From positions 62,001 through 126,000 of the forward strand of contig NZ_AWNH01000053.1 in assembly GCF_000482245.1 (NCBI RefSeq): a stretch of DNA of 64,000 bases. The letters run 5' to 3'. This document shows, one piece after another, positions 1 to 64,000 of this stretch; position 1 is the stretch's first letter, and every line of letters begins with the position of its first letter. The notes beneath the pieces are model-generated. The model made no database searches and was not told where the DNA came from. It worked only from the letters and a program-made list of their open reading frames with translations. The DNA is from Leptolyngbya sp. Heron Island J (GTDB lineage Bacteria; Cyanobacteriota; Cyanobacteriia; Phormidesmidales; Phormidesmidaceae). The position numbers were made by a program, and so were the translations under genes.

Positions 1-279
1 TTATTGGTGGGCTGTACGGGTGCCTGGCTGATGCAATGGCCCCTGTGGTGGATTACAGGATCGGCTTTTGGCACCATGATTGGGGTGGCCAGTCTGCTGG
101 GAGATCTCACCGAATCCCTGATGAAGCGCGATGCTGGCGTTAAAGATTCAGGTACTCTAATTCCTGGCCACGGCGGCATTTTAGACCGTACCGATAGCTA
201 CATTTTTACCGCACCGCTGGTGTTTTACTTCATCACCATGCTGTTACCCAGCCTACCGGGTATTTGGCCAGGGAATTAG
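1..279 (+). CDS. cdsA: Phosphatidate cytidylyltransferase, C-terminal end (5' truncated by window)
   Basis: The frame is open from the first base and ends at 279, so only about the last 92 residues are present. CdsA makes CDP-diacylglycerol from CTP and phosphatidic acid in the cytoplasmic membrane. The fragment carries the CDP-transferase family signature: a KRD...KDSG segment, then PGHGGILDR and D (about residues 41-64 of the fragment), followed by a last hydrophobic helix. The signature contains the metal-binding aspartates expected near the C-terminus, so this end looks complete. The gene is convergent with the DUF2993 gene, 8 bases away. Confidence 0.93.
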
Positions 280-287
280 GACTGTGC

Positions 288-1040
288 CTAAGGCTGCACC
301 ATAATTTTGCATTGGCAGGTGAGCTGATCATCCTGGACCTGTAGGGATTGCAAATCGGTTTGTTCACCCAGGTTCCAACAAAAATTGCTAAGGGCCGCAC
401 TGGGCACAGACTCGCCGGAAGCCAAACACCACTCAGCCGTAACCAGCCGCAGAATGTGCCCCTGGTCCACAGCTATCGCTCCCCTTAAACCAACTTCCGA
501 TTGACCATTACGTACTAAATGCAACCCTAAATCGGTCCCTAAGGTTTGGATTTTTGACTGGTATTGAGACAGAGTTGGATCCTTTAGCACTGCCACCTCA
601 GAACCATAGTGAGTGGCCACTTCCGCCGCCACTGCCGCTTTAGCTAGCAAGGTTTGCCAAAAGTCTAAAAGGCCAGCCGCCAAAATAGACTCTGTTGATG
701 AAGCCTCCAGCGCATCGCCATCAAAGGCCACATGTCCGGCAATGGGAAATGGCTGTTTTAGCCGTAGGGGTTTACCTCGCAAAACTTGACCAATATTGAT
801 GTTGATATCGCTGGCATGCACGGTGACATCCGTAATTTGCACGCCCTGATACACGGCCTGCTGAGCTGATAGGGCAATGCCAGGAATGTGCCCGGATAAT
901 ACCTGACGGTCCGTCGCTTGAATCTCAAACTTTAATTCTCCAATCTCATCCAGTTGGGTCTGTAGCCAAAATTTCACGGCCACAGGCAGCACACGACTGA
1001 TTAGACGACTGCCTTGGGATGCTGACGGAGATGATGCCAT
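288..1040 (-). CDS. DUF2993 (LmeA-like) domain protein
   Basis: A 250-residue protein resembling the DUF2993/LmeA family, which is common in cyanobacteria and actinobacteria. The recognisable core is about residues 10-115: an amphipathic start, then a stretch ending in a G(H)VxFDGDAL-type segment that looks like a lipid-binding TULIP-like barrel half. In mycobacteria LmeA acts in lipomannan elongation; no activity is known for cyanobacterial members. There is no signal peptide or clear membrane helix, so peripheral membrane association is an inference. The gene starts at ATG and stands alone between cdsA and the DUF4912 gene. Confidence 0.75.
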   Translation of the reverse strand: MASSPSASQGSRLISRVLPVAVKFWLQTQLDEIGELKFEIQATDRQVLSGHIPGIALSAQQAVYQGVQITDVTVHASDININIGQVLRGKPLRLKQPFPIAGHVAFDGDALEASSTESILAAGLLDFWQTLLAKAAVAAEVATHYGSEVAVLKDPTLSQYQSKIQTLGTDLGLHLVRNGQSEVGLRGAIAVDQGHILRLVTAEWCLASGESVPSAALSNFCWNLGEQTDLQSLQVQDDQLTCQCKIMVQP

Positions 1041-1391
1041 TGGGAGTAACTCAAATTGCCAGCTCCAATCATTGCATATCTATTGAGGGCATATCTATTG
1101 AGGGTAGAGAGGGTTGCGATCGCAACCCCACAGTCAAGCTAAGGTTTCAGACCAACGATCCCCAAGTCAAACTTTCATGACTTAAAGTTCATCTCAAATC
1201 ACTTAACGGGATCAAAAAGTCAAGAAATCATGACAAAATAATTACTGAAACAGTTGAAATCTCGATGGCATAGGGTTTTTGTGGGGATCATCTTGGTTGA
1301 TCCCCATAGACTTTACTGGCATTATGAGTCCCATGGCGATCCCCAGCGGGTGATTGGCTGTTGTTCTGGAGTGCTGGTAAAAGGTATGGCT
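1041..1391. other. Intergenic region with 15-bp tandem repeat and HIP1 palindrome
   Basis: Upstream of the divergent DUF2993 and DUF4912 genes. It holds an exact tandem duplication of CATATCTATTGAGGG (1075-1089 and 1090-1104) and, just after it, the perfect 18-bp palindrome GGGTTGCGATCGCAACCC (1111-1128) centred on a HIP1 site. The DUF4912 frame extends upstream to 1254 without a stop, but that part has no family-like sequence. Promoters for both genes must lie here; none can be assigned with confidence. Confidence 0.5.
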
Positions 1392-2624
1392 ATGGGTAAC
1401 GGGTCAAAGGTTTCATTAGAAGAAATGACATTGCGGCAGCTACGTCTGGTAGCTAGCGAATATGAGGTATCTCGCTACAGCCGTATGCGTAAGGTTGAAT
1501 TAGTTGAAGCTATTCGTTCAGCCCAGGCTGCTCGGGGTGAAGCCCCCGTAGCTGCTTCACCCGCAGCTACTGCACCCGTGACAGCTGTAGCTACAGCTGA
1601 GGTCAAGACAGCTGAATCTGAGCTGACAATGGAAGAGTTAGCCACAGTGGATGACGGGTTTGGTGATTTGCCCGGTGGCTATGGCGAAAGCCGCATTGTG
1701 TTAATGCCTCGCGATCCTCAGTGGGCCTATGCTTACTGGGATGTACCTGGGCCTCATAAAGAAGAAATGCGTCGTCAGGGCGGTGTGCGTCTGGCTATTC
1801 GTTTCTACGACGTTACCGATATTGATATTGATACTGTTGCCCCCCACAGTCTGCAGCAGTATGAATGTGATGAGATGGCACGGGAGTGGTTCTTACCTAT
1901 TCCTGTTAGCGATCGCGACTACATTGCTGAGATTGGCTACGTTGCCGCCGATGGTCGCTGGCTGATGATGGCCCGGTCTACCCCCGTTCACATCCCTCCT
2001 GTCTATCCTTCTGACTGGGTTGAAGATCACTTTGTCACTGTCAACTTCAGTGACGATCTGCGCGGCAAGACCGTGATGAACCTGGTCCCCCCCAGCAAGA
2101 AAGCCGCCGCTGCCGCCGTCGATGCCGAAGGCAACCCCATCTACGACGATATCTTTGCCAAGGCACAGTCCATGGAAGCTCAGCGCATTGCTGGCTCCCT
2201 GTTTGGCTCTATGCATCAGGTACCTGAGCAGGCCATTAGCTCCTTTGTCTTCCCCTCTGGCGTTGGCATGTGGGCACTGCCAACAGCTTCTGGCATCAAC
2301 ATGTCGGGTGTTGGCTTCTCCGCTTCCGCTCCCCCGATCCGTCCTCGCAAGTTCTGGTTAATTGCCGATGCTGAGCTGATTGTTTACGGTGCCACTGAAC
2401 CTGATGCCACCGTTACTATCGGCAGTCGCAAGATTGACCTGAAGCCTGATGGCACCTTCCGCTTCCAGATGTCCTTCCAGGATGGCCTCATCGACTACCC
2501 AATCAAGGCGGTCGCCGCTGATGGTGAGCAAACTCGCTCCATCCAAATGAAGTTCACCCGTGAAACACCTGAGCGCAACACCAATACCAAGGATGAAGCC
2601 GTAGAAGAGTGGTTCGCGTTTTAG
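1392..2624 (+). CDS. DUF4912 domain protein with N-terminal Rho-N/SAP-like motif
   Basis: A cyanobacterial DUF4912 protein. Residues about 5-45 form a Rho-N/LEM-like helical motif (LRQLRLVASEYEVSRYSR). A low-complexity Ala/Pro/Thr linker follows, then the DUF4912 region with RDPQWAYAYWD and the FYDVTD segment. The function is unknown; the Rho-N motif suggests nucleic-acid binding. The frame is open from a TTG at 1254, but AAGG at 1381-1384 lies 7 bases before the ATG at 1392, and family-like sequence begins there; ATG 1386 is the other candidate. A strong terminator follows the stop. Codon use is very regular, suggesting good expression. Confidence 0.82.
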   Translation: MGNGSKVSLEEMTLRQLRLVASEYEVSRYSRMRKVELVEAIRSAQAARGEAPVAASPAATAPVTAVATAEVKTAESELTMEELATVDDGFGDLPGGYGESRIVLMPRDPQWAYAYWDVPGPHKEEMRRQGGVRLAIRFYDVTDIDIDTVAPHSLQQYECDEMAREWFLPIPVSDRDYIAEIGYVAADGRWLMMARSTPVHIPPVYPSDWVEDHFVTVNFSDDLRGKTVMNLVPPSKKAAAAAVDAEGNPIYDDIFAKAQSMEAQRIAGSLFGSMHQVPEQAISSFVFPSGVGMWALPTASGINMSGVGFSASAPPIRPRKFWLIADAELIVYGATEPDATVTIGSRKIDLKPDGTFRFQMSFQDGLIDYPIKAVAADGEQTRSIQMKFTRETPERNTNTKDEAVEEWFAF

Positions 2625-2684
2625 GGTGCTTTAGACAAACTGTCCAAAGCAAAGTCAACTGCTTCATAACGTCAAGTTAGCTTG

Positions 2685-2713
2685 GGAGGTGTAGTTTCTA
2701 CACCTCCTTTTTT
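2685..2713 (+). terminator. Rho-independent terminator after the DUF4912 gene
   Basis: A perfect 10-bp stem (GGAGGTGTAG / CTACACCTCC) with a 3-base loop is followed directly by a run of T. It lies 60 bases after the DUF4912 stop codon. Confidence 0.93.
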
Positions 2714-2796
2714 GATCATCAGATTCGGGGACTCTCCATAGCTCAATGACTGGGGCTGCGCTATGGTGCTATGAGTTCAGTGCCATACCCTCCTTA

Positions 2797-3381
2797 ATGA
2801 CTCCCGCAGACATCACCACCCTTCTCAAAACTCGCTTTAGCGATACTTGTACTATCAATCCGCCTGATGCCTGGCAGATCGAAACACCTGAACTAAATCT
2901 TCTAGTGCTGCTCTCCAGCGATCAAACCTGGTTGCGCATCCTGATACCCATCGTGCCCATGGCAGAAGCACAGCCATTTTTTGGGGAAATCATGGAGGCT
3001 AACTTTGATCAAACCAGAATGGCTCGTTATGCTATCCATGAAAATGCACTGTGGGCCGTATTTCAGCACGATTTAGCCAGCCTGACAACAGCACACTTCT
3101 CAGCCGCTGTTGATCAGCTCTTAGGGATGAAACAAGCTGGGATAGAACCCTTTTTTAACAACCTGATTGAGACGCGCGTACGCCAGATTATTCAAGCCGC
3201 CAAATTACAAGGACAATCCTTGGAAGCAACCATGCAAACCATCAACCGCTTCTATGCTGAAGGCATGATGGGAGATATGCAAGATCAAGGCTATGGCGAT
3301 CGCGCCCTAGCAGCATGGCAACGTCAACTGGAAAGACTATGGCCCGAAGTTAATCCTCCGGAGGTAGCCGACAATGGATAA
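2797..3381 (+). CDS. Conserved cyanobacterial hypothetical protein (YbjN/CesT-like fold suspected)
   Basis: No named family is recognised with certainty. The N-terminal 120 residues alternate amphipathic strands and helices (ETPELNLLVLLSSDQTWLRI, then a segment on residual function and a FxxAVDQLL helix), as seen in YbjN/type III chaperone-like folds. The C-terminal half is helical and includes a Met/Gln-rich stretch ending in a Trp-rich tail. The frame is open from 2746; ATG 2797 (MTPADITT) is preferred because the upstream 17 residues look unstructured, but no clear ribosome site decides this. The stop overlaps the start of the DUF2358 gene by 8 bases, indicating translational coupling. Confidence 0.6.
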   Translation: MTPADITTLLKTRFSDTCTINPPDAWQIETPELNLLVLLSSDQTWLRILIPIVPMAEAQPFFGEIMEANFDQTRMARYAIHENALWAVFQHDLASLTTAHFSAAVDQLLGMKQAGIEPFFNNLIETRVRQIIQAAKLQGQSLEATMQTINRFYAEGMMGDMQDQGYGDRALAAWQRQLERLWPEVNPPEVADNG

Positions 3382-3784
3382 CCCTCTTTCAGAATCAGCT
3401 ACATTAGCAGTGATTCAACAGGTCAAAGCAGACTATACCCGCTTTCCTAAAGCGCAGAGCTATCACATCTATGCCCAAGATGTCTATTTCAAAGATCCGA
3501 TGAATGAGTTTCGGGGTGTCGAGCGCTACCAACGCATGATTGGATTTATTGAACAGTGGTTCCATGATATTGATCTGAAACTGCATGGGATAGAACAACC
3601 CCAAACTGATAGGTTTATTACCCGTTGGACCCTGCAATTTACCGCCCCCACCCCCTGGCAACCAAGAATCTCTATCCCTGGCTGGAGCGAACTACAGCTT
3701 AATCAGGCAGGTTTGATCTGTTCTCATATTGACTATTGGAACTGCTCACGGTGGAGCGTATTAAAGCAGGTATTTAGTCCTTAG
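3374..3784 (+). CDS. DUF2358 (NTF2/SnoaL-like) protein
   Basis: A 136-residue DUF2358 protein, a family found in cyanobacteria and plastids. The sequence shows the NTF2-like pattern: an N-terminal helix (VIQQVKADYTRFP), the YAQDVYFKDPMNEFRG element, then strands with WTLQFTAPTPW and a closing HIDYWN motif. The biochemical role is not established. The start ATG lies inside the last codons of the upstream gene, with a Shine-Dalgarno-like GGAGG at 3359-3363 in that gene, so the pair is probably cotranscribed and co-translated. Confidence 0.85.
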   Translation: MDNPLSESATLAVIQQVKADYTRFPKAQSYHIYAQDVYFKDPMNEFRGVERYQRMIGFIEQWFHDIDLKLHGIEQPQTDRFITRWTLQFTAPTPWQPRISIPGWSELQLNQAGLICSHIDYWNCSRWSVLKQVFSP

Positions 3785-3842
3785 TCTGTTCTTAATATCA
3801 AGCTTCTTCACTGGTTGACAGGTGATTCTTTTAGGGTGCTGG

Positions 3843-4625
3843 ATGATGAATATGCTTAATTCAACGGAACGTTTTTCAAACCGGGTAACAGACTATGTCA
3901 AATATCGGCCTGATTATCCGTCATCCTTGATGGCATATTTGACTGAATGCTGTAGATTACGTTCAAATCAGATAGTTGCTGATATCGGCTCTGGGACAGG
4001 CTTGTTAACACAGCTGTTTCTCAAACAGGGCAATCCGGTGTACGGAGTGGAACCTAACGCCAATATGCGGGCAGCGGCAGAAGAGTTTTTGCAAATGCAC
4101 CCACACTTTCAGAGTGTTGTCGGCCAGGCAGAAGCCACTCAGCTTGGGCCCAATTCAGTGGACTGGATTGTTGCAGGTCAGGCATTTCATTGGTTTAATC
4201 AACAGGCTGCACACCAGGAATTTAACCGTATTTTGAAGCCCGATGGCTGGATAGCATTGATTTGGAATAGTCGGCTGATGAGCGATCCATTTCAACAAGC
4301 TTATGAAGAGTTTTTGCTTACCCATGCCCCTGATTATTCTGTTGTCAGCCAGCGACGACCATCGGCAGAGACGTTAGCTGAGTTTTTTGCTCCAGCTAAG
4401 ATGCAGACTGCCACGTTTGCACACCAGCAGGTGTTTGATTTTGAGGGGCTGCAGGGTCGATTACTATCGTGCTCCTACGCACCCACAAAAGAGGCAGAAA
4501 ATTATGGGGAGATGATGGAGGCGTTGCGATCGCTATTCAACCAATACAGCCATCAGAACCAACTATTTTTTCGCTACACCACCTATGTCTATTATGCTCA
4601 ACCAAAAGGAGCGAGACAGAATTGA
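3843..4625 (+). CDS. Class I SAM-dependent methyltransferase
   Basis: About 260 residues with a methyltransferase-11/25-type Rossmann fold. Motif I is VADIGSGTGLLTQLF near residue 45, an acidic residue ends the second strand (YGVEPNANM), and the post-motif segment AGQAFHWF is typical of trans-aconitate/UbiE-like small-molecule methyltransferases. The substrate cannot be predicted. The frame opens at a GTG (3822), but AGGG at 3833-3836 places the start at ATG 3843 or 3846. A hairpin at the stop codon separates it from the convergent ArsA-like gene. Confidence 0.85.
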   Translation: MMNMLNSTERFSNRVTDYVKYRPDYPSSLMAYLTECCRLRSNQIVADIGSGTGLLTQLFLKQGNPVYGVEPNANMRAAAEEFLQMHPHFQSVVGQAEATQLGPNSVDWIVAGQAFHWFNQQAAHQEFNRILKPDGWIALIWNSRLMSDPFQQAYEEFLLTHAPDYSVVSQRRPSAETLAEFFAPAKMQTATFAHQQVFDFEGLQGRLLSCSYAPTKEAENYGEMMEALRSLFNQYSHQNQLFFRYTTYVYYAQPKGARQN

Positions 4626-4639
4626 ACCTGCCTCGCTCC
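4608..4639. terminator. Hairpin shared by two convergent genes
   Basis: GGAGCGAGACAG and CTGCCTCGCTCC form a 12-bp stem with one mismatch and an 8-base loop, spanning the methyltransferase stop codon. Its position between convergent genes suggests a bidirectional terminator, although T-runs are weak on both sides. Confidence 0.5.
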
Positions 4640-4671
4640 TATGGCTTAAAGATTATGTTGTGAGAGCTGGT

Positions 4672-5847
4672 TTAGGACGCAAACCGAATCTTCAAATAGT
4701 CATCTTCCATCTTGGCACCAGCAGGCTGTAATGCAGCCAGCGCTTGAGGCAACACCAAATTACGACGATGGTTACCAATGCGAATATTCAGTTCATCCGC
4801 ACTCTTACTAAGTTCAATCTGACTCTTCGGAATCCCCGGCAGATAAACCTCCAGACTGTAATTATCTTCTTCTTGCACCACCCGTAACGTAGTCTCTTTG
4901 TAATACACTTGGGTCGGATCTTCATCGCCATAAATCGTTTCCTTAAGGTGCTCTAGGGCCTCAATTCCACACATCTCTTCCGAGAAGAGCGGCACCTCTT
5001 TTACCGGCAAGGGACGAAAGTCATCATGAATCTCCTGGCGGTAGACCTGCTGATTCTCTTTCCAACGCTTAAAGAACGGATCGGTTACCGTGTCAGGAAT
5101 AATCCGATTGGCTACCACCATGTCAGTACCCACATTGTAAAGACTGAGATACGCATGGGCCCGAAGAGATTCTTTGATCACCATTTTTTCAGGGTTGGTC
5201 ACCAAGCGTACCGATGTCGTTGCTGTGTCGGTCAGCACCTTCTCCAACTCAACTAGCTGCTCATAAAACTCATAGGGCGCATCCATCACCTCATTTGTGG
5301 GTAACGAAAAACCAGCAACCGGCCTAAACAAAGGCTCCACAATCGGTCGCAGGGCAGCAGAAACAGCCTGAAACGGTTTATAAAGCTTACGCATATACCA
5401 GCCTGCAACTTCCGGCAGACTCAACAACCGCAACGCGGTGCCAGTGGGGGCCGAGTCGATGATCAGCACATCATACTCAGCCTCATCATGATGCCGCTTC
5501 ATCCGCACCAGACTAAAGATTTCATCCATCCCCGGCAAAATCGCCAGCTCTTCCGCTTCCACCCCTTCCAGACCGCGCGCCTGCAGCACCTGGGTGATAT
5601 AGCGTTTCACCGCCCCCCAATTACCTTCCAATTCGCGCAGAGCATCCAATTCAGCCCCCCACAAATTAGGCTTCACTTCACGGGGCGTGTGCTCCAGTTC
5701 CATATCAAAGCTGTCTGCCAACGAGTGAGCTGGATCGGTACTCAGCACCAACGTTTTATAGCCAAGTTCAGCACAGCGTAGCCCTGTCGCCGCTGCTACC
5801 GACGTTTTACCAACGCCGCCCTTTCCAGTCATCAGGAGTACGCGCAT
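4672..5847 (-). CDS. ArsA/GET3-family ATPase with C-terminal HSP20-like domain
   Basis: A 391-residue P-loop ATPase of the ArsA/TRC40/GET3 family. It has the deviant Walker [10 protein letters not shown] (residues 8-16), the switch segment [13 protein letters not shown], and [14 protein letters not shown]. The last ~80 residues (after [13 protein letters not shown]) resemble the HSP20/alpha-crystallin-like domain seen in cyanobacterial and plant-type homologues. A role in tail-anchored protein targeting or metal handling is inferred from the family; the CxxC zinc motif of eukaryotic Get3 was not seen. The frame extends to a GTG at 5853; AAGG five bases before ATG 5847 fixes the start. It is single-copy here, with no arsenic genes nearby. 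Confidence 0.88.
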
Positions 5848-6263
5848 ACACACCTTAGAAACGTTTACATTGTTTTACTTTAACGATTTTTCGACCATTG
5901 CGGCAGATCTCATTGCAGGACAGCTCAAAATCCCGCAAATGTTCAAGGAAGCCATCAAGCCTGGTCAGCCAACAATCTCTTCTATATAGACATTACCTAG
6001 CGCCCGATAGCAGAAATTTGGCAGCTATTTCATCCACCCATCCCCATTGGATAGTGAGCCAACTTACGCCACAGCATACTAGACCCATGCCTAATCCAAC
6101 AGCCAATCAATACCACCCGTTAGCTTTCTCCGATTTAGGGAATTCTGAAAACGATGGCAATATCCGAGTGTTGACAGACACAGCCAACACCTAAGCCGCC
6201 AAAACCATTGAATTGAAACACATAGCTCCCCCTAGCCGTCCTCTACTTAGAGGAAAAGTTGTC
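5848..6263. other. Intergenic region, no gene recognised
   Basis: It lies between the leftward ArsA-like gene and the rightward secreted protein. An open frame covers much of it on the + strand, but the translation is low-complexity Ser/His/Pro-rich with no family resemblance and no ribosome site, so it is not called. Confidence 0.5.
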
Positions 6264-6665
6264 ATGTTGAAACATCTGCTTAGCTCTGCCCTAGTAGTCG
6301 CTAGCATTACCCCAGCCGTCAGCGCAGCTGACTGTGTCTATCGCTGCGGGTCTAATGAAATTCAATTTGCCCCTGGTCAGAGCGTAACACTAGAAGTCAT
6401 CAACCGCACAGGTGGACGGGTAAGCCTCGAACGAGTTTTAGACTTTGAACCCTATGGCATGTGGCCCGAGCAGATGATCACCATTGATGCCCAAGTAGGT
6501 GTAGGAGATTTATCAGTCGTCTTTTGGGAAGCTGCCCAGCGTCCCATTGAAGTACGACTGCACCGTCCAGAACGAGATACCCTCCAAATCGAGCTACTAC
6601 CCAGCGGTGCCGTTAACGATAGCGCAGTACACATTGTTAACGATGGCCGCGTGATGATTTATTAA
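6264..6665 (+). CDS. Small secreted protein of unknown function
   Basis: A 133-residue protein with an N-terminal signal peptide (MLKHLLSSALVVASITPAVS, cleavage near SAA-DC). The mature part starts with two closely spaced cysteines (CVYRC) and is otherwise strand-rich, with the look of a small beta-sandwich. No family is recognised. The frame is open from 6213, but AGAGGAAAAG at 6249-6258 precedes ATG 6264, where the signal peptide begins. The ruvB gene follows 73 bases downstream on the same strand. Confidence 0.68.
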   Translation: MLKHLLSSALVVASITPAVSAADCVYRCGSNEIQFAPGQSVTLEVINRTGGRVSLERVLDFEPYGMWPEQMITIDAQVGVGDLSVVFWEAAQRPIEVRLHRPERDTLQIELLPSGAVNDSAVHIVNDGRVMIY

Positions 6666-6738
6666 ACGATATAGTACATTTGTTGTAGCTACTGAATTAG
6701 AATCTGGTAGCTCCCATCTGTCTACATCGTGAGCTGTC

Positions 6739-7908
6739 ATGGCCATCATTTCCTCCAAGCAGCCGGACCCCCAGCAACCAGACGACGAGCCCCAAAAACC
6801 GAAACAAAAACCTAAACAGAAGCCTGAACCTCAGACTACACCGAGCCAAAAGAACCAGCTATTGGAGACGGCAGCCCGCCCTGATGAAGTTAGCCGCAAT
6901 GAAGACGGCATTCGACCCCAAAGTCTCGACGACTACATCGGCCAAAAAGCCCTGAAAGAAGTATTGCAGATTGCCATTCAAGCAGCACAGTCCCGGAATG
7001 AACCATTGGACCATTTGCTGCTCTATGGTCCACCCGGTCTTGGCAAAACCACTATGGCGCTAATTTTAGCCCAGGAAATGAAGGTGGATTGCAAAATTAC
7101 CACTGCACCTGCTCTAGAACGGCCTCGCGATATTGCCGGTCTGCTGGTTAACGCCAAAGCCGGAGACATCTTATTTATTGACGAAATTCATCGGCTGTCA
7201 CGGGTAACCGAGGAAATCTTGTATCCAGCGATGGAAGATGCCCGGCTGGATATCACCATCGGTAAAGGCCAAAGTGCCAGAACTCGCAGTATTCCACTTC
7301 AACCCTTTACTCTGGTAGGAGCCACTACCAAAGTCGGCGCACTAACATCACCGCTGCGGGACCGATTTGGTCTGATCCAGCGACTGCGCTTCTATGAGCT
7401 AGACGAGCTGACTAGCATTATTTTACGTACAGCGACGGTACTCAAAACCGAGATTAAAGAACCAGGAGCAATGGAAATTGCCCGTCGGGCACGGGGTACA
7501 CCGCGAATTGCCAACCGGTTACTTAAGCGCGTGCGGGACTATGTGCAGGTCAAAGCTTCGGGGCCAATCACCGAGCAAATTGCCGGGGAAGCGTTAGAGC
7601 TATTTAATGTGGACCCCTGCGGTCTTGATTGGACCGATCGTCGTCTGCTCTCCGTAATGATCGAAAACTTTAACGGTGGCCCAGTTGGGCTAGACACCAT
7701 GGCGGCGGCAACTGGTGAAGATGCTCAGACAATTGAGGAAGTCTACGAGCCTTATCTGTTGCAGATTGGCTATTTGCAACGCACGCCTCGGGGACGGATT
7801 GCCACACCTGCCGCTTGGCGACATTTAGGGTATGAAATGCCTGAAAAGCCAACACTAGTAACACTGTCAAGCATAAATGACGATAATGATCAGCTCTCAC
7901 TGATGTAA
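6739..7908 (+). CDS. ruvB: Holliday junction branch migration DNA helicase RuvB
   Basis: RuvB is the hexameric AAA+ motor that drives branch migration of Holliday junctions with RuvA. The 389-residue protein has Walker A GPPGLGKT (97-104), Walker B DEIH (148-151), sensor-1 GATT (195-198), the arginine-finger segment RDRF (207-210), and a C-terminal winged helix with TPRGRIAT. The ~50-residue N-terminal Lys/Pro/Gln-rich extension before the conserved [11 protein letters not shown] core is typical of cyanobacterial RuvBs. ruvA and ruvC are not in the window. Confidence 0.97.
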
Positions 7909-7975
7909 TACTGAAAGGCTCAAAAAAGCAAAGTGCTTCTTATAAAATCATCGAACACCTTCACAGTCATACGTG

Positions 7976-8452
7976 ATGACACCGAATGAAATTCAAAACA
8001 CGGAACTGCGTCTGGGGTATATCTTTACCAACAAAGATTTGTTGATTCAATCACTAACTCGTACCGCTGCAGCCAACGAGCAGCGTCAAAGTGGTCAAAT
8101 TTGTGAGGATCAAGAAATTCTTTGCACACTCGGCGATGCAGTATTAAAACTAGTGCTAGTTGATTTATTAATGAAACACGGATACACAACACCAGGAGAC
8201 ATTACTCAACACAAAGAAAAACTCGAAAAAGGTACAAGCCTAGGACCTATGCTGAGAGAGATAGGTATTGCACCGATTGTTGGTAGAGGTGAGCAAAAAC
8301 TGGGTATTCAGGATAAGTCTGATGCACTAGCAGAAACTTTTGAGGCCATTATTGGAGCAATTTATCAAGATGGCGGCTATGGCATCATCAAAAAGTTAGT
8401 AGCTAAATGGTTCAGACCAAAAATTGAAGCACTTCAATCTGACAATACGTAA
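7976..8452 (+). CDS. Ribonuclease III domain protein lacking a dsRNA-binding domain
   Basis: About 158 residues covering only the RNase III catalytic fold. The signature helix reads QEILCTLGDAVLKL: the glutamate and aspartate equivalent to E. coli Glu38 and Asp45 are kept, while the usual second glutamate of ExLEFLGD is cysteine. The C-terminal motif DALAETFEAIIGAIYQDGG keeps an acidic pair equivalent to Asp114/Glu117 (Glu and Glu). The protein ends right after this helix, so there is no dsRBD, as in Mini-RNase III. A dsRNA or rRNA-precursor nuclease role is inferred. GTG 7973 and ATG 7976 are adjacent candidate starts. Confidence 0.82.
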   Translation: MTPNEIQNTELRLGYIFTNKDLLIQSLTRTAAANEQRQSGQICEDQEILCTLGDAVLKLVLVDLLMKHGYTTPGDITQHKEKLEKGTSLGPMLREIGIAPIVGRGEQKLGIQDKSDALAETFEAIIGAIYQDGGYGIIKKLVAKWFRPKIEALQSDNT

Positions 8453-8522
8453 TCAGCCCCTGATACCGCTTTGCCTGACGGTTACCTGATAAGATCGGCA
8501 GGTTATAAATTGTGAAGCGATC

Positions 8523-9161
8523 TTGGGTGTAGAACTTCGTAGCTACGTATATATTGACAACTTGCAACCTCAACACGCTGCCTATATGGGCAGCGTTTCC
8601 ATTGGCTTTTTGCCACTGCCGGGCGATGCTTCTTTGTGGGTTGAAATTTCCCCTGGTATCGAGATTAATCGCATTACTGATGTGGCCTTAAAGTCAGCTG
8701 TAGTCACGCCTGGCGTACAGATTGTAGAGCGTCTGTATGGTTTGTTAGAAATTCACTCCGGTAGCCAAGGCGAAGTTAAGGCGGCAGGACAGGCGATTTT
8801 AGATGTGCTAGGGGTGAAAATGCGCGATCGCATTAAACCTCGTATGGTGTCCAGTCAGGTGATTCGTAACCTGGACCCGCATCACGTGCAGCTCATTAAC
8901 CGCACCCGTCGCGGCAATATGATCCTGGCTGGGCAAACCCTATACGTGATGGAAGTCGAACCCGCAGCCTATGCCTCTTTAGCCGCGAATGAAGCGGAAA
9001 AAGCGGCGCAGATTAATATTTTGCAGATTTCATCCATTGGTAGCTTTGGCCGACTGTACCTGGGCGGGGCAGAACGGGATATTTTGGCCGCAGCGCGAGC
9101 GGTTGAATCCTGTTTGGAAAATGTACCGGGGCGCGATCTCAATACCCTTAAACTCGAATAA
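8523..9161 (+). CDS. ccmP: Carboxysome shell protein CcmP (tandem BMC domains)
   Basis: A 212-residue tandem bacterial-microcompartment protein of the BMC-T class. Both halves show the BMC pattern: [19 protein letters not shown] with [16 protein letters not shown] in the first, and [18 protein letters not shown] with [12 protein letters not shown] in the second. The sequence matches the CcmP type (double-layered trimer pore of beta-carboxysomes) rather than CcmO, which is longer. The start is a TTG ([11 protein letters not shown]); the family N-terminus begins exactly there. The other ccm genes are not in the window, consistent with ccmP usually lying away from the main carboxysome operon. 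Confidence 0.92.
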
Positions 9162-9173
9162 ACCCACTTTGAC

Positions 9174-10148
9174 CTATGAGTTGTCATGATCAGGTCTCAC
9201 AGTGATGATGATTTTTCCTTTGGTGTGCTCTTCCCCAAAAGATTGCAGAGCTTCTGAGGTTGCTCCTAATGGATACCATCTATCAATCACGGGGACAACT
9301 TTGCCAGATGCCAGCAGCTCGCTAATCACAGACAGATCCTTTTCCTCTATTTGTGTGATTCCCATAAATGAGAGTTGCTTACGTCCAAATTTCGACAACA
9401 TTGGTCCCACAAGCAATGCCTGAAGAATTTGAGCCAGTTCTCCTCCAGCCGCGACATAGATACCTGTAGAACCCAAGACCCTCCGGTAATCAAAAATCGA
9501 GTTATAGCCATTTGCCGCAAAAATCAAATCATACTGCTGCCCGTTGGCAGTCAGATCTTCTCGCGTATAGTCGATAAGGTGGTCTGCACCAATTGAGCGG
9601 GCGGTATCCATATTTCGAGGGCTACATACAGCCGTTACAATTGTCCCGAAGGATTTTGCTATCTGAACAGCAAATGTCCCCACACCACCAGAGGCCCCAT
9701 TGATGAGAACCTTTTGCCCTGGCTGGATGCGGTCTTTAAGCGCTTGCAGCGCTGTCAGGGCCGCGACAGGTGTGGCGGCAGCGGCCTCAAATGACACGTT
9801 AGCCGGTTTTAGCACCAACTCGTGTTCATCAGCACATGCATATTCTGCAAATGAACCTTGGGCGATTCCGAAGACTTTATCCCCTGGCTGAAACTTTGTG
9901 ACGTTATTGCCGACAGCCTCAACCCGACCGGCTACGTCTAGGCCCAGTGATGTCTCTTTGGGTTTGAAAAGTTCACCATTCATTAAACGGATTCCCATGG
10001 CTCCTCTTAATCGATGCCAATCCAGGGCGTTAACAGATGCCGCATAAACCTTGACTAAAACCTGATTATCACTGGGTACGGGTTTCTCGATTTCTATAAG
10101 TTCAATGGCATCGGGGGAGCCATATTGTGTGTATACAATCTTTTTCAT
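9174..10148 (-). CDS. NAD(P)-dependent alcohol dehydrogenase, quinone oxidoreductase type (zinc-free MDR)
   Basis: A 324-residue medium-chain dehydrogenase/reductase. It has the GroES-like N-terminal domain (SVNALDWHRLRG, GLDVAGRVEAVG) and the nucleotide-binding domain with GASGGVGTFAVQIAK. The cysteine/histidine ligands of catalytic and structural zinc are absent, placing it in the zinc-independent quinone/enone oxidoreductase branch. The substrate is unknown. AAAGGGGAG precedes the ATG. It is convergent with ccmP (12 bases apart) and lies upstream of the LuxR regulator region. Confidence 0.88.
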   Translation of the reverse strand: MKKIVYTQYGSPDAIELIEIEKPVPSDNQVLVKVYAASVNALDWHRLRGAMGIRLMNGELFKPKETSLGLDVAGRVEAVGNNVTKFQPGDKVFGIAQGSFAEYACADEHELVLKPANVSFEAAAATPVAALTALQALKDRIQPGQKVLINGASGGVGTFAVQIAKSFGTIVTAVCSPRNMDTARSIGADHLIDYTREDLTANGQQYDLIFAANGYNSIFDYRRVLGSTGIYVAAGGELAQILQALLVGPMLSKFGRKQLSFMGITQIEEKDLSVISELLASGKVVPVIDRWYPLGATSEALQSFGEEHTKGKIIITVRPDHDNS

Positions 10149-10363
10149 CTCGCTCCCCTTTCTTTTTTGAATGTTCCATACTCAACTGCGATCTGTTCTT
10201 GCATTTTCTGGTTATTAGTTTCGGTTGACATGACTCCATTCCTGCTGCTTGTGTTTATCATCCACACAAGCAGCTTATGGGCAAGACAGGATAAGCGTCA
10301 TACCACTCAGGTATTAGTCGAGGAGTAATTGCCAGGGAAATGAGGTGATAGGAAACCTAATAA

Positions 10364-13114
10364 CTACGTTGAGGACAAAACCCCCAAAACACGGGCTTTC
10401 GCAACGGCATCTGCCCGGTGATGAGCATCGAGTTTGCCGTAAATATTTCGAGTATGGACTTTCACGGTATTCACCGAAAGGAATAGTGTGGTCGCAATTT
10501 CCTGATTAGTCTGACCATCGGCTATGAGGTGGAGCACTTCGATTTCTCGCTTGCTTAATGGTTCGAGCAATCCGGCTGTTTGAGATTGTTTTTTGGATGT
10601 TTTTTTGTGTTCCAATTCGTTCAGAGGAAAGGCAGCTAACACACGCTGGACATAGTTAGGTGATATGTTGCGAGCAAGGACCTCATAGAGTAAACGCGCC
10701 ATGGGCTGGCCTTCATTTATAAAAATACGGAGATACCCCTCAGTTTCTGCCAGGGTAAAGGCACGTTCCAAAAACTGAACAGCGGAGGAGATATTGTTGT
10801 GTGCTTCATTTATAATTGCTTGCAGGATGAGGATCTCAATCATGCTGCCTGACCTGCTTCCCGCTTCTGCCGCTGAGTATAGTTGTGTCAGCAGTGCGAT
10901 CGCTTTTTGAAAAGTCTCCTCTGTCTGGTCACGTCTATACTGAGCGATAAGTACTCTGGCAAAGGTGATGTACTCGAATTCTTGCAAATAGCTGAGTTCG
11001 TCATCAATGGACAGACCTTGCTCACGTACCCAGCCGAGGGCTGCTGCCAGTCTGCCTTGTCGGAGCCATACCCGCGTCTTCAATGCAGCAACAGGATATA
11101 CATTAGGAACAGGACTTCTATGGTAGATCTGTTCCGCCTCATCGAGTAACGTGAGAGCATCATTCAGCTCTCCCTGCTCTACATTTAATTGAGCCTGAAC
11201 AAGATATAGGCCATAGGGCCATTCTGGTAATGCGGCTGGTTTTCCGAGTGCCTCGCATTGCTGCAGGTGATGTTGAGCCGCTTCTTCGTTGCCCTGTTCA
11301 TGATACAGCTGGCTCAACCCGAGATGTAAGTCAGTTGTGCCCACCGGCTCGCCTTGTGCTATCGCAAAGAGTAAAGCCTCTTTATAAATATTGACGGCGT
11401 CCAAAAGACGCCCCTGGGCAATCTTTATGCCGGCCAGTGTATAGGCCCCACTGATGGCGAAAAGTATATGCCCTGTCGACCGCAAGCGTGCGATCGCATC
11501 GGACATATACTGAATAGCCGTCGCCAACTCTCCATTTCGCCAATAAGCCAGACCTAGCAGAGAGCTTGCCAGGCCAGCGATATAGTGATTCGTCTCAGAG
11601 AGAAGGTTGAGGGTTTGCCGGGCATGTTTAATAGTGGCAGCATTATCGCCAAGTGCCTGAGCATGAAACGCCCAAGCAAGACCTAATAACCCTTGTTGCG
11701 AACGGAGTATTTTCTCATTCTGATGGCTGAAAGCAGCCTTAAGAGAATCGCTAGTGTGGACTGCTAAGAAACGATCTGCGTCCTTCAGGTGGTCCTCTGC
11801 AGCCCGTAACTGGCCCGAGAAAAGAAACTCCCAGGCCAGGCCAAGACTGAGCATAGTCCGGGTTCGTACTAACTCATCTGGCAGAGTCTGCACCCATTCT
11901 GTCCAGATTGCATTCTGATAATAGGAGCCAATATTCGCTGACCATTCTAGTTCGATCAGATCCGCCGCGTGCTCGAAATGTTGGGCAGCGAGGGCATGGT
12001 GGATCGCCTTAGCCCGAAAATTATGCTGCTCGTACCAGGCACATGCCCTTAAATGTAGCTCAGCTATCTTATCGGACTGCCCCTTAGTTAAGCGTGCCTG
12101 CAGAGCATCCGTGAGCAGGTGATGATAACGATACCACTCACGTTTATCATCAAGGGGCACCAGCAACAGATTTGTACGTTCTAAATATTCTAAGATTTCT
12201 TGGCCTGGGGTAGAAGATTGGGGCAGAACAGCATCACAAAGAGAACCACATAGGCGCTCAAGAATGGATGTGGATAATAGGAAGTGCTGAATACGTTCGG
12301 GCTGTTGTTCTAGAATCTCTTCAACCAGATAATCCAGCACAAAATGATGGCTACCGGAGAACAATCGGATAAAGTTGGCCGTGTCTGGATGGCCTTGTAA
12401 GGAAATCGCGGCCAACTGCAGTCCGGCAATCCAACCTTCAGTGCGGTTTTTAAGGGCAGTAATCTCTTCTACCGAGAGATTGAGATCCATTTTGTTAAGA
12501 AATTCCGCCGTTTCGACTTGGCTAAAGCGTAAATCGAGAGCGCGTAGCTCGGTCACCTGCCCCCGCGCACGCAGGCGTGCCAGGGGCAGCGGTGGGTCCT
12601 TGCGGGTAGCAATAAACAGGTGCATGGATGGCGGCAGGTGCTGCACCAAAAATTCCAGTGCCTGATCCACCGGTTTGGAGTCAATCAGGTGGTAGTCATC
12701 AAGGACAAGAATGAAGTATTTGGAAACGGTCGTAATCTCATTGATCAGCGTCGTTAAAATTGAAGTGATTGGGGGTGGTTGGGGTGATTTTAAGGCACTT
12801 AAAACCTCTTCACCGAGTTGAGGAGCCCCCTCGACCTTGCTTAAGGTAAGCGTTTGCAAGGCAGACACCAGGTAAACCAGAAAGCGAGTTGGATCATTAT
12901 GCTCCTCATCTAGTGACAGCCAGGACACGGGTTGTTTACAGACGGCAGCCCATTCGCTGAGCAACGTTGTTTTGCCAAAGCCCGCAGGAGCAGAGATCAG
13001 GGTTAGCTTGCAGTGTAGCCCTGTATTCAGTCGTTTAATCAGGTACGATCGCACCACAGCATTGGGTCGTGGTGGTGGAATATACAGCTTGGTGGTTAAA
13101 ATCGGCCTGTACAT
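10364..13114 (-). CDS. Large MalT/LAL-type LuxR-family transcriptional regulator
   Basis: A 916-residue STAND regulator. Walker A APAGFGKT lies at 42-49, and the NTPase domain continues with FILVLDDYHLID (Walker B) and the IATRKDPPLPLARLRARG sensor. A long TPR-like helical region spans about 340-830. The C-terminal LuxR helix-turn-helix is about 848-910 (LSKREIEVLHLIADGQTNQEIA, then the recognition helix TVKVHTRNIY). By analogy with MalT, an inducer would bind the TPR region and trigger ATP-dependent oligomerisation and activation. No target is evident; the neighbouring MDR gene is a candidate by position. Confidence 0.93.
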   Translation of the reverse strand: MYRPILTTKLYIPPPRPNAVVRSYLIKRLNTGLHCKLTLISAPAGFGKTTLLSEWAAVCKQPVSWLSLDEEHNDPTRFLVYLVSALQTLTLSKVEGAPQLGEEVLSALKSPQPPPITSILTTLINEITTVSKYFILVLDDYHLIDSKPVDQALEFLVQHLPPSMHLFIATRKDPPLPLARLRARGQVTELRALDLRFSQVETAEFLNKMDLNLSVEEITALKNRTEGWIAGLQLAAISLQGHPDTANFIRLFSGSHHFVLDYLVEEILEQQPERIQHFLLSTSILERLCGSLCDAVLPQSSTPGQEILEYLERTNLLLVPLDDKREWYRYHHLLTDALQARLTKGQSDKIAELHLRACAWYEQHNFRAKAIHHALAAQHFEHAADLIELEWSANIGSYYQNAIWTEWVQTLPDELVRTRTMLSLGLAWEFLFSGQLRAAEDHLKDADRFLAVHTSDSLKAAFSHQNEKILRSQQGLLGLAWAFHAQALGDNAATIKHARQTLNLLSETNHYIAGLASSLLGLAYWRNGELATAIQYMSDAIARLRSTGHILFAISGAYTLAGIKIAQGRLLDAVNIYKEALLFAIAQGEPVGTTDLHLGLSQLYHEQGNEEAAQHHLQQCEALGKPAALPEWPYGLYLVQAQLNVEQGELNDALTLLDEAEQIYHRSPVPNVYPVAALKTRVWLRQGRLAAALGWVREQGLSIDDELSYLQEFEYITFARVLIAQYRRDQTEETFQKAIALLTQLYSAAEAGSRSGSMIEILILQAIINEAHNNISSAVQFLERAFTLAETEGYLRIFINEGQPMARLLYEVLARNISPNYVQRVLAAFPLNELEHKKTSKKQSQTAGLLEPLSKREIEVLHLIADGQTNQEIATTLFLSVNTVKVHTRNIYGKLDAHHRADAVAKARVLGVLSST

Positions 13115-13410
13115 TCGTTAAGTTATAAAACACTTAAAAACAGTTGGATGAAACTCATGGGGCCAGCACCACACTCACTGGAAACAATGCCCGAAAAAAT
13201 ATATTTTGTGTAGACATGTTTTTTGTAAAAGGTGATTGTTTTTAGGAAGTGGTTTCAACCATCGTCAAATATAGCGCTTCTCGCTTGAGATGAATACATG
13301 CTGGTGAGGCAATGGGCAATAGGTCACGGGTAATGATGATGGTACTCATCATCGACGTAGTCAGAAAAAGATGTTGCTGTGACGTTGTAAATGCTTTGGG
13401 TAAGCAAGCG

Positions 13411-14076
13411 TTACTTCACCACTGCGTAACTGAGAAGCAGAATCCTCTCAGAATATAACTCAGATCCCAGGAATCTCAGGGCAATCTCACCTGCCTGCTC
13501 CGAATGTGCGTCCCGAAAAAACGTCTTCTGAGTAATCCCACCCACCAGGGTCGGATGTACCAGGAGGTGGAGTTCATCGACTAGTCCAGCCCTGAGCAAC
13601 ACCCCGTTCAGCGTTCCTCCACTGTCTACCCGCACTGCGGTCGTCCCGAACTGACGATGCAGGACGTCGAAGGCTTGCCTGTAGTTCACGTGCTCCTTTC
13701 CCGCCGTTATAGTCTTGATACCATTGCGCTTCAAGTACTCGACATGGTCAGGAGGTGTGCTCTTGGTGCACAAAGAAATAAAATCCTTCCAATACGGCTG
13801 TTCTCGCCAATAGTGCCAGCTCTTGAGTCTCCCGCGACTGTCTGGAACTACCAGAATGGGGCGTGAATCGTCTGCACTCGGTGAGATCGTGGATACTTCG
13901 GATGCCTCATCTTCAGGTATCTCATCCGGTACATTGAGAAGGGTATCACAGCCCACGAGGGATGCATTTTCACTCCAGCGTTGCGCCAATGAGTAGAACA
14001 AACCCATATCGACAGAGAACCCCGTAGTTCGACCATCCAAGCTCGCCGCAGTATACAGAATCACTTTCGGTTTCAA
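13411..14076 (-). CDS. RibD C-terminal (dihydrofolate reductase-like) domain protein
   Basis: 221 residues of the RibD_C/DHFR-like reductase fold: N-terminal strand and SLDGRTTG loop, GCDTLL, PDSRGR and the substrate-strand motif VRVDSGGTLNGVLLRAGLVDELHLLV. It lacks the RibD deaminase domain, so it belongs to the stand-alone NADPH-dependent reductase group; a riboflavin-pathway role is possible but unproven. The start is a TTG preceded by a perfect AGGAGG at 14082-14087, which decides it. It lies downstream, in the minus-strand sense, of an attC-like site at 14395-14483. Confidence 0.82.
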   Translation of the reverse strand: MKPKVILYTAASLDGRTTGFSVDMGLFYSLAQRWSENASLVGCDTLLNVPDEIPEDEASEVSTISPSADDSRPILVVPDSRGRLKSWHYWREQPYWKDFISLCTKSTPPDHVEYLKRNGIKTITAGKEHVNYRQAFDVLHRQFGTTAVRVDSGGTLNGVLLRAGLVDELHLLVHPTLVGGITQKTFFRDAHSEQAGEIALRFLGSELYSERILLLSYAVVK

Positions 14077-14394
14077 ACGATCTCCTCCTATTGACTAATG
14101 TTACTCAGCACTCACCGCCATTAAACTTCGCCGTATAACCCTGTAATTCTTAGCGATCAGAGTGCATGGGTCTATGTTAGCTTGTGTAATTAATAGACAT
14201 TACAATGATCGTAACAACTCTTTCGATATTGTCATATCATTGGGTTAGAAGGTACAAACCAACCTTGTTATCCTGGCTTTCTAATTCTGGAACAAAAAGA
14301 TAAAGGTCTTATGAGGAAATCGAAGAAACTGGCAGGATTTTAGCAAGACTAGTTCAGCTATAGAAAATTGCCTTCTACGATAGTTGTCGGTGTC
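14077..14394. other. Intergenic region upstream of the RibD-like gene
   Basis: It separates the attC-like site at 14395-14483 from the TTG start of the RibD-like gene. It is AT-rich, with several stop codons in all frames; apart from the strong ribosome site at 14082-14087, nothing is recognised. A promoter for the RibD-like gene presumably lies here. Confidence 0.4.
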
Positions 14395-14483
14395 GCCTAA
14401 CGTTTCGATTGAGCAGCTGAAAGCAACTCCACCATATAACAACGGCAGTCACTTTACAGTCCGCTCTAACCAGATTGTTATGC
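14395..14483 (-). repeat. attC-like integron recombination site
   Basis: Read on the minus strand it starts with GCATAAC and ends with GTTAGGC, which fits the R'' and R' core boxes (RYYYAAC with one mismatch; GTTRRRY exactly). The 89-bp interval is an imperfect palindrome: GCCTAACG-TTTCGATT-GAGC on one arm pairs with the complement of GCTCTAACCAGATTGTTATGCC on the other, and a second pairing block (CTGAAAG / CTGTAAAG) follows with unpaired bases, as in real attC sites. It begins 5 bases after the stop codon of the minus-strand ORF remnant at 14489-14700, as expected for a cassette. Confidence 0.72.
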
Positions 14484-14488
14484 CACCA

Positions 14489-14700
14489 CTAATATCTAAG
14501 GATCTGTAACCGTTTTTCAAGGGCATTACTCAGGGTGAGAGCATCGCTCAGAGCAAACGTGCCCCGAATCTCCATAAGGCTGACATTATCAAGAGAGTCC
14601 AGATCGAACGGACGACCACCGCTATCTTCTATCAGCTGTGCCACAATTGCTTTTGCTGATTTGTCGTTGGAGATGATTCTTGATAAAGATACAAATGGGT
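14489..14700 (-). pseudogene. 3' fragment of an NAD(P)-binding oxidoreductase (F420-reductase-like), cassette remnant
   Basis: On the minus strand the frame reads ...SRIISNDKSAKAIVAQLIED..., then GGRPFDLDSLDNVSLMEIRG, and ends ALEKRLQILRY followed by TAG (14489-14491). The pattern of an acidic AK.IV.QLI.D.G..P.D...L segment resembles the end of NADP-dependent F420-reductase-type Rossmann proteins. No start codon or N-terminal nucleotide-binding domain is present; the frame runs into the 3' end of the SnoaL-like gene. It is most likely the tail of a disrupted gene, and it is followed directly by the attC-like site. Confidence 0.55.
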
Positions 14701-15288
14701 TTAGAACAGTGGCTGGCGGAGCTGATCGCGATCGCCTGCCAAAGCCGCAAAATAATGTTGGGTTGCTTTATCTAGGCCAAACAGGTCTGAAACAGCCATT
14801 TGGTCGATGGTTAGGCTTACCAGTTTCCAAACATCATTCTCCTGTCGGAGCTGAACCACCTGCACTGCATGGGCTAGCAAGTGAGGCGTATCAATCGTTT
14901 CAGTATCTGGTGCCATTGCAAACTTCAGGACATTGAGATAGGCCACTGCGGTGGCAGTGCCATCGGGATTGCCATAGACCAAAACATTGTTAAGCTGGTG
15001 GCGAATGCCATCGAGTAAAATCGGAGCGTTTTCCTGCCAGAGTTGTTTGAAGCTATCTCGATCCAGTCGCTTTGCCAACCCATGATCAAAAACAAAATCC
15101 TCAGTCAAAATGGCATTCATAACGTCATAGCGGCGGGTATCAAAGATCAGTTCTAGTAAATGTAGCTTTTCGATAATCTCCAGCTTGTCTGCAGCGGATA
15201 GAGCCGGTGTTGCTGTGGTGTATTGCGCAAAGAGTGCATCGGGCAGCTGTGTGGACAGCCGTGCTTGAGTCGGGGGTTGAACCGTCAT
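14701..15288 (-). CDS. SnoaL/NTF2-like protein
   Basis: 195 residues. After a ~30-residue disordered N-terminus, the NTF2-like fold starts at DKLEIIEKLHLLELIFDTRR, with EDFVFDHG and the strands YLNVLKF and QLRQENDVWKLVSLTIDQM. Such proteins serve as small ligand-binding domains or isomerases/hydratases; the substrate is unknown. It is divergent from the LysR gene 146 bases away, so regulation by that LysR is plausible. Its 3' end overlaps the open frame of the oxidoreductase remnant. Confidence 0.78.
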   Translation of the reverse strand: MTVQPPTQARLSTQLPDALFAQYTTATPALSAADKLEIIEKLHLLELIFDTRRYDVMNAILTEDFVFDHGLAKRLDRDSFKQLWQENAPILLDGIRHQLNNVLVYGNPDGTATAVAYLNVLKFAMAPDTETIDTPHLLAHAVQVVQLRQENDVWKLVSLTIDQMAVSDLFGLDKATQHYFAALAGDRDQLRQPLF

Positions 15289-15353
15289 GATAGTTAGACC
15301 TCTAAAGATTTTGGTTCAGAGCTGATCGCAAGTAATTGCGCTCTGCCGTCATT

Positions 15354-15377
15354 GATTACAAGATATTTGGATTACAA
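15354..15377. promoter_or_regulatory. Direct repeat between divergent LysR and SnoaL-like genes
   Basis: GATTACAA occurs twice, at 15354-15361 and 15370-15377 (16 bases apart, same face of the helix within 1.5 turns), in the 146-base divergent promoter region. LysR regulators normally bind such shared regions, so this is a candidate operator; it is not proven. Confidence 0.35.
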
Positions 15378-15434
15378 TACCTTGAGAAGGGGTTAAAAAT
15401 CACTTCTTTATCCACTTTTTTTCATCAATGAGCC

Positions 15435-16349
15435 ATGAAGAGCCTGTCTAACATTCAGACGTTTGTTCGCGTTGCTGAAGTAGAGAGCTTTGCCAAGGCC
15501 TCGAATGTTTTGGGGCTATCGACTTCAGCGGTGAGTAAAGCCGTCGCTCGGCTAGAGGCGGATTTAGGCGTCAAGCTATTTCACCGCACTACACGCAGTG
15601 TTAACCTGACGCCGGATGGAAGCCGGTTCTATGAAGGCTGTCAGCAGTTGTTGATCGAATTTGAGGCGCTTACGGCTGAAGTGCAGGGCAATAAAGCGAC
15701 TCCCCAGGGACGCTTGACTGTCAGTGTTTCTCCCGCCTTTGGGCGTATCTGCGTTGTACCCTTGCTTAAGGCGTTTACCCAAACATTCCCTGCCATTACG
15801 TTGGATATTTCTATGGACGATCGCGCGGTAGACTTGGCTGCTGAAGGGATTGATATCGTACTGCGAACTGGCCAGCTCAGTGATAGCGCTAACCTAATTG
15901 CCAGTCGTTTGGTGGCCTATCCCATGGGCATCTGTGGATCACCGGACTATTTTGATCAGCATGGAGAACCGCACCATCCCGATGAGCTAGCAGAGCATGT
16001 GTGTCTGAATTTTCGTAATCGTGATACGGGACGGCTTTACCCCTGGATGTTTCATGTAGCGGGAGAACAGAAGACTTACAGCGGCAGTGGGACTGTGGTA
16101 TTGGATAATGCTGATGCGGTGGTGAGAAGTGCGATCGCAGGACTGGGCATTAGCCAAATGCCGTTGTTTTTAGCAAAAGATGCGATCGCCGCTGGCACCT
16201 TAGTTGAAGTGCTAAGACCCTATCGCCCGCCAGAAATTCCCATTTGGATTTGCTATCTTGATCGCCGCTTCGTTGCCACTAGAATTCGTGCCTTTGTGGA
16301 ATTTATGACTGATCAAAAGGAGACTTTTATAGAGAGATGTGCAGTGTAG
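15435..16349 (+). CDS. LysR-family transcriptional regulator
   Basis: 304 residues with an N-terminal winged helix (residues 1-60, FVRVAEVESFAKASNVLGLS then SAVSKAVARLEADLGVKLFH) and a periplasmic-binding-protein-like effector domain (about 90-300, starting LTVSVSPAFGR). The sequence type matches the DhcR/CrgA-like group with RTTRSVNLTPDG after the HTH. It is divergent from the SnoaL-like gene, which is the likely target along with its own promoter. The pair is not in cassette orientation and appears to be an ordinary insertion among integron remnants. Confidence 0.92.
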   Translation: MKSLSNIQTFVRVAEVESFAKASNVLGLSTSAVSKAVARLEADLGVKLFHRTTRSVNLTPDGSRFYEGCQQLLIEFEALTAEVQGNKATPQGRLTVSVSPAFGRICVVPLLKAFTQTFPAITLDISMDDRAVDLAAEGIDIVLRTGQLSDSANLIASRLVAYPMGICGSPDYFDQHGEPHHPDELAEHVCLNFRNRDTGRLYPWMFHVAGEQKTYSGSGTVVLDNADAVVRSAIAGLGISQMPLFLAKDAIAAGTLVEVLRPYRPPEIPIWICYLDRRFVATRIRAFVEFMTDQKETFIERCAV

Positions 16350-16638
16350 TTGAAGATAGTGACGAATTATGTGGCGATCGCTATGGTGAAAGAAACCATT
16401 GCGGCGTCACCTGATTGGAAAGACTCAATCCCTATTGTCCTCACTCCTAATTGATTTGAAATCTGCGATCGCTAAATCCATAAATATCCTCACTCACGAC
16501 CCGCAAAGATGAATGAGTAGCCATGACACTACTATAGCACCGCATTTAGTGTCAGTTTATTTATGCAGTCATGAAAATAACCCTCAAAGTTACTCCTAAT
16601 GAGCAGGTTAAGATGGCTAATGCACCTAGCGGTGCGGT
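16350..16638. other. Intergenic region, nothing firm
   Basis: It contains two HIP1-like sites and short open stretches without ribosome sites (for example a 26-codon ORF from ATG 16571 beginning MKITLKVTPNEQ). None resembles a known family, so no gene is called. Confidence 0.35.
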
Positions 16639-16671
16639 ACCTAACAATTAATACAGCCCAGCATATTATGC
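16639..16671 (-). repeat. Degenerate attC-like site after the OGFr cassette gene
   Basis: On the minus strand GCATAAT (16671-16665), overlapping the OGFr stop codon, and GTTAGGT (16645-16639) resemble R'' and R' boxes, with partly complementary sequence between them. It is only 33 bp long, so it is either a deleted attC or chance; its position exactly at the gene end favours the former. Confidence 0.3.
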
Positions 16672-17208
16672 AGAGTTAATCGCATCTGTCCAGTATTGAA
16701 ATGTCTCACCACCAATCTGGTCGCTGTCTTCTTGATAAATCTTCTGTAGACATTCATAAAATGCTTGAGCTTCCTGTATGAAGCCGAAAGCCATTAAGCA
16801 TTTGAGTATTCGGGTAATACGAAGATAGTTGTGGTTGAGCATATTTACCCATTCTTGCTTGCGATCCGGGTAGTTTTCCGATTTCTCCACAACTACCTTG
16901 CCTTGTTCATCCTTAGAGATCGCTAACCCATAGAAATGAAGCATCACAGAGAATGACTGGAACAAGTTTTTCTGTAGATGAGGATTTTCCCTAAATGCTT
17001 GGATAACATCCTCATCTACAACTGGAGCATGGAGATTAAAGTGGCTTTTCTCGGCAATGGGAAATAACCATTGAATGTAATCGTGAGCACACTCTAGTTC
17101 CTCAAAATCCCATGCCCACATTTGTTGTATTTTGCGCCCCTCAAGGTCTGACTTTTCACCCTGATAGAATGGCACGATCATTGCTGTAAGTTTTTGTTCG
17201 GAGTACAT
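16666..17208 (-). CDS. Opioid growth factor receptor (OGFr) domain protein, likely integron cassette
   Basis: About 180 residues with the OGFr conserved region. Recognisable elements are IVPFYQGEKSDLEGRKI, the ELECAHDYIQWLFPIAEKS core, LHAPVVDEDVI and MLHFYGLAI. Bacterial OGFr-domain proteins have no assigned function. The frame extends to a TTG at 17226, but AGAGG 9 bases before ATG 17208 fixes the start. It is the fourth minus-strand ORF in a leftward array that begins at the integrase remnant, and is flanked by degenerate attC-like boxes on both sides. Confidence 0.8.
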   Translation of the reverse strand: MYSEQKLTAMIVPFYQGEKSDLEGRKIQQMWAWDFEELECAHDYIQWLFPIAEKSHFNLHAPVVDEDVIQAFRENPHLQKNLFQSFSVMLHFYGLAISKDEQGKVVVEKSENYPDRKQEWVNMLNHNYLRITRILKCLMAFGFIQEAQAFYECLQKIYQEDSDQIGGETFQYWTDAINSA

Positions 17209-17251
17209 CAAAAAATACCTCTGCAATTTTCAGATATTTGCTGAGGGAGAG

Positions 17252-17307
17252 ACGTAACATGGAGCTGGGCGGCAGCCAACATTTTTGCACCAAAACCCAG
17301 ATTACTC
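17252..17307 (-). repeat. Possible degenerate attC site
   Basis: On the minus strand it runs from GAGTAAT, overlapping the stop of the frameshifted ORF at 17306, to GTTACGT (17258-17252), 43 bases before the OGFr start codon. The arms share CTGGG...CCCAG pairing with gaps. The spacing to the next gene is what a cassette boundary predicts, but the boxes deviate from consensus. Confidence 0.3.
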
Positions 17308-17489
17308 ATTCCGTCCGCTCCTGCATAGGATCAGGTAGCAGATCAATAGTATTTCTCATGTCCGCCTCAGGAAATATGTTAGGCCACAACACGACGCACA
17401 ATCTCCGGCTTTATGCTTGAAATAACATCAACGTAATGATTAAGGCAACAAAAACCATAGTGTCTGAATGGACCTGGGTAGTCAGACAT
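17306..17489 (-). pseudogene. Frameshifted small cassette ORF
   Basis: An ATG at 17489, only 4 bases after the R' box of the attC site at 17494-17584, opens MSDYPGPFRHYGFCCLNHYV... and stops at 17379 after 36 residues. The next frame continues coherently with WPNIFPEADMRNTIDLLPDP and ends at TGA 17306-17308. Joined, they give about 60 residues that read like one small protein broken by a frameshift. The family is not recognised. Position and orientation fit a cassette gene. Confidence 0.45.
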
Positions 17490-17493
17490 TGGA

Positions 17494-17584
17494 ACCTAAC
17501 GCCGAGGATGAACGAGCGGGGAAATAATTCTTTCGAGCAAAGCGAGCCACCCAGCTAATTCCGCAGTCCATCCGTTTGTTATGC
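17494..17584 (-). repeat. attC-like integron recombination site
   Basis: 91 bp. On the minus strand it starts GCATAAC and ends GTTAGGT, the latter an exact GTTRRRY box. The arms are complementary with interruptions: the plus-strand start CCTAACGCCGAGGATGAACG pairs with the complement of the end, which reads CATAACAAACGGATGGACTG on the other strand, and the pairing continues through CGG..AAT. It starts 12 bases after the stop of the minus-strand hypothetical gene and ends 4 bases before the next ORF, the textbook cassette layout. Confidence 0.75.
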
Positions 17585-17596
17585 CACGATACATCA

Positions 17597-18079
17597 TCAG
17601 GCAGTCGAGTCTTCAAAGTAGCGTCGCACAAAAGTATTGTACGCCCAAGCTAAATCACCGTCGAATCTGTCGTCCGATTTAATATTAGCGCGGAGCAGTT
17701 CGATTCCATGCAACACCGAGTCTGATAGCTGCAGCATTTCGTTATCTTCGGGAACAAATTGATGTAGGGCGGCAGACACAGCATCTAGATGGTTGGAAAT
17801 CCAGCATCCTGAACCGTCGAATTCATCTTGAAGCATAGCCAAAAAGAGAATCAGGATCCCCGATCGAATCAAGCGATCATCATCACGGCCAGTTTCAATT
17901 CGGTTAATCAGTATCCAGTAGGGAATCGCATAGTCATTGGCATAGTCGAGGTCGCCGATAATATGCCGGTATACGGCGAGTTCGTGAAACAGGAAGCACA
18001 CATCACGCGTCAGTAGTTTGTAAACCGCCGCGTCGTTGTCTTCACGTTGTGAATCATCAAGTCGTAAAGGAGTGGTCAT
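17597..18079 (-). CDS. Hypothetical protein, integron cassette gene
   Basis: About 160 residues (MTTPLRLDDSQRED...), acidic and mostly helical, with aromatic-rich segments (FLFHELAVYRHIIGDLDYAN, YWILINRIE). No family is recognised; no signal peptide or membrane helix. The frame is open upstream to a TTG at 18157, but that part lies in and next to the attC-like site at 18139-18190, so ATG 18079 is the sensible start. It is followed 12 bases after the stop by another attC-like site. Confidence 0.65.
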   Translation of the reverse strand: MTTPLRLDDSQREDNDAAVYKLLTRDVCFLFHELAVYRHIIGDLDYANDYAIPYWILINRIETGRDDDRLIRSGILILFLAMLQDEFDGSGCWISNHLDAVSAALHQFVPEDNEMLQLSDSVLHGIELLRANIKSDDRFDGDLAWAYNTFVRRYFEDSTA

Positions 18080-18138
18080 GATTGCAACGTTCGATTCACG
18101 CAAAGACTCAGTGGAATAATGTCTAAGAGCACGGGGCG

Positions 18139-18190
18139 GACTAACGCGAGTGATCAACGTAGCCCGCTCTGGCGCATTGCCTCGTTATCC
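18139..18190 (-). repeat. attC-like integron recombination site (short)
   Basis: 52 bp. On the minus strand it starts GGATAACGAGGCAATGCGCC and ends CGCGTTAGTC. The GGATAACGAG...ATGC start is characteristic of many attC sites, and the two ends are complementary through TAACG plus flanking bases. It begins 5 bases after the stop codon of the upstream cassette gene (18196). It overlaps the artificial N-terminal extension of the next ORF. Confidence 0.7.
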
Positions 18191-18195
18191 GTCAA

Positions 18196-18825
18196 TTATC
18201 GCGTTGACCAATAGTCTGCGCCAACCTCGTATCTGAGTTTGCGAAGGATGTTTCCAATCTGAGAAAGCAAAGGATCGAGTTGCGACTGTAGTTGTTTTTT
18301 GTTGCATTTGATCAGGAAATGATCTTCGTTTTCGTCTGGGTTGCTTTCGCGCAAGTATAGCCAGTCGCCAAGTGCAAACGCTTCCATTTCCCAGCCTTGG
18401 TCTATATCCCAGAAGATTTGTCCATCATCAGTTGCCTTGATTTGTTGTAAGAAGCTGTCAGTCTCTGACATGGTGTCATACCACGGGAAGGTCATCGCAA
18501 ATAATCCGCGTTGGAGCACAAGCGGTCGCATCCAGAAGTAATGGCCTTGTTGATCGCAGTCTTTGCCGTGCAAATCCGCTAACCGCAAGACGTCCTTGTA
18601 ATAGGCGACAAGTTCGGGCACATCTTCCGCGACCACACCGGAAAGGATAAAGTCACCGTAACGTTCCACGTTTGGTGAGTAGAGCGGTTCGCGTGCGGTT
18701 TCCCATTGTTCCGGCGTGAAATCGTTTTCAGGGCCAGTGTAGAACGACGACGCAATCAGAAACCCGATCTCAACGACGATGTTATCGGCTACCGTTGTGT
18801 TGTTGATCCAGTCGGGCGAATCCAT
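18196..18825 (-). CDS. Hypothetical protein, first cassette gene next to the integrase remnant
   Basis: 209 residues, acidic, rich in Trp/Tyr/Phe, with no signal peptide. Segments such as MRPLVLQRGLFAMTFPWYD and WEMEAFALGDWLYLRESNPD suggest a globular alpha/beta domain, but no family is recognised. It is the ORF nearest the intI remnant, on the opposite strand, and its stop is followed 5 bases later by an attC-like site, so it fits as cassette 1. No Shine-Dalgarno site is visible before the ATG, which is common for cassette genes. Confidence 0.68.
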   Translation of the reverse strand: MDSPDWINNTTVADNIVVEIGFLIASSFYTGPENDFTPEQWETAREPLYSPNVERYGDFILSGVVAEDVPELVAYYKDVLRLADLHGKDCDQQGHYFWMRPLVLQRGLFAMTFPWYDTMSETDSFLQQIKATDDGQIFWDIDQGWEMEAFALGDWLYLRESNPDENEDHFLIKCNKKQLQSQLDPLLSQIGNILRKLRYEVGADYWSTR

Positions 18826-18986
18826 AACTGTGTAGGCTTTGCCAGATAACTATTTATTAGGGGAAACTTGCCACCTCTCTACCCCATACGGGTAATTAGG
18901 TTACAAGCTTCAGTATAATCATCCCTCCTATATCGGACCCATCCTACTTAGGATTTATTTATCATCCGGTCCTCTATCTTGAGTCC
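18826..18986 (-). promoter_or_regulatory. Candidate attI / cassette promoter region of the decayed integron
   Basis: The 161 bases between the integrase remnant start (18987, +) and the first cassette start (18825, -). In a typical integron this interval holds attI and the Pc promoter. Minus-strand GTTATCT near 18851 and GTTATGG at the first start codon resemble insertion boxes loosely; neither is consensus, so the exact attI point is not assigned. Confidence 0.4.
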
Positions 18987-19163
18987 ATGCCACCGTCTGA
19001 GCCTCGTCCTAGAAAACTACTTGATCAAGTACGTGATGCTATTCGGCTGAAGCATTATTCCTATCGAACTGAGGAAACCTACGTTCAGTAGATTCGTCGC
19101 TACATCCTTTTTCATAACAAGCGCCAGCCCTGCGAGATTGGTGCTACCTGTCAGGATTTCGAA
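18987..19163 (+). pseudogene. intI: Integron integrase (IntI) N-terminal remnant
   Basis: From ATG 18987 the translation reads MPPSEPRPRKLLDQVRDAIR, then LKHYSYRTEETYVQ, a TAG stop (19089-19091), and IRRYILFHNKRQPCEIGA. This matches the N-terminal SAM-like core-binding region of integron integrases ([31 protein letters not shown] in IntI1), with the stop replacing the conserved tryptophan. Similarity ends near 19163, just before a repeat at 19181-19208; the catalytic domain with the Arg/His/Arg/Tyr residues is missing. The gene is dead by two criteria. It is divergent from the cassette genes, the standard integron geometry. Confidence 0.8.
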
Positions 19164-19180
19164 AACAGAATCATTTTCTC

Positions 19181-19208
19181 AGGGCAGCCACAAGGGCATG
19201 CCCCTACG
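19181..19208 (+). repeat. REP-like palindromic repeat, copy 1
   Basis: AGGGCAGCCACAAGGGCATG followed by CCCCTACG. The reverse complement of 21469-21496 matches 25 of 28 bases. The unit is an interrupted palindrome (GGGCA...TGCCC). It lies at the point where integrase similarity stops. Confidence 0.7.
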
Positions 19209-19238
19209 AACAATGCTCCATTCAGCGTGTGACCTCAC

Positions 19239-19619
19239 CTACTGGCCACATTTGAGCACAACAGTCTCTGAAAACTGTTGTTGTAACTCCGTCAATGTCT
19301 CAGGGCTAGGAGCCTGGCCAAAGGGATTTCCCAGCTCATCTGGCTTAGGAATTATAGCCAGGGTGGTTTGATCAATATCAGTCACCACCACCACCTGGGC
19401 AATCTTGCGCTGATTCGCCTGACTCTTTTGGTACAGATCGGTATAGGGCTGTACTACAGCAGTCTGCCATTGGGCCGGGGGGCAATAGCTTTGATCAATA
19501 ATAACAGTAACCTCTGGCACTTGCACAGCATAACGTAACCCCAGACCCAGACCACCAAAGGCTAACCAGCCCAGGCTAAGAGTACTAATCAAGCGTTTTG
19601 TCGGATTGTTGGGGGCCAT
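19239..19619 (-). CDS. Membrane-anchored protein of unknown function, coupled to the VWA lipoprotein
   Basis: 126 residues with one N-terminal membrane helix (about residues 10-30, STLSLGWLAFGGLGLGLRY) and a small domain starting VTVIIDQSYCPPAQWQTAVV. No family is recognised; the VTVIIDQS strand resembles the start of a VWA/Rossmann strand. Its ATG overlaps the stop of the upstream VWA lipoprotein gene by one base (TAATG), so the two are translationally coupled and probably work together in the cell envelope. Confidence 0.65.
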   Translation of the reverse strand: MAPNNPTKRLISTLSLGWLAFGGLGLGLRYAVQVPEVTVIIDQSYCPPAQWQTAVVQPYTDLYQKSQANQRKIAQVVVVTDIDQTTLAIIPKPDELGNPFGQAPSPETLTELQQQFSETVVLKCGQ

Positions 19620-21370
19620 TACAGATTTACCTGGAATAAGTCCTTAAACAAGGTTTGTACATTTTCGGGATTGCCTTGCTTCACCGTTGACTCCCGCAGA
19701 CTGGCGATGGCCTGGAGTTCAGCCTCATTAACGTTACCGTAGGCAATGGGATAGAAGCGCACATCGCTATATTCCATAATGTCTTTCACATCGCGGAATA
19801 GGTGTCCTTCATTCACTTCACCATCGGAGAGGAGTAACAGATAGAATCGACCATTGGGGTCATTGGCTCGTTTTTCCATCAGGTCAGCCAAGGCCACCAT
19901 AACGCCATCGTACATCGCCGTGCCGCCATCAGCTTGGAGCTGGTCAATGGCCGCCAACAGTTTTTTCTGCTGTAGCTCATCATAGGGAGTAAGAGCCAGA
20001 CGGCGTACCGGCTGGTCAGCAAAAGTGACTAACCCCACCTGGTTACCCTGGTTGATTTGCTGGCTAGCAACCCGCAAACCGGCCTGGACCGCCTGCAGGG
20101 GTTCGCCATCCATGGAACCGCTGGTGTCAATCACCATTTCGAGATAGACGGTGCGACCGCTGTCTTTGTTGATTTTCCAGCTCGACTGAGCTGCTAACAG
20201 GGTCTCTCCATCGGGGATAGGAGGATGGGTCGCCTTGAGATAATCGGTATCCACAAACCCTTGATTATTGGCCAGTTGCACCATGTCAGGAGACTGGGCA
20301 AAGGCGGCAAACTGTTGCAGGGCAGCAGCGGTTTCAGGGTTGTTCCAGTCAAAGCCCACGAGAGGATTGTTGTGGGGAATGCCAAAGGGGATAAACTCGG
20401 TGGATTCAAACCCAGCCACCTGTTTAAGGGCCAGGTAGTTTTGATATTCCAGGGGGAATGCCTGGAGTTTGGTCTGGTCTCTCAAAAAGAGTTCTTGCAG
20501 CTCCAATGTGGTGGGTGTGGTGATCAGCACCTGGGATTGAAACTGGTCAAAGACGGATTTTACCTGGGGGGTTTGCAGCTCAGCTTTGGTCAGTGCCCCA
20601 CCGTCCTTTTGGTGACCGGCCGCTCGCCAATAGAGGGTATATAGCAAGTTCAGGGCCGTAGAACTTTTATAGGGATTGGGATAGGCCACGCTGACTTGAC
20701 CAGCGGCAATGGCATTGAGCAAACTATCAAAGGAAACGTCCCCGCTGCCCTGGAGCTGCTGGTACACATCGCCGGGGACCACCCATCCGGCGGTATTAGC
20801 CACCAGGCGTTCAGCTACCGGGGTAGTCTTAATGCCCTGGCTTATGATCATGGAGACCCACAAATCGTTGGAGGGGCTATAGCCTGCAGGTTGGACGGCC
20901 CCTGCACCAAGCAGGCGAGCGGCTGTACCCGAAGCGATTTTACGGATACCCACCTGGATGACTTTACCGGAACTGCTCTTTTCTTGACGCTGGTTAAAGG
21001 CCTCGGCTACCTCTACTAACCAACGTTCATTTTGTCGGTCAATATTGGCCTTCTCAGAGGAGCTGTAAATTTCTAGATAGACCTGATCGGCCTGGGGTGA
21101 GGCTCCATAGATGGGGAAATCGTCAATGTTGGGCAGGGGTTCTGCAATTTGATCGACGGTATAGCGGCTGGCCAATTCGTCGGGGACTAAATTGCTAGCT
21201 ACGTTAATGTTAGGTAGCACCTGCTTGTTCAGGGCAGATTGGGCGGTTTCTAGAGAAGTAACCGGTGATTGACAGCCCCCCAAAAAACTCAGCCCCAGGG
21301 TAACCATCAACCCGAGAGCGGCACTGATGAGAGTGCGGTAAGTGCGGTTTGGAATCAGTCTTTTAAACAT
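19619..21370 (-). CDS. Lipoprotein with solute-binding-type region and C-terminal VWA domain
   Basis: 583 residues. A lipoprotein signal ends in LGGC (Cys33). Residues about 95-380 resemble an extracellular solute-binding protein (type 2 periplasmic fold: VYLEIYSSSE at the start, SNDLWVSMIISQG, VVPGDVYQQL). Residues about 405-580 are a von Willebrand factor A domain with an intact MIDAS DTSGSM (415-420), the conserved threonine in GGTAMYDG, and LLLLSDGEVNEG. It would sit on the outer face of the cytoplasmic membrane. No ABC permease or ATPase is nearby, so a sensing or adhesion role is more likely than transport. Confidence 0.85.
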   Translation of the reverse strand: MFKRLIPNRTYRTLISAALGLMVTLGLSFLGGCQSPVTSLETAQSALNKQVLPNINVASNLVPDELASRYTVDQIAEPLPNIDDFPIYGASPQADQVYLEIYSSSEKANIDRQNERWLVEVAEAFNQRQEKSSSGKVIQVGIRKIASGTAARLLGAGAVQPAGYSPSNDLWVSMIISQGIKTTPVAERLVANTAGWVVPGDVYQQLQGSGDVSFDSLLNAIAAGQVSVAYPNPYKSSTALNLLYTLYWRAAGHQKDGGALTKAELQTPQVKSVFDQFQSQVLITTPTTLELQELFLRDQTKLQAFPLEYQNYLALKQVAGFESTEFIPFGIPHNNPLVGFDWNNPETAAALQQFAAFAQSPDMVQLANNQGFVDTDYLKATHPPIPDGETLLAAQSSWKINKDSGRTVYLEMVIDTSGSMDGEPLQAVQAGLRVASQQINQGNQVGLVTFADQPVRRLALTPYDELQQKKLLAAIDQLQADGGTAMYDGVMVALADLMEKRANDPNGRFYLLLLSDGEVNEGHLFRDVKDIMEYSDVRFYPIAYGNVNEAELQAIASLRESTVKQGNPENVQTLFKDLFQVNL

Positions 21371-21468
21371 TGATTGTCAGGATTAAAAAGCTGTTGGCCG
21401 GGTATCTAGGCATTTGGCAAGTCATACCAAATCCGAATTCAGTAACTCCGATTGAAAATGGAGAACCC

Positions 21469-21496
21469 CGTAGGGGCAATCCCTTGTGGTTGCCCT
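21469..21496 (-). repeat. REP-like palindromic repeat, copy 2
   Basis: On the minus strand AGGGCAACCACAAGGGATTG followed by CCCCTACG, 25/28 identical to 19181-19208. It lies between the VWA lipoprotein gene and the gene upstream of it. The GGGCAA...TTGCCC inner palindrome could form a hairpin. Confidence 0.7.
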
Positions 21497-21535
21497 GGGA
21501 TATCGGGGGCAGGTAACCAGGATTTTGTATCAGAT

Positions 21536-22168
21536 TTAAGCGTCTAAAATCTCTTTGTTGGCGGCAATTAAGGTTTCTAAACGCTGGGGCAAGGAGGTGT
21601 CTCCCTGGGAGAGGCTAGCCAGGGCCACCTGGTCTTGTAGCTGCTGCAGTTGCTGGTGGGTTTGCTGCATACGATCGCAACTTTGTTTCAGCTGCTTTTT
21701 AGCCATTTGCTGATAGGTGGGGGTTTGAATTTGGGCCTGCACCTGCAGACCATCGGCCACCTGCTGAGCCAAATTAACCACGGTGTATAGCGCCTCCAGC
21801 AGTTCGGTGCGCAGGGCAGGTTCGCGATCGCAAATACGCACCGCAAAGGTTTGTGATTGCAAGGCCCAATCTTTGACCGGCTGCCAGGTCCGATAGCTAT
21901 CGCGAGCAACCTTAGTCTGAATAGCTTCAATCCGCCGTTGAAAGCTCATGGGATTGAGTAGGTCGCTGTGGTCATTGGCCACAACGGCTGACGAACGATA
22001 GCCCGTTATCCAGCTACCGGCCATGGCCGTTGCCACCGCCCCGCCCCCAATCCAGGCCACCGGGCGGTTACCAGCAAAGGCAATCAGCAAACCATAGCCA
22101 AAAGCTGTCCCCAACAGTAATACATACGTCTGGGGGTGTCGTCCTAAGGCTGGCCAGTTGATTGGCAT
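21536..22168 (-). CDS. Membrane protein with C-terminal coiled coil, unknown function
   Basis: About 210 residues. Two hydrophobic stretches (YVLLLGTAFGYGLLIAFAG and VAWIGGGAVATAMAGSWI, about residues 15-60) form a membrane hairpin; the rest is helical and Gln-rich, with coiled-coil heptads near 140-190. The frame is open from 22213, but GGAGG lies about 10 bases before ATG 22168, so that start is chosen. It is the first gene of the minus-strand group with the VWA lipoprotein; a REP-like repeat separates them. Confidence 0.62.
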   Translation of the reverse strand: MPINWPALGRHPQTYVLLLGTAFGYGLLIAFAGNRPVAWIGGGAVATAMAGSWITGYRSSAVVANDHSDLLNPMSFQRRIEAIQTKVARDSYRTWQPVKDWALQSQTFAVRICDREPALRTELLEALYTVVNLAQQVADGLQVQAQIQTPTYQQMAKKQLKQSCDRMQQTHQQLQQLQDQVALASLSQGDTSLPQRLETLIAANKEILDA

Positions 22169-22688
22169 AGGGGTGCGCCTCCATGCGCTTGAGTAAAAAA
22201 GCCCAACAGTCACACTGACTACAGCGTGGCTTTCTCAATGGTAGTGGAAGGAGTCGCTAACCAGTCATAGCAAGAAAATCAACGGACCATCCCCAAGCGG
22301 CTTTCAAAGGAATGGCCAGTTGATCGGCACAGAATTTACGCACAATCCGTTGCTGAATCCCGATATCACTTGAATCAATGTCACTTGCTCAATGATAGTG
22401 AGGGGGCTAGCTGCCAGGGGCAACAAAAACCATTATCGGGGGTTAAGCAGATGCTAAAGCATCAACGGAGGACGTAACCTGGTGATGAATCACCAGTTAA
22501 CTGGCTAGTCAAACATACGGTACAGATGAAAAGGGTTATGCAGTTCATAACTAAGGTTAGGAATCTTGTTCAGCTGTAGTGCGTTGTCTGGTGAGTGCAG
22601 GTAGGTTGTACAAGGATGAAGGTCTGGGTTTGGTGGATGGGTGGATGGGTGGATGGGTGGATGGGGAGGCTAAGTTTTTGGCCATGCT
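22169..22688. other. Intergenic region with octamer repeats
   Basis: It contains four exact tandem copies of GTGGATGG (22633-22664). A 40-codon open stretch without a start (minus strand, ending near 22252, containing LAIPLKAAWGWSVDF) may be a gene relic, but it is not recognisable. Confidence 0.5.
22633..22664 (+). repeat. Tandem octamer repeat (GTGGATGG x4)
   Basis: Four exact head-to-tail copies, in an intergenic stretch with no gene overlapping. Low-copy microsatellite; copy number may vary by strand slippage. Confidence 0.9.
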
Positions 22689-22850
22689 TTATGGCCTCTC
22701 GAAGTCTTGAAAGATGAGGGCGGGTACTTTTTTCTCAAATACAAATTCGCTGTAGTCTGCTAAATCATCAATACCGAGCATCGACAATACAATTTCTGCA
22801 GCAACCCATACAAACAACTTGCATAGGGAAAATCTCCATCGACTATCCAT
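22689..22850 (-). CDS. Small protein (53 aa), unknown
   Basis: An ATG-initiated ORF of 53 codons reading MDSRWRFSLCKLFVWVAAEI, then VLSMLGIDDLADYSEFVFEK, and ending in LIFQDFERP. The pattern of a basic N-terminus, a hydrophobic helix with WVAAEIVL, and an acidic DDLADYSEF segment looks like a genuine small membrane-associated protein rather than noise. No named family; no strong ribosome site (GAAAG precedes the ATG). Confidence 0.45.
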   Translation of the reverse strand: MDSRWRFSLCKLFVWVAAEIVLSMLGIDDLADYSEFVFEKKVPALIFQDFERP

Positions 22851-22988
22851 GGTGGCTTTCTAGAGTGACAGATGCATCGTAGGAAGATCGCCCATCAGGG
22901 AAGCCATAACGACGGTTATGAATCTAATGTGCTTGATGAAAATCAGACCGGCGCGATCGCTTTATCATAGAAACGCCCAGTTCGTGGT

Positions 22989-24296
22989 GTGAACGTGCGT
23001 GTTAGCCGCCTGACAAAACGATGGTTTAAACCGCTAAAGCTGCTGATGTTAGCCCTGGCGGTGCAGGTTTTGTGCTTGCTGTTGTGGGGCTTGACCTGGC
23101 CACAGTCAGCACCGATCAACCTGTCCTTTGTGGTCCCCCAGGATGAGGTGCAGCCCTGGGAAACTGTCATTACTGGCTTTGAAAAAGCTCATCCTAATAT
23201 TCGGATTAATCTAGTCACCGATCCAGAGACGGGCTACACCACGGATCAGCGCGAAGCCATTTATACAGCGGATTTTCAAGCGGATGTCGCCCAGTACGAT
23301 CTGGTATATATGGACATTGTTTGGCCGCTACAGTTTGCCGATCGTCTACACGATTTAACTCCCTATATTGAGCAAGATGAGCTGGACCTTTCAGGGTTTT
23401 TAGCCACTGAAGTCGCGGCTGGTGAAGCGGATGGTCGCCTGTATCGCTTACCCATGCGGGCGGATGTCGGGGTTTTGTACTACCGCCAGGATCTGCTCAA
23501 ACAGGCGCGGATGACGCTGCCAAATACCCTGACTGAACTATCTCAGATGGTGAATGTTCTCAGACCATCGGTTGGCTATCTGTGGCAAGGTAGCCGGTAT
23601 GAAGGGTTGGTTGCTAATTTTGTCGAAGTGATGCGCGGTATGGGCGCTACGTGGATTGAGCCAACGACGGGAGCGGTGGGCTTAGATACTGCAACTACCA
23701 TCAAAGCGGCGACGTTGCTTAAGCAGCTGATTCAACAGAGCATCTCCCCAGATGAGGTGATTACTTACACTGAAAAGGATGGTCTGCAGCGCTTTATGGA
23801 GGGGCAGACACTGTTTCTGCGGGGCTGGCCGTATTTTTGGGAGGAGATCCAGCGTTCAGAGCTAGCGGATAAGGTTGCGATCGCACTTCCCTTTTCCTTT
23901 AACAACACCCCTGGGATCGGCTGTCGTGGTGGCTGGGGGTTTGGGATTGCCCAGAATGCCGCTCACCCTGACACAGCCTGGGAGGCAATTAAATACTTCA
24001 CCAGCGAAGCTGCCCAAAAACAATTTGTCCTCGCCTCCGGCTTTTTACCCAGTCGTTCCAGCCTATTTCAAGACCCAGACATTGTGGCGAAATACCCTCA
24101 AATGCCATTGCTGCTGAACTATCTGGAAAATTCATCCACATTCCGTCCCTTTATCAAAGAATACGGAGCCGCCTCCGAGATTTTACAAACCGCCCTGGGG
24201 GATGTGCTTAGCGGTCAGCGGACTGCCGAAACTGCGATGCAGTGGGCTCAAACGGAGACGGAGAAATTGCTGCGTCCGTTATCCCAGGGCGGTTAA
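22989..24296 (+). CDS. Extracellular solute-binding protein (sugar-type, family 1)
   Basis: 435 residues. An N-terminal hydrophobic helix (about 18-36) acts as signal or anchor; there is no lipobox cysteine in the usual place. The mature part has the family 1 pattern: INLSFVVPQDEVQPWETVIT, FEKAHPNIRINLV, DLVYMDIVWPLQFA, YRLPMRADVGVLYYR and WGFGIAQNAAHPDTAWE. It resembles trehalose/maltose-type binding proteins. The start is a GTG. No ABC permease or ATPase gene is in the window. Its 3' end overlaps the convergent kinase gene by 89 bases. Confidence 0.87.
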   Translation: MNVRVSRLTKRWFKPLKLLMLALAVQVLCLLLWGLTWPQSAPINLSFVVPQDEVQPWETVITGFEKAHPNIRINLVTDPETGYTTDQREAIYTADFQADVAQYDLVYMDIVWPLQFADRLHDLTPYIEQDELDLSGFLATEVAAGEADGRLYRLPMRADVGVLYYRQDLLKQARMTLPNTLTELSQMVNVLRPSVGYLWQGSRYEGLVANFVEVMRGMGATWIEPTTGAVGLDTATTIKAATLLKQLIQQSISPDEVITYTEKDGLQRFMEGQTLFLRGWPYFWEEIQRSELADKVAIALPFSFNNTPGIGCRGGWGFGIAQNAAHPDTAWEAIKYFTSEAAQKQFVLASGFLPSRSSLFQDPDIVAKYPQMPLLLNYLENSSTFRPFIKEYGAASEILQTALGDVLSGQRTAETAMQWAQTETEKLLRPLSQGG

Positions 24297-25317
24297 AGGA
24301 CTGTTCAGCCAGCCGCTGCCGAGCCATCCACCACTGCCAGCCCACAAATAGTTGCAATAGCAACAGTCCTACATTAGCAGCCAGGAGCCAACGAATCTTG
24401 GTCTGCTCCTGGCTTGCTTTACTGATATTAGACCGCACGGGATTGAGCAACCGCGCTAGCAGTACTTCAGCATTGAGGGGGCGTTGCCCTGGAAAGGGAG
24501 CCATCATGTCATCTAGCAGTTGGGCAAACCAGTCGTCGATGGGCTGAACCGCCTGCTCCAACCAGGTAAGCCGTCCGGTGGTGTCATCTTCAGGGAGGTC
24601 GATGGGGTGTTTGCCGGTCAGTAAATAAACCAAGGAACGGCCCAGGGCGTAAAAGTCAGACTGCGGTACCGCCCGACCGTTGATTTGCTCCAGGGGCGTA
24701 TATCCCGGTGATACCACACTGGTAATGTCTCGCTGACCCGCCACTTTGGCAAAGTAGGTACTGGTCATGGGGCGTACAGTACCAAAGTCCACCAGAGCCA
24801 GCTGTCCGGTGGGTCGCAGCATGATGTTAGCGAGCTTGATATCTCGGTGAAACAGTTCTTCTTGATGGAGCTGGGCTAGCAGGTCCACCAGCTGTTTCAT
24901 CCAATCTATGGCCGTTGCTTGGTCAATCGGGCCATGTTGTTGCAGCCACTTATCCAGATTAATCCCCTGGATATTCTCCATCACCAGGCAAAATAGCTGA
25001 CGGCCTTCAATCTCTAAAGAGAAATAGCCATCGGGGTCTACCTGAGGTATGCCAGGGTGTTTAAGACTTTGCAATGTGGCAGCTTCGCGTTCAAACAGGG
25101 GCTGCAGAATTTTCTTTTTGAGCACCTTGAGCACTTTGGTTTGCCCCTGGTCATCAATTTCAAACACCTCAGAGGGTTCCCATTCATCTAACTCCCGCAG
25201 CGGTCGTAGCAGTCGATAACGCCCTTCTATCAGCAACGGCGTCTGACACGATTTGCAATGGGACAGTCCGTCGGGGTTATCGCGATGACCACACCGGGGA
25301 TTAATACAGTAGCTCAT
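24208..25317 (-). CDS. Ser/Thr protein kinase with N-terminal zinc ribbon and C-terminal membrane helix
   Basis: 369 residues. A C4 zinc ribbon (Cys4, Cys9, Cys21, Cys24) precedes a Hanks-type kinase domain: the VLKVLKKK strand with the ATP-binding lysine, catalytic HRDIKLAN (157-164, Asp159) and DFG (177-179). A single membrane helix (about 309-328) leaves a short tail outside the cytoplasm. The layout is common among cyanobacterial kinases. It is 18 bases downstream of the NB-ARC gene on the same strand and presumably cotranscribed. The C-terminal tail is encoded opposite the end of the solute-binding protein gene. Confidence 0.92.
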   Translation of the reverse strand: MSYCINPRCGHRDNPDGLSHCKSCQTPLLIEGRYRLLRPLRELDEWEPSEVFEIDDQGQTKVLKVLKKKILQPLFEREAATLQSLKHPGIPQVDPDGYFSLEIEGRQLFCLVMENIQGINLDKWLQQHGPIDQATAIDWMKQLVDLLAQLHQEELFHRDIKLANIMLRPTGQLALVDFGTVRPMTSTYFAKVAGQRDITSVVSPGYTPLEQINGRAVPQSDFYALGRSLVYLLTGKHPIDLPEDDTTGRLTWLEQAVQPIDDWFAQLLDDMMAPFPGQRPLNAEVLLARLLNPVRSNISKASQEQTKIRWLLAANVGLLLLQLFVGWQWWMARQRLAEQSFNRPGITDAAISPSPFEPTASQFRQSADR

Positions 25318-25335
25318 GGCTGCTCCGGGCTGGTC

Positions 25336-26646
25336 TTAGGGTAGCTGTTCACGCACATATTCCATCACCACAGGAATCAGGGTAAAACCAGCAGGGCTTT
25401 TTTCAATTAGGGACTTGCTCAGCAGGGCACTAATAGCGGCTAGACCATCTGGGTGCTGAATATCTTCAATGGACATAGGCTGGGCTTTCTCAGCCAGCTG
25501 ACCCAGAATATCTTGTTCTACGGCGGACAGGCGTTCATACTGCTGATCAATCAGATATTTGATATCGCCAAACATGGTGCGGCCATGTCTGCGGAAGCGA
25601 TCCACATCGCCGTCAAACAATTCCTGAATGGTCATGGCAACAATTCTCAGCATGAGCGGGTTACCCCGATACTGGTTGATCAGGCCTTTCCAGTGAGGTT
25701 TACCTGATCCTGGCAAACGTTCTGCCACTAGTAGCTGGGCCGCATCATCGTACTTTAGACCTCCTAATTCTAAATAACGAATAGGGCTATTGGCCGCTCT
25801 AGAGCCAGCAAGTTCTCGGTTACGTTCGCGGCTGGTGACAACAATACAGCTTTGGTGGGGTTGTTCACCCAAGCGTTTTAACAGTTCGCGATAGTTGCTG
25901 TAATCTGGCGCATACTCGCTGACCAGACTGCCGCTGCTGAGAATACTTTCTAGATTGTCAAGCACCACCAGACAACGGTGTTGTTGCAAGTATGCCATCA
26001 GGGCACCGAGCTGGTCGTACCATTCATCAGAATGGGGAATGACATCGTCAGGCAATTCATTTAGCCACTGTCCTAGCACGTTTTCCAGCGTCGGTCGGTG
26101 ACGCAGGGATTGCCAAATAACGCCGTCAAACTGAGTTTGCACGACCTTGGCCAAGGTAATCGCCAGGGAGGTTTTGCCCATGCCCACGGGGCCAATAATC
26201 GACACAAATCGGCAGGCGGATGTGCCTAGCATCCACTGCTGCAGCTGATCCAGCTCGACTTGACGGCCATAGAGCACCGGGACATCGGGCATTTGGTCCC
26301 AGTTGATAGCGACTTGGGTGGTACGGTAGCCTGCGGCTTCTAGCCAGTCGGCCACATCACGCCAGCTGTCTAGGGCGTTGCGATCGCGCCCCGTCAGTTG
26401 CTCTACATAGCGATACAGCCCCTGACTCAGGGCCACCTCCACCGTGCGGGCTTCAATCCCCTCATGGCCAGAGATTTCAGCAGGACTATGTTTCAACAGC
26501 AGTCCCCGCAGCCGCGTTTTCTCTAAATCTGTGAGCCCATAGCGCTTATGGGGCATCTGTTCAGACTTAGCTTTCGCCAAATCCCCGTAAAGCGGCTCTA
26601 AATTCCACTGTGCTGACGCTTGCTCAAAAAGCTGTTCTGTAGCCAT
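25336..26646 (-). CDS. NB-ARC STAND ATPase with vMAP-like N-terminal helix-turn-helix
   Basis: 436 residues. The N-terminal ~110 residues resemble the HTH-like domain in front of many cyanobacterial NB-ARC proteins (GLTDLEKTRLRGLLLKHSPA, then an SQGLYRYVEQLTGR helix). The NB-ARC domain has Walker A GPVGMGKT (152-159), Walker B CLVVLDN (Asp230), CIVVTSRER and the GNPLMLRIVA motif. The protein ends after the winged helix; the WD40, TPR or pentapeptide sensor usual for such STAND proteins is absent. It lies directly upstream of the kinase gene, suggesting a two-gene signalling unit. Confidence 0.87.
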   Translation of the reverse strand: MATEQLFEQASAQWNLEPLYGDLAKAKSEQMPHKRYGLTDLEKTRLRGLLLKHSPAEISGHEGIEARTVEVALSQGLYRYVEQLTGRDRNALDSWRDVADWLEAAGYRTTQVAINWDQMPDVPVLYGRQVELDQLQQWMLGTSACRFVSIIGPVGMGKTSLAITLAKVVQTQFDGVIWQSLRHRPTLENVLGQWLNELPDDVIPHSDEWYDQLGALMAYLQQHRCLVVLDNLESILSSGSLVSEYAPDYSNYRELLKRLGEQPHQSCIVVTSRERNRELAGSRAANSPIRYLELGGLKYDDAAQLLVAERLPGSGKPHWKGLINQYRGNPLMLRIVAMTIQELFDGDVDRFRRHGRTMFGDIKYLIDQQYERLSAVEQDILGQLAEKAQPMSIEDIQHPDGLAAISALLSKSLIEKSPAGFTLIPVVMEYVREQLP

Positions 26647-26867
26647 CGATAGGACAACGAACTATGAATGATATTACCCGATCGTCTTCAGGGATATGCA
26701 CCTATACATGATCAGCACCAGCATTCAGACCAAAAGCTAGGCTCACCCCTCCACTCCCCATCCCTATGCCCTACTCCACACTTCATAACCAAATCCATAA
26801 CCAGCAACAGCCTCTAACCAACAACCACCCCGCCTAATCTGAGGTCATACGCACCAGAAATGAGCTT

Positions 26868-27911
26868 ATGATTGCCTTCAAACAAACAAACTGGCGATTT
26901 TTTGCTGCTGTCTGCGCCTGTGTTCTTTGTCTTAGCATTGGCCTAGCCCAGGCAGCCACCCCCTTCTTTTGGGACTCCATTGATGTGGATATGACCTTAG
27001 CAGCCAATGGTGATTTGTTAGTAACAGAAACACAAACGTATGTGTTTACAGACAGTCACAGTAATGAACGGTATCGCTATATTCCGCTAGAGGGAATTGA
27101 TAACATTGCCGATGTCACCGTTTATGAGAACAACGAACCTCTAGCCATTGAAACTGGTAATCGCAATAACAACTATTGGATTCGCTGGCAGCATCCCTTA
27201 AATATCCCCGCTACCCATACTTTTGTGATCAAATACCGTGTTGTTGGCGGTGTACAAGTAAAGGGTAACCGCAGCCAGCTGTATTGGAATGCGCTTTTCC
27301 CTGAGCGCAGTGCTGCCATTAATCGCGGTCGGGTGACGCTGCAGGTACCAGAGGCATTGGCAGATCAGGTGACTAGTTTTCAGGGTGAAGGAGTGGCGAG
27401 TCGCGATCGCAAACTCAACCCCACCACCTTCGAATTTGTTGCCCATGGAGCCCTCGAACCCCAACAGTTTTTAAACATCCGAGTAGAGTTCCCCACCAGT
27501 GCCCTCGATGTCTCACAAGCCCAGACAGACTATTGGCATGCCAAACCCTCATCCCTAGTAGTATTATTTAGCTGGGCAGGCCCAGGCACCATTCTTATCT
27601 CCATTATTGGAGCCATCATAGCTATCAGAAAACGCTGCCCCAACTGCGGCAAACTTACCCTACAGCGCACCCATCGAGTTGTGAAAAACGCAACCCGCTA
27701 TAGCCGAGGTCAAAGAGAAATCAGCCACACCTGCCAACACTGCAATTACGATCGCAAATTTAACCGCACTATTCCCCGCAAATCATCTTCTTCAAGCTCC
27801 CATGGTGTTTGGGGTGGTTACGATGGCGGCAGCAGCGGCGGCAGTGGTTGTAGTAGCAGCGGGTGCGGCGGTGGCGGGTGCGGTAGTGGCGGGTGCGGTG
27901 GCGGCGGTTAA
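26868..27911 (+). CDS. DUF2207 membrane protein with zinc ribbon and Gly/Cys-rich tail
   Basis: 347 residues. Signal peptide (about 1-30), extracytoplasmic DUF2207 domain (about 32-215, with LLVTETQTYVFT, RYRYIPLEGI and IKYRVVGGV), one membrane helix (about 232-250), then a cytoplasmic zinc ribbon (CPNCGK ... CQHCNY). The end is a low-complexity tail of Gly, Ser and Cys (GCGGGGCGSGGCGGGG). Family members often end in Gly-rich tails, but the regular cysteines are unusual. The function is unknown. The glycine-rich-domain-like gene follows 31 bases later and is probably in the same operon. Confidence 0.85.
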   Translation: MIAFKQTNWRFFAAVCACVLCLSIGLAQAATPFFWDSIDVDMTLAANGDLLVTETQTYVFTDSHSNERYRYIPLEGIDNIADVTVYENNEPLAIETGNRNNNYWIRWQHPLNIPATHTFVIKYRVVGGVQVKGNRSQLYWNALFPERSAAINRGRVTLQVPEALADQVTSFQGEGVASRDRKLNPTTFEFVAHGALEPQQFLNIRVEFPTSALDVSQAQTDYWHAKPSSLVVLFSWAGPGTILISIIGAIIAIRKRCPNCGKLTLQRTHRVVKNATRYSRGQREISHTCQHCNYDRKFNRTIPRKSSSSSSHGVWGGYDGGSSGGSGCSSSGCGGGGCGSGGCGGGG

Positions 27912-27942
27912 TGCAAACAGCGCGAACCATGAACCAACAACT

Positions 27943-28476
27943 ATGAACCACCAGCAAACCGAACTTTACAATCGTCTTCAAACCTATTCCCTCGACCAGC
28001 CCGGTGCACAGTTTTCCTTTAGCCAACGCCTGGCCCAGGAAAATTGTTGGTCATTTATGTACACCTGCAGAGTGATTGAAGAGTACAAGAAATTTGCCTT
28101 CTTAGCCTTGGCCGCCGGACATCCTGTCACCCCGTCCGATCAAGTGGATCAAGTATGGCACCTACATCTCACCTATAGTCGCTCCTACTGGCAAAATTTT
28201 TGTCCCAACATTTTGCAAACACCGTTGCACCATGAACCTACCCAAGGGGGAGGCGCTGAACAGGAGAAGTTTGTTGATTGGTATACCCGCACGCTAGGGA
28301 GCTATCGACAATTCTTTGGAGAAGCGCCACCCAAAGATATTTGGCCCGATCCGAGAGAGCGTTTTGGACAAGAGTTAGAATTTGTACGCATTAATCTGCA
28401 ACGCAACTGGCTTCTGCCTAAACTCAGTGGTGCTAAAGGGCTATCTGCAGCACTGCAGAAAAAAATTAGGGGTTAG
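27943..28476 (+). CDS. Glycine-rich-domain-like (GRDP-like) protein
   Basis: 177 residues of the GRDP-like family: NCWSFMYTCRVIEEYKKFAF, then PSDQVDQVWHLHLTYSRSYW and a YRQFFGEAPPKDIWP segment. The conserved VDQVWHLHL histidine pair is intact. In bacteria such genes often accompany DUF2207-type membrane proteins. The frame is open from 27802, but that upstream part is only the out-of-frame reading of the DUF2207 gene's Gly/Cys tail; ATG 27943 starts the family sequence and lies after the previous stop. Confidence 0.78.
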   Translation: MNHQQTELYNRLQTYSLDQPGAQFSFSQRLAQENCWSFMYTCRVIEEYKKFAFLALAAGHPVTPSDQVDQVWHLHLTYSRSYWQNFCPNILQTPLHHEPTQGGGAEQEKFVDWYTRTLGSYRQFFGEAPPKDIWPDPRERFGQELEFVRINLQRNWLLPKLSGAKGLSAALQKKIRG

Positions 28477-28607
28477 TTTTAAATAAAAGTCTGAGCGTGG
28501 AGTAGACAACTTTTAACTGGCACAACATCCACATTGCAGCTGATTCGTTAGGATAGCCTTAAAGGCAAGCGTGCTTCATGCACATCAACTCATGGGAGGT
28601 CGGTCTG

Positions 28608-28934
28608 ATGTTAAAGGTTATACCAGCAGCTTTACTCATAGCGGTTTCAGTGTCTGGGTTAACGGGTCTGGCCCAAGCAGAACAGCCCCTCACCCAGGGC
28701 GATACTTACCCAGTGATTAGTCAATTAGAGCTTCGCGATCGCACCGTCACAATTACCTCTCACCCCAGCGGTTATCGCTACTCAATCGCAGACAGAGCTG
28801 GCACTGTTTTAAGTGCCGCCCTCACCGAGCAAGAAATGGCTGACCAGTATCCTGGGCTATTTGACCTGCTGCAACCTGCCGTAGCAGGAGATGACGACTC
28901 TACGCTGATGATGCTCGCTCCTATCGCGGAGTAA
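28608..28934 (+). CDS. Small secreted protein of unknown function
   Basis: 108 residues with a signal peptide (MLKVIPAALLIAVSVSGLTG, cleavage near AQA-EQ). The mature part is acidic and contains RDRTVTITSHPSGYRYSIAD and a DQYPGLFDLLQPA segment that recurs in small cyanobacterial exported proteins. No function is known. GGGAGG at 28593-28598 precedes ATG 28608; the upstream ATG at 28578 lacks a site and would spoil the signal peptide. Confidence 0.68.
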   Translation: MLKVIPAALLIAVSVSGLTGLAQAEQPLTQGDTYPVISQLELRDRTVTITSHPSGYRYSIADRAGTVLSAALTEQEMADQYPGLFDLLQPAVAGDDDSTLMMLAPIAE

Positions 28935-28966
28935 CCTAGTTCGACGCTGGAGAATTCCACAGAATC

Positions 28967-30481
28967 TCAGCTTGTTTCCTCCACCCAAGGCATATCCACA
29001 GAAAAGGTGGTTCCTACACCCACCTGACTTTCCACCTCAATTTTGCCGCCATGGAGTTCTAAACATTTTTTAACAACAGCTAGCCCTAGGCCGGTCCCAG
29101 AAAATGACTTGACATTTTGACCACGATGGAAGGATTCAAAAAGGTGTTGCTGGTCGGCAGCGGGCACACCAATGCCCTGGTCACTGACCTGGAAACGCGT
29201 GTGTCCCTGTTCCCCCCAAATCGTCAGTTGAATTTCGCTTTCTGGGGGCGAATACTTGATGGCATTGGTCAGTAAGCTCATCAACATAGCTCGCAGCAGG
29301 CGTTCATCCAAACAGGCCTCATCACAGGTGCCTTGTTGTTGCACAATAATATGGTGCTGTGACTGAGTATTAAACTTGACTTCTTCTACCAGATGCTTAC
29401 AAAAGGATTGTAGCTCAACCGTTTGAGGACAAAACTCTAACTTGCCTGCTTCGGCTCGGGTCAGTAGCAAAATATCAGATAACAGCTGCGCCATGGTTTT
29501 GGCTGCAGACTGAATACGTCTGAGATTACGGGATCGCTTTTCCTCAGACCAGGTGACATTGCGATTATCCAGTAGCTGCGCTGATACTAGAATCGCACTC
29601 AGGGGTGTTCTTAGTTCATGGGAAGCTAAGGAGAAAAAGTTGAGTTTGAGATCGGTTAGTTCCTTGGCTTGTTCAATCTCTTTATAGGTGGTTTCAATTT
29701 CTTGCAGGCGATTTAATTCTGTTGTCAGCAGCTTTTTTGTGGTTTCTAGCTCGGTGGTTTTAACCTGTAAGTTTTCAGTTAGGTTTTTGGTTTCTATCTG
29801 TTGTATCTCTGATTGTTTCTGGTTCTGTCTGAGGGTTTGCATTAACCAGCTATACAAAATCCCTAAAACAACACTGCCAAACCCAGCTACTAATCCCATT
29901 AACCACAGATCATTATTAATACTGACACTGGTATCAGCCATCTCCCACTGACGTTCTGTATTGCTTTCATCCAGTAGCACCTGTAAAGCCAGGTGAGCAT
30001 CGACTCTGGCTTCGCTACTTTGTTGAGCAATCTCTAATTGAGTCGATAGATCCAGCTGCCCGCTGTTGTATTGTTCAAGGGCTTCTTCTAATATTTGAAT
30101 GTGGTTTGCAGCAGCTCCTATCAGGCGTTCCAGGGCTTCTCTATAGCCTAAATCATCTTCAAAGGCCATTTCTTGTTCAAAAATAGCCTGCTCTGTCTCC
30201 AGCTCCTCCAGATAGCCGCTCACTAGTTCCAGCTTTGTTTGGTAGAACTCCAGGGATTCTTCATCCCCTGTGGAGAGATAGACCTGATAGCTGGACTCAG
30301 CTTCCGCGATCGCAACCAGTAGACCATTTAGATAGGTATAATCATCAGCTTCTATCTCAACCCGCTCAGGATGGACCCTTTCCACAATGGCATTACGGGC
30401 CAATAGGGCCGTGCTCAGTAGTGCCGCAATCGCCACACCAAAGCCCACAGTTAGCCATTGCTGAGTACGTAAAAGGTTCAT
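28967..30481 (-). CDS. Sensor histidine kinase with CHASE3-like input domain
   Basis: 504 residues. Two membrane helices (about 10-30 and 192-214) frame an extracytoplasmic helical CHASE3-like domain. A cytoplasmic coiled coil (220-275) leads to the HisKA domain with H-box SLASHELRTPL (His288) and HATPase_c with the N-box LLTNAIKYSP, G1 DQGIGVP and G2 GTGLGLAVVKK. It is divergent from the OmpR-type response regulator gene starting at 30643, its probable partner. The signal is unknown. Confidence 0.92.
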   Translation of the reverse strand: MNLLRTQQWLTVGFGVAIAALLSTALLARNAIVERVHPERVEIEADDYTYLNGLLVAIAEAESSYQVYLSTGDEESLEFYQTKLELVSGYLEELETEQAIFEQEMAFEDDLGYREALERLIGAAANHIQILEEALEQYNSGQLDLSTQLEIAQQSSEARVDAHLALQVLLDESNTERQWEMADTSVSINNDLWLMGLVAGFGSVVLGILYSWLMQTLRQNQKQSEIQQIETKNLTENLQVKTTELETTKKLLTTELNRLQEIETTYKEIEQAKELTDLKLNFFSLASHELRTPLSAILVSAQLLDNRNVTWSEEKRSRNLRRIQSAAKTMAQLLSDILLLTRAEAGKLEFCPQTVELQSFCKHLVEEVKFNTQSQHHIIVQQQGTCDEACLDERLLRAMLMSLLTNAIKYSPPESEIQLTIWGEQGHTRFQVSDQGIGVPAADQQHLFESFHRGQNVKSFSGTGLGLAVVKKCLELHGGKIEVESQVGVGTTFSVDMPWVEETS

Positions 30482-30642
30482 CGGACAAAAGGAAACCAGA
30501 ACGGTCTCTATACTGAATCATTATCTTGCAGATCCACAATAATCTAGACAGCGCGATTTAACCGTCGTTATAGTCAGAGTAACGGCCATTGCTGATTATC
30601 AAGGGTCAGCAATGCCAAGTAATTAACTGGCAACATTTTCCC

Positions 30643-31320
30643 ATGCGCATTCTCTTAGTCGAAGATGACCTGCAGCTAGGTGAGGGATTGAATGAAGCGC
30701 TGACCGATGAAGGCTACGTCGTAGACTGGGTCACGGACGGCGAAATGGGTTGGGTGCAGGCAACGGATTTAACCTATGACCTGATGGTACTGGATGTCAT
30801 GCTGCCCAAAATCAACGGCATTCATCTGTGTCGACGGCTGCGGGAAACCGGTAGACGGCTACCCATCCTCATGCTCACAGCCCGAGATACCAACACCGAT
30901 AAAGTAGCTGGCCTTGATGCTGGTGCCGATGACTACGTTGTTAAACCCTTTGATTTGCTGGAATTATTAGCCCGACTGCGAGCATTACTCCGTCGCGGCA
31001 CATTGCAGGACACTGGCACCATGCTGGCCTGGGGTCAGACTCAGCTCGATTCAACCACCCATGAGGTTTTCTATGATGGTGCGCCCCTGCAGCTAACACC
31101 TAAGGAGTTTAGCCTGCTGGAACTATTTTTGCGTAGCGGCAGACGGGTGTTAAGTCGGTCAGTTTTAATTGATCAGTGCTGGTCTCCCCAGACGCTTCCC
31201 GACGAAGAAACGGTTAAATCTCATCTCAAAAGCTTACGCCAAAAGCTAAGAAAGGCAGGCGCTCCCTCAGATTTTATTGAGACAGTGCACGGGGTGGGGT
31301 ATCGGTTGAAGCAGTTGTAG
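30643..31320 (+). CDS. OmpR/PhoB-family response regulator
   Basis: 225 residues with a receiver domain (acidic pair ED near residue 7-8, phospho-acceptor Asp51 in MVLDVMLPK, Lys101 in VVKPFDLLE) and a C-terminal winged helix (LTPKEFSLLELFLRSG ... HGVGYRLKQL). The frame opens at 30589, but the receiver fold begins at ATG 30643 (MRILLVEDD). It is divergent from the histidine kinase gene, with about 160 bases between the starts. The secreted acidic repeat protein gene follows on the same strand after 109 bases and is a possible target. Confidence 0.93.
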   Translation: MRILLVEDDLQLGEGLNEALTDEGYVVDWVTDGEMGWVQATDLTYDLMVLDVMLPKINGIHLCRRLRETGRRLPILMLTARDTNTDKVAGLDAGADDYVVKPFDLLELLARLRALLRRGTLQDTGTMLAWGQTQLDSTTHEVFYDGAPLQLTPKEFSLLELFLRSGRRVLSRSVLIDQCWSPQTLPDEETVKSHLKSLRQKLRKAGAPSDFIETVHGVGYRLKQL

Positions 31321-31429
31321 GGTTGAGGGCGACTAACCGATTTCTACCCGAATTATTCCCTGGATTCTTCCAAACCGTTCTCTAGAGTAGGTGACGTAGC
31401 CTCAAGGAAATGCTAATTTCCAAAAGATT

Positions 31430-32074
31430 ATGAAACTTAAAACTTTGTCTACCCTACTAGGTGCGATCGCATTAGTTGTAATGCCTTTAACCCGTCAGGC
31501 ACACGCTGAAGAATTTGCCTGTCCCACCGAGTTTGATGGCGTTGAGCTGAGCGAAGAGCAACAAGTACAACTGCAAGCATTAGAAGCGCAGTTAGACAAT
31601 AGGATTGAGGCTATCATGCCTACAACTCCTGAAACAGAAGCCCAAATAGAGCAGTTAGAAGACTCCTTTGAACAACAAATTTCATCAATGCTCTCCCCTG
31701 AGCAAGAACAGCAAGTTGCTCAGCTCGATGCTTGGGCAGAAAGCACCATCGCCAGCGTCGCGCCTGAAGTGCTAGAAGATGAGGTTGAACCTGAACTAAG
31801 TGAAGATCAAGAAGCAGCCTTAGATATGATTGAGGAAGAGTACGACCAAACACTACAGAGCATCCTAACTCCTGAACAGCAGCAACAGGTGAATATGCTA
31901 GAAGAAGAACTGGATGCTGAAGTAGAAGCATTTATGCCAGAACCCAGCGCGGAGCAAGCCGCTGAAATTGAAGCAGCAGAAGTAGAGTATGAACAGAACG
32001 TCATGGCTATTCTGACCCCTGAACAGCTGCAGCAAATTGAAGACAACCTCATAGCATGCGGCGCTAAGTTCTAA
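31430..32074 (+). CDS. Secreted acidic protein of four Spy/CpxP-like repeats
   Basis: 214 residues: signal peptide (cleavage near AHA-EE), then about four repeats of ~45 residues, each an acidic helix pair ending in LTPEQ or LSPEQ (SMLSPEQEQQV, SILTPEQQQQV, AILTPEQLQQI). The LTPEQ motif recalls Spy/CpxP periplasmic chaperones, which are induced by envelope-stress two-component systems. Two cysteines bracket the mature protein (CPTEFDG and ACGAKF). The gene lies beside an OmpR-type regulator, consistent with envelope-stress control, but this is inference. A strong palindrome follows the stop. Confidence 0.75.
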   Translation: MKLKTLSTLLGAIALVVMPLTRQAHAEEFACPTEFDGVELSEEQQVQLQALEAQLDNRIEAIMPTTPETEAQIEQLEDSFEQQISSMLSPEQEQQVAQLDAWAESTIASVAPEVLEDEVEPELSEDQEAALDMIEEEYDQTLQSILTPEQQQQVNMLEEELDAEVEAFMPEPSAEQAAEIEAAEVEYEQNVMAILTPEQLQQIEDNLIACGAKF

Positions 32075-32118
32075 ATCTCAGACACTCCTCTAACACACAA
32101 CCTACACTAGGACTACAT

Positions 32119-32146
32119 AAAGGCTCTCTAATATTAGAGAGCCTTT
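32119..32146. terminator. Perfect 28-bp palindrome, terminator between convergent genes
   Basis: AAAGGCTCTCTAAT followed directly by its exact reverse complement, flanked by T-rich sequence. It lies 45 bases after the acidic repeat protein and 34 bases before the 3' end of the convergent glycosyltransferase gene, so it can terminate both. Confidence 0.85.
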
Positions 32147-32179
32147 TGCTATGGCAGGTGCAGGAGTGCTAAGACAAGT

Positions 32180-33724
32180 TTAGGAATTCAAATTGATTTT
32201 GAACAGGTTCATGTAGTCTTCCTGCCTGTAAAATCCGTTATTGACAAATTGCCAATGTCCTTCCACCTGACCATAGTCTCCTAACACAGTTTGAAATTTA
32301 TCTTGATCAAAGCCTGAACCACACAGCAACCAAGTCTCATCCAGATTCGCTGATACCTGTTGTAGCTCTAGCATCGCCTCCGGCGTCGTAATATTACGGC
32401 TTTCGCAAAGCTCGCGAATGTTAATCATCGCTGCATCACCCTTGTGGTAATACTTCAGAGCATTGCTAAACTTATCTGGATTGACCAATTCCATCGAATA
32501 AATAATGACGTCACCGGGCTGTTCATTCTGATTAACAAATTCAAATAGGGCTCGCCAATCTTGCCGGTCTTGCACATTGTAGTACCGGGCAAGACCCATC
32601 ATAACGATGACGGCGTATGCGATCGCAATGACAGCCGCCACCACCCGATGCATTCTCACAACCCGAACCAGCCCAGCTGCCAACAGAATCAGCAAATATG
32701 GAGCCGTATAAAAAACATATCGATCAAACAACATCCGAGAGGAAACAGCCCCATGCACAAACCAGGGTATAAACGCCCAGGCTGCCGCCCAGAAAATCCG
32801 AGATGCATGCCGATTTTTATAAAATGCAATTCCCATGACACTGATCATGACCAACGTATACGCTTGTAAAACCCGGCTTTCCAAAACCGAGGTCGATGGG
32901 AAGGGAAATATCGTAAACTTTCTAACTTTTCGAAACAGGTCTAAGGGTAAATTAAATGAAGTTGTTCTTTGAGCGGCAGCAACATTTTCCACTAAGCCAA
33001 GGGCTTTTTTGAGAAACGGCAAGGCATCAGCCACCAAAGAGGAGACAGACGGCAAACACAGAAGACAAAGTAATAACAGCCATTTCCCCACCTCTTTAAA
33101 TACCTGCGGGCGTCTGCGAAATGTTAGCCCTAGCAAAATCAGATCAGGGACTAGTAGCGTTATATTTAGAGGTGCTGTCAAAAAGACTAAACTACGGGCA
33201 ATCGACCAACCGGCCAAGTATTTTGCCCTAGGTGTTTCCAACGCTAGCGCCAGAAAAAGGCTACCCAAAATCCCGAAAAACATCCCCAAGCCATACATGC
33301 GCACCATTTGGGAAAAGTAGATAGACATGGGTGACAACGCTAACATTAGCGCCGCCACAATCCCAACCGTTACCCCTGCAATTTTTCGTCCCAGATGATA
33401 GGTTAAAAATACGCTACCAACGCCAACCAAAACAGAGAGGGTGCGCAGCCAAATCTCACCTTGCCCCAACAGCGTCCAAATCCTCAAAAGAAGATAGTAA
33501 ATTGGCCGAACTTGTGAAAACCTACCAACAATTTCTAAGGGATTGAGGTCAATTTGCAGCGCATCATACACACTGTAAAGCTCATCAATCCATAGACTTT
33601 CCGCGCCCAGCTTATAAAAGCCTAATCCTGTTGACACTAGCAGCACTGGAACGATTAATATCCATGGTTTCTGGGATGCTAAGCTACCTAAGTTTGCTAG
33701 CCGTGAATTCGCAGTAATTGTCAT
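32180..33724 (-). CDS. GT39-type membrane glycosyltransferase
   Basis: 514 residues with about ten membrane helices and a GT-C fold. The first periplasmic loop has SLWIDELYS, the Asp-Glu pair typical of ArnT/PMT-type (GT39) enzymes, followed by ARG-free loops and FSQMVRMYG. The C-terminal ~110 residues form a soluble extracytoplasmic domain. Such enzymes transfer sugars from polyprenyl-phosphate carriers to acceptors outside the membrane. It belongs to the minus-strand polysaccharide locus and shares architecture with the next gene (34098-35579), of which it looks like a diverged paralogue. Confidence 0.85.
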   Translation of the reverse strand: MTITANSRLANLGSLASQKPWILIVPVLLVSTGLGFYKLGAESLWIDELYSVYDALQIDLNPLEIVGRFSQVRPIYYLLLRIWTLLGQGEIWLRTLSVLVGVGSVFLTYHLGRKIAGVTVGIVAALMLALSPMSIYFSQMVRMYGLGMFFGILGSLFLALALETPRAKYLAGWSIARSLVFLTAPLNITLLVPDLILLGLTFRRRPQVFKEVGKWLLLLCLLCLPSVSSLVADALPFLKKALGLVENVAAAQRTTSFNLPLDLFRKVRKFTIFPFPSTSVLESRVLQAYTLVMISVMGIAFYKNRHASRIFWAAAWAFIPWFVHGAVSSRMLFDRYVFYTAPYLLILLAAGLVRVVRMHRVVAAVIAIAYAVIVMMGLARYYNVQDRQDWRALFEFVNQNEQPGDVIIYSMELVNPDKFSNALKYYHKGDAAMINIRELCESRNITTPEAMLELQQVSANLDETWLLCGSGFDQDKFQTVLGDYGQVEGHWQFVNNGFYRQEDYMNLFKINLNS

Positions 33725-34097
33725 CCTAAACTTTGGCTATAAAAGGGTTTGAGTTCAGCTCTTCAAAGATATAAAAACATCATTGTTTCTAGCAGTTTAA
33801 AATCGGCTAGCTCAGCTGGCGTGTCTAGAATTGTACATAGTGACAGCCGTAAATCAAGATAAACGCAAGGGTGACAATGTCTCAAAGTAATCGCAGCAAC
33901 ACACGCTGTGCCGTGTGGCTCCGTTAGATCAGTGATGTCTTCAACACGTCTTGATGAGGTACGGACCATTTTCAATAATCTTACCCAGATTAGCCATATC
34001 TAGAATAAGTACAAATACGGCAATAACTTTGTGAACACTGACTCAGTACAATATGTGCCACAAAACAGGGTATTAAGGTGAAAAGATATCAGATTGG
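33725..34097. other. Intergenic region between the two GT39 paralogues
   Basis: AT-rich, no gene or strong structure recognised. A 70-codon minus-strand open stretch (ending at 33763) has no family resemblance. Confidence 0.4.
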
Positions 34098-35579
34098 TTA
34101 CCGCTTAGTTAACAACAGTAGCTTAGAGCCTTGCTCATATTGATATTTCTCTTCTAAGGTGTACTGGCTCTCAATTTGTTGCTCAAATCTGGGATAGTTA
34201 TCCTCATTCACCTTTAAGGCCAACCACAAACGAGCAGGTGCATCTGGGAAATCGGCTAGCCACTGGCTGATTTCAGCATCACTTTTCACCCCCCGGGTCT
34301 TATTGGAATAGACGGGTGCAGTGCCCTGGTAGTAGTGACTTAAGACGACCTTGCGAGCAAAGAAAGCCCAAACAACTATATCTTCAGGTTGTTCATTTTG
34401 TTCAATTGTTTCGACAACAAATTTATAGTCAGGTCTATCTTGTACGGTATAATATCGCATCATCCCACCGCCAGCTGCGATTAAATAGATCAAGGCAATC
34501 GCTACAGCCGCCGGTCGCCATTGTCGCCATAGTCGGGACAATCCAGCTGCAAGCACTACAAATAGGTAAGGGCTGACAAAGAGTAAATAGCGATTTACCC
34601 AAATGGGTATCGACATAAACGAGAAAGCAATGATTGGGACTAGCGGTAGGGTAAACCAGGCGATCGCCCAGAGGACACCCGGTGAACGATGTTTCTGTAA
34701 TACTGCCAGGCCGATCATACCGGCCACTAAAGCGGTTACCAGTCGATAAAAATTGGCAGCCATGGCATTGGCTTGAACTGAGAAAGGCCAGACTGTCCAA
34801 AATTTTAAGGTACGTACCATATTGGCTAATTCTGGAGGATTACGACCAGGGTGGTGAGATGCGTAGGCAGAGTCTGGGGCAATGGCCTGAAAGACCGATA
34901 AAACAAAGGGAGACCATAACAGCAGTAGGAGAACCAACCAAATTCCAAAGCGGATTAACGCTGGACGGTGCTGGCGAAACCGCAGCCCATAGACACAGAC
35001 ATCAGCGAATAACAAGGTGACATTGAGCGGCACTGTAATAATCGCTAATAAGCGGAGAACACACCAGCCAGCTAAGGTGACATGACTGGGATTTTTGAGT
35101 TTCTCTCCGGTCACTGCGTTAGCTAAAAACAGAGTTCCAGCTACTCCAAGGCAGGTGGAGACCACATACATTCTCACTTCTTGGGCATGGTTGATGAATA
35201 GAGGAGAAAGAGTCAGCATGCCCGCTGCAATCAGTCCTTCTTTTTCTCCTATCAGCCGACGCCCTAACCGATACAGCAGAAAGATTGTTGAGATCGCAAA
35301 AATAACTGATAGACTCCGCAGCCAGGCATCACTGTTACCCAACCGCATCCACAGCCCTAGCAATATAAAATAAAGCGGTCTGACATCAAATTTCCAATGG
35401 GAGTCGTGCGCATCTTCAATACTGGTTAATTCATCAATCCATAATCCCTCAGCATTGATGCCGTAAAAATATAAGACCATAGCCAGGAGCATCACCAATG
35501 CAATTGGTACCCATTGGTTAAGATTGAGCCTGGCATTCTGATAATTTTTTTCAATAGGTCTGAGCCGATTTATATCCAT
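34098..35579 (-). CDS. GT39-type membrane glycosyltransferase
   Basis: 493 residues, about ten membrane helices, GT-C fold. GLWIDELTS in the first loop supplies the catalytic Asp-Glu pair; FINHAQEVRMYV matches the FSQMVRMYG segment of the neighbour, so the two genes are paralogues. The C-terminal soluble part begins MMRYYTVQDRPDYKFVVETI, again parallel to the neighbour. The lipid-linked sugar donor and acceptor are unknown. It is separated from the upstream gene by 429 bases, so it may have its own promoter. Confidence 0.85.
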   Translation of the reverse strand: MDINRLRPIEKNYQNARLNLNQWVPIALVMLLAMVLYFYGINAEGLWIDELTSIEDAHDSHWKFDVRPLYFILLGLWMRLGNSDAWLRSLSVIFAISTIFLLYRLGRRLIGEKEGLIAAGMLTLSPLFINHAQEVRMYVVSTCLGVAGTLFLANAVTGEKLKNPSHVTLAGWCVLRLLAIITVPLNVTLLFADVCVYGLRFRQHRPALIRFGIWLVLLLLLWSPFVLSVFQAIAPDSAYASHHPGRNPPELANMVRTLKFWTVWPFSVQANAMAANFYRLVTALVAGMIGLAVLQKHRSPGVLWAIAWFTLPLVPIIAFSFMSIPIWVNRYLLFVSPYLFVVLAAGLSRLWRQWRPAAVAIALIYLIAAGGGMMRYYTVQDRPDYKFVVETIEQNEQPEDIVVWAFFARKVVLSHYYQGTAPVYSNKTRGVKSDAEISQWLADFPDAPARLWLALKVNEDNYPRFEQQIESQYTLEEKYQYEQGSKLLLLTKR

Positions 35580-36008
35580 TTAACTGAATCCTCTCAGTAG
35601 GACTATTTAAGATAGCTGACAAGTTTAATCAGATTGAAGTCAAGACCTTTTGACAGTATTTAAGTACTACCCTCACATAAATCTAACATTGATTACCGAT
35701 TACAAATCCAACTGAAATTCATAGCTATCTTCAACCCTAATTTGAATGGCGTAAGTTAACAAATACTACAAAAGCATTTGCTAATTAAGCATAGAATCAA
35801 CGACTGAATTCATGAGTTTCAAACATTACTGATATGTTGGTTTCATCGATTAGATTACCAATGCTTCATTTAGGTAACAAGGTATATTTTATAACGTCTG
35901 CAACCACTTTTATCGGAATGCGCTTTAGGTGTCACTTTTCCACGTTCTAGGATCTAAGATTCTATGCACTTGATTTTCATAAAGGTTATACAAAGGAAAA
36001 TCAAATGC
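35580..36008. other. Intergenic region, AT-rich
   Basis: No ORF, repeat or hairpin recognised. It presumably holds the promoter of the leftward GT39 gene. Confidence 0.4.
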
Positions 36009-37607
36009 CTATGAATATGGCAACAAGTCCACCCTAAAAATTTGATAATGCCCTACCCTCCTAAATACTTGAAGTTCCACACTAGGGTGATTCCACATCC
36101 AGCTTTTTTCCATATGCCTCAACGGAGACATCGATTGAACTTTAGCGGATATTTCCTGGCGAAGATCTGACGCAGGCAAATATTCCAACATCTGCCTTAA
36201 ATTCTCAATTGAAAACGTAGCTCCATAGCCAACGTAGTACTTCAATCCTGGCAAAGCATTTATATCATCTAGAGTATGCAAAACACGCTCACCATAATAC
36301 TTATTCTGAAAATGCTTCCAGTCTGCTAATTTTTCTGGACTTAAGTCACTATTTTCATGCACGCTAAAAACGTTTAGATCTGGATAAGCAACCCGTAGAT
36401 AATGGAAATCAGCGTATTCCCAAGGAATCAGCACAGAAAACTCTTGCTCTTCCGCATCAGCCTGAATAGTCTGAATAGTTGAGGCAAATTGATCAATTCT
36501 TAACTCATGTTCCGTTAACGGCTGCACCAGTATCGCAACAATAACTGCACTCACCATCGCAACAGTCCACATAAGTTGACGAGAGCGATTTGGGAAATAG
36601 TTTGCCCATGAATTTAAGCTATCCAACGCCAGCCAAACAAGACCAGAAAGTGGGACAGCACTCAGAGTCAAGTAACGAACCTCAAGCCGTGAAAGAATAA
36701 TAAGAAATGGAACGGTTGCCAGACCAAACCAGGCAATCATAAACCATTTCCATTTTCGATTAGGGTTTAGCCATGCTAAGGGTAGAACCAATAAAAACAA
36801 ACCATAGGTAAGCACTAGCTTCAACAGTTTAGCGAGAATTGGTTCATTGACCTTACTAGCAACCACCATAAAACCGAGGAATTGACTGATTGGAATTCTC
36901 AGTACAAACAAAGTAATCCCAAAGATAAGCAACGCAGTCATACCAATAGCCGTTACTCGGAAAAGAGCCTGTCGAAACGAGCACCGATATCGGCCAAATA
37001 GCAAAAGAGTCCCAGATAGAGAAATATACATCCATGCATGGACATGTTTTGTCAATCCTGTCAGTGCAAGGAAAATAGCAGATAGTAAAAACCACTTAAA
37101 CCAAGATCTGCGCTCAAGTGACAGTAACAGAAAAAGACAGGATAGCCCAGAGAATAGCAAGGCAGGCAGATCGGGGCAAGTTTTAAAAGCAAGAAAAACC
37201 GTCATTGGCGCAAAGAGAGAAATAATCGTAGCCCGACCTAGTCCCTTTGCATTAGGCATCAATAAGCGCAGGATAAAGTATCCGGCAACAGCTAATGCCA
37301 TTAGGAATATTAAATATACAGCTGCCACTGCGTTAATTAGAGCAATGCCAGGTCCAAACAATGCAGCAATACATTTGATAATTGCCAGATGGCCAAGCCG
37401 AGAAACGTTAAATCCTGTTATATTGCTAGGCTCAAACCCTTCATAGAGAATCTGTTGCCACGGCACATACACAGCCGTATAGAGATACCCTGGCTCATCC
37501 CAATGCAATCGACCATCATGCCCAATCCATAGCCATACCGAGATAGCAACCACACTCAATAGAATCTCATTCAACCTGAAATCGGTTTCTCTATGGAAAC
37601 TATTCAT
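36009..37607 (-). CDS. Membrane glycosyltransferase, GT-C fold
   Basis: 532 residues with about 11 membrane helices. The first loop carries RLHWDEPGYLY, the Asp-Glu pair of GT39/GT-C enzymes, but overall similarity to the two preceding genes is weak, so it is a separate branch. The C-terminal ~180 residues are extracytoplasmic (FSVLIPWEYADFHYLRVAYP). The substrate is unknown. It lies in the polysaccharide locus but is bounded by hairpins upstream, so it is probably its own transcription unit. Confidence 0.75.
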   Translation of the reverse strand: MNSFHRETDFRLNEILLSVVAISVWLWIGHDGRLHWDEPGYLYTAVYVPWQQILYEGFEPSNITGFNVSRLGHLAIIKCIAALFGPGIALINAVAAVYLIFLMALAVAGYFILRLLMPNAKGLGRATIISLFAPMTVFLAFKTCPDLPALLFSGLSCLFLLLSLERRSWFKWFLLSAIFLALTGLTKHVHAWMYISLSGTLLLFGRYRCSFRQALFRVTAIGMTALLIFGITLFVLRIPISQFLGFMVVASKVNEPILAKLLKLVLTYGLFLLVLPLAWLNPNRKWKWFMIAWFGLATVPFLIILSRLEVRYLTLSAVPLSGLVWLALDSLNSWANYFPNRSRQLMWTVAMVSAVIVAILVQPLTEHELRIDQFASTIQTIQADAEEQEFSVLIPWEYADFHYLRVAYPDLNVFSVHENSDLSPEKLADWKHFQNKYYGERVLHTLDDINALPGLKYYVGYGATFSIENLRQMLEYLPASDLRQEISAKVQSMSPLRHMEKSWMWNHPSVELQVFRRVGHYQIFRVDLLPYS

Positions 37608-37801
37608 AAGAGTACACCCTGTAAAGATCAGCTAAAGAATTCACATCTCTGCGCTTGCTAGAGTCTCTGCTAAGTTAGATTGTTAAAGGCAACAATATAT
37701 AAAGTGTACATACGATAGTCAGTATTGTGGGGCTGCATAACAAGAAAAAGCTCCACTTAATTCCACACGGATCACTTCAGCTATTCTCTCTTTACCAAAG
37801 C

Positions 37802-37845
37802 CATACCCCGTTAGCCCCAATGATAGTCAGGTCTAGCGGGGTATG
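37802..37845 (-). terminator. Hairpin, possible terminator
   Basis: CATACCCCGTTAG pairs with CTAGCGGGGTATG (13-bp stem, one mismatch, 18-base loop). There is no strong T-run on either strand, so termination is uncertain. Confidence 0.4.
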
Positions 37846-37867
37846 ATATTTATCTGAATGACAACAG

Positions 37868-37897
37868 AATGCTCATCCCTTTGATGGGATGAGCATT
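37868..37897 (-). terminator. Hairpin, probable terminator of the GT2 gene
   Basis: AATGCTCATCCC and GGGATGAGCATT form a perfect 12-bp stem with a 6-base loop, about 40 bases downstream of the GT2 stop. The T-run is better on the + strand (ATTTTC), so its direction is not certain. Confidence 0.6.
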
Positions 37898-37935
37898 TTC
37901 TAAAACTAGAACTACAAGTTTAAAGCTTTTCTCTT

Positions 37936-38961
37936 TTAGAACCCGACTCTCTCTCTAACTCGGTAAATAGGTTTATTTTGCGATTCATGATAGGTGCGCA
38001 TCAACAACTCAGCCAATAACCCAAAACAGAAAAGCTGAATTCCTGCTAGGAATAAAACAACCGCAAGCATAAGCAAGGGGCGACCTCCAATTGCCTGGCC
38101 CAGTATAATTCGCACAACAAACAAATGAAGCCCTATTACAGAACCCGCCGATAGGGATACCATGCCTAATACCCCAAAAACATGCATGGGTCGGGTTAGA
38201 AATGTTTTCATAAACGCAACTGTCATCAGATCCATCATCACCCGAAAGGTTCTACCCAAACCATATTTACTTTGGCCATGGCGACGAGGATGATGCCGAA
38301 CCGGAAGCTCGGCAATTCTGGCTCCTTCAATAAACGCTAACGCTGGCAAAAAACGATGAAGTTCACCATATAGGTTCATATCCGCAACTAACTCAGCCCT
38401 GTAGGCTTTGAGTGAGCAACCATAGTCGTGCAGTCGGACACCGGTTACTTTACCTATCAATTTGTTAGCAATTTTTGAAGGTAGAAGACGGGTGAAAGCA
38501 GCATCCTGTCTTTGCTTTCGCCAACCACTAACTAGGTCATACCCTTCTGCTAGCTTGTCTAGTAAGGCGGGAATATCCCTAGGATCGTTTTGTAAGTCTC
38601 CATCCAAAGTAACGATAACTTGACCTTGAGCATATTCAAATCCTGCAGCCATCGCAGCTGTTTGCCCGTAGTTGCGGCGGAAGAGAATTGCTCTTAACTC
38701 TGGACGAATAGCTGCAAGCTTTTGCAATAATTCTGTAGATCCATCACGAGAACCATCGTCAACACAAATAATTTCATAGGAATAGGAGCATAGTTCCAAA
38801 ACTCCAGCTACCTGATCGATTAAATTCGTGAGATTATCAACCTCGTTATAAATCGGAATAACAATAGACAAGTATATTTCCGACCTGGCAGGTTGTATTG
38901 AAGGCTCAGCAGTAGATTGTTCTGAGGTCAATTTTTCATAAATTGAGAGGGAAGATGCCAT
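37936..38961 (-). CDS. GT2 polyprenyl-phosphate glycosyltransferase (GtrB/DPM1-like)
   Basis: 341 residues. GT-A domain: SIVIPIYNEVDNL, CVDDGSRDGS, the DXD-type TLDGDLQNDP, and the HGQSKYGLGR segment typical of the DPM1/GtrB family. Two membrane helices close the protein (about 255-280 and 290-320). It should load a sugar onto undecaprenyl phosphate on the cytoplasmic face, making the kind of donor that the GT39 enzymes in this locus use outside the membrane. Confidence 0.9.
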   Translation of the reverse strand: MASSLSIYEKLTSEQSTAEPSIQPARSEIYLSIVIPIYNEVDNLTNLIDQVAGVLELCSYSYEIICVDDGSRDGSTELLQKLAAIRPELRAILFRRNYGQTAAMAAGFEYAQGQVIVTLDGDLQNDPRDIPALLDKLAEGYDLVSGWRKQRQDAAFTRLLPSKIANKLIGKVTGVRLHDYGCSLKAYRAELVADMNLYGELHRFLPALAFIEGARIAELPVRHHPRRHGQSKYGLGRTFRVMMDLMTVAFMKTFLTRPMHVFGVLGMVSLSAGSVIGLHLFVVRIILGQAIGGRPLLMLAVVLFLAGIQLFCFGLLAELLMRTYHESQNKPIYRVRERVGF

Positions 38962-39417
38962 ATTTCTAATTCCTCAGGGGTTGAGAAGAATAAATAATGC
39001 TGAGTTCAACAGACAACTTAATTACTGAAGGTCTTAGCACACCAATAATTAGCTAATTACACAAGTTAAACTTTACGAGACACAACAAATAGTCTTTTTC
39101 TTACAAGCATAGAGTCTTGATATCTAACCCTTAACTTGAGGCAAGCTGAAAAAAGTCATGGAGTGAACAGCCTTTTCCTAAGACGTCTACTTTCTACAGG
39201 AACACCAGGGAACGGCTAGCTCTCGATACGGAATCAATTGTTTTGGGCTATGACTACGTGATTACAACAGCCAGCCTAAACATTAATACTGCCGAAGGCA
39301 TCAATGTTATTCCAATAATCATACTTTGAACACAGTAGTTCCACTGAGGTAACAAGCCAACTTTACATACTCTTCATGATGTTTTTCAAGAGTCTATATT
39401 GATTGGTTGGCCATGGT
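38962..39417. other. Intergenic region, no gene recognised
   Basis: 456 AT-rich bases between two minus-strand genes. Nothing structured is seen apart from the likely promoter of the GT2 gene. Confidence 0.4.
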
Positions 39418-40818
39418 CTAGCCTGGGTTCTCTAGAAACGTTTTCTTTTTCATCAATATGGCAATAGAAAAAAGACTGACTAGCATTAGAGCACTACCCA
39501 ACCAAGGGTTTAACCCAATCCTGATCAAGGAAGGTACTGAGGCTGCCAATAGGCTCAGGAGGGAGATTTTCTGAAGCTGTCGCCCTATATGGTGATACCC
39601 TAATCGGGAAATGATAATCAGCCCTACAATGGCCAGAATCACTTCACTTAATAACGTTGCGATCGCAGCACCTAAGGCTCCTATATATGGAATTAGAATA
39701 ATATTAGCAGCAATATTAATAATGACCGTTGTCAACAGCAGTGGGGGAAGAAATTTCTCGCGTCCTGTAGACTCAAGAAATTGTTGTGCTAAATTTCCAA
39801 ATAACTTGATACCCAGACTCGGTATGAGGATAGCCAGGGCATAAACGGCAGGCTCAAAGGATTCACCATAGAGCCCATTAACTAATACATCTGTCAAAAA
39901 GCCAGCCACAATTACCACAGGTAGCACGGCCATCAACAAGAGCCTGGTCGATTTATAGATTTCCCTGGGTAAGTTTTCAGGTTGTTTACTATAGTATTTA
40001 GCAAATCTCGTAAAGGTTACATAAAAGATCACTCGGGGTAACGCAGAAAAGATTTCTATAATACGATAGGCTGCGCTATAGAAACCGGTTTCTGTGGGTT
40101 GCGCTAGCCATTGCAGCGTCAGGATATCAACCTGATAGTACAGAATCCAAAGCACACCTGATATAGCAAACGGATAGGCGGCACGCCACGCTTGCCACAG
40201 ACTGTTTAGAGTTAACGTCGAGAATATATTATTTTTTCGACTGATGTAATACGTTAGGCCGATAAGGTCTAGGGACCGGACTACACCTATTGTCGCGATT
40301 ACCCAGATAATGTTTTGGGTCCAAAACAATACCAGACTGGCGCACCCATAGGCTAATGTTCTTTCGATCGTAACGGAGATAGTTTCTGTACTAAATTCAC
40401 CGATGCCGCGCAGCACACTGCGAAGGGTGAGTTTAGCACTGCGACAGACCTCCGTAAAAAGTACCAGGTAGCAAATTAAGATGCCATTGCCCTGAAACCC
40501 TAGCATTTGGGTAAGAGGAAATAGGCATAAAAGAACAACGGCAGAGTTGAGGAGCTCAACTAATAAAAATGTAATTGTAGACTTTGCCCCTTTCTGGGGA
40601 TCAGCCGCAACCTCACGTGCTAGTAACGCTGGTAAGCCGAATTGAATCAAAAAGGAAAGAACACCAGCTAAGGCAACGGCTGCAGCAAACACGCCATATT
40701 GTTCGGGACCTAGTATGCGGGCCAGAATAATATAGAAGACAAAGGTCAGCCCTAGGGTAGCCTCACCTAGAAAGGCATAAATATAGGATAAATCTAGACG
40801 CCTGAGCAGAGCTTTCAT
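39418..40818 (-). CDS. Flippase (Wzx-type, MOP superfamily)
   Basis: 466 residues and about 12-14 membrane helices. The N-terminus YIYAFLGEATLGLTFVFYII with ARILGPEQYGVFAAA is the classic polysaccharide-flippase signature, and PLLLTTVIINIAANIILIPY near the C-terminus matches the family. It would translocate lipid-linked oligosaccharides across the cytoplasmic membrane. A Wzx flippase without a clear Wzy polymerase in the window suggests either a remote polymerase or non-polymerised glycans. Confidence 0.9.
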   Translation of the reverse strand: MKALLRRLDLSYIYAFLGEATLGLTFVFYIILARILGPEQYGVFAAAVALAGVLSFLIQFGLPALLAREVAADPQKGAKSTITFLLVELLNSAVVLLCLFPLTQMLGFQGNGILICYLVLFTEVCRSAKLTLRSVLRGIGEFSTETISVTIERTLAYGCASLVLFWTQNIIWVIATIGVVRSLDLIGLTYYISRKNNIFSTLTLNSLWQAWRAAYPFAISGVLWILYYQVDILTLQWLAQPTETGFYSAAYRIIEIFSALPRVIFYVTFTRFAKYYSKQPENLPREIYKSTRLLLMAVLPVVIVAGFLTDVLVNGLYGESFEPAVYALAILIPSLGIKLFGNLAQQFLESTGREKFLPPLLLTTVIINIAANIILIPYIGALGAAIATLLSEVILAIVGLIIISRLGYHHIGRQLQKISLLSLLAASVPSLIRIGLNPWLGSALMLVSLFSIAILMKKKTFLENPG

Positions 40819-40890
40819 AGATGGATGGGCATGGAAGATTTTCCTTTTCCTTATAGTGCGATCGCAACATCAATGTTCATTTGTTGAGCA

Positions 40891-42087
40891 TCAATGATGA
40901 TGGGCACTTAATGTCCTGTACATGTCACTCAGGCGCTGTACCGAGTGCATAATGTCATAGTCCTGACATCGTTTCCATCCCTGTTCTCCCATAGTGCGAG
41001 CCAGATGTGGATTTTTTAGGAGATAGATAATCCTTGCTGCTAAAAAATCCACATTCTTAATCGGCACCAGGAAACCAGTCTCTTGATCTTGAATCACTTC
41101 CCCTATTCCTTGAGCATACGTACCCACTACAGGCTTATGCAAATTCATGGCTTCTAATAGGGTTAAAGGCAAGCCTTCCCAGAGCGATGGCATAGCAACA
41201 ATGTCTGACATTGTGAGCAGAGCTGGTACATCGTTACGAAATCCGGTAAAGACGACTTGCTCAGCAATCCCCTCTTCTTGGGCAACCGACTGCAGCATTG
41301 AGCGATCTGGACCTTCACCAACAATTAAAAAGCGAGTTTTGGGCAGTTCTCTAAGGATTAAGGCCGCAGCCTTTAAAAGATAAATCTGCCCCTTTTGAGT
41401 ATCCAAGCGACCAACGGTACAGACAATCTGCTCATCATCAGCAATGCCAAGATCGGCACGTTTTTCCCGTAACTCTTCTGAATGTGGCGCTTGACAAGCC
41501 GCTAAGGGAAGACCAATCACTAAAGTTTCCAATTTGGTGGGTTGTACTTTACGCTCATGAATCATAAACTCGCGGACTGCTTCAGAGACAGCCAGCGCTC
41601 TTGTAGTCAGGGGAGATAAAAGCGTATCAGCCAATGTTTGGTAGAAAGGTTGATTGGGGAGCACAGCATGCTCATGCACTATATTAGGAATACCCGTTAA
41701 TAAGCTGGCAAGGCGACCAAAATTCGCTGCTCCATAGCCATGGAGATGCAGGATGTGAGGCTTTTCATGCCTGATCAAGCTGAGTAAACTCGTGAGAGTA
41801 GTCAGAGAAAACTTGCCTTTATTCAAAAAGACTGTTGGAATTCCCTGCTGATTTAGAATTTCACCAGCTGGTTCAGGCGATCGCAAACTGCAAACAGTGA
41901 ACTGAAACTCCTGCTGATTAAAGCGCGGTATCCACCACTCTATTGCCTTGGTAATGCCATGAACACCCGAACCAGAAACGCTCAACTTATCAATCACATG
42001 CATGACCCGAATAGGGGCCACCCTGGAATCACTCTGCCTTGACATAGTAGAGTTGCTAATCTGATGTTCTAGGGTTGAGCGTTTCAT
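40891..42087 (-). CDS. GT4-family glycosyltransferase
   Basis: 398 residues, GT-B fold. N-terminal domain begins RVMHVIDKLSVSGSGVHGIT; the C-terminal GT4 core has VGRLDTQKGQIYLLKA, FLIVGEGPDR and the catalytic EGLPLTLLEAMNLHKPVV (the E-x7-E motif). A cytoplasmic retaining enzyme using a nucleotide-sugar donor. It belongs to the continuous minus-strand gene run of the polysaccharide locus. Confidence 0.92.
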   Translation of the reverse strand: MKRSTLEHQISNSTMSRQSDSRVAPIRVMHVIDKLSVSGSGVHGITKAIEWWIPRFNQQEFQFTVCSLRSPEPAGEILNQQGIPTVFLNKGKFSLTTLTSLLSLIRHEKPHILHLHGYGAANFGRLASLLTGIPNIVHEHAVLPNQPFYQTLADTLLSPLTTRALAVSEAVREFMIHERKVQPTKLETLVIGLPLAACQAPHSEELREKRADLGIADDEQIVCTVGRLDTQKGQIYLLKAAALILRELPKTRFLIVGEGPDRSMLQSVAQEEGIAEQVVFTGFRNDVPALLTMSDIVAMPSLWEGLPLTLLEAMNLHKPVVGTYAQGIGEVIQDQETGFLVPIKNVDFLAARIIYLLKNPHLARTMGEQGWKRCQDYDIMHSVQRLSDMYRTLSAHHH

Positions 42088-42176
42088 TATATATCCCCTG
42101 AAAAAGAGTTAGAAATTCAAGTGTTATACGGCTTTAAAGGATTATTTTTTAGGCACTCAGTACCTGTGAAGAATAC

Positions 42177-42962
42177 TTATTGGGCAATAGCGTTGGCTGT
42201 ATCCTCCTCACTCCGGATCTTTTTAATGGTTGCAGGTACGCCAGCCGCTACAGCATAGTCAGGTAAATTCTTAGTAACAACGGCTCCTGCTCCCACAACG
42301 CAGCCTTTGCCAATCTGAACACCGTCCAATACGATCGCACCTGCCCCGATCCAAACGTCATCGCCGATAACGACAGGGCCTTTTGTATATACTCCTTGCT
42401 CCATCATGGGCACATCTAAACGAGCGTGGATGTAGCGACCGCCACCAATATAACAGTTGCCAGCAATTAGAACAGAATTGCCAATGGAAATACCCCCACT
42501 GGAAGAAATAATTGTGTTGCAGCCAATATCTGTTTTGATGCCTATGGTGACAGCAGCAGTTTTACTTTGAATGACGCAGTTACGAGAAACAATTACGTTA
42601 TCTCCGAGGGTAATGCCTGAGGTGACACCACTAGCATCCAACAACCCATTATCGTCAATAGCCACATATTTTCCCAGGGCAATCCGGCTAGGACAGCGTA
42701 GGGTGATCCCTTTACCAAATATCGCTCCTACACCAATCTCTTTAAATAAGCTGGGATAGAACTTTTTCCTCAGCAAATAGCCTATGGCTCCTGTCAAATC
42801 ACTCAGGAGAAATGTTAAAAGCTCATATTTAAGGAAAGGCAGTAGTCTTGTATCACCTAAGACCTTGGTTTGATATCTTGTCAATGCAGATTCACTTCCC
42901 TGATTCAGCTGCTCACTCAAGGGAATCTTTTCAATACGCTTTTGACTTGGAGAAGATATCAT
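42177..42962 (-). CDS. Left-handed beta-helix acyltransferase
   Basis: About 261 residues. Hexapeptide repeats run from IGVGAIFGKGITLRCPSRIA to the end, with NVIVSRNCVIQ, the DVWIGAGAIVLDGVQIGKGC turn and VAAGVPATIKKI. The family O- or N-acetylates sugars (WbbJ/CatB type). The ~60-residue N-terminus is helical. The frame opens at TTG 42968; ATG 42962 is two codons downstream and preferred. Confidence 0.88.
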   Translation of the reverse strand: MISSPSQKRIEKIPLSEQLNQGSESALTRYQTKVLGDTRLLPFLKYELLTFLLSDLTGAIGYLLRKKFYPSLFKEIGVGAIFGKGITLRCPSRIALGKYVAIDDNGLLDASGVTSGITLGDNVIVSRNCVIQSKTAAVTIGIKTDIGCNTIISSSGGISIGNSVLIAGNCYIGGGRYIHARLDVPMMEQGVYTKGPVVIGDDVWIGAGAIVLDGVQIGKGCVVGAGAVVTKNLPDYAVAAGVPATIKKIRSEEDTANAIAQ

Positions 42963-43004
42963 GGCCAACTTGGTATAAACAACGGCTGAGAATTCTGTCG
43001 ATGA

Positions 43005-44048
43005 TCACGCCCTTTGCTGAGGGTTTCTATGGGTAAGCCAACCGTTATCCAGATACCATTGGGCAAGTTCAATCAGTCCTTCTTTATCACTATGAGTCGG
43101 AGCAAAGTTCAATAGCGTTTGCATCTTGCTCGTATTGAAAGACCGATCTTTGGTATAAAACGCCAATCGTCGCCTGTAGATTGGCGGTTCAATGCCTAAG
43201 GGACGAAAGATGAGTTCGCATAGATCTCCCAAGGCAAATAAGGGGCCAGCGGGCAAGTTAACAAATCGGGCAGACACTTGATAGTGATCGCTGATTAACT
43301 TCACCATATCCCGAAAGGTAATGGCCTGCTGACTACCACAAATAAATATCTCGCCAATGGCTTGAGGTTGAGTCGCCGTATGAATAAAAAAGTTGGTCAG
43401 ATCATCAACATGCACAAAGTGCAGAAGGTTACTGCCATTGCCAATGGCAGGGACCCAACCCTGCATGGCCATTTTATATATTTTCAATAGTCGCTTTTCT
43501 CCAGGGCCATAGATCCCCGCTGGTCGGACCACAGTAACGGGTAACCTTGTTTGTTGGCCAAACTCTTTAATCCAAATCTCGCCCTCTAGTTTGGTTTGTT
43601 GATAAATATCGCCTGGTTTGAGGGGACAGTTCTCATCACCAGGAGGATCTTCAACATGGCCATGGACGCCAATTGTAGAAACGTGAACAAAACGTCGAAA
43701 ATTCGGCTGCTTTAAAGCCGCTTTGGCTAGCAGCTGTGTACTCACAACATGGACGTTATGGTAGCCAATATCTGGTGACTTTGCCTCTCGAAAAGGCGTC
43801 ACCATATGAAAAATATAGTTAACACCTTGGGTAGCCGTAGCAATCAGGTCTGAATCAAAAACATCGCCTTGAAACCATTTAATTGGTAGCTGCTCAAATG
43901 GTTTGAGATTAGATGATTTCCGAGCAATGGCAACAACCTCCACTCCCTGCTGAACTAATTTCTTAGCTAGGTTGGAGCCGGTAAAGCCCGTAGCTCCAGT
44001 GATTAGAGCACGACTTCCAGCCGGTAAGTTGTATTGGCTACTGTCCAT
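43005..44048 (-). CDS. NAD-dependent epimerase/dehydratase (extended SDR)
   Basis: 347 residues. Nucleotide-binding motif ITGATGFTGSNLAKKL near residue 15, then FVHVSTIGVHG and the catalytic YQQTKLEGE (Tyr-x3-Lys), and VVRPAGIYGPGEKRLL. It resembles the 3-beta-hydroxysteroid dehydrogenase-like branch found in polysaccharide loci. A sugar-nucleotide or lipid-carrier substrate is likely. It lies 32 bases downstream of the amidohydrolase-methyltransferase fusion. Confidence 0.88.
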   Translation of the reverse strand: MDSSQYNLPAGSRALITGATGFTGSNLAKKLVQQGVEVVAIARKSSNLKPFEQLPIKWFQGDVFDSDLIATATQGVNYIFHMVTPFREAKSPDIGYHNVHVVSTQLLAKAALKQPNFRRFVHVSTIGVHGHVEDPPGDENCPLKPGDIYQQTKLEGEIWIKEFGQQTRLPVTVVRPAGIYGPGEKRLLKIYKMAMQGWVPAIGNGSNLLHFVHVDDLTNFFIHTATQPQAIGEIFICGSQQAITFRDMVKLISDHYQVSARFVNLPAGPLFALGDLCELIFRPLGIEPPIYRRRLAFYTKDRSFNTSKMQTLLNFAPTHSDKEGLIELAQWYLDNGWLTHRNPQQRA

Positions 44049-44080
44049 ATTTTTTTAATAAATAAGATGATTCCAGATAT

Positions 44081-45703
44081 CTAAAGCTGTTCAAATTTTG
44101 TAATCACAGGTGAACCTAGCAGCCTGGTTAGGCCCAATCGTCGTGGCAGCTGTTCTAGAACAGAGGAGGCTTTTGGTTTCCCCAAAGTCCGATGCAGCAC
44201 CATCGGCCAAAAGAACTGAGCGTAGCGTAAACTTTGGTGCCACCCAATAGATTTATAGAAGTTCAGGATATCTTGCTCCTGATAACAGACAAAGGGGCGT
44301 GTATTCCCTTCTAACCCTTTTTTGAACTTGAATAGGGCAGGTGCGATCGCATTTACACTTCGCACCGTTGGATAATCTACAATGACAGCCTGATTAGCAA
44401 CTCTAGCCAGCTCTTTAAGGAACCGCTGCCACTGGGTGACATGGGCTAAGAAGCGATAGCTAATCACAACATCAAAGGCATTGTCGGCGTAGGGCATATC
44501 TAAAACATTGCCCACCTGAAAGTCACATTGTCCTTGATCTATATAGGATTGAATTCTGACCTTGCACTGCTCTGCACTTCCCAAGACAGTCACGTCATAG
44601 CCTTGTTCAATTAACGCTTTGGTTAACTGGCCGTGACCGCCGCCTACATCCAGCACCCTGGCCCCAGGATACGCTGCCAACATTTTCAAGGTAGCGGCCT
44701 CTTGCACCTGTAACAACCAGGTGCCGATGGCTCCAGCAAACCGTGTCGCATAATTCTCAGACGAAGTTTCGATATCTGCAGTTTCCGGGAAACCGTTAGT
44801 GGCTACAGGAGTCTGGGTATCCATGGTAGGCGGTAAAGACTTTTGGGAGGTTAGCCTGAGACTAAGCTGGTTACGAACAAATCGTAAAGGTGTTTCCAGG
44901 CTACCGTAGGGTTGCCAGCTGACCGCTGGATTCAGCAAGTGGGTCTTAATACAGTTTCCTGGCTGATCAGCGTCAAATTCTCCCATAAACGTCAGACCAA
45001 ATCGCCCTGAGCGATCAGCTTCGCCACTGAGGGGTAACGGATCTGTTCCCAGTAATATGGGATATCCCTGGGGTTCTACTTGAGAAAAATGGTGAGGTCG
45101 CCGCCAAAATTGCGGTCGCCCGCTGTTATCGCCCAGAAATAATGGTGATAACTCTCTTTGTTGGACCAGGTGGGTGATCAACTGTCCTCGCTTACCAACC
45201 CACTTGGCGACACCCCAGGGCAACACCGCTATTCCCCCAGCGCTCTGAATAGATTGAATCGTTTCGACAGCTGATAGTCCATCTGGAAAGATGCGATCGC
45301 TAATCAACGCCAGAATTTCTAACTTCTCAGCCGTCACGATTTGACGACCAGCAATCAGATATAGCGTTTTACCCTGAGGCCCCAAAGCCCGCAGGGAGTA
45401 AGCCTCGGCTGTTGCAGCAAATGTCCAGTCAGACGAGGACGACTGATCTGCCTGATCTGCCTGGGCTAACAGTGTCTGAAATTTATGGTAGAAACCACTT
45501 TCCGCGAGCAAAAGCACACCGACAAACTGATCGTGAGCGCCAGCCCGACGCTGGAAGTTGTGCCAGGCAGCATCTAAAAATGTGCTGAGATCAAAGCAAT
45601 CATAGATATGCACATGGGTATCCAGCAGAATCAGTTGCTCCCTGGTAGAGGGTGAGGGCACCGTCTGTACCTTATCGATTTCAGTACTTGTTAAAGAGTT
45701 CAT
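44081..45703 (-). CDS. Amidohydrolase-like / SAM methyltransferase fusion
   Basis: 540 residues in two parts. Residues ~20-290 look like a metal-dependent hydrolase of TIM-barrel type: LLDTHVHIYDCF (HxH metal motif), GGIAVLPWGVAKWVG, LFLGDNSGRP and LLGTDPLPL, with an Asp in the position of the last metal ligand. Residues ~315-520 are a class I methyltransferase (VLDVGGGHGQLTKAL, FQVGNVLDMPYADNAFDVV). The linker (about 290-315) is Pro/Thr-rich. I do not recognise this domain pairing as a named family. Its place in a polysaccharide locus suggests a glycan- or lipid-modifying enzyme. Confidence 0.8.
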   Translation of the reverse strand: MNSLTSTEIDKVQTVPSPSTREQLILLDTHVHIYDCFDLSTFLDAAWHNFQRRAGAHDQFVGVLLLAESGFYHKFQTLLAQADQADQSSSSDWTFAATAEAYSLRALGPQGKTLYLIAGRQIVTAEKLEILALISDRIFPDGLSAVETIQSIQSAGGIAVLPWGVAKWVGKRGQLITHLVQQRELSPLFLGDNSGRPQFWRRPHHFSQVEPQGYPILLGTDPLPLSGEADRSGRFGLTFMGEFDADQPGNCIKTHLLNPAVSWQPYGSLETPLRFVRNQLSLRLTSQKSLPPTMDTQTPVATNGFPETADIETSSENYATRFAGAIGTWLLQVQEAATLKMLAAYPGARVLDVGGGHGQLTKALIEQGYDVTVLGSAEQCKVRIQSYIDQGQCDFQVGNVLDMPYADNAFDVVISYRFLAHVTQWQRFLKELARVANQAVIVDYPTVRSVNAIAPALFKFKKGLEGNTRPFVCYQEQDILNFYKSIGWHQSLRYAQFFWPMVLHRTLGKPKASSVLEQLPRRLGLTRLLGSPVITKFEQL

Positions 45704-45752
45704 AGGTTACATCAATCTGTTGCTAGCCGCTCACCTTATTGCTCAAGGTGCA

Positions 45753-46292
45753 CTATTCAAGGGAGGAAGTCTTTTGCTGGCGCTGATATCTGAAGCTTCT
45801 CCACCGCGATACTCCCCACAGCAAAATGACCGTATAGGTCAGCTCAAAGCTGAGAAAGATGACGTGAATAGGATTAAATAGCCCATGGGAGTGATGGACA
45901 CCTGGGAACAAGGGGATCGCTGAGTGAAATGGTGCGTTACTGATTGGCCACAACAGCGGGATGCCGGAACCACCTTGAGTGAAAAAGTCTAACACCAGGT
46001 GAGAAGAGTAAATAATTAGGGTTAAAGCAAAGACTTTTAGAGGTTTGATGGCCGTGCGGCTACTGAGCAACTGGCTCAGAATGATGCTAAAGACAATGGC
46101 AAAGCCAAAACTGTGGGTAAACCCACGATGGGTATTGATACCCGCCACAATCTTGGGGAGAAAGTCAAAATCTGCTGCGATCGCAACAAAAACCGCGTAT
46201 AACCCTAGCGGCAATAGCTTACTGACTTTTGGAACATCTAATCCTTTAGCAATAGCGTAGCCAGAGACGGCATGGGCAAGCGGTGATGGCAT
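45753..46292 (-). CDS. DUF457/YdjM-type membrane metal-dependent hydrolase
   Basis: 179 residues, four membrane helices. The family pattern is clear: MPSPLAHAVSGYAIA at the start, DFDFLPKI, THRGFTHSFGFAIVFSII, HLVLDFFTQGG and HSHGLFNPIH. The conserved His and Asp residues are those of the LexA-binding/YdjM hydrolase family, whose substrates are unknown. It sits between the GlpD-like and amidohydrolase-fusion genes. Confidence 0.85.
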   Translation of the reverse strand: MPSPLAHAVSGYAIAKGLDVPKVSKLLPLGLYAVFVAIAADFDFLPKIVAGINTHRGFTHSFGFAIVFSIILSQLLSSRTAIKPLKVFALTLIIYSSHLVLDFFTQGGSGIPLLWPISNAPFHSAIPLFPGVHHSHGLFNPIHVIFLSFELTYTVILLWGVSRWRSFRYQRQQKTSSLE

Positions 46293-46344
46293 GATTCAAT
46301 ACAGAATTATTAAATAACAGCTCAATGATAAATTTTTAAAACAG

Positions 46345-48003
46345 TTAAAGAGCCACAACGCCTCGATCCGAGACTGGGCTGGCGGGTATTAAACTTTGTA
46401 TTTCTGTTTGCATTTGCCCATGGGTCCAATGGAGTTCTTCAGCCATAATGGTGCCACACAGACGGATAGTGGCTATGTCAGGCAGACCCGCCGAACCCAG
46501 CTCGGTACGTCGGAGGATGACATCTTTCAGAGTTTGAGCCATTTCTACACGGACAGCGTAGCGCACCTGAGCCCCAATAGCCTGACTGGAGTCTTGAATT
46601 TCACCTGCCAACACCTCGGCATAGGCAGTTCCGTAGTTGTACACCAGACTGCGAACCAGTTGCGAGTCAAGGTGAATTAACTCTTTGTTCGCCGCCTGAA
46701 CAAACTCTTCAACATTGTCAATGGCACCATCCACCAATGGCGTAGTTGTCGATTGAGAGGGAGGTGCGGTTTGCCCCCAGGTACGCAACAGACGGTCCAC
46801 AACTTTCTGGGCCACATCCCTGGAGGTTGTATATTTCACCCCTGTCACAGACCATAATCCACGATGGCCTTGGGGAGCATGTTCACGAAGACAGTAGCGT
46901 TTAGCCAGAATCGGCTCGCCACTGCTAGAAATATCGGTTTGAGGCAGGAGCCCACCATGAACAAAGGCCACATCACCTCTGGTTAACTGAGCGGGTGGAT
47001 ATGCTTGATTAATTTGCTGCAGTAGGGTGTCAATTTCTACCTCATGCACCTGCCAGTTATCAGCTGTTTGGTTGCAAACACTATAGAAAGTGCCGATCAT
47101 AGAGGTGCCACGCCAGGGCACCGCAAAGAGCATGCGAGCTTTTTGTTGCCCTCGTTTAACAATCTCTGACTCAGGTGAACTCTTGAAGGCAATGGCGTAG
47201 GGGGTTTCCAGTAGCGGACGACACAGCACGACATTAACAGCTTTGGCAAAGGATTGTTGAGCTGGTGGCTGAGGCAACAAGCCCAAAACCTGGTTAAGCC
47301 AGGGACCCGTGGTATTCACAACAGCCCTGGCTCGAATATCAAAGCGATTACCGGTCAGCTCATCCTGGGCGATGACTCCCTGGATCTGATCGTCCGTCCG
47401 CAGAAAGCCAACGGCTTTGACATAGTTGGCGACAGTCGCCCCTTGCTGAGCCGCAGATTTTATGAATCCCAGGGTCAAACGTTCAGAGTTGTAGACCTGG
47501 GCATCGTGGAACGTCGCAGCCCCCGTGAGATCCTGCTCTACAATTCCAGGGACCAGTTGCTGACAGCGCTGACGAGAAATCACCTGACCTGGCGGGATAT
47601 GCTTCTGGGGATCGCTAAGCCCCTGGTTGCGATCGCAGCTAATCAAATCATTCAGTTTGAGCGCCACAAACATCGCCTCTTTACCCTTTACCCCATGGCC
47701 ATAGGTAGGCACCACAATCGGCAACGGATGCACCAGGTGAGGCGCAATTCGCATCAAAGTCTGACGTTCCCGGATAGACTGCCTCATACGGCTAAAATCA
47801 GCCGTTTGCAAATAACGCAGACCACCATGAATAATCTTCAAGCTATTGGCAGAGGTAGCCGAGCCAAAATCAGACTGATCAATCAAAGCGACCGACAATC
47901 CCCGGAGGCTAGCCTCCCAAGCCACACAAGCTCCCTGAATACCGCCACCAAGGACCAAAAGATCAAACGCTTGATTGGATAATGCCTGTAAGTTTCGCTG
48001 CAT
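46345..48003 (-). CDS. glpD: FAD-dependent glycerol-3-phosphate dehydrogenase (GlpD-like)
   Basis: 552 residues. N-terminal FAD-binding motif LLVLGGGIQGACVAWEASLRG, SLKIIHGGLRYLQTADF (the GlpD signature), and the GVKYTTSRDVAQKVVD segment near the C-terminal domain. The family oxidises glycerol-3-phosphate to dihydroxyacetone phosphate and passes electrons to quinones. Its presence inside a glycan locus is unusual and might indicate glycerol-phosphate-containing polymers or a lipid substrate. It is the gene before the DUF457 gene, 52 bases apart. Confidence 0.87.
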   Translation of the reverse strand: MQRNLQALSNQAFDLLVLGGGIQGACVAWEASLRGLSVALIDQSDFGSATSANSLKIIHGGLRYLQTADFSRMRQSIRERQTLMRIAPHLVHPLPIVVPTYGHGVKGKEAMFVALKLNDLISCDRNQGLSDPQKHIPPGQVISRQRCQQLVPGIVEQDLTGAATFHDAQVYNSERLTLGFIKSAAQQGATVANYVKAVGFLRTDDQIQGVIAQDELTGNRFDIRARAVVNTTGPWLNQVLGLLPQPPAQQSFAKAVNVVLCRPLLETPYAIAFKSSPESEIVKRGQQKARMLFAVPWRGTSMIGTFYSVCNQTADNWQVHEVEIDTLLQQINQAYPPAQLTRGDVAFVHGGLLPQTDISSSGEPILAKRYCLREHAPQGHRGLWSVTGVKYTTSRDVAQKVVDRLLRTWGQTAPPSQSTTTPLVDGAIDNVEEFVQAANKELIHLDSQLVRSLVYNYGTAYAEVLAGEIQDSSQAIGAQVRYAVRVEMAQTLKDVILRRTELGSAGLPDIATIRLCGTIMAEELHWTHGQMQTEIQSLIPASPVSDRGVVAL

Positions 48004-48096
48004 AGTTCTGCATTTGGTTCGATGGGTCCCTGGTCAAGCCTAAAAATCAACTTCAAATCTCATTCAAATCTCAGAGAGACCTGACAGGCACACGGC

Positions 48097-48759
48097 TCAG
48101 TAGCTACCTGAGAGCTTGGAGGGCTGCATTTCTCCGATCAGCTGCATTTGCAGCCAATCATAAAGTCCCGTCAACTTGTCGGAGAAAGCCTCAAAGGTAT
48201 GTTGTTGAGCAATCAATGCCTGGGCCTCCACCCCCAGCTGCCCCCTTAAAGCTTGATTTTGAATGAGCTGCAACATGCCTTGAGAAAACTCATGTGGCTC
48301 CGGAGAAGCCAGCCAGGAAACTTGACGATTCAAAACCTGAGTATGAGTCGGCAAATCAGTTGCCAACAATGCCTTACCACTATCTAAATAGGAATACAGC
48401 TTCATAGGGGTATTGTTACCCTGGGTCCGTGGCGATACCAGAATATCTGCCTGAGCTAGATAGTGAGCAAGATCCTCAACGGGTCGCTTACCAATGAAAT
48501 GGACCTGAGCCTCAATCCCTAACTGTCGAGAACGCTGCCGATAGTATTTTATGTGCTCAGAAGCCCCACCAATAACAACTAGACACGCTTCATCTGCATG
48601 GGCCAGAGCCAGCTTAAAGCTGTCCAACAGCAAATCGATCCCCTGATACCGCTCTAAATTACCGACATACATCAGCAAGGGTCCTGTAATCTCATAAGTG
48701 CTTCTTAAATGAGTTAAATGCATTGGTAAAAGCCCCATTGTTTTTAATAAAAGACACAA
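48097..48759 (-). pseudogene. GT4 glycosyltransferase, C-terminal half (split gene)
   Basis: 220 codons, in the same reading frame as the N-terminal half at 48781-49353. The GT4 C-terminal domain is intact: LLMYVGNLERYQGIDLLLDSF, CLVVIGGASEHI, and ADILVSPRTQGNNTPMKLYS in place of the usual E-x7-E loop. Two TGA codons separate the halves. The ORF could restart at TTG 48759 or ATG 48738, but neither has a ribosome site. It may be a degraded gene or a two-peptide enzyme. Confidence 0.65.
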
Positions 48760-48780
48760 GCAAATGATATAGAATCAACC

Positions 48781-49353
48781 TCAACGAGATTGATTGAGCA
48801 GTGAGATATCAGGAATCACAACAACCTTTTTGCTAGGGCTGTAGCGCTGGACTTCGGTAGCCAAGGCCCTACATACTGGAATCACCGCCTCAGCATTTTT
48901 AATAGCGGCCCCCTCACATGCCCGCAAAACAGACTTACAAAACCGTAAACCAGGATACTTATCGATCATCTGGCCCACTAGCGAAGAATCCATATCGTAG
49001 ACGTATGGAATCCCGAAAACCTTCTTGATAAATAAGGCCATAAACACAGCCTCCTCTCCAGCATGGATCAGGTCATAGCGACCAGTTCTCGCCAGCTGCA
49101 GCGCCTTCCGAAAAACGAACAGGTCGGAAATGAGCTTTTTACCAGAAAATCCAGGTCGAATGTTGCGAGTGAACCTAAATGAGGGGATGCGATAAATTTT
49201 GACATTGGTGTAGTATATGTCTTCACCTTCTGCAAAAGTCACAACATCAACAACCTCACCATGTCTGGAGAGGACCCTCAATACTAAGTCCACTGCAATA
49301 GGAGTACCCCTAGCTTGATAAAAAGGGTGGGGGGCAAGCATCAAGACGTTCAT
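48781..49353 (-). pseudogene. GT4 glycosyltransferase, N-terminal half (split gene)
   Basis: 190 residues of the GT4 acceptor-binding domain: LMLAPHPFYQARGTPIAVDL at the start, DLIHAGEEAVFMALF and VVVIPDISLLNQSR just before TGA. In intact homologues the linker from IPDISLL leads to the MYVGNLE start of the donor domain within about 25 residues; here that linker carries two TGA codons in frame. Codon use matches the neighbours, so the mutation appears recent. It is the first gene of the minus-strand polysaccharide run. Confidence 0.68.
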
Positions 49354-49932
49354 CGAAACTCTCTTATACCCTATTTTTTATAATTAAAACTATGTCAGCA
49401 TGGCAGGAAAAAAGAGAAATAGCTCCTCATAGCTTGTAACTGGGCAGAAATCCTATACTTTCTACGCTCTGTCTGTGTAATCTCATACAAAATGAGTACA
49501 GACACATAGGAAGCTTGTAGCCTACCCAACAGTGAATTCACTTTTCAGGGACTAACACCTTTCTAGCTAATACATAGCCGTCACAACCGGATATAGTCCG
49601 GAGGCCCGGCGGTATGGAGCAGTAGGCCACACCTACGAGCTTTGAGTAACTTTCCCAACATATAGATTTGAATATATCTACATGTCCTTGGGTTTATCAA
49701 TATCTCGGCCGCTACGATTTACGCAATATCCACAATCTAAGAGTATTCAGTAAAGATTGTGTGATCTTAACTTGGACACGTGTGTCTCAGTAAACTTTCG
49801 TAGAGGGTGTAGATCGTTCTATAGCTGCCCCGCTATGCTTAGGAAGCAGTAATGCAGTGACTAGTCCAAGCGCTAGTGATAGATCGTATCGGGCCTATGA
49901 TAGCTAGACCATAGTATTACTATTAAGGGTCC
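49354..49932. other. Divergent intergenic region between the polysaccharide locus and dnaG
   Basis: 579 bases with no ORF. A stretch around 49578-49632 (ACCGGATATAGTCCGGAGGC) has internal pairing potential but no known RNA family. Promoters for dnaG and for the leftward glycan genes presumably lie here. Confidence 0.45.
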
Positions 49933-51882
49933 ATGAGTTCTCCGCGTATACACCCAGATACCATTGATGATGTCCGTCAGCGCGTGGACATCGTTGATGT
50001 AGTATCGGAACATGTAGTACTAAAAAAACAAGGTAAGGATTTTACCGGACTGTGTCCGTTTCATGACGATAAGTCTCCCAGCTTTAGCGTCAGTCCAGCC
50101 AAACAGTTCTATTACTGTTTTAGCTGCGGAGCTGGGGGCAACGCATTTAAATTTTTGATGGAATTGGAGCAGCAGTCCTTTGCAGAGGTGGTGCTGGATC
50201 TTGCTAAGCGATACCAGGTCCCTGTTAAAACATTAGAACCTGCCAGGCAAGAGGAATATCAGCGCAAAGTTACCTTACGAGAACAGCTGTTTGAAATCCT
50301 CACAGTCACAGCAAAGTTCTACGAACATGCGCTATATCAAAGTGTAGGGCAACAAGCACTAGACTATTTGCGATCGCAACGCCAGTTTAGCGATGATATC
50401 CTCAAACGCTTTACATTTGGCTACGCTCCTGACGGCTGGCAGCCACTCTATGGCTATTTGGTTGAGCAAAAGAATTACTCCGTCAAGCTGGTTGAGCAGG
50501 CTGGGTTGATTGTCCCCAACAAGAACAACACTGGCTACTATGATCGGTTTCGAGATCGGGTAATGGTGCCAATCCATGATGCCAATGGCCGCATTATTGG
50601 ATTTGGGGGGCGCTGTTTGGGGGATGCCAAACCCAAATACTTAAACTCGCCAGAAACTGAGCTATTTGATAAAAGTAAAACCCTATACGGCTTGGATAAG
50701 GCCAAGGGTGCGATCGCAAAACAAGATCGCGCCATCGTTGTTGAAGGATATTTCGATGTAGTTGCTCTCCACGCTGCAGGCATCACCAATGCCGTCGCCT
50801 CTCTCGGCACTGCTCTCAATGCCGGTCAGGTACGACAGCTCTTACGCTACACCGAATCTAAACAAATTGTCTTTAATTTTGACGCAGATGCTGCCGGGAT
50901 CAAAGCCGCACAGCGTGCCATTGGTGAGGTCGCTGAAATGGCTCACCGAGGGGATGTCCAATTACGCATTCTCAACATTCCTGATGGCAAAGATCCAGAC
51001 GACTATCTCAAAGCCCATGTCGCCGATGAATATAACGCTCTGGTTGACGCGGCTCCCCTGTGGCTTGACTGGCAAATCCAGCAAACACTGAGCAACGTTA
51101 ACCTCAAACAAGCCGACCAGTTTCAAAAAGCCTCGCAAGATATCGTCAAACTGTTAGCAGACATTGCCAACGCCGATACCCGCACCCACTATATTCGCCA
51201 CTGCGCCGAAATCTTTAGTCAGGGCGATGCCCGGTTAGTTCCCCTCCTGGCCGAAAACTTTTTAGCCCAGGTTCGCCGTCAGCGTCGTTCGCCAGAGGAG
51301 TCCCCCACAAAGTTTAAAGTCGCCATTAAAAAAAGCGCCCTCGAAGAAGCCGAAGGGTGGCTCCTGCGGGTATACATTCACATGCCCAACAATCGTCAGG
51401 CCGTAAAACAAGCCCTGGAAGAACGGGATTTGCAACTGAGCTTTTCCCACCACCGTGCCCTCTGGCGAATGATGATCCAGTGGCAGGCTGCCGATGAAGC
51501 TGAAACCGAAACCTCGCCTACAGGACTCCTAGAACAGCTACGTAACCTCGCCTCCGAGTCAACCGGCCCCCTTTCCCAGGTACACCACTTACTCTATCTG
51601 GATGAAAAGACCCAGCGCGATATTCTCCGTGCGCCTCTGATTATTCGCGCCTCAGTGGCCTGTATGGAAAAAACTCTATGTGAAAAGCGCTATCGTTATT
51701 TTCTCAAGCTGTGGGAAGAGACTGACCTGGAAACGCATCCCGAAGAATGCGCTTACTATCAAAAACAAAGCTATGCCGAGAAAAAACGAATTGCTGAACT
51801 CGAACAAGAACGGCAGGTCGATTTTGAGGATTTAGCTAGCTTGCCCTGGGTGGGGGAATTTTATGGTCAGTTGGATGGGTAA
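49933..51882 (+). CDS. dnaG: DNA primase
   Basis: 649 residues. The CHC2 zinc finger (Cys41, His44, Cys62, Cys65) is followed by the RNA polymerase core with the TOPRIM motifs VVEGYFDVVAL and FNFDADAAGIKAA, and a C-terminal DnaB-interacting helical domain. DnaG synthesises RNA primers at the replication fork. Full length for the family. ATG start; strong terminator right after the stop. Confidence 0.96.
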   Translation: MSSPRIHPDTIDDVRQRVDIVDVVSEHVVLKKQGKDFTGLCPFHDDKSPSFSVSPAKQFYYCFSCGAGGNAFKFLMELEQQSFAEVVLDLAKRYQVPVKTLEPARQEEYQRKVTLREQLFEILTVTAKFYEHALYQSVGQQALDYLRSQRQFSDDILKRFTFGYAPDGWQPLYGYLVEQKNYSVKLVEQAGLIVPNKNNTGYYDRFRDRVMVPIHDANGRIIGFGGRCLGDAKPKYLNSPETELFDKSKTLYGLDKAKGAIAKQDRAIVVEGYFDVVALHAAGITNAVASLGTALNAGQVRQLLRYTESKQIVFNFDADAAGIKAAQRAIGEVAEMAHRGDVQLRILNIPDGKDPDDYLKAHVADEYNALVDAAPLWLDWQIQQTLSNVNLKQADQFQKASQDIVKLLADIANADTRTHYIRHCAEIFSQGDARLVPLLAENFLAQVRRQRRSPEESPTKFKVAIKKSALEEAEGWLLRVYIHMPNNRQAVKQALEERDLQLSFSHHRALWRMMIQWQAADEAETETSPTGLLEQLRNLASESTGPLSQVHHLLYLDEKTQRDILRAPLIIRASVACMEKTLCEKRYRYFLKLWEETDLETHPEECAYYQKQSYAEKKRIAELEQERQVDFEDLASLPWVGEFYGQLDG

Positions 51883-51920
51883 AGCTCTATCTACCTGTAA
51901 CGGTAGATAGAGCTTTATCT
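51881..51920 (+). terminator. Rho-independent terminator of dnaG
   Basis: AAAGCTCTATCTACC and GGTAGATAGAGCTTT form a perfect 15-bp stem with a 6-base loop, overlapping the stop codon, followed by ATCTATT. Confidence 0.88.
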
Positions 51921-52010
51921 ATTGGTTAGGTTATGGCTCTGGGCCGTTGATCATATGTCCCAAATATGAGCGGGCCAAATACGATCGCGAACTCCGTCAT
52001 CTAAATCTTC

Positions 52011-53138
52011 TCACTTGCGACTGCCCTTAAAGAGCCGACCCCAGCCGCTGCCTGGGCCTTCAACTTCAAAACGAGCCCCTAGATTTTTATAACTGTAGTG
52101 GCGATAGGAGCCATCGGTCGAACCAGGGTAACCACCGTTGACCAAATCCATCTCTCCGTAGGGATCATGGATAAACATGCCACTATCATCGTAGCCGACA
52201 GCCAAAATCATGTGGCCACCACCACGGGGGCTACTCACATGCCCCTTATGCAATACACCCAAGACCACCGGGCGACCTGCGTCAATCTCTTTTTTGACAT
52301 CTTTCATAGAGAGTGTAGTATGCCATGCAGAATCCACTCCCAGACTTGATAATGCTCTGGTCTGAGCCCCATGGTCCGTGGTGTCTCCATAGGTCTCTAC
52401 CTTGGGCAAGTAGAAATTGAGGTCGGCGTTTTCATCTTCGTCACAGTCTTCCCAAAGAGATGTTTTCATGTAGAGTGCACCCATCCAACAGCTAGCAGTA
52501 TTGCAGGTGCGGTGGGCCTGAGCCGCATTGTCACGCTGGGAAAAATACATGACCGGCAGCTTTTTTTTACCTTTTTTAGCAGGCTTGGCAGTAGCCGCCT
52601 TTGGAGCGGTCACTTTTGGTGTAGCGGCCTTTGGGGCAGCCACCTTTGCCGCCGGTTTAACAGACTTGGCCGTTGCTGCTGGGGCAGCCGCCTTGACCAG
52701 GCCCTGTTTTTGTAAGTGTTTGAGAATGCCAGCAGCCCCCATTTCGGAGTTTTTCTTTGCCAACACATTGGTGCTCCCCCAAACCCAGGAGGATTCAGTC
52801 CCTGAACCATCCTGAAAACCATTCCAAAGGTCAAATCCCCAGAGATAGGCAGCTAAGGTACGCGTAGCAGCTTGATGATACTTTTTGGCAATGAGCACCT
52901 CTGCTACCTGTTTCTCAAACAGCGCTGGTTCTCGAAAATTCCATTCTTTGTAGTGCAAAATGCCTACAAACCACCAGGGTACCGTGGTGGCTTTTTCCAC
53001 AGCCTCATAGTGCGATCGCAAATCCACCATCCGTTTTGTCAGACCTTGCACTAATCCCAACGATTCTGAACGCACCGTGCATTGATCAAACGCTTGTTGA
53101 TACTCGGCGTGAATGTCCGCTTTTAATTTTTGGCTCAT
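52011..53138 (-). CDS. Lysozyme-like domain plus C39-type peptidase domain protein
   Basis: 375 residues. The N-terminal domain (about 1-150) resembles the COG5526 lysozyme-like family: VPWWFVGILHYKEWNFR with a candidate catalytic Glu, and YLWGFDLWNGFQ. A Lys/Ala/Pro/Thr-rich linker (about 152-195) follows. The C-terminal domain is peptidase C39-like: NTASCWMGALYMK with the cysteine after an Asn-Thr-Ala-Ser, then GGGHMILAVGYDDSGMFIHDPYGE with the histidine and aspartate. There is no signal peptide or membrane helix. Cell-wall or peptide cleavage is inferred; how it would leave the cell is unclear. Confidence 0.8.
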   Translation of the reverse strand: MSQKLKADIHAEYQQAFDQCTVRSESLGLVQGLTKRMVDLRSHYEAVEKATTVPWWFVGILHYKEWNFREPALFEKQVAEVLIAKKYHQAATRTLAAYLWGFDLWNGFQDGSGTESSWVWGSTNVLAKKNSEMGAAGILKHLQKQGLVKAAAPAATAKSVKPAAKVAAPKAATPKVTAPKAATAKPAKKGKKKLPVMYFSQRDNAAQAHRTCNTASCWMGALYMKTSLWEDCDEDENADLNFYLPKVETYGDTTDHGAQTRALSSLGVDSAWHTTLSMKDVKKEIDAGRPVVLGVLHKGHVSSPRGGGHMILAVGYDDSGMFIHDPYGEMDLVNGGYPGSTDGSYRHYSYKNLGARFEVEGPGSGWGRLFKGSRK

Positions 53139-53364
53139 AGTGCTCAGTCCAGGGAATCTTTGCCCATGGTACCCAGTTATGCAGAGATTTCAGTCGGTAG
53201 TTAGCGGTGCTTGTTTTGCGATTGCTGATCCCTGGGATGAACCGATCTAGCACCGATGCTATTCAAAAGCCTCTCATATCTCAAGCCATCCCGAGGAGCA
53301 GCAATGCCTTTGTTTCTAACCTTAGCGCCTCGGGCAATCTAGCCCTGAGGTTACTGTTTCAATC

Positions 53365-53805
53365 ATGGCTGAGCTAGACCTGGGAGTATATGGTGAGCAA
53401 TTAGTAGAAAACTGGCTCATCCAGCAGGGTTGGGAAATACTCTACCGGCGGTGGCACTGTCGTTGGGGAGAATTAGACATTGTTGCCCAGGGCTATCATG
53501 CCCAAGGCGGCAAACTGAGCAGTGAGATCCTCATATTTGTAGAAGTAAAAACCCGCAGTCGAGGCAACTGGGACTTGGATGGGCGATTATCCATCACCCG
53601 TGCCAAGCAACGTAAACTCTGGACAACCGCTCGCCTATTTCTGACCCGGCATCCACACCTGGCTCAGCTCCCCTGCCGTCTTGATGTTGCCTTAGTCAGC
53701 TGTCACAACAAACAGCCAGATGTAGCCCAAGCCTACCTGGCCTTACCCAACGGACGGCAATATCTGGTACTACAGGATTATTTAATTAACGCCATTACAG
53801 GTTGA
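53365..53805 (+). CDS. YraN/UPF0102 family protein (endonuclease-like fold)
   Basis: 146 residues. The family pattern is intact: [29 protein letters not shown], and [15 protein letters not shown] with the acidic-EVK residues of the restriction-endonuclease-like fold. A long loop between the strands ([13 protein letters not shown]) is unusual. The function is unknown; DNA-processing activity is suspected from the fold. Confidence 0.9.
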
Positions 53806-53833
53806 GCGGTAGACCAAGCAAACTGATTGATCG

Positions 53834-54223
53834 CTACGCAAGAGTCTCAGGGCAATATCCCAACCCCTGAACAAACTGCTTGCGAAATTCTTCAATTTCA
53901 TAACGGTCAGGTTTACCGTGGGAGACAACAGCAACCTGATAGCGACGCATGACATCAACGGCGGTTTGACCAGTTTCTAATCCCCACAGGGCCATGCGAA
54001 TCCGATATCCCGGTGTGGAGCGGCCACCCACTTCATCTAAAAAGGATTGAAAGTTAGAGGCTGTATCGGGAGAAACGCTTTCATGGAGTCTGATGCGAAT
54101 AATCCAGCCATCAATGCGATGGATGACGCTTAAAAATTCTAATGGGAGCTGAGTCAGTATATGCAGCCTTTCAACAACTCGTAGAACAAGACTGGCATTG
54201 GATAAATAGTAAACGTAATCCAT
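53834..54223 (-). CDS. Conserved cyanobacterial hypothetical protein
   Basis: 129 residues, predicted alpha/beta: two strand-rich halves (SLVLRVVERLHILTQLP, WIIRIRLHESVSP) and an ATLRI-like segment GYRIRMALWGLETGQTAVDV. No signal peptide, no named family. It is convergent with yraN and divergent from queA. Confidence 0.6.
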   Translation of the reverse strand: MDYVYYLSNASLVLRVVERLHILTQLPLEFLSVIHRIDGWIIRIRLHESVSPDTASNFQSFLDEVGGRSTPGYRIRMALWGLETGQTAVDVMRRYQVAVVSHGKPDRYEIEEFRKQFVQGLGYCPETLA

Positions 54224-54386
54224 AGGTATAAAGCGGTGCTACAGTCTATATCGTTTGAATCATTCAGGCAGCTGGTCCACAGATCGTCCAGCTATTAGTC
54301 TGGCATTAAATCCTTCGGCTTAGTAAGGTCGATGGTACGCCTTTATCAAAAATCAACGGTATTTCATCCACAGTTTTCCCTCACCC

Positions 54387-55535
54387 ATGCCCCTATCCAA
54401 TGGCCGTCAATCGGCCCACAGCCATGAACCCATCGATCGGCAACAGGCGAACGATGATTATTCCTTAGCGGCATATCAGTATAAGCTACCACCTAACTTG
54501 ATTGCCCAAGAACCAGTCACTCCCCGTGATCACTCTCGCTTGATGGTGGTTTCATCAAGCAGTGAACATCGGCATGCCCATTTTAAAGACCTACCCAGGT
54601 TTCTGTGTTCCGGAGATCTACTTGTGGTTAATAATACGCGAGTTATACCGGCGAGAATGTATGGATACAAACCAAGTGGAGCAAAGGTTGAAGTTTTATT
54701 ACTAGAACCCCGTGAGCCGCATCTTTGGTTAGCACTGGTTAAACCTGGACGTCGTTTACAGCCAGGGAGTTTAATCCATTTTGGCCCCAACGTGGAGCAG
54801 CCATTGCTCACTGCTCGGGTGGAAGAGTGCGATCGCGATACCAATGGTCGCTTACTAAGTTTTTCAACCTCAACCAACACTCCCATCGACCAACTGATGG
54901 AATCCCTTGGGGAAATCCCGTTACCGCCCTACATCACTAATTCCCAGGCAGAACCCGATCAATATCAAACCATTTACGCTCAACATTCGGGTGCAGTAGC
55001 GGCACCCACAGCCGGTCTGCACTTTACCCCAGAAGTTTTTCAAGCCCTTGAGCAAAAGGGAATTCGGCGAGCTGAAGTGACCTTGCACGTGGGATTAGGC
55101 ACCTTTCGCCCTGTAGAAACAGATGCCATTACTGAGCATCAAATGCATTCAGAATGGGTTCATTTACCCCAAAGCACCGTCGATCTGATCAAAGAAACTA
55201 AAGCGCGGGGCAACCATGTTTTTGCTGTAGGGACCACTACTGTGCGCACTTTGGAAGGCGTCGTTAACCAGGAAGGGCAGCTGACAGCTTATAAAGGTGG
55301 CGTAAATTTATTTATTTATCCCGGCTATCAGTGGCAGGTCGTAGACGGTTTAATTACCAATTTTCACCTACCTGGCTCCAGCCTCTTAATGTTGGTCAGC
55401 GCTCTTATCGGGCGTCAGCGATTAATGGAGCTTTATCAAGACGCGATTAACCAGGCCTATCGTTTTTATTCTTTTGGTGACGCCATGGTAATTTTGCCCA
55501 ATGCCTGTCGATTGGCAGAGGGAACTCAACTATAG
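54387..55535 (+). CDS. queA: S-adenosylmethionine:tRNA ribosyltransferase-isomerase
   Basis: 382 residues. QueA transfers and isomerises the ribosyl group of SAM onto preQ1-tRNA in queuosine synthesis. Seen are YKLPPNLIAQEPVTPRDHSR at the start of the core, VNNTRVIPARMYG, AAPTAGLHFTPEV, and the end motif FHLPGSSLLMLVSALIG. A ~25-residue N-terminal extension precedes the family core. Other queuosine genes are not present in the window. Confidence 0.96.
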   Translation: MPLSNGRQSAHSHEPIDRQQANDDYSLAAYQYKLPPNLIAQEPVTPRDHSRLMVVSSSSEHRHAHFKDLPRFLCSGDLLVVNNTRVIPARMYGYKPSGAKVEVLLLEPREPHLWLALVKPGRRLQPGSLIHFGPNVEQPLLTARVEECDRDTNGRLLSFSTSTNTPIDQLMESLGEIPLPPYITNSQAEPDQYQTIYAQHSGAVAAPTAGLHFTPEVFQALEQKGIRRAEVTLHVGLGTFRPVETDAITEHQMHSEWVHLPQSTVDLIKETKARGNHVFAVGTTTVRTLEGVVNQEGQLTAYKGGVNLFIYPGYQWQVVDGLITNFHLPGSSLLMLVSALIGRQRLMELYQDAINQAYRFYSFGDAMVILPNACRLAEGTQL

Positions 55536-55764
55536 TCCGTACGTCATTCTCCCTGTCCCCCATGGAGAACGTGCCATCGTGCATGCTTCTTTGAAGTTCA
55601 TGTTTCGAGGCCGTTCTCCCTTTCTTACCAATGTTTGCGAAACATTTCAGGACATTCCTGCAGACATCCGATAAATAGGGTTGCACTCAAGCAATACAGG
55701 TTTACTATGGTGGGTGATACTGACTTGTGTACTCATAGGTCAGCCCTGATGAGATCGCACCCCT

Positions 55765-57459
55765 ATGACTCGACCGGCTCAACTTGATCCAGACATGCAC
55801 AACCCCGTTATTGGTACGGTCAAAGGCCCTGGTGAAGATGGGAACCAATACGTTTTTATTACCACCGATAATAAACGGGTGAAAATTGGTGAATTTGTCT
55901 TTTACGCCGTCGATGCTCCAGATCAGGGGAGCTGGGAAATTTTAGGTAAAATTTCTGACCGGCGCTTAATCGATCATCTACCCGATCGCATCTTTGCGGA
56001 TACCCAAATTAGTCCAGATACGATTGCGTCCCTGATTGGATTTGCCTATCCCAATCCAGAAATTTATGAAGTGACGGTGGATGTCATCGGTTATTTCCAC
56101 CCAGCCCTGGGGTTTATTAACCCGCGCATTACCCCTGATCCAGGAGCCAAAGTCTATATTGCAGCGGATGACCGCCTACAACAAGTCGTCAATAAAAAGC
56201 AGCCAGGCGAAGTGGGCTCAGCTCAAATTGGCTCTTTATTGCTGCGCCCTGGTGGTAGTGTCCCTGTTGCCCTCGACGTTAAAGAAATTGTCAGTACCCA
56301 TATGGCCATATTGGCGGGCACAGGGTCTGGCAAAAGCTACACTGCCGGCGTCTTGATTGAAGAGTTTTTACAACCTTACAACCGGGCTGCAGTGTTAATC
56401 TTTGACCCCCATGGGGAATACAACACCCTCTCCGAAATGCGAGGGCATCCGGCATTTCAAGCCAACGATGGCTATGCCCCAAAAGTCCAGATCCTGACCC
56501 CAGGCGATATTCAGATTCGCATGTCGTCCCTGGACTACTACGATATCTTGACCCTGCTACCCGAGATGAGCGACCGTCAGCAGTCTATTCTCAACAAAGC
56601 ATTTACCATTTTGGGTAAACACAAGCGCGGGGACTACCGTTGGAACGTCAATGACCTGATTGCAGCTGTTTATGAGGCTGATACCACAGCTGACGATGAA
56701 GGTAATGACAAGGTGGGGTCGTCTGCGCCTGCGTTGGAGTGGAAGCTGGATCGTCTGGCTCGATCTCCTTACTTTCATCAGGTAAACCACATGGCCCCCC
56801 GGGATTTATTTGAGCCGGGGCAGGTGACCGTCTTGCAGATGAACGAAATCAGTCAGGAAGAGCAACAGGTTATCTGCGCAGCGGTGCTTCGCCAGAGTTA
56901 CCATGCCCGCATCAATACCGCCCGCGACAAAATTGAGGAAGGTGACGAAAACTATCTGCCATTTCCAGTGTTCGTCTTAATCGAAGAAGCCCATCGATTT
57001 GCTCCAGCCAAAGAACCCTCACGCTGCAAGGCCGTCCTCAGGACAATTTTGAGCGAAGGTCGGAAGTTTGGTCTGGGGGTAGGGCTGATTACCCAGCGGC
57101 CCGGCAAGCTTGATTCTGACGTGCTTTCTCAGTGTATGAGCCAATTTTTGATGCGCATTGTCAATCCAGTGGATCAAGAAAGCCTTAAATATGGTGTCGA
57201 AGCCGCTGGACGTGATTTGCTCAAGGAACTACCCGCCCTGACCAAGGGCCAGGTGATTATTTCTGGAGCCTGTGTGAATACGCCGGTGCTCTGCCAGGTG
57301 CGGAAACGGATTACTCAACATGGTGGCGAAACCCTGAATGCACCCCATGAGTGGCAGGGATATTTTCAAAAACACCGACTGCGGACTCAGCAAATTAAGT
57401 CTGCACCTGTAGCAGCCAAACCCAAAGCAACTACCTTTAAAGGCGTGAGTATTGAGTAA
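55765..57459 (+). CDS. herA: HerA-type ATPase (DUF87 helicase)
   Basis: 564 residues. An N-terminal HAS-barrel (about 12-130, starting VIGTVKGPGEDGNQYVFITT) is followed by the HerA/FtsK-type ATPase with Walker A LAGTGSGKSYT, Walker B FPVFVLIEEAHRF, and the arginine region GLGVGLITQRPGKLD. In archaea and some bacteria HerA works with the nuclease NurA in end resection; no NurA gene is in the window. The gene lies alone between queA and the PAS protein. Confidence 0.9.
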   Translation: MTRPAQLDPDMHNPVIGTVKGPGEDGNQYVFITTDNKRVKIGEFVFYAVDAPDQGSWEILGKISDRRLIDHLPDRIFADTQISPDTIASLIGFAYPNPEIYEVTVDVIGYFHPALGFINPRITPDPGAKVYIAADDRLQQVVNKKQPGEVGSAQIGSLLLRPGGSVPVALDVKEIVSTHMAILAGTGSGKSYTAGVLIEEFLQPYNRAAVLIFDPHGEYNTLSEMRGHPAFQANDGYAPKVQILTPGDIQIRMSSLDYYDILTLLPEMSDRQQSILNKAFTILGKHKRGDYRWNVNDLIAAVYEADTTADDEGNDKVGSSAPALEWKLDRLARSPYFHQVNHMAPRDLFEPGQVTVLQMNEISQEEQQVICAAVLRQSYHARINTARDKIEEGDENYLPFPVFVLIEEAHRFAPAKEPSRCKAVLRTILSEGRKFGLGVGLITQRPGKLDSDVLSQCMSQFLMRIVNPVDQESLKYGVEAAGRDLLKELPALTKGQVIISGACVNTPVLCQVRKRITQHGGETLNAPHEWQGYFQKHRLRTQQIKSAPVAAKPKATTFKGVSIE

Positions 57460-57489
57460 GAGCTACTAAAAAATATCTTTCCAGGCCCT

Positions 57490-59298
57490 TCAGCTCCAAA
57501 ATTCATCTAGATCGACTTCGGCAACTTCTTGCTGGACTTCCTGAAAGTAGCTGCTAGCAGTCAGGGTGGCGACTTCTTCTTGCCGTTGCTGTTGATCGAT
57601 TTCAATTTTTAGCTCGGCCAGCTGGCGTTTTAGCTCGTCTTCGCGTCGCTTGCGTTCGGTAATGTCCTGGACAATACCCTCGTAGTAGAGCACCTGCCCC
57701 TGGGAAGAACGAACGGCACGGGCATGGATTTGGGTCCAGATAATCTTGCCGTCTTTGCAGTAACACTGGTATTGAAACCCGGTAACGCTGTCTTGCTGGT
57801 CGATTTTTGATTGAAAGTCCGCCCGCCTTGCTGGATCCACATACAGCTGTGAACCAATATCGGTAATGCTATCAATCATTTCCTGGGGAGAGTCATAGCC
57901 ATAGAGCCTGGCTAGGGCCGGGTTGACATTGATAAAATGGCCTTCGGGGCTAGATTGGAAGATGCCCTCCAGGGCATTTTCAAAGATGCTGCGGTAGTTT
58001 TCCTCGGCAATGCGGATAGTCTCAAAGGACTGCTTCAGCTGCCGGGTCATTTTGTTAAATGAGTTGGCCAGGGTATCAATTTCGGCAATAAAACTGGACT
58101 TCACCTGCGGGTCTAGATGGCCTTGGGCCAAGCGATCGGAGGCTTGAGATAGCCGTAGAAGCGAACGAGTGATTCGACGGGCCGTCAGCACGCTTAAGGC
58201 AATGGCAACCAGCAGCGCTAGCCCACATAGCAGGATGGTATTGCGGGTGTTGGCATTAATCTGGCCCATAAAATCGGCCTCGGGCACAACGACCACAATG
58301 AGCCAATCGAGACCAAACCCATCTTGAAACGGCAGTACTTCTAAAAATTGGCGTTTACCGTTGAGCTGTAGCTGTAGCTGCTGAGCTTCGGTAAAATTCG
58401 TAAACCCATTGAATCGCTGGGCCAGATAACGAGCCGTATTTTGGACTAGCTGATCGCTGCTGTTGATGGCTAGCAGGGGGGTGGCAGTATCCCCATCGTT
58501 AACCATCAGGGGTTCATCGGTCGAGTTGGAAATCAGCTGCCCCTGGCGATCGATCACAAAGGCTTGCCCGGTTTGGCCGATTTGTAGGCTTTGCAAAAAG
58601 GTTCTAAATTCTTCTGGGAGCACCACATCCGTTGCACATACCCCTAGAACATCTTTACCGGAGCGATCATACACGGGGAGGCTGGCAGTAATATTGGGTA
58701 GCCCAGTGGTAAAGGCAATGTAGATATCTGTCCACTGGGGCCGCTCAGCCAAGGCTGCCGCTTTATACCAGGGCCGTTGGCGAGAATCATAGGGCGTCTC
58801 TGCCTGCCATAGAAAGCTGGTGCGTTCTCCCCGGACATCTAAGCTGTAATATCGGCGCAGATTTTGGGTAGAAGGATTGCTGTAAGTAAGCTGCAGCGCA
58901 CCATTCTCAGGCGATCGCAACACTCCAAAAAATTCGCCATTGCGGGCGCTACCGCAGTAAGCCAGGGCAATGGTGGGGGCAATCCGCATCTGCTGATAGA
59001 GCTGGGTTTCACCAAAGCCCGCGCCGTCTACATCCAGTATGCCTCTGGCAAAGGCGCTGGCGTTGAGTCGATTGATCTCGTGGGGGGTTTCAAAATAGCT
59101 CTGTAGTTCTTGTTCAATCCGGGCTGTGACCTCATGACGTAGTTGGATAGCCAGCTCATTCACAGCCTTTTGACCATTGCGAAAGGATAGATAGCCTACT
59201 AGACCAACGGCCCCGACAATTTGGCCAACAAACAACACAATCAAGACCACTCGTAGGGGCAGATTGTCAGGTGACTGCAGACGAACGGGTAGTTTCAT
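57490..59298 (-). CDS. dCache-HAMP-PAS protein with a conserved C-terminal tail, no output domain
   Basis: 602 residues. Membrane helix (about 15-37), dCache sensor (about 60-340), second helix (about 350-372), HAMP-like segment, coiled coil, PAS domain (about 425-550; YRSIFENALEGIFQSSPEG, YEGIVQDITERKRR), then a coiled coil (REDELKRQLAELKIEIDQQQ) and the tail SSYFQEVQQEVAEVDLDEFW. No kinase, cyclase or methyl-accepting domain follows, so output must come through the tail or a partner. It lies 7 bases downstream of glsA; the tail recurs in the mini-protein at 61478-61858. Confidence 0.88.
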   Translation of the reverse strand: MKLPVRLQSPDNLPLRVVLIVLFVGQIVGAVGLVGYLSFRNGQKAVNELAIQLRHEVTARIEQELQSYFETPHEINRLNASAFARGILDVDGAGFGETQLYQQMRIAPTIALAYCGSARNGEFFGVLRSPENGALQLTYSNPSTQNLRRYYSLDVRGERTSFLWQAETPYDSRQRPWYKAAALAERPQWTDIYIAFTTGLPNITASLPVYDRSGKDVLGVCATDVVLPEEFRTFLQSLQIGQTGQAFVIDRQGQLISNSTDEPLMVNDGDTATPLLAINSSDQLVQNTARYLAQRFNGFTNFTEAQQLQLQLNGKRQFLEVLPFQDGFGLDWLIVVVVPEADFMGQINANTRNTILLCGLALLVAIALSVLTARRITRSLLRLSQASDRLAQGHLDPQVKSSFIAEIDTLANSFNKMTRQLKQSFETIRIAEENYRSIFENALEGIFQSSPEGHFINVNPALARLYGYDSPQEMIDSITDIGSQLYVDPARRADFQSKIDQQDSVTGFQYQCYCKDGKIIWTQIHARAVRSSQGQVLYYEGIVQDITERKRREDELKRQLAELKIEIDQQQRQEEVATLTASSYFQEVQQEVAEVDLDEFWS

Positions 59299-59305
59299 CA
59301 GTTAT

Positions 59306-60334
59306 CTACCAGCTATCCACATCGTTGCCATCAATCCAGGCTTGTAGCTCTCGCTCAGGTTTAGCCGCATTAAAGAGATGTAGCCCAAAATCTGTGGCCA
59401 GAGTCTCACAAACTTTGATGCCCCGAACGCTGTTACCCTTGGCATCGAGCGGTGGGGAAAAGGTACCAATGCCCAACTTGCCAGGAACCACGGCTAAAAT
59501 GCCACCACCCACACCACTTTTGGCCGGCATACCCACTCGATAAGCCCATTCGCCGGAGGCATCGTACATGCCGCAGGTGAGCATCACGCTCACCACATCC
59601 TGCACATAGCGTTCATCAATAGCGCGTTCTTGGGTGATGGGGTTGATGCCGCCATTGGCCAAGGTGGCGGACATCATAGCCAAATCACGGGCATTGACCA
59701 GGATCGAGCACTGCTGAAAGTAAAGATCCAGGGTTTCGTCAATTTTGTCGCCCACCATGCCAAAGTTCAGCATCAGGTAAGACATAGCTCGGTTACGGTA
59801 GCCGGTAGCCTTTTCGGATAAAAAGACAGGGACATTAATGTCGTGTTCTCGGCCGGTGTAGCGCTTAAACATATTCAGCATGCGCTTGAGCCGTTCGGTG
59901 CTACTGCTGCCTTTGATCAGATCTGTGGTTGCGATCGCACCCGCATTCACCATCGGGTTATAGGGGCGATTGGTCGCCTCGTCCAGCACAATAGCATTAA
60001 AGGCTTCCCCAGTCGGCTCCACACTCACCTTGCTGTTGACATAGTCACGACCATGATCTTCTAGAGCCAATCCAAAAACAAAGGCTTTGGAAATCGACTG
60101 AATCGTAAACAGCTGGTCACACTCCCCCACTTCAAACACCTGACCATCTTGAGTGACCACACAAATACCAAACCATTCAGGCTTGGCCAGCGCCAGTTCA
60201 GGAATATAGTCAGCCACAGCACCGTCGTTAATGGCTTGAAACCTCTCGTGCAGCTCAGTCAAATAGTTACGAAACGGGGAGGTGACTGCCGTGATTGAAC
60301 TGGCCAGAGACTGTAGATCTCCGATATCTGACAT
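59306..60334 (-). CDS. glsA: Glutaminase A
   Basis: 342 residues of the Ser-Lys glutaminase family, which hydrolyses glutamine to glutamate and ammonia. The catalytic dyad is in [10 protein letters not shown] (Ser80, Lys83), with Tyr43 in YIPEL, and the binding motifs NPMVNAGAI and [14 protein letters not shown]. Length fits the short bacterial enzymes. It lies between the MinD-like gene (5 bases upstream) and the PAS gene (7 bases downstream), a very tight operon. Confidence 0.95.
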
Positions 60335-60339
60335 CCTGG

Positions 60340-61098
60340 CTAACCCCCTACAATTTGCTGGGCGACTTTACGAAATTCTTGACTGACTGGATGCTCGGGA
60401 TATTTGACACAAAACACCCCTTCACTCGCCAGCTGCACAATATCCTCAGATAGAGGAAACAGACCCGCTACGGTTTCACCGTAGGTTTCCTCCACTTTCT
60501 GCTTGAGGGCATCCATATTCAAGCTGCTGTAAACCTTATTGATCGCCAAGAGCATTTTGCGAACCTTGAGCTGTCGGGCCACATCTACAGTCACCGCCGT
60601 GCCCTGATAGTCCTGTTTATCGGGACGCAGGATCAAGATCAGTACGTGGGATATGGCGATCGATAAAAAGGTTTCTTTGGATAGCCCTGGGTGGGTGTCA
60701 ATGAATAGATAGTCAAGTTTTAGCGCCTTGACCAAGTTACGAAAGCCATCGTTCATCAGCCTGACATCGTAACCATCCTTGAGGATGCGGGCAATATCAT
60801 CGGCCCTGACACTAGAAGGAACCAAGTAAAGCTTGCCATCGTCAGCCACACCCAACTTTTCACCCACATCATAGACGGCGTCTTCAATAGAAGTTTCCCC
60901 CCAAAGATAATTATTCAGAGTTTTGTGGGTGTGCTCAGGTTCTAGACCAAATAGGTTATGAATACCAGGGGAAGGCACATCAGTATCTACAACACCGACG
61001 CGATTACCCTGGAGGGCGATAGTGGTCGCTAAATTAGCAGTAAAGTTGGATTTACCAGTACCGCCTCGATAAGAATGTACCGAAACAACTTTGGGCAT
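60340..61098 (-). CDS. ParA/MinD-like ATPase
   Basis: 252 residues. The deviant Walker A is [11 protein letters not shown] (conserved signature lysine followed by Ser instead of Thr), with [29 protein letters not shown] and [15 protein letters not shown]. Such ATPases position proteins or protein clusters on membranes or nucleoids. The frame extends to a TTG at 61128, but family members begin near ATG 61098 (MPKVVSVHS). It is the first gene of the MinD-like/glutaminase/PAS operon; a positioning role for this complex is an inference. Confidence 0.88.
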
Positions 61099-61444
61099 AC
61101 CTGGGAAATTATGGTGGAAGCTTTTCAAGAAAATACCAGATATAAATCTGCTATCAAAGAAAATGCCAAATTCCTTAGTAAAGAGCCTACTTAACTCATG
61201 TTAATTACCCATGACCTCAGCAGCCCCACCAGCGGAAGCTAGTGTGGTCTCACCTGCGGGCAGCAGCAATCACCTCCATAGCATCGCCCCAAGGAGTGCA
61301 GTCTTCTCAGCTACTAAACAACATCTGCTTCTTTAGAACCATTACAAAGTCGGAAAAGTCGGATAGCCTACCAGGCCGCCAAAACCTCCTCAGCTGTACC
61401 AGACAAAACGCCTGGGATCTTCTATAATCCTTGCGCAAAGTGAA
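61099..61444. other. Divergent intergenic region, nothing firm
   Basis: Between the MinD-like operon and the rightward mini-protein gene. It contains stretches that could be gene relics (for example DCTPWGDAMEVIAAARR on the minus strand), but none is supported. Confidence 0.35.
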
Positions 61445-61477
61445 ATGTATAGCTGTCATCTTGGGCACAGCACTTTA

Positions 61478-61858
61478 ATGACTAGTAGAGCCTATCGGAC
61501 ACTGCGCAAATTCCGGTTGCGTACAACTCTAGTAATTCCATTTGTGTTACAAATCATGGGAGCGGTTGGCGTTGTCGGATTTATCTCCTTTCAGACTGGC
61601 CGTAGCACCGTGAATGATCTAGCCAGTCAGCCTGTAAAAGATAGCAATGGTGATTTACTGTACTACGAGGGCATTGTTCAAGATATTACCGATCGCAAAC
61701 GCCGGGAAGATGAACTCAAACGACAGTTAAAAGAGTTAAAAATTGAAATTGACCAGAAAAAACGAGAAGATGAAGTAGCGACGCTAACAACAAGCTCTTA
61801 TTTCCAGGAAGTTCAGCAAGAAATATCAGAAGTGAATCTGGATGAATTTTGGAACTAA
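61478..61858 (+). CDS. Internally deleted mini-paralogue of the dCache-PAS protein
   Basis: About 126 residues. It begins with the N-terminal helix of the 602-residue PAS protein (RTTLVIPFVLQIMGAVGVVG) and, at DLASQ, jumps to the end of a PAS-PAC domain (YYEGIVQDITDRKRREDELK), the coiled coil and the tail SSYFQEVQQEISEVNLDEFW. About 480 residues of the paralogue are missing, in frame. It keeps a membrane anchor plus the shared tail. ATG 61445 is another start; 61478 is preferred as it matches the paralogue's N-terminus. Confidence 0.7.
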   Translation: MTSRAYRTLRKFRLRTTLVIPFVLQIMGAVGVVGFISFQTGRSTVNDLASQPVKDSNGDLLYYEGIVQDITDRKRREDELKRQLKELKIEIDQKKREDEVATLTTSSYFQEVQQEISEVNLDEFWN

Positions 61859-61897
61859 CAGGTCGTATCCGACATTTGACTAAGAAACCCACAGCAT

Positions 61898-63907
61898 CTA
61901 TGGATTTCCCGAAGCTCCTCCTGATTGCTTTAGTGCTGTTGCAACTTCTTCATGTCCATGACGAATAGCATCGTCTAAGGGAGTAAACCCCCAGCGATCT
62001 TGAATATTTGGATTAACGTTGTTAGCAAGCAGAAATTTAACTACCTTAAGCTGACCTTCTGCAGCCGCTAGATGAATTGCTGTACGGCCATCGTAGTCAG
62101 CCGCCTCCATAGAAACACCGCGAGCGATATAGGGTAGCATTGCGTTGAGTTTACCTTGGCTGGCAGCCCAAATCATTGCTGTAATATCGGTAGTCACAGA
62201 GCTGGGAAGATTGATATTGGTTTGAGGATAAGAATCTTGACCTTTTTGAGCTCCGGCTGCTTGCAGAATAGTGACTACAGCCGCATGACCTTGCTGCTCA
62301 GCATCATTAAGCGGTGTGCAGCCCCAGCGATCGCAAACATTGACATCCACCCCGTGATCTAGCAAAAATGCCACCACATTCTTATGACCACCTGCAGCAG
62401 CCAGGTGCAAAGGGGTACGATTATCGTAGTCACCTGCATTGAGATTAGCCCCACGAATCTGATATTGCGTAATGGCCGTCAGATCGCCTCGGCTAGCCAC
62501 CTCTATCAAACTCGTAATCTCTTCTGATTCTCTCTGAATTGGACTAATGCGAGGGTTCTTTTTCTCTGATTGGAAATCAAGATTATCGTAATTGTGAACA
62601 CTAAACTTTTTGACTAGCTGCTTACAAAATTCGACACCGCGAACACTGTTACCCTGAGAATCGAGCTTGGGTGACCAGATGCATAAACCGAGCACATTTG
62701 GAATCACCACCATGACCGCACCAGAGACTCCAGACTTGGCCGGAAGACCCACCATAAAGGCCCACTCCCCACTGTAGTCATACATACCGCAAGAATACAT
62801 AAGTGAGAGACAATGCTGTATCGTACTGGTCTTAAAAATCTTCTCTCCTGTGACAGGACAGGTGCCACCGTTAGCCATAGTGGCAGCAACAACCGACATT
62901 TGATCCGTATTTAGTTCAATCGAACAGGATTGAAAATAAAATTCTAATGTCTCTTCGAGTTCAGCCCAAGCTGGAAATGCCTTCTTTTCCATCATGTAGT
63001 GGCTGAGGGCACGATTACGATGGGCCGTCTCACGTTCTGAAAGATAGACGGCATTGTTAAAGGTAATGCGGTCATTACCGGTTAGGCGACTCCAGTGATT
63101 GAGCACATAGTCGAAGCGATCTGCATGATCAAGATCATGACGAATGAGGGAACAACACATAATTGCCCCAGCATTGATCATGGGATTGTGGGGTAAGCCC
63201 TGGCTATTCAAAGTAAGCTCATTAAATCCCAATCCCGATGGTTCACGCCCCACATGCTGATGAACTTTATCTGTGCCCAATTCTTCTAATGCAAGACAAT
63301 ATGCGATAGTCTTGCTCGTGCTTTGCACCGTAAAATTTTCAAGAGTATTACCACGGGCGTAGCGTTGGCCATCAATCGTACAGATAGAAACGGCATAATG
63401 GCGTTCATCTACCCTAGCTAACTGTGGAATGTAGTTAGCTAGAGTGCCACCATCGTGGCTACTGCCATTCTCATAGATAGTGTCAATGTCTCGACAAAAA
63501 TCCTGAAAATCAGGAATCACTAACTGAGCTTTGAGAACGCGGCGGATGAGGTGAATATTGGGTCGAATAATTTTTTGAAAGCTAGGAAAATCAATCTCAG
63601 AATCACTGCGAGGACAGAGAAACTCTAATTCTTGTAAGCTTTCAGAAAAGCGCCGATCCGTCAGTTTGAGACCAGCACGGACAAAAGCCGACAGAAACTC
63701 TTCGCGAGTAATCATACCGTTACCGTCGAGATCGGCAGCTTGAAATAGCCTTAAATCCTGTTCGTCTACGGCTGTAGCGCCAGGAGTTTTACCTTTTGAA
63801 GGCAAAGATTGCGTTTTTGTAGAGCGCAATGATTTTGAGCTAAGATTGACAGTCTCTTCAATGGGCTTTTTAAGGAATTTAGCACTACTTTTTGTCTTCT
63901 TTTCCAT
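61898..63907 (-). CDS. Glutaminase with N-terminal EF-hand and C-terminal ankyrin repeats
   Basis: 669 residues. A canonical EF-hand loop (DLDGNGMITREE, 59-70) lies in a ~90-residue helical N-terminal domain. The glutaminase domain (about 125-460) keeps the dyad in NFTVQSTSKT (Ser196, Lys199), NPMINAGAI and PAKSGVSGAVM. The C-terminus has two similar ankyrin blocks (RTPLHLAAAGGHKNVVAFLL and RTAIHLAAEEG-like, each followed by a DRWG..PL unit). This EF-hand/glutaminase/ankyrin order is that of animal kidney-type glutaminases. It is convergent with the mini-paralogue of the PAS protein. Confidence 0.88.
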   Translation of the reverse strand: MEKKTKSSAKFLKKPIEETVNLSSKSLRSTKTQSLPSKGKTPGATAVDEQDLRLFQAADLDGNGMITREEFLSAFVRAGLKLTDRRFSESLQELEFLCPRSDSEIDFPSFQKIIRPNIHLIRRVLKAQLVIPDFQDFCRDIDTIYENGSSHDGGTLANYIPQLARVDERHYAVSICTIDGQRYARGNTLENFTVQSTSKTIAYCLALEELGTDKVHQHVGREPSGLGFNELTLNSQGLPHNPMINAGAIMCCSLIRHDLDHADRFDYVLNHWSRLTGNDRITFNNAVYLSERETAHRNRALSHYMMEKKAFPAWAELEETLEFYFQSCSIELNTDQMSVVAATMANGGTCPVTGEKIFKTSTIQHCLSLMYSCGMYDYSGEWAFMVGLPAKSGVSGAVMVVIPNVLGLCIWSPKLDSQGNSVRGVEFCKQLVKKFSVHNYDNLDFQSEKKNPRISPIQRESEEITSLIEVASRGDLTAITQYQIRGANLNAGDYDNRTPLHLAAAGGHKNVVAFLLDHGVDVNVCDRWGCTPLNDAEQQGHAAVVTILQAAGAQKGQDSYPQTNINLPSSVTTDITAMIWAASQGKLNAMLPYIARGVSMEAADYDGRTAIHLAAAEGQLKVVKFLLANNVNPNIQDRWGFTPLDDAIRHGHEEVATALKQSGGASGNP

Positions 63908-64000
63908 AGATCTGTTATTTTGTTTACAATGGGAGATTCTTTAATAAGATCACTGAGTGTGAACTGGCTAACTCTGTGATCTTTTTATATCGACGTCACG

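Follow-up and report, generated by a model that had tools for sequence, protein, structure and literature searches.

Close to one edge of the window, by which we mean the whole 64,000-nucleotide stretch of Leptolyngbya sp. Heron Island J DNA that was analysed, lies a gene whose 669-residue product joins an EF-hand domain, a glutaminase domain and two blocks of ankyrin repeats (Table 1). We refer to this gene and its product as EF-GLS. Upstream of the gene the window extends for only 93 more bases. Past its edge, the contig holds genes for an MscS channel with a cNMP-binding domain, for a dCache-type receptor that contains a class III cyclase domain, and for an ammonium transporter. All members of the cluster lie on the same strand, separated by gaps of approximately 50-110 bases, and the order ammonium transporter, cyclase-like receptor, MscS-cNMP channel and, in last place, EF-GLS is conserved in this genome (G000), in Leptolyngbya sp. 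SIOISBB (L045) and in a Halomicronema MAG (L046). No glutamine synthetase gene was seen within the flanks of the cyanobacterial EF-GLS cluster. The receptor and channel genes (L129:5002-8751, just outside the window) also occur as a pair in some twelve genomes of the order that lack EF-GLS beside it.

A preliminary description of this DNA placed the gene beside a simple glutaminase operon. This is true of the present genome, but the operon was not found in the flanks of EF-GLS in L045 or L046. The synteny of the simple glutaminase and ParA-like genes is also found in a second genome of the same genus (G002), which holds the transporter, cyclase and MscS cluster as well and lacks EF-GLS. The slot that EF-GLS would occupy in that genome (L154:3606-5204) carries a gene of 532 residues whose sequence looks like that of a flavin amine oxidase and may include a TAT-like signal, and a Pfam-confirmed amine oxidase gene lies directly downstream of EF-GLS in L045. 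It looks, then, as though the transporter is accompanied in turn by different enzymes that may free ammonia from amino acids. Adjoining EF-GLS on the opposite strand, an open reading frame of 137 residues (61445-61858, plus strand) resembles the two ends of a PAS/HAMP sensor encoded at 57490-59298 (55% over 38 residues and 69% over 86 residues) but lacks its central part, and appears to be a truncated duplicate of the sensor gene.

Table 1. Features of EF-GLS and of the neighbouring simple glutaminase operon (positions in the window; residues in EF-GLS numbering).
Feature	Position	Strand	Basis and remarks
EF-hand / glutaminase / double-ankyrin gene, complete	61898..63907	minus	One intact ORF, 669 aa; Pfam; phmmer; AlphaFold2 model
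N-terminal extension, residues 1-45	63773..63907	minus	Ser/Thr/Lys-rich; predicted disordered, pLDDT ~30
EF-hand pair domain, residues 48-131	63515..63766	minus	Pfam EF-hand_14; model
EF hand 1, helices 49-58 and 68-77; degenerate hand 2, helices 85-97 and 107-125			AlphaFold2 model
Canonical 12-residue calcium loop, residues 59-70	63698..63733	minus	DLDGNGMITREE (D59 to E70)
Glutaminase catalytic domain, residues 154-440	62588..63448	minus	Pfam, 373 bits
Active site: Ser196, Lys199, Tyr159, Asn245, Glu291, Asn298, Tyr324, Tyr376, Val394			Human S286, K289, Y249, N335, E381, N388, Y414, Y466, V484
GLS-type linker, residues 441-464	62516..62587	minus	DNLDFQSEKKNPR...; unbroken alignment to human GLS1/GLS2 (human DNL...KLDPR)
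Ankyrin block 1, residues 465-555	62243..62515	minus	Pfam Ank_2 at 468-555; Foldseek 8gwr_B; collinear with KGA ankyrin block
Ankyrin block 2, residues 573-665	61913..62191	minus	Pfam Ank_2; duplicate of block 1
Simple glutaminase	59306..60334	minus	Pfam, 413 bits; no EF-hand or ankyrin; separate family branch (100/100)
ParA-like ATPase of the simple glutaminase operon	60340..61128	minus	Pfam

Relationship to the animal glutaminases

Pfam matches above their own cut-offs were obtained for EF-hand_14 (residues 54-132; 30.3 bits against a cut-off of 23.7), for Glutaminase and, twice, for Ank_2. The two ankyrin blocks share 48% identity, and their identity with the human block is 42% and 46%, indicating that a GLS-type block has been duplicated, as the preliminary description proposed. 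The N-terminal extension diverges rapidly, with 23-31% identity to close relatives.

A phmmer comparison with human kidney-type glutaminase (KGA; 5uqe) produced a single collinear stretch across residues 60-550 (E 1.8e-143), spanning the EF-hand domain, the catalytic domain, the linker (HNYDNL...DPR) and the ankyrin block (DYDxRTxLHxAAAxGH...DRWGxTP). Because this alignment is unbroken and includes the linker, the shared domain order reflects end-to-end homology rather than a chance combination of domains. Structural comparisons gave a concordant picture. The AlphaFold2 model (mean pLDDT 84.9, with poor prediction limited to residues 1-45 and short loops) matched glutaminase C (3ss5) with Z 56.7 and an rmsd of 1.4 A over 389 residues, KGA (8gwr_B; Foldseek against the PDB) over 502 columns with a TMt of 0.94, and the simple glutaminase YbaS of E. 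coli (1u60) with Z 42.4. When the N-domain alone was used in a structure search, the N-domains of GLS enzymes were matched at Z ~12, followed at Z 7-8 mostly by true EF-hand proteins (CBP40, calmodulin, centrin and Bet v 4). In the model, the N-domain is a pair of EF hands, the first canonical and the second degenerate.

Animal-like architecture, which the preliminary description had read from the sequence, is therefore borne out as true homology, and its more specific claim that the domain order equals that of animal KGA holds from end to end apart from the number of ankyrin blocks, of which EF-GLS has two and KGA one. EF-GLS combines the features of the GLS/KGA type, namely a Ser-Lys glutaminase domain with a full active site, an EF-hand_14 domain, ankyrin repeats joined by the linker and the corresponding position in the tree, and as judged from sequence and model it is a bacterial member of this animal-type family. 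It shares the order of EF-hand-like bundle, glutaminase, linker and ankyrin with human and mouse KGA (GLS; 5uqe, 8gwr) and with liver-type GLS2 (8szl), and differs from them in having no mitochondrial import context and, relative to the human enzymes, in its second ankyrin block. The GLS fold and architecture are themselves already known: an EF-hand-like N-domain in human GLS is described in passages of PMC11224379 that cite Pasquali 2017, and the ankyrin repeats of glutaminases are said to be an early acquisition (PMC13142944). The simple bacterial glutaminases (E. coli YbaS, 1u60; B. subtilis YbgJ, 1mki; and the paralogue at 59306-60334) have the catalytic domain and active-site residues in common with EF-GLS but, unlike it, contain neither an EF-hand nor an ankyrin domain and belong to a distant branch.

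Catalytic, regulatory and assembly sites

All nine catalytic residues of human GLS are identical in EF-GLS (9/9), and on the strength of this identity glutamine hydrolysis by the protein is close to certain. The activation loop is altered: R317 of the human enzyme is replaced by Gly (G227), K320 by Glu (E230) and E325 by Ser. In addition, F322 is replaced by Thr. The R317/K320 pair that underlies phosphate activation is absent here. It characterises the mammalian enzymes and not the family at large, and K320 is present in just 1 of 60 bacterial ankyrin-type sequences. As the human K320A variant (K253A in GLS2) works in the absence of phosphate, EF-GLS would be expected to be independent of phosphate too.

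We also compared the seven filament-interface residues named in PMC10912226. Four are identical to human (F355, F373, N375 and Q416), and the other three are replaced (F378 by Y, Q379 by L and D412 by E). The residues of the dimer-dimer site, R387, Y394, E397 and K398, are all retained. Because four of the seven are identical and two of the other three changes are F to Y and D to E, filament formation by EF-GLS, which the preliminary description had raised, is plausible, although we would put it at a little under an even chance. The identical positions are widely kept among 60 bacterial ankyrin-type sequences (F355 in 52, F373 in 56, N375 in 51 and Q416 in 52); in essentially all of 29 simple cyanobacterial glutaminases, F355 is replaced by L, F373 by I or V, and N375 by V, I or M. 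According to a 2026 review that takes its bacterial examples from the short enzymes of B. subtilis, the filament interface is not conserved in bacterial glutaminases, and these are regulated differently from the mammalian enzymes (PMC13142944). Retention of most of the interface in GLS-type bacterial enzymes would allow the link between filaments and activity to be studied outside animals and in the absence of the human phosphate switch.

The canonical calcium-binding loop noted in the preliminary description is present: D59, D61, N63, G64, I66 and E70 occupy the six positions that characterise such a loop, within a helix-loop-helix. The loop of hand 2 (residues ~98-107) is degenerate, leaving one hand rather than two that looks competent. 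Loss of the EF hand from close homologues had been named as grounds for abandoning the idea of calcium control; instead, both closest relatives, L045 (DIDGSGTITREE) and L046 (DTDGSGTITREE), keep all ligand positions, and among the three cyanobacterial genomes the loop changes only at non-ligand positions 2 and 7 and, from N to S, at position 5. Synonymous sites between the window gene and those of L045 and L046 are near or past saturation, and the preservation of ligand character despite this argues for selection on the loop in the cyanobacterial clade.

Across the wider family the picture is different. A gap-free loop was found in 44 of 76 sequences, and suitable residues at all six positions in 4 of the 76, these being the three cyanobacterial proteins and one from a Coxiellaceae MAG (DVDNDGQIVKND). 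Most of the other loops retain D at position 1, G at position 6 and a hydrophobic residue at position 8 but have lost ligands, often with Lys at position 5. Since it is degenerate in nearly all other members, an intact loop is not needed for basic enzyme function. One intact EF hand paired with a degenerate hand can bind calcium weakly, and many EF loops are purely structural.

These observations leave one serious competitor to calcium control, namely that EF-GLS is an ordinary GLS-type glutaminase without calcium regulation, whose EF loop is a structural element or neutral relic and whose N-domain does no more than help dimers and tetramers to pack, as it does in mammals. The fold is held with a degenerate loop by most relatives and by both human enzymes, implying that the fold does not need calcium, and the degenerate state of hand 2 fits as well. 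Nevertheless, the ligand positions have been kept in three genomes over a distance at which synonymous sites approach saturation, and a neutral relic should have decayed as it has in sister lineages such as Nannocystis (DSENKSYIYRRD). We give this alternative somewhat less than even odds, and regard calcium control of EF-GLS, for its part, as a possibility that falls rather short of probable. The proposal that such control operates as in the eukaryotic enzymes does not hold, as the loop of human GLS1 and GLS2 is both shortened and degenerate and the activator described for the mammalian glutaminases is phosphate rather than calcium (PMC10912226, PMC13142944); any calcium control here would be lineage-specific. 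With an intact loop at hand, one could test whether a calcium sensor was the origin of the EF-hand-like N-domain of GLS.

Gene neighbourhood and proposed role

A profile search of fetched flanks, using a profile built from ammonium transporter hits, identified an ammonium transporter (Amt) gene beside 26 of 63 ankyrin-type GLS loci, or 22 of 48 when only loci with at least 1.5 kb on both sides were counted; as the loci were picked by similarity to the window protein, the proportions given in this paragraph are not a census. The linked transporters come from nine named phyla, and 25 of the 26 are on the same strand as the glutaminase gene, upstream in some cases and downstream in others. Glutamine synthetase genes likewise flank 26 of the 63 loci (18 GSII-like, 7 GSIII and one weaker match), with both neighbours at 21 and at least one at 31. 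In comparison, neither Amt (0/18) nor glutamine synthetase (0/18) was found at control loci of simple glutaminases, all of them cyanobacterial, and no Amt neighbour was found at 17 TerB-type GLS loci (described below). In 28 of the genomes there are 38 ammonium transporter genes, often a single one, a density at which we calculate that chance alone would link about 0.15 of 48 loci, and none of eight simple glutaminases in the same genomes is near an Amt. A signature search, which is a weak test, found no P-II gene beside the GLS-Amt pair. On the tree, at least nine changes of transporter linkage are needed, so the pairing came or went several times. Runs of adjacent glutamine synthetase, GLS-type and ammonium transporter genes on one strand can be seen in many phyla within the set L047-L089 (e.g. 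L067, L072, L077, L065, L085 and L047).

The recurring Amt and glutamine synthetase neighbourhood points to a role in ammonium cycling, and for EF-GLS a role in such cycling together with its transporter is supported by gene context. We propose that EF-GLS acts in the cytosol, probably as a tetramer, hydrolysing glutamine to glutamate and ammonia, and that, together with the ammonium transporter of its cluster, it recycles or distributes the ammonia. Less surely, hand 1 of the N-domain may bind one calcium ion and thereby set activity or assembly, a step that would be an addition or retention specific to the cyanobacterial clade, human GLS having the same fold with a dead loop. With Glu in place of K320 and Gly in place of R317, the enzyme is predicted to do without the phosphate that acts on the activation loop of human GLS, and it may still stack into filaments. 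To this explanation as a whole we assign a probability of roughly 0.62.

A different use of the neighbours would be a second-messenger circuit, in which a cyclic nucleotide made by the class III cyclase would act on the cNMP domain of the MscS channel to open it, letting in calcium that switches on the glutaminase. Conservation of the four-gene order in three genomes would fit such a circuit, yet by eye neither the cyclase nor the cNMP domain seems fit for catalysis or ligand binding of the classical kind. In the cyclase domain, VSSLEGLT stands where FADIVGFT is usual, so that the first metal aspartate is missing, and the Asn/Arg pair normally seen near WGD is missing too. In the cNMP domain, the arginine typical of the phosphate cassette is absent. 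We downgraded the circuit because of this apparent degeneracy and, with cyclase-MscS pairs also occurring without EF-GLS in other genomes, consider it very improbable.

The ammonium-cycling explanation can be extended to a bolder one, which we judge unlikely: that EF-GLS is a calcium-gated, filament-forming bacterial glutaminase, that the KGA architecture predates or is independent of animals, that the EF hand once was or still is a calcium switch, and that the enzyme had its ancestral role in a gene set of glutamine synthetase, glutaminase and ammonium channel. If this were true, the set would be a bacterial counterpart of the glutamine cycle. Relative to the literature searched, what appears new at the level of sequence is the intact calcium loop of the cyanobacterial clade, the conservation of the filament interface among bacterial GLS-type enzymes and the recurring glutamine synthetase, glutaminase and ammonium transporter neighbourhood. 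A simple microbe would offer a setting in which to test for calcium control and for filaments alike.

Distribution and phylogeny of the GLS-type family

The GLS-type family is sparse yet spread across many phyla. Our scan of the genome collection recovered 80 loci from many bacterial phyla and from one archaeal MAG, the last a possible contamination. Of 386 cyanobacterial genomes sampled from the phylum, 3 contained the EF-hand_14 domain, full-length-type matches within the host's order were restricted to this genome, G431 and G032, and additional sampling of Flavobacteriaceae yielded 3 positive genomes of 199.

The preliminary description had called for a phylogeny of the glutaminase domain with eukaryotic GLS. 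In our tree, EF-GLS grouped in a GLS-type clade that includes human GLS and is separated from the simple glutaminases by a branch with 100/100 support. Within it, the window clade joined two Planctomycetota (90/95). Human GLS fell in a polytomy when a long Synechococcus branch was left out and joined that branch when it was included, a grouping we flagged as a long-branch join; an AU test did not reject a single bacterial clade against human (p 0.267). That the gene came recently from a eukaryote, for instance via a host or symbiont, could be argued from an animal-like architecture at 43-45% identity, but is barely credible given that, once the three cyanobacterial proteins are set aside, the nearest relatives belong to bacteria (Planctomycetota, Myxococcota and Acidobacteriota, with 50-55% identity), that the window clade pairs with Planctomycetota rather than human GLS, and that the doubled ankyrin block also occurs in bacterial relatives. 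Transfer from animal to bacterium was rejected on the grounds of these closest relatives.

The bacterial relatives, though of the same family and often adjoining an ammonium transporter or glutamine synthetase gene, differ from EF-GLS in several respects. They mostly have one ankyrin block (two in Nannocystis and some Planctomycetota), their EF loop is degenerate rather than canonical, and where they have a glutamine synthetase neighbour EF-GLS has the MscS channel and cyclase-like receptor instead. The GLS-type proteins of Synechococcus and Cyanobium (the L041 and L105 group) share EF-hand_14 and glutaminase domains with EF-GLS, but have no calcium loop and carry a TerB-like C-terminus in place of ankyrin repeats, as indicated by Pfam on one member, L041. 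Most filament-interface residues are missing from these TerB-type proteins (L105-L124, L041 and L044). Finally, other cyanobacteria encode tandem double simple-glutaminase reading frames of ~650 residues (G459:C115:9608-11473, G028:C42, G009:C140 and G004:C1).
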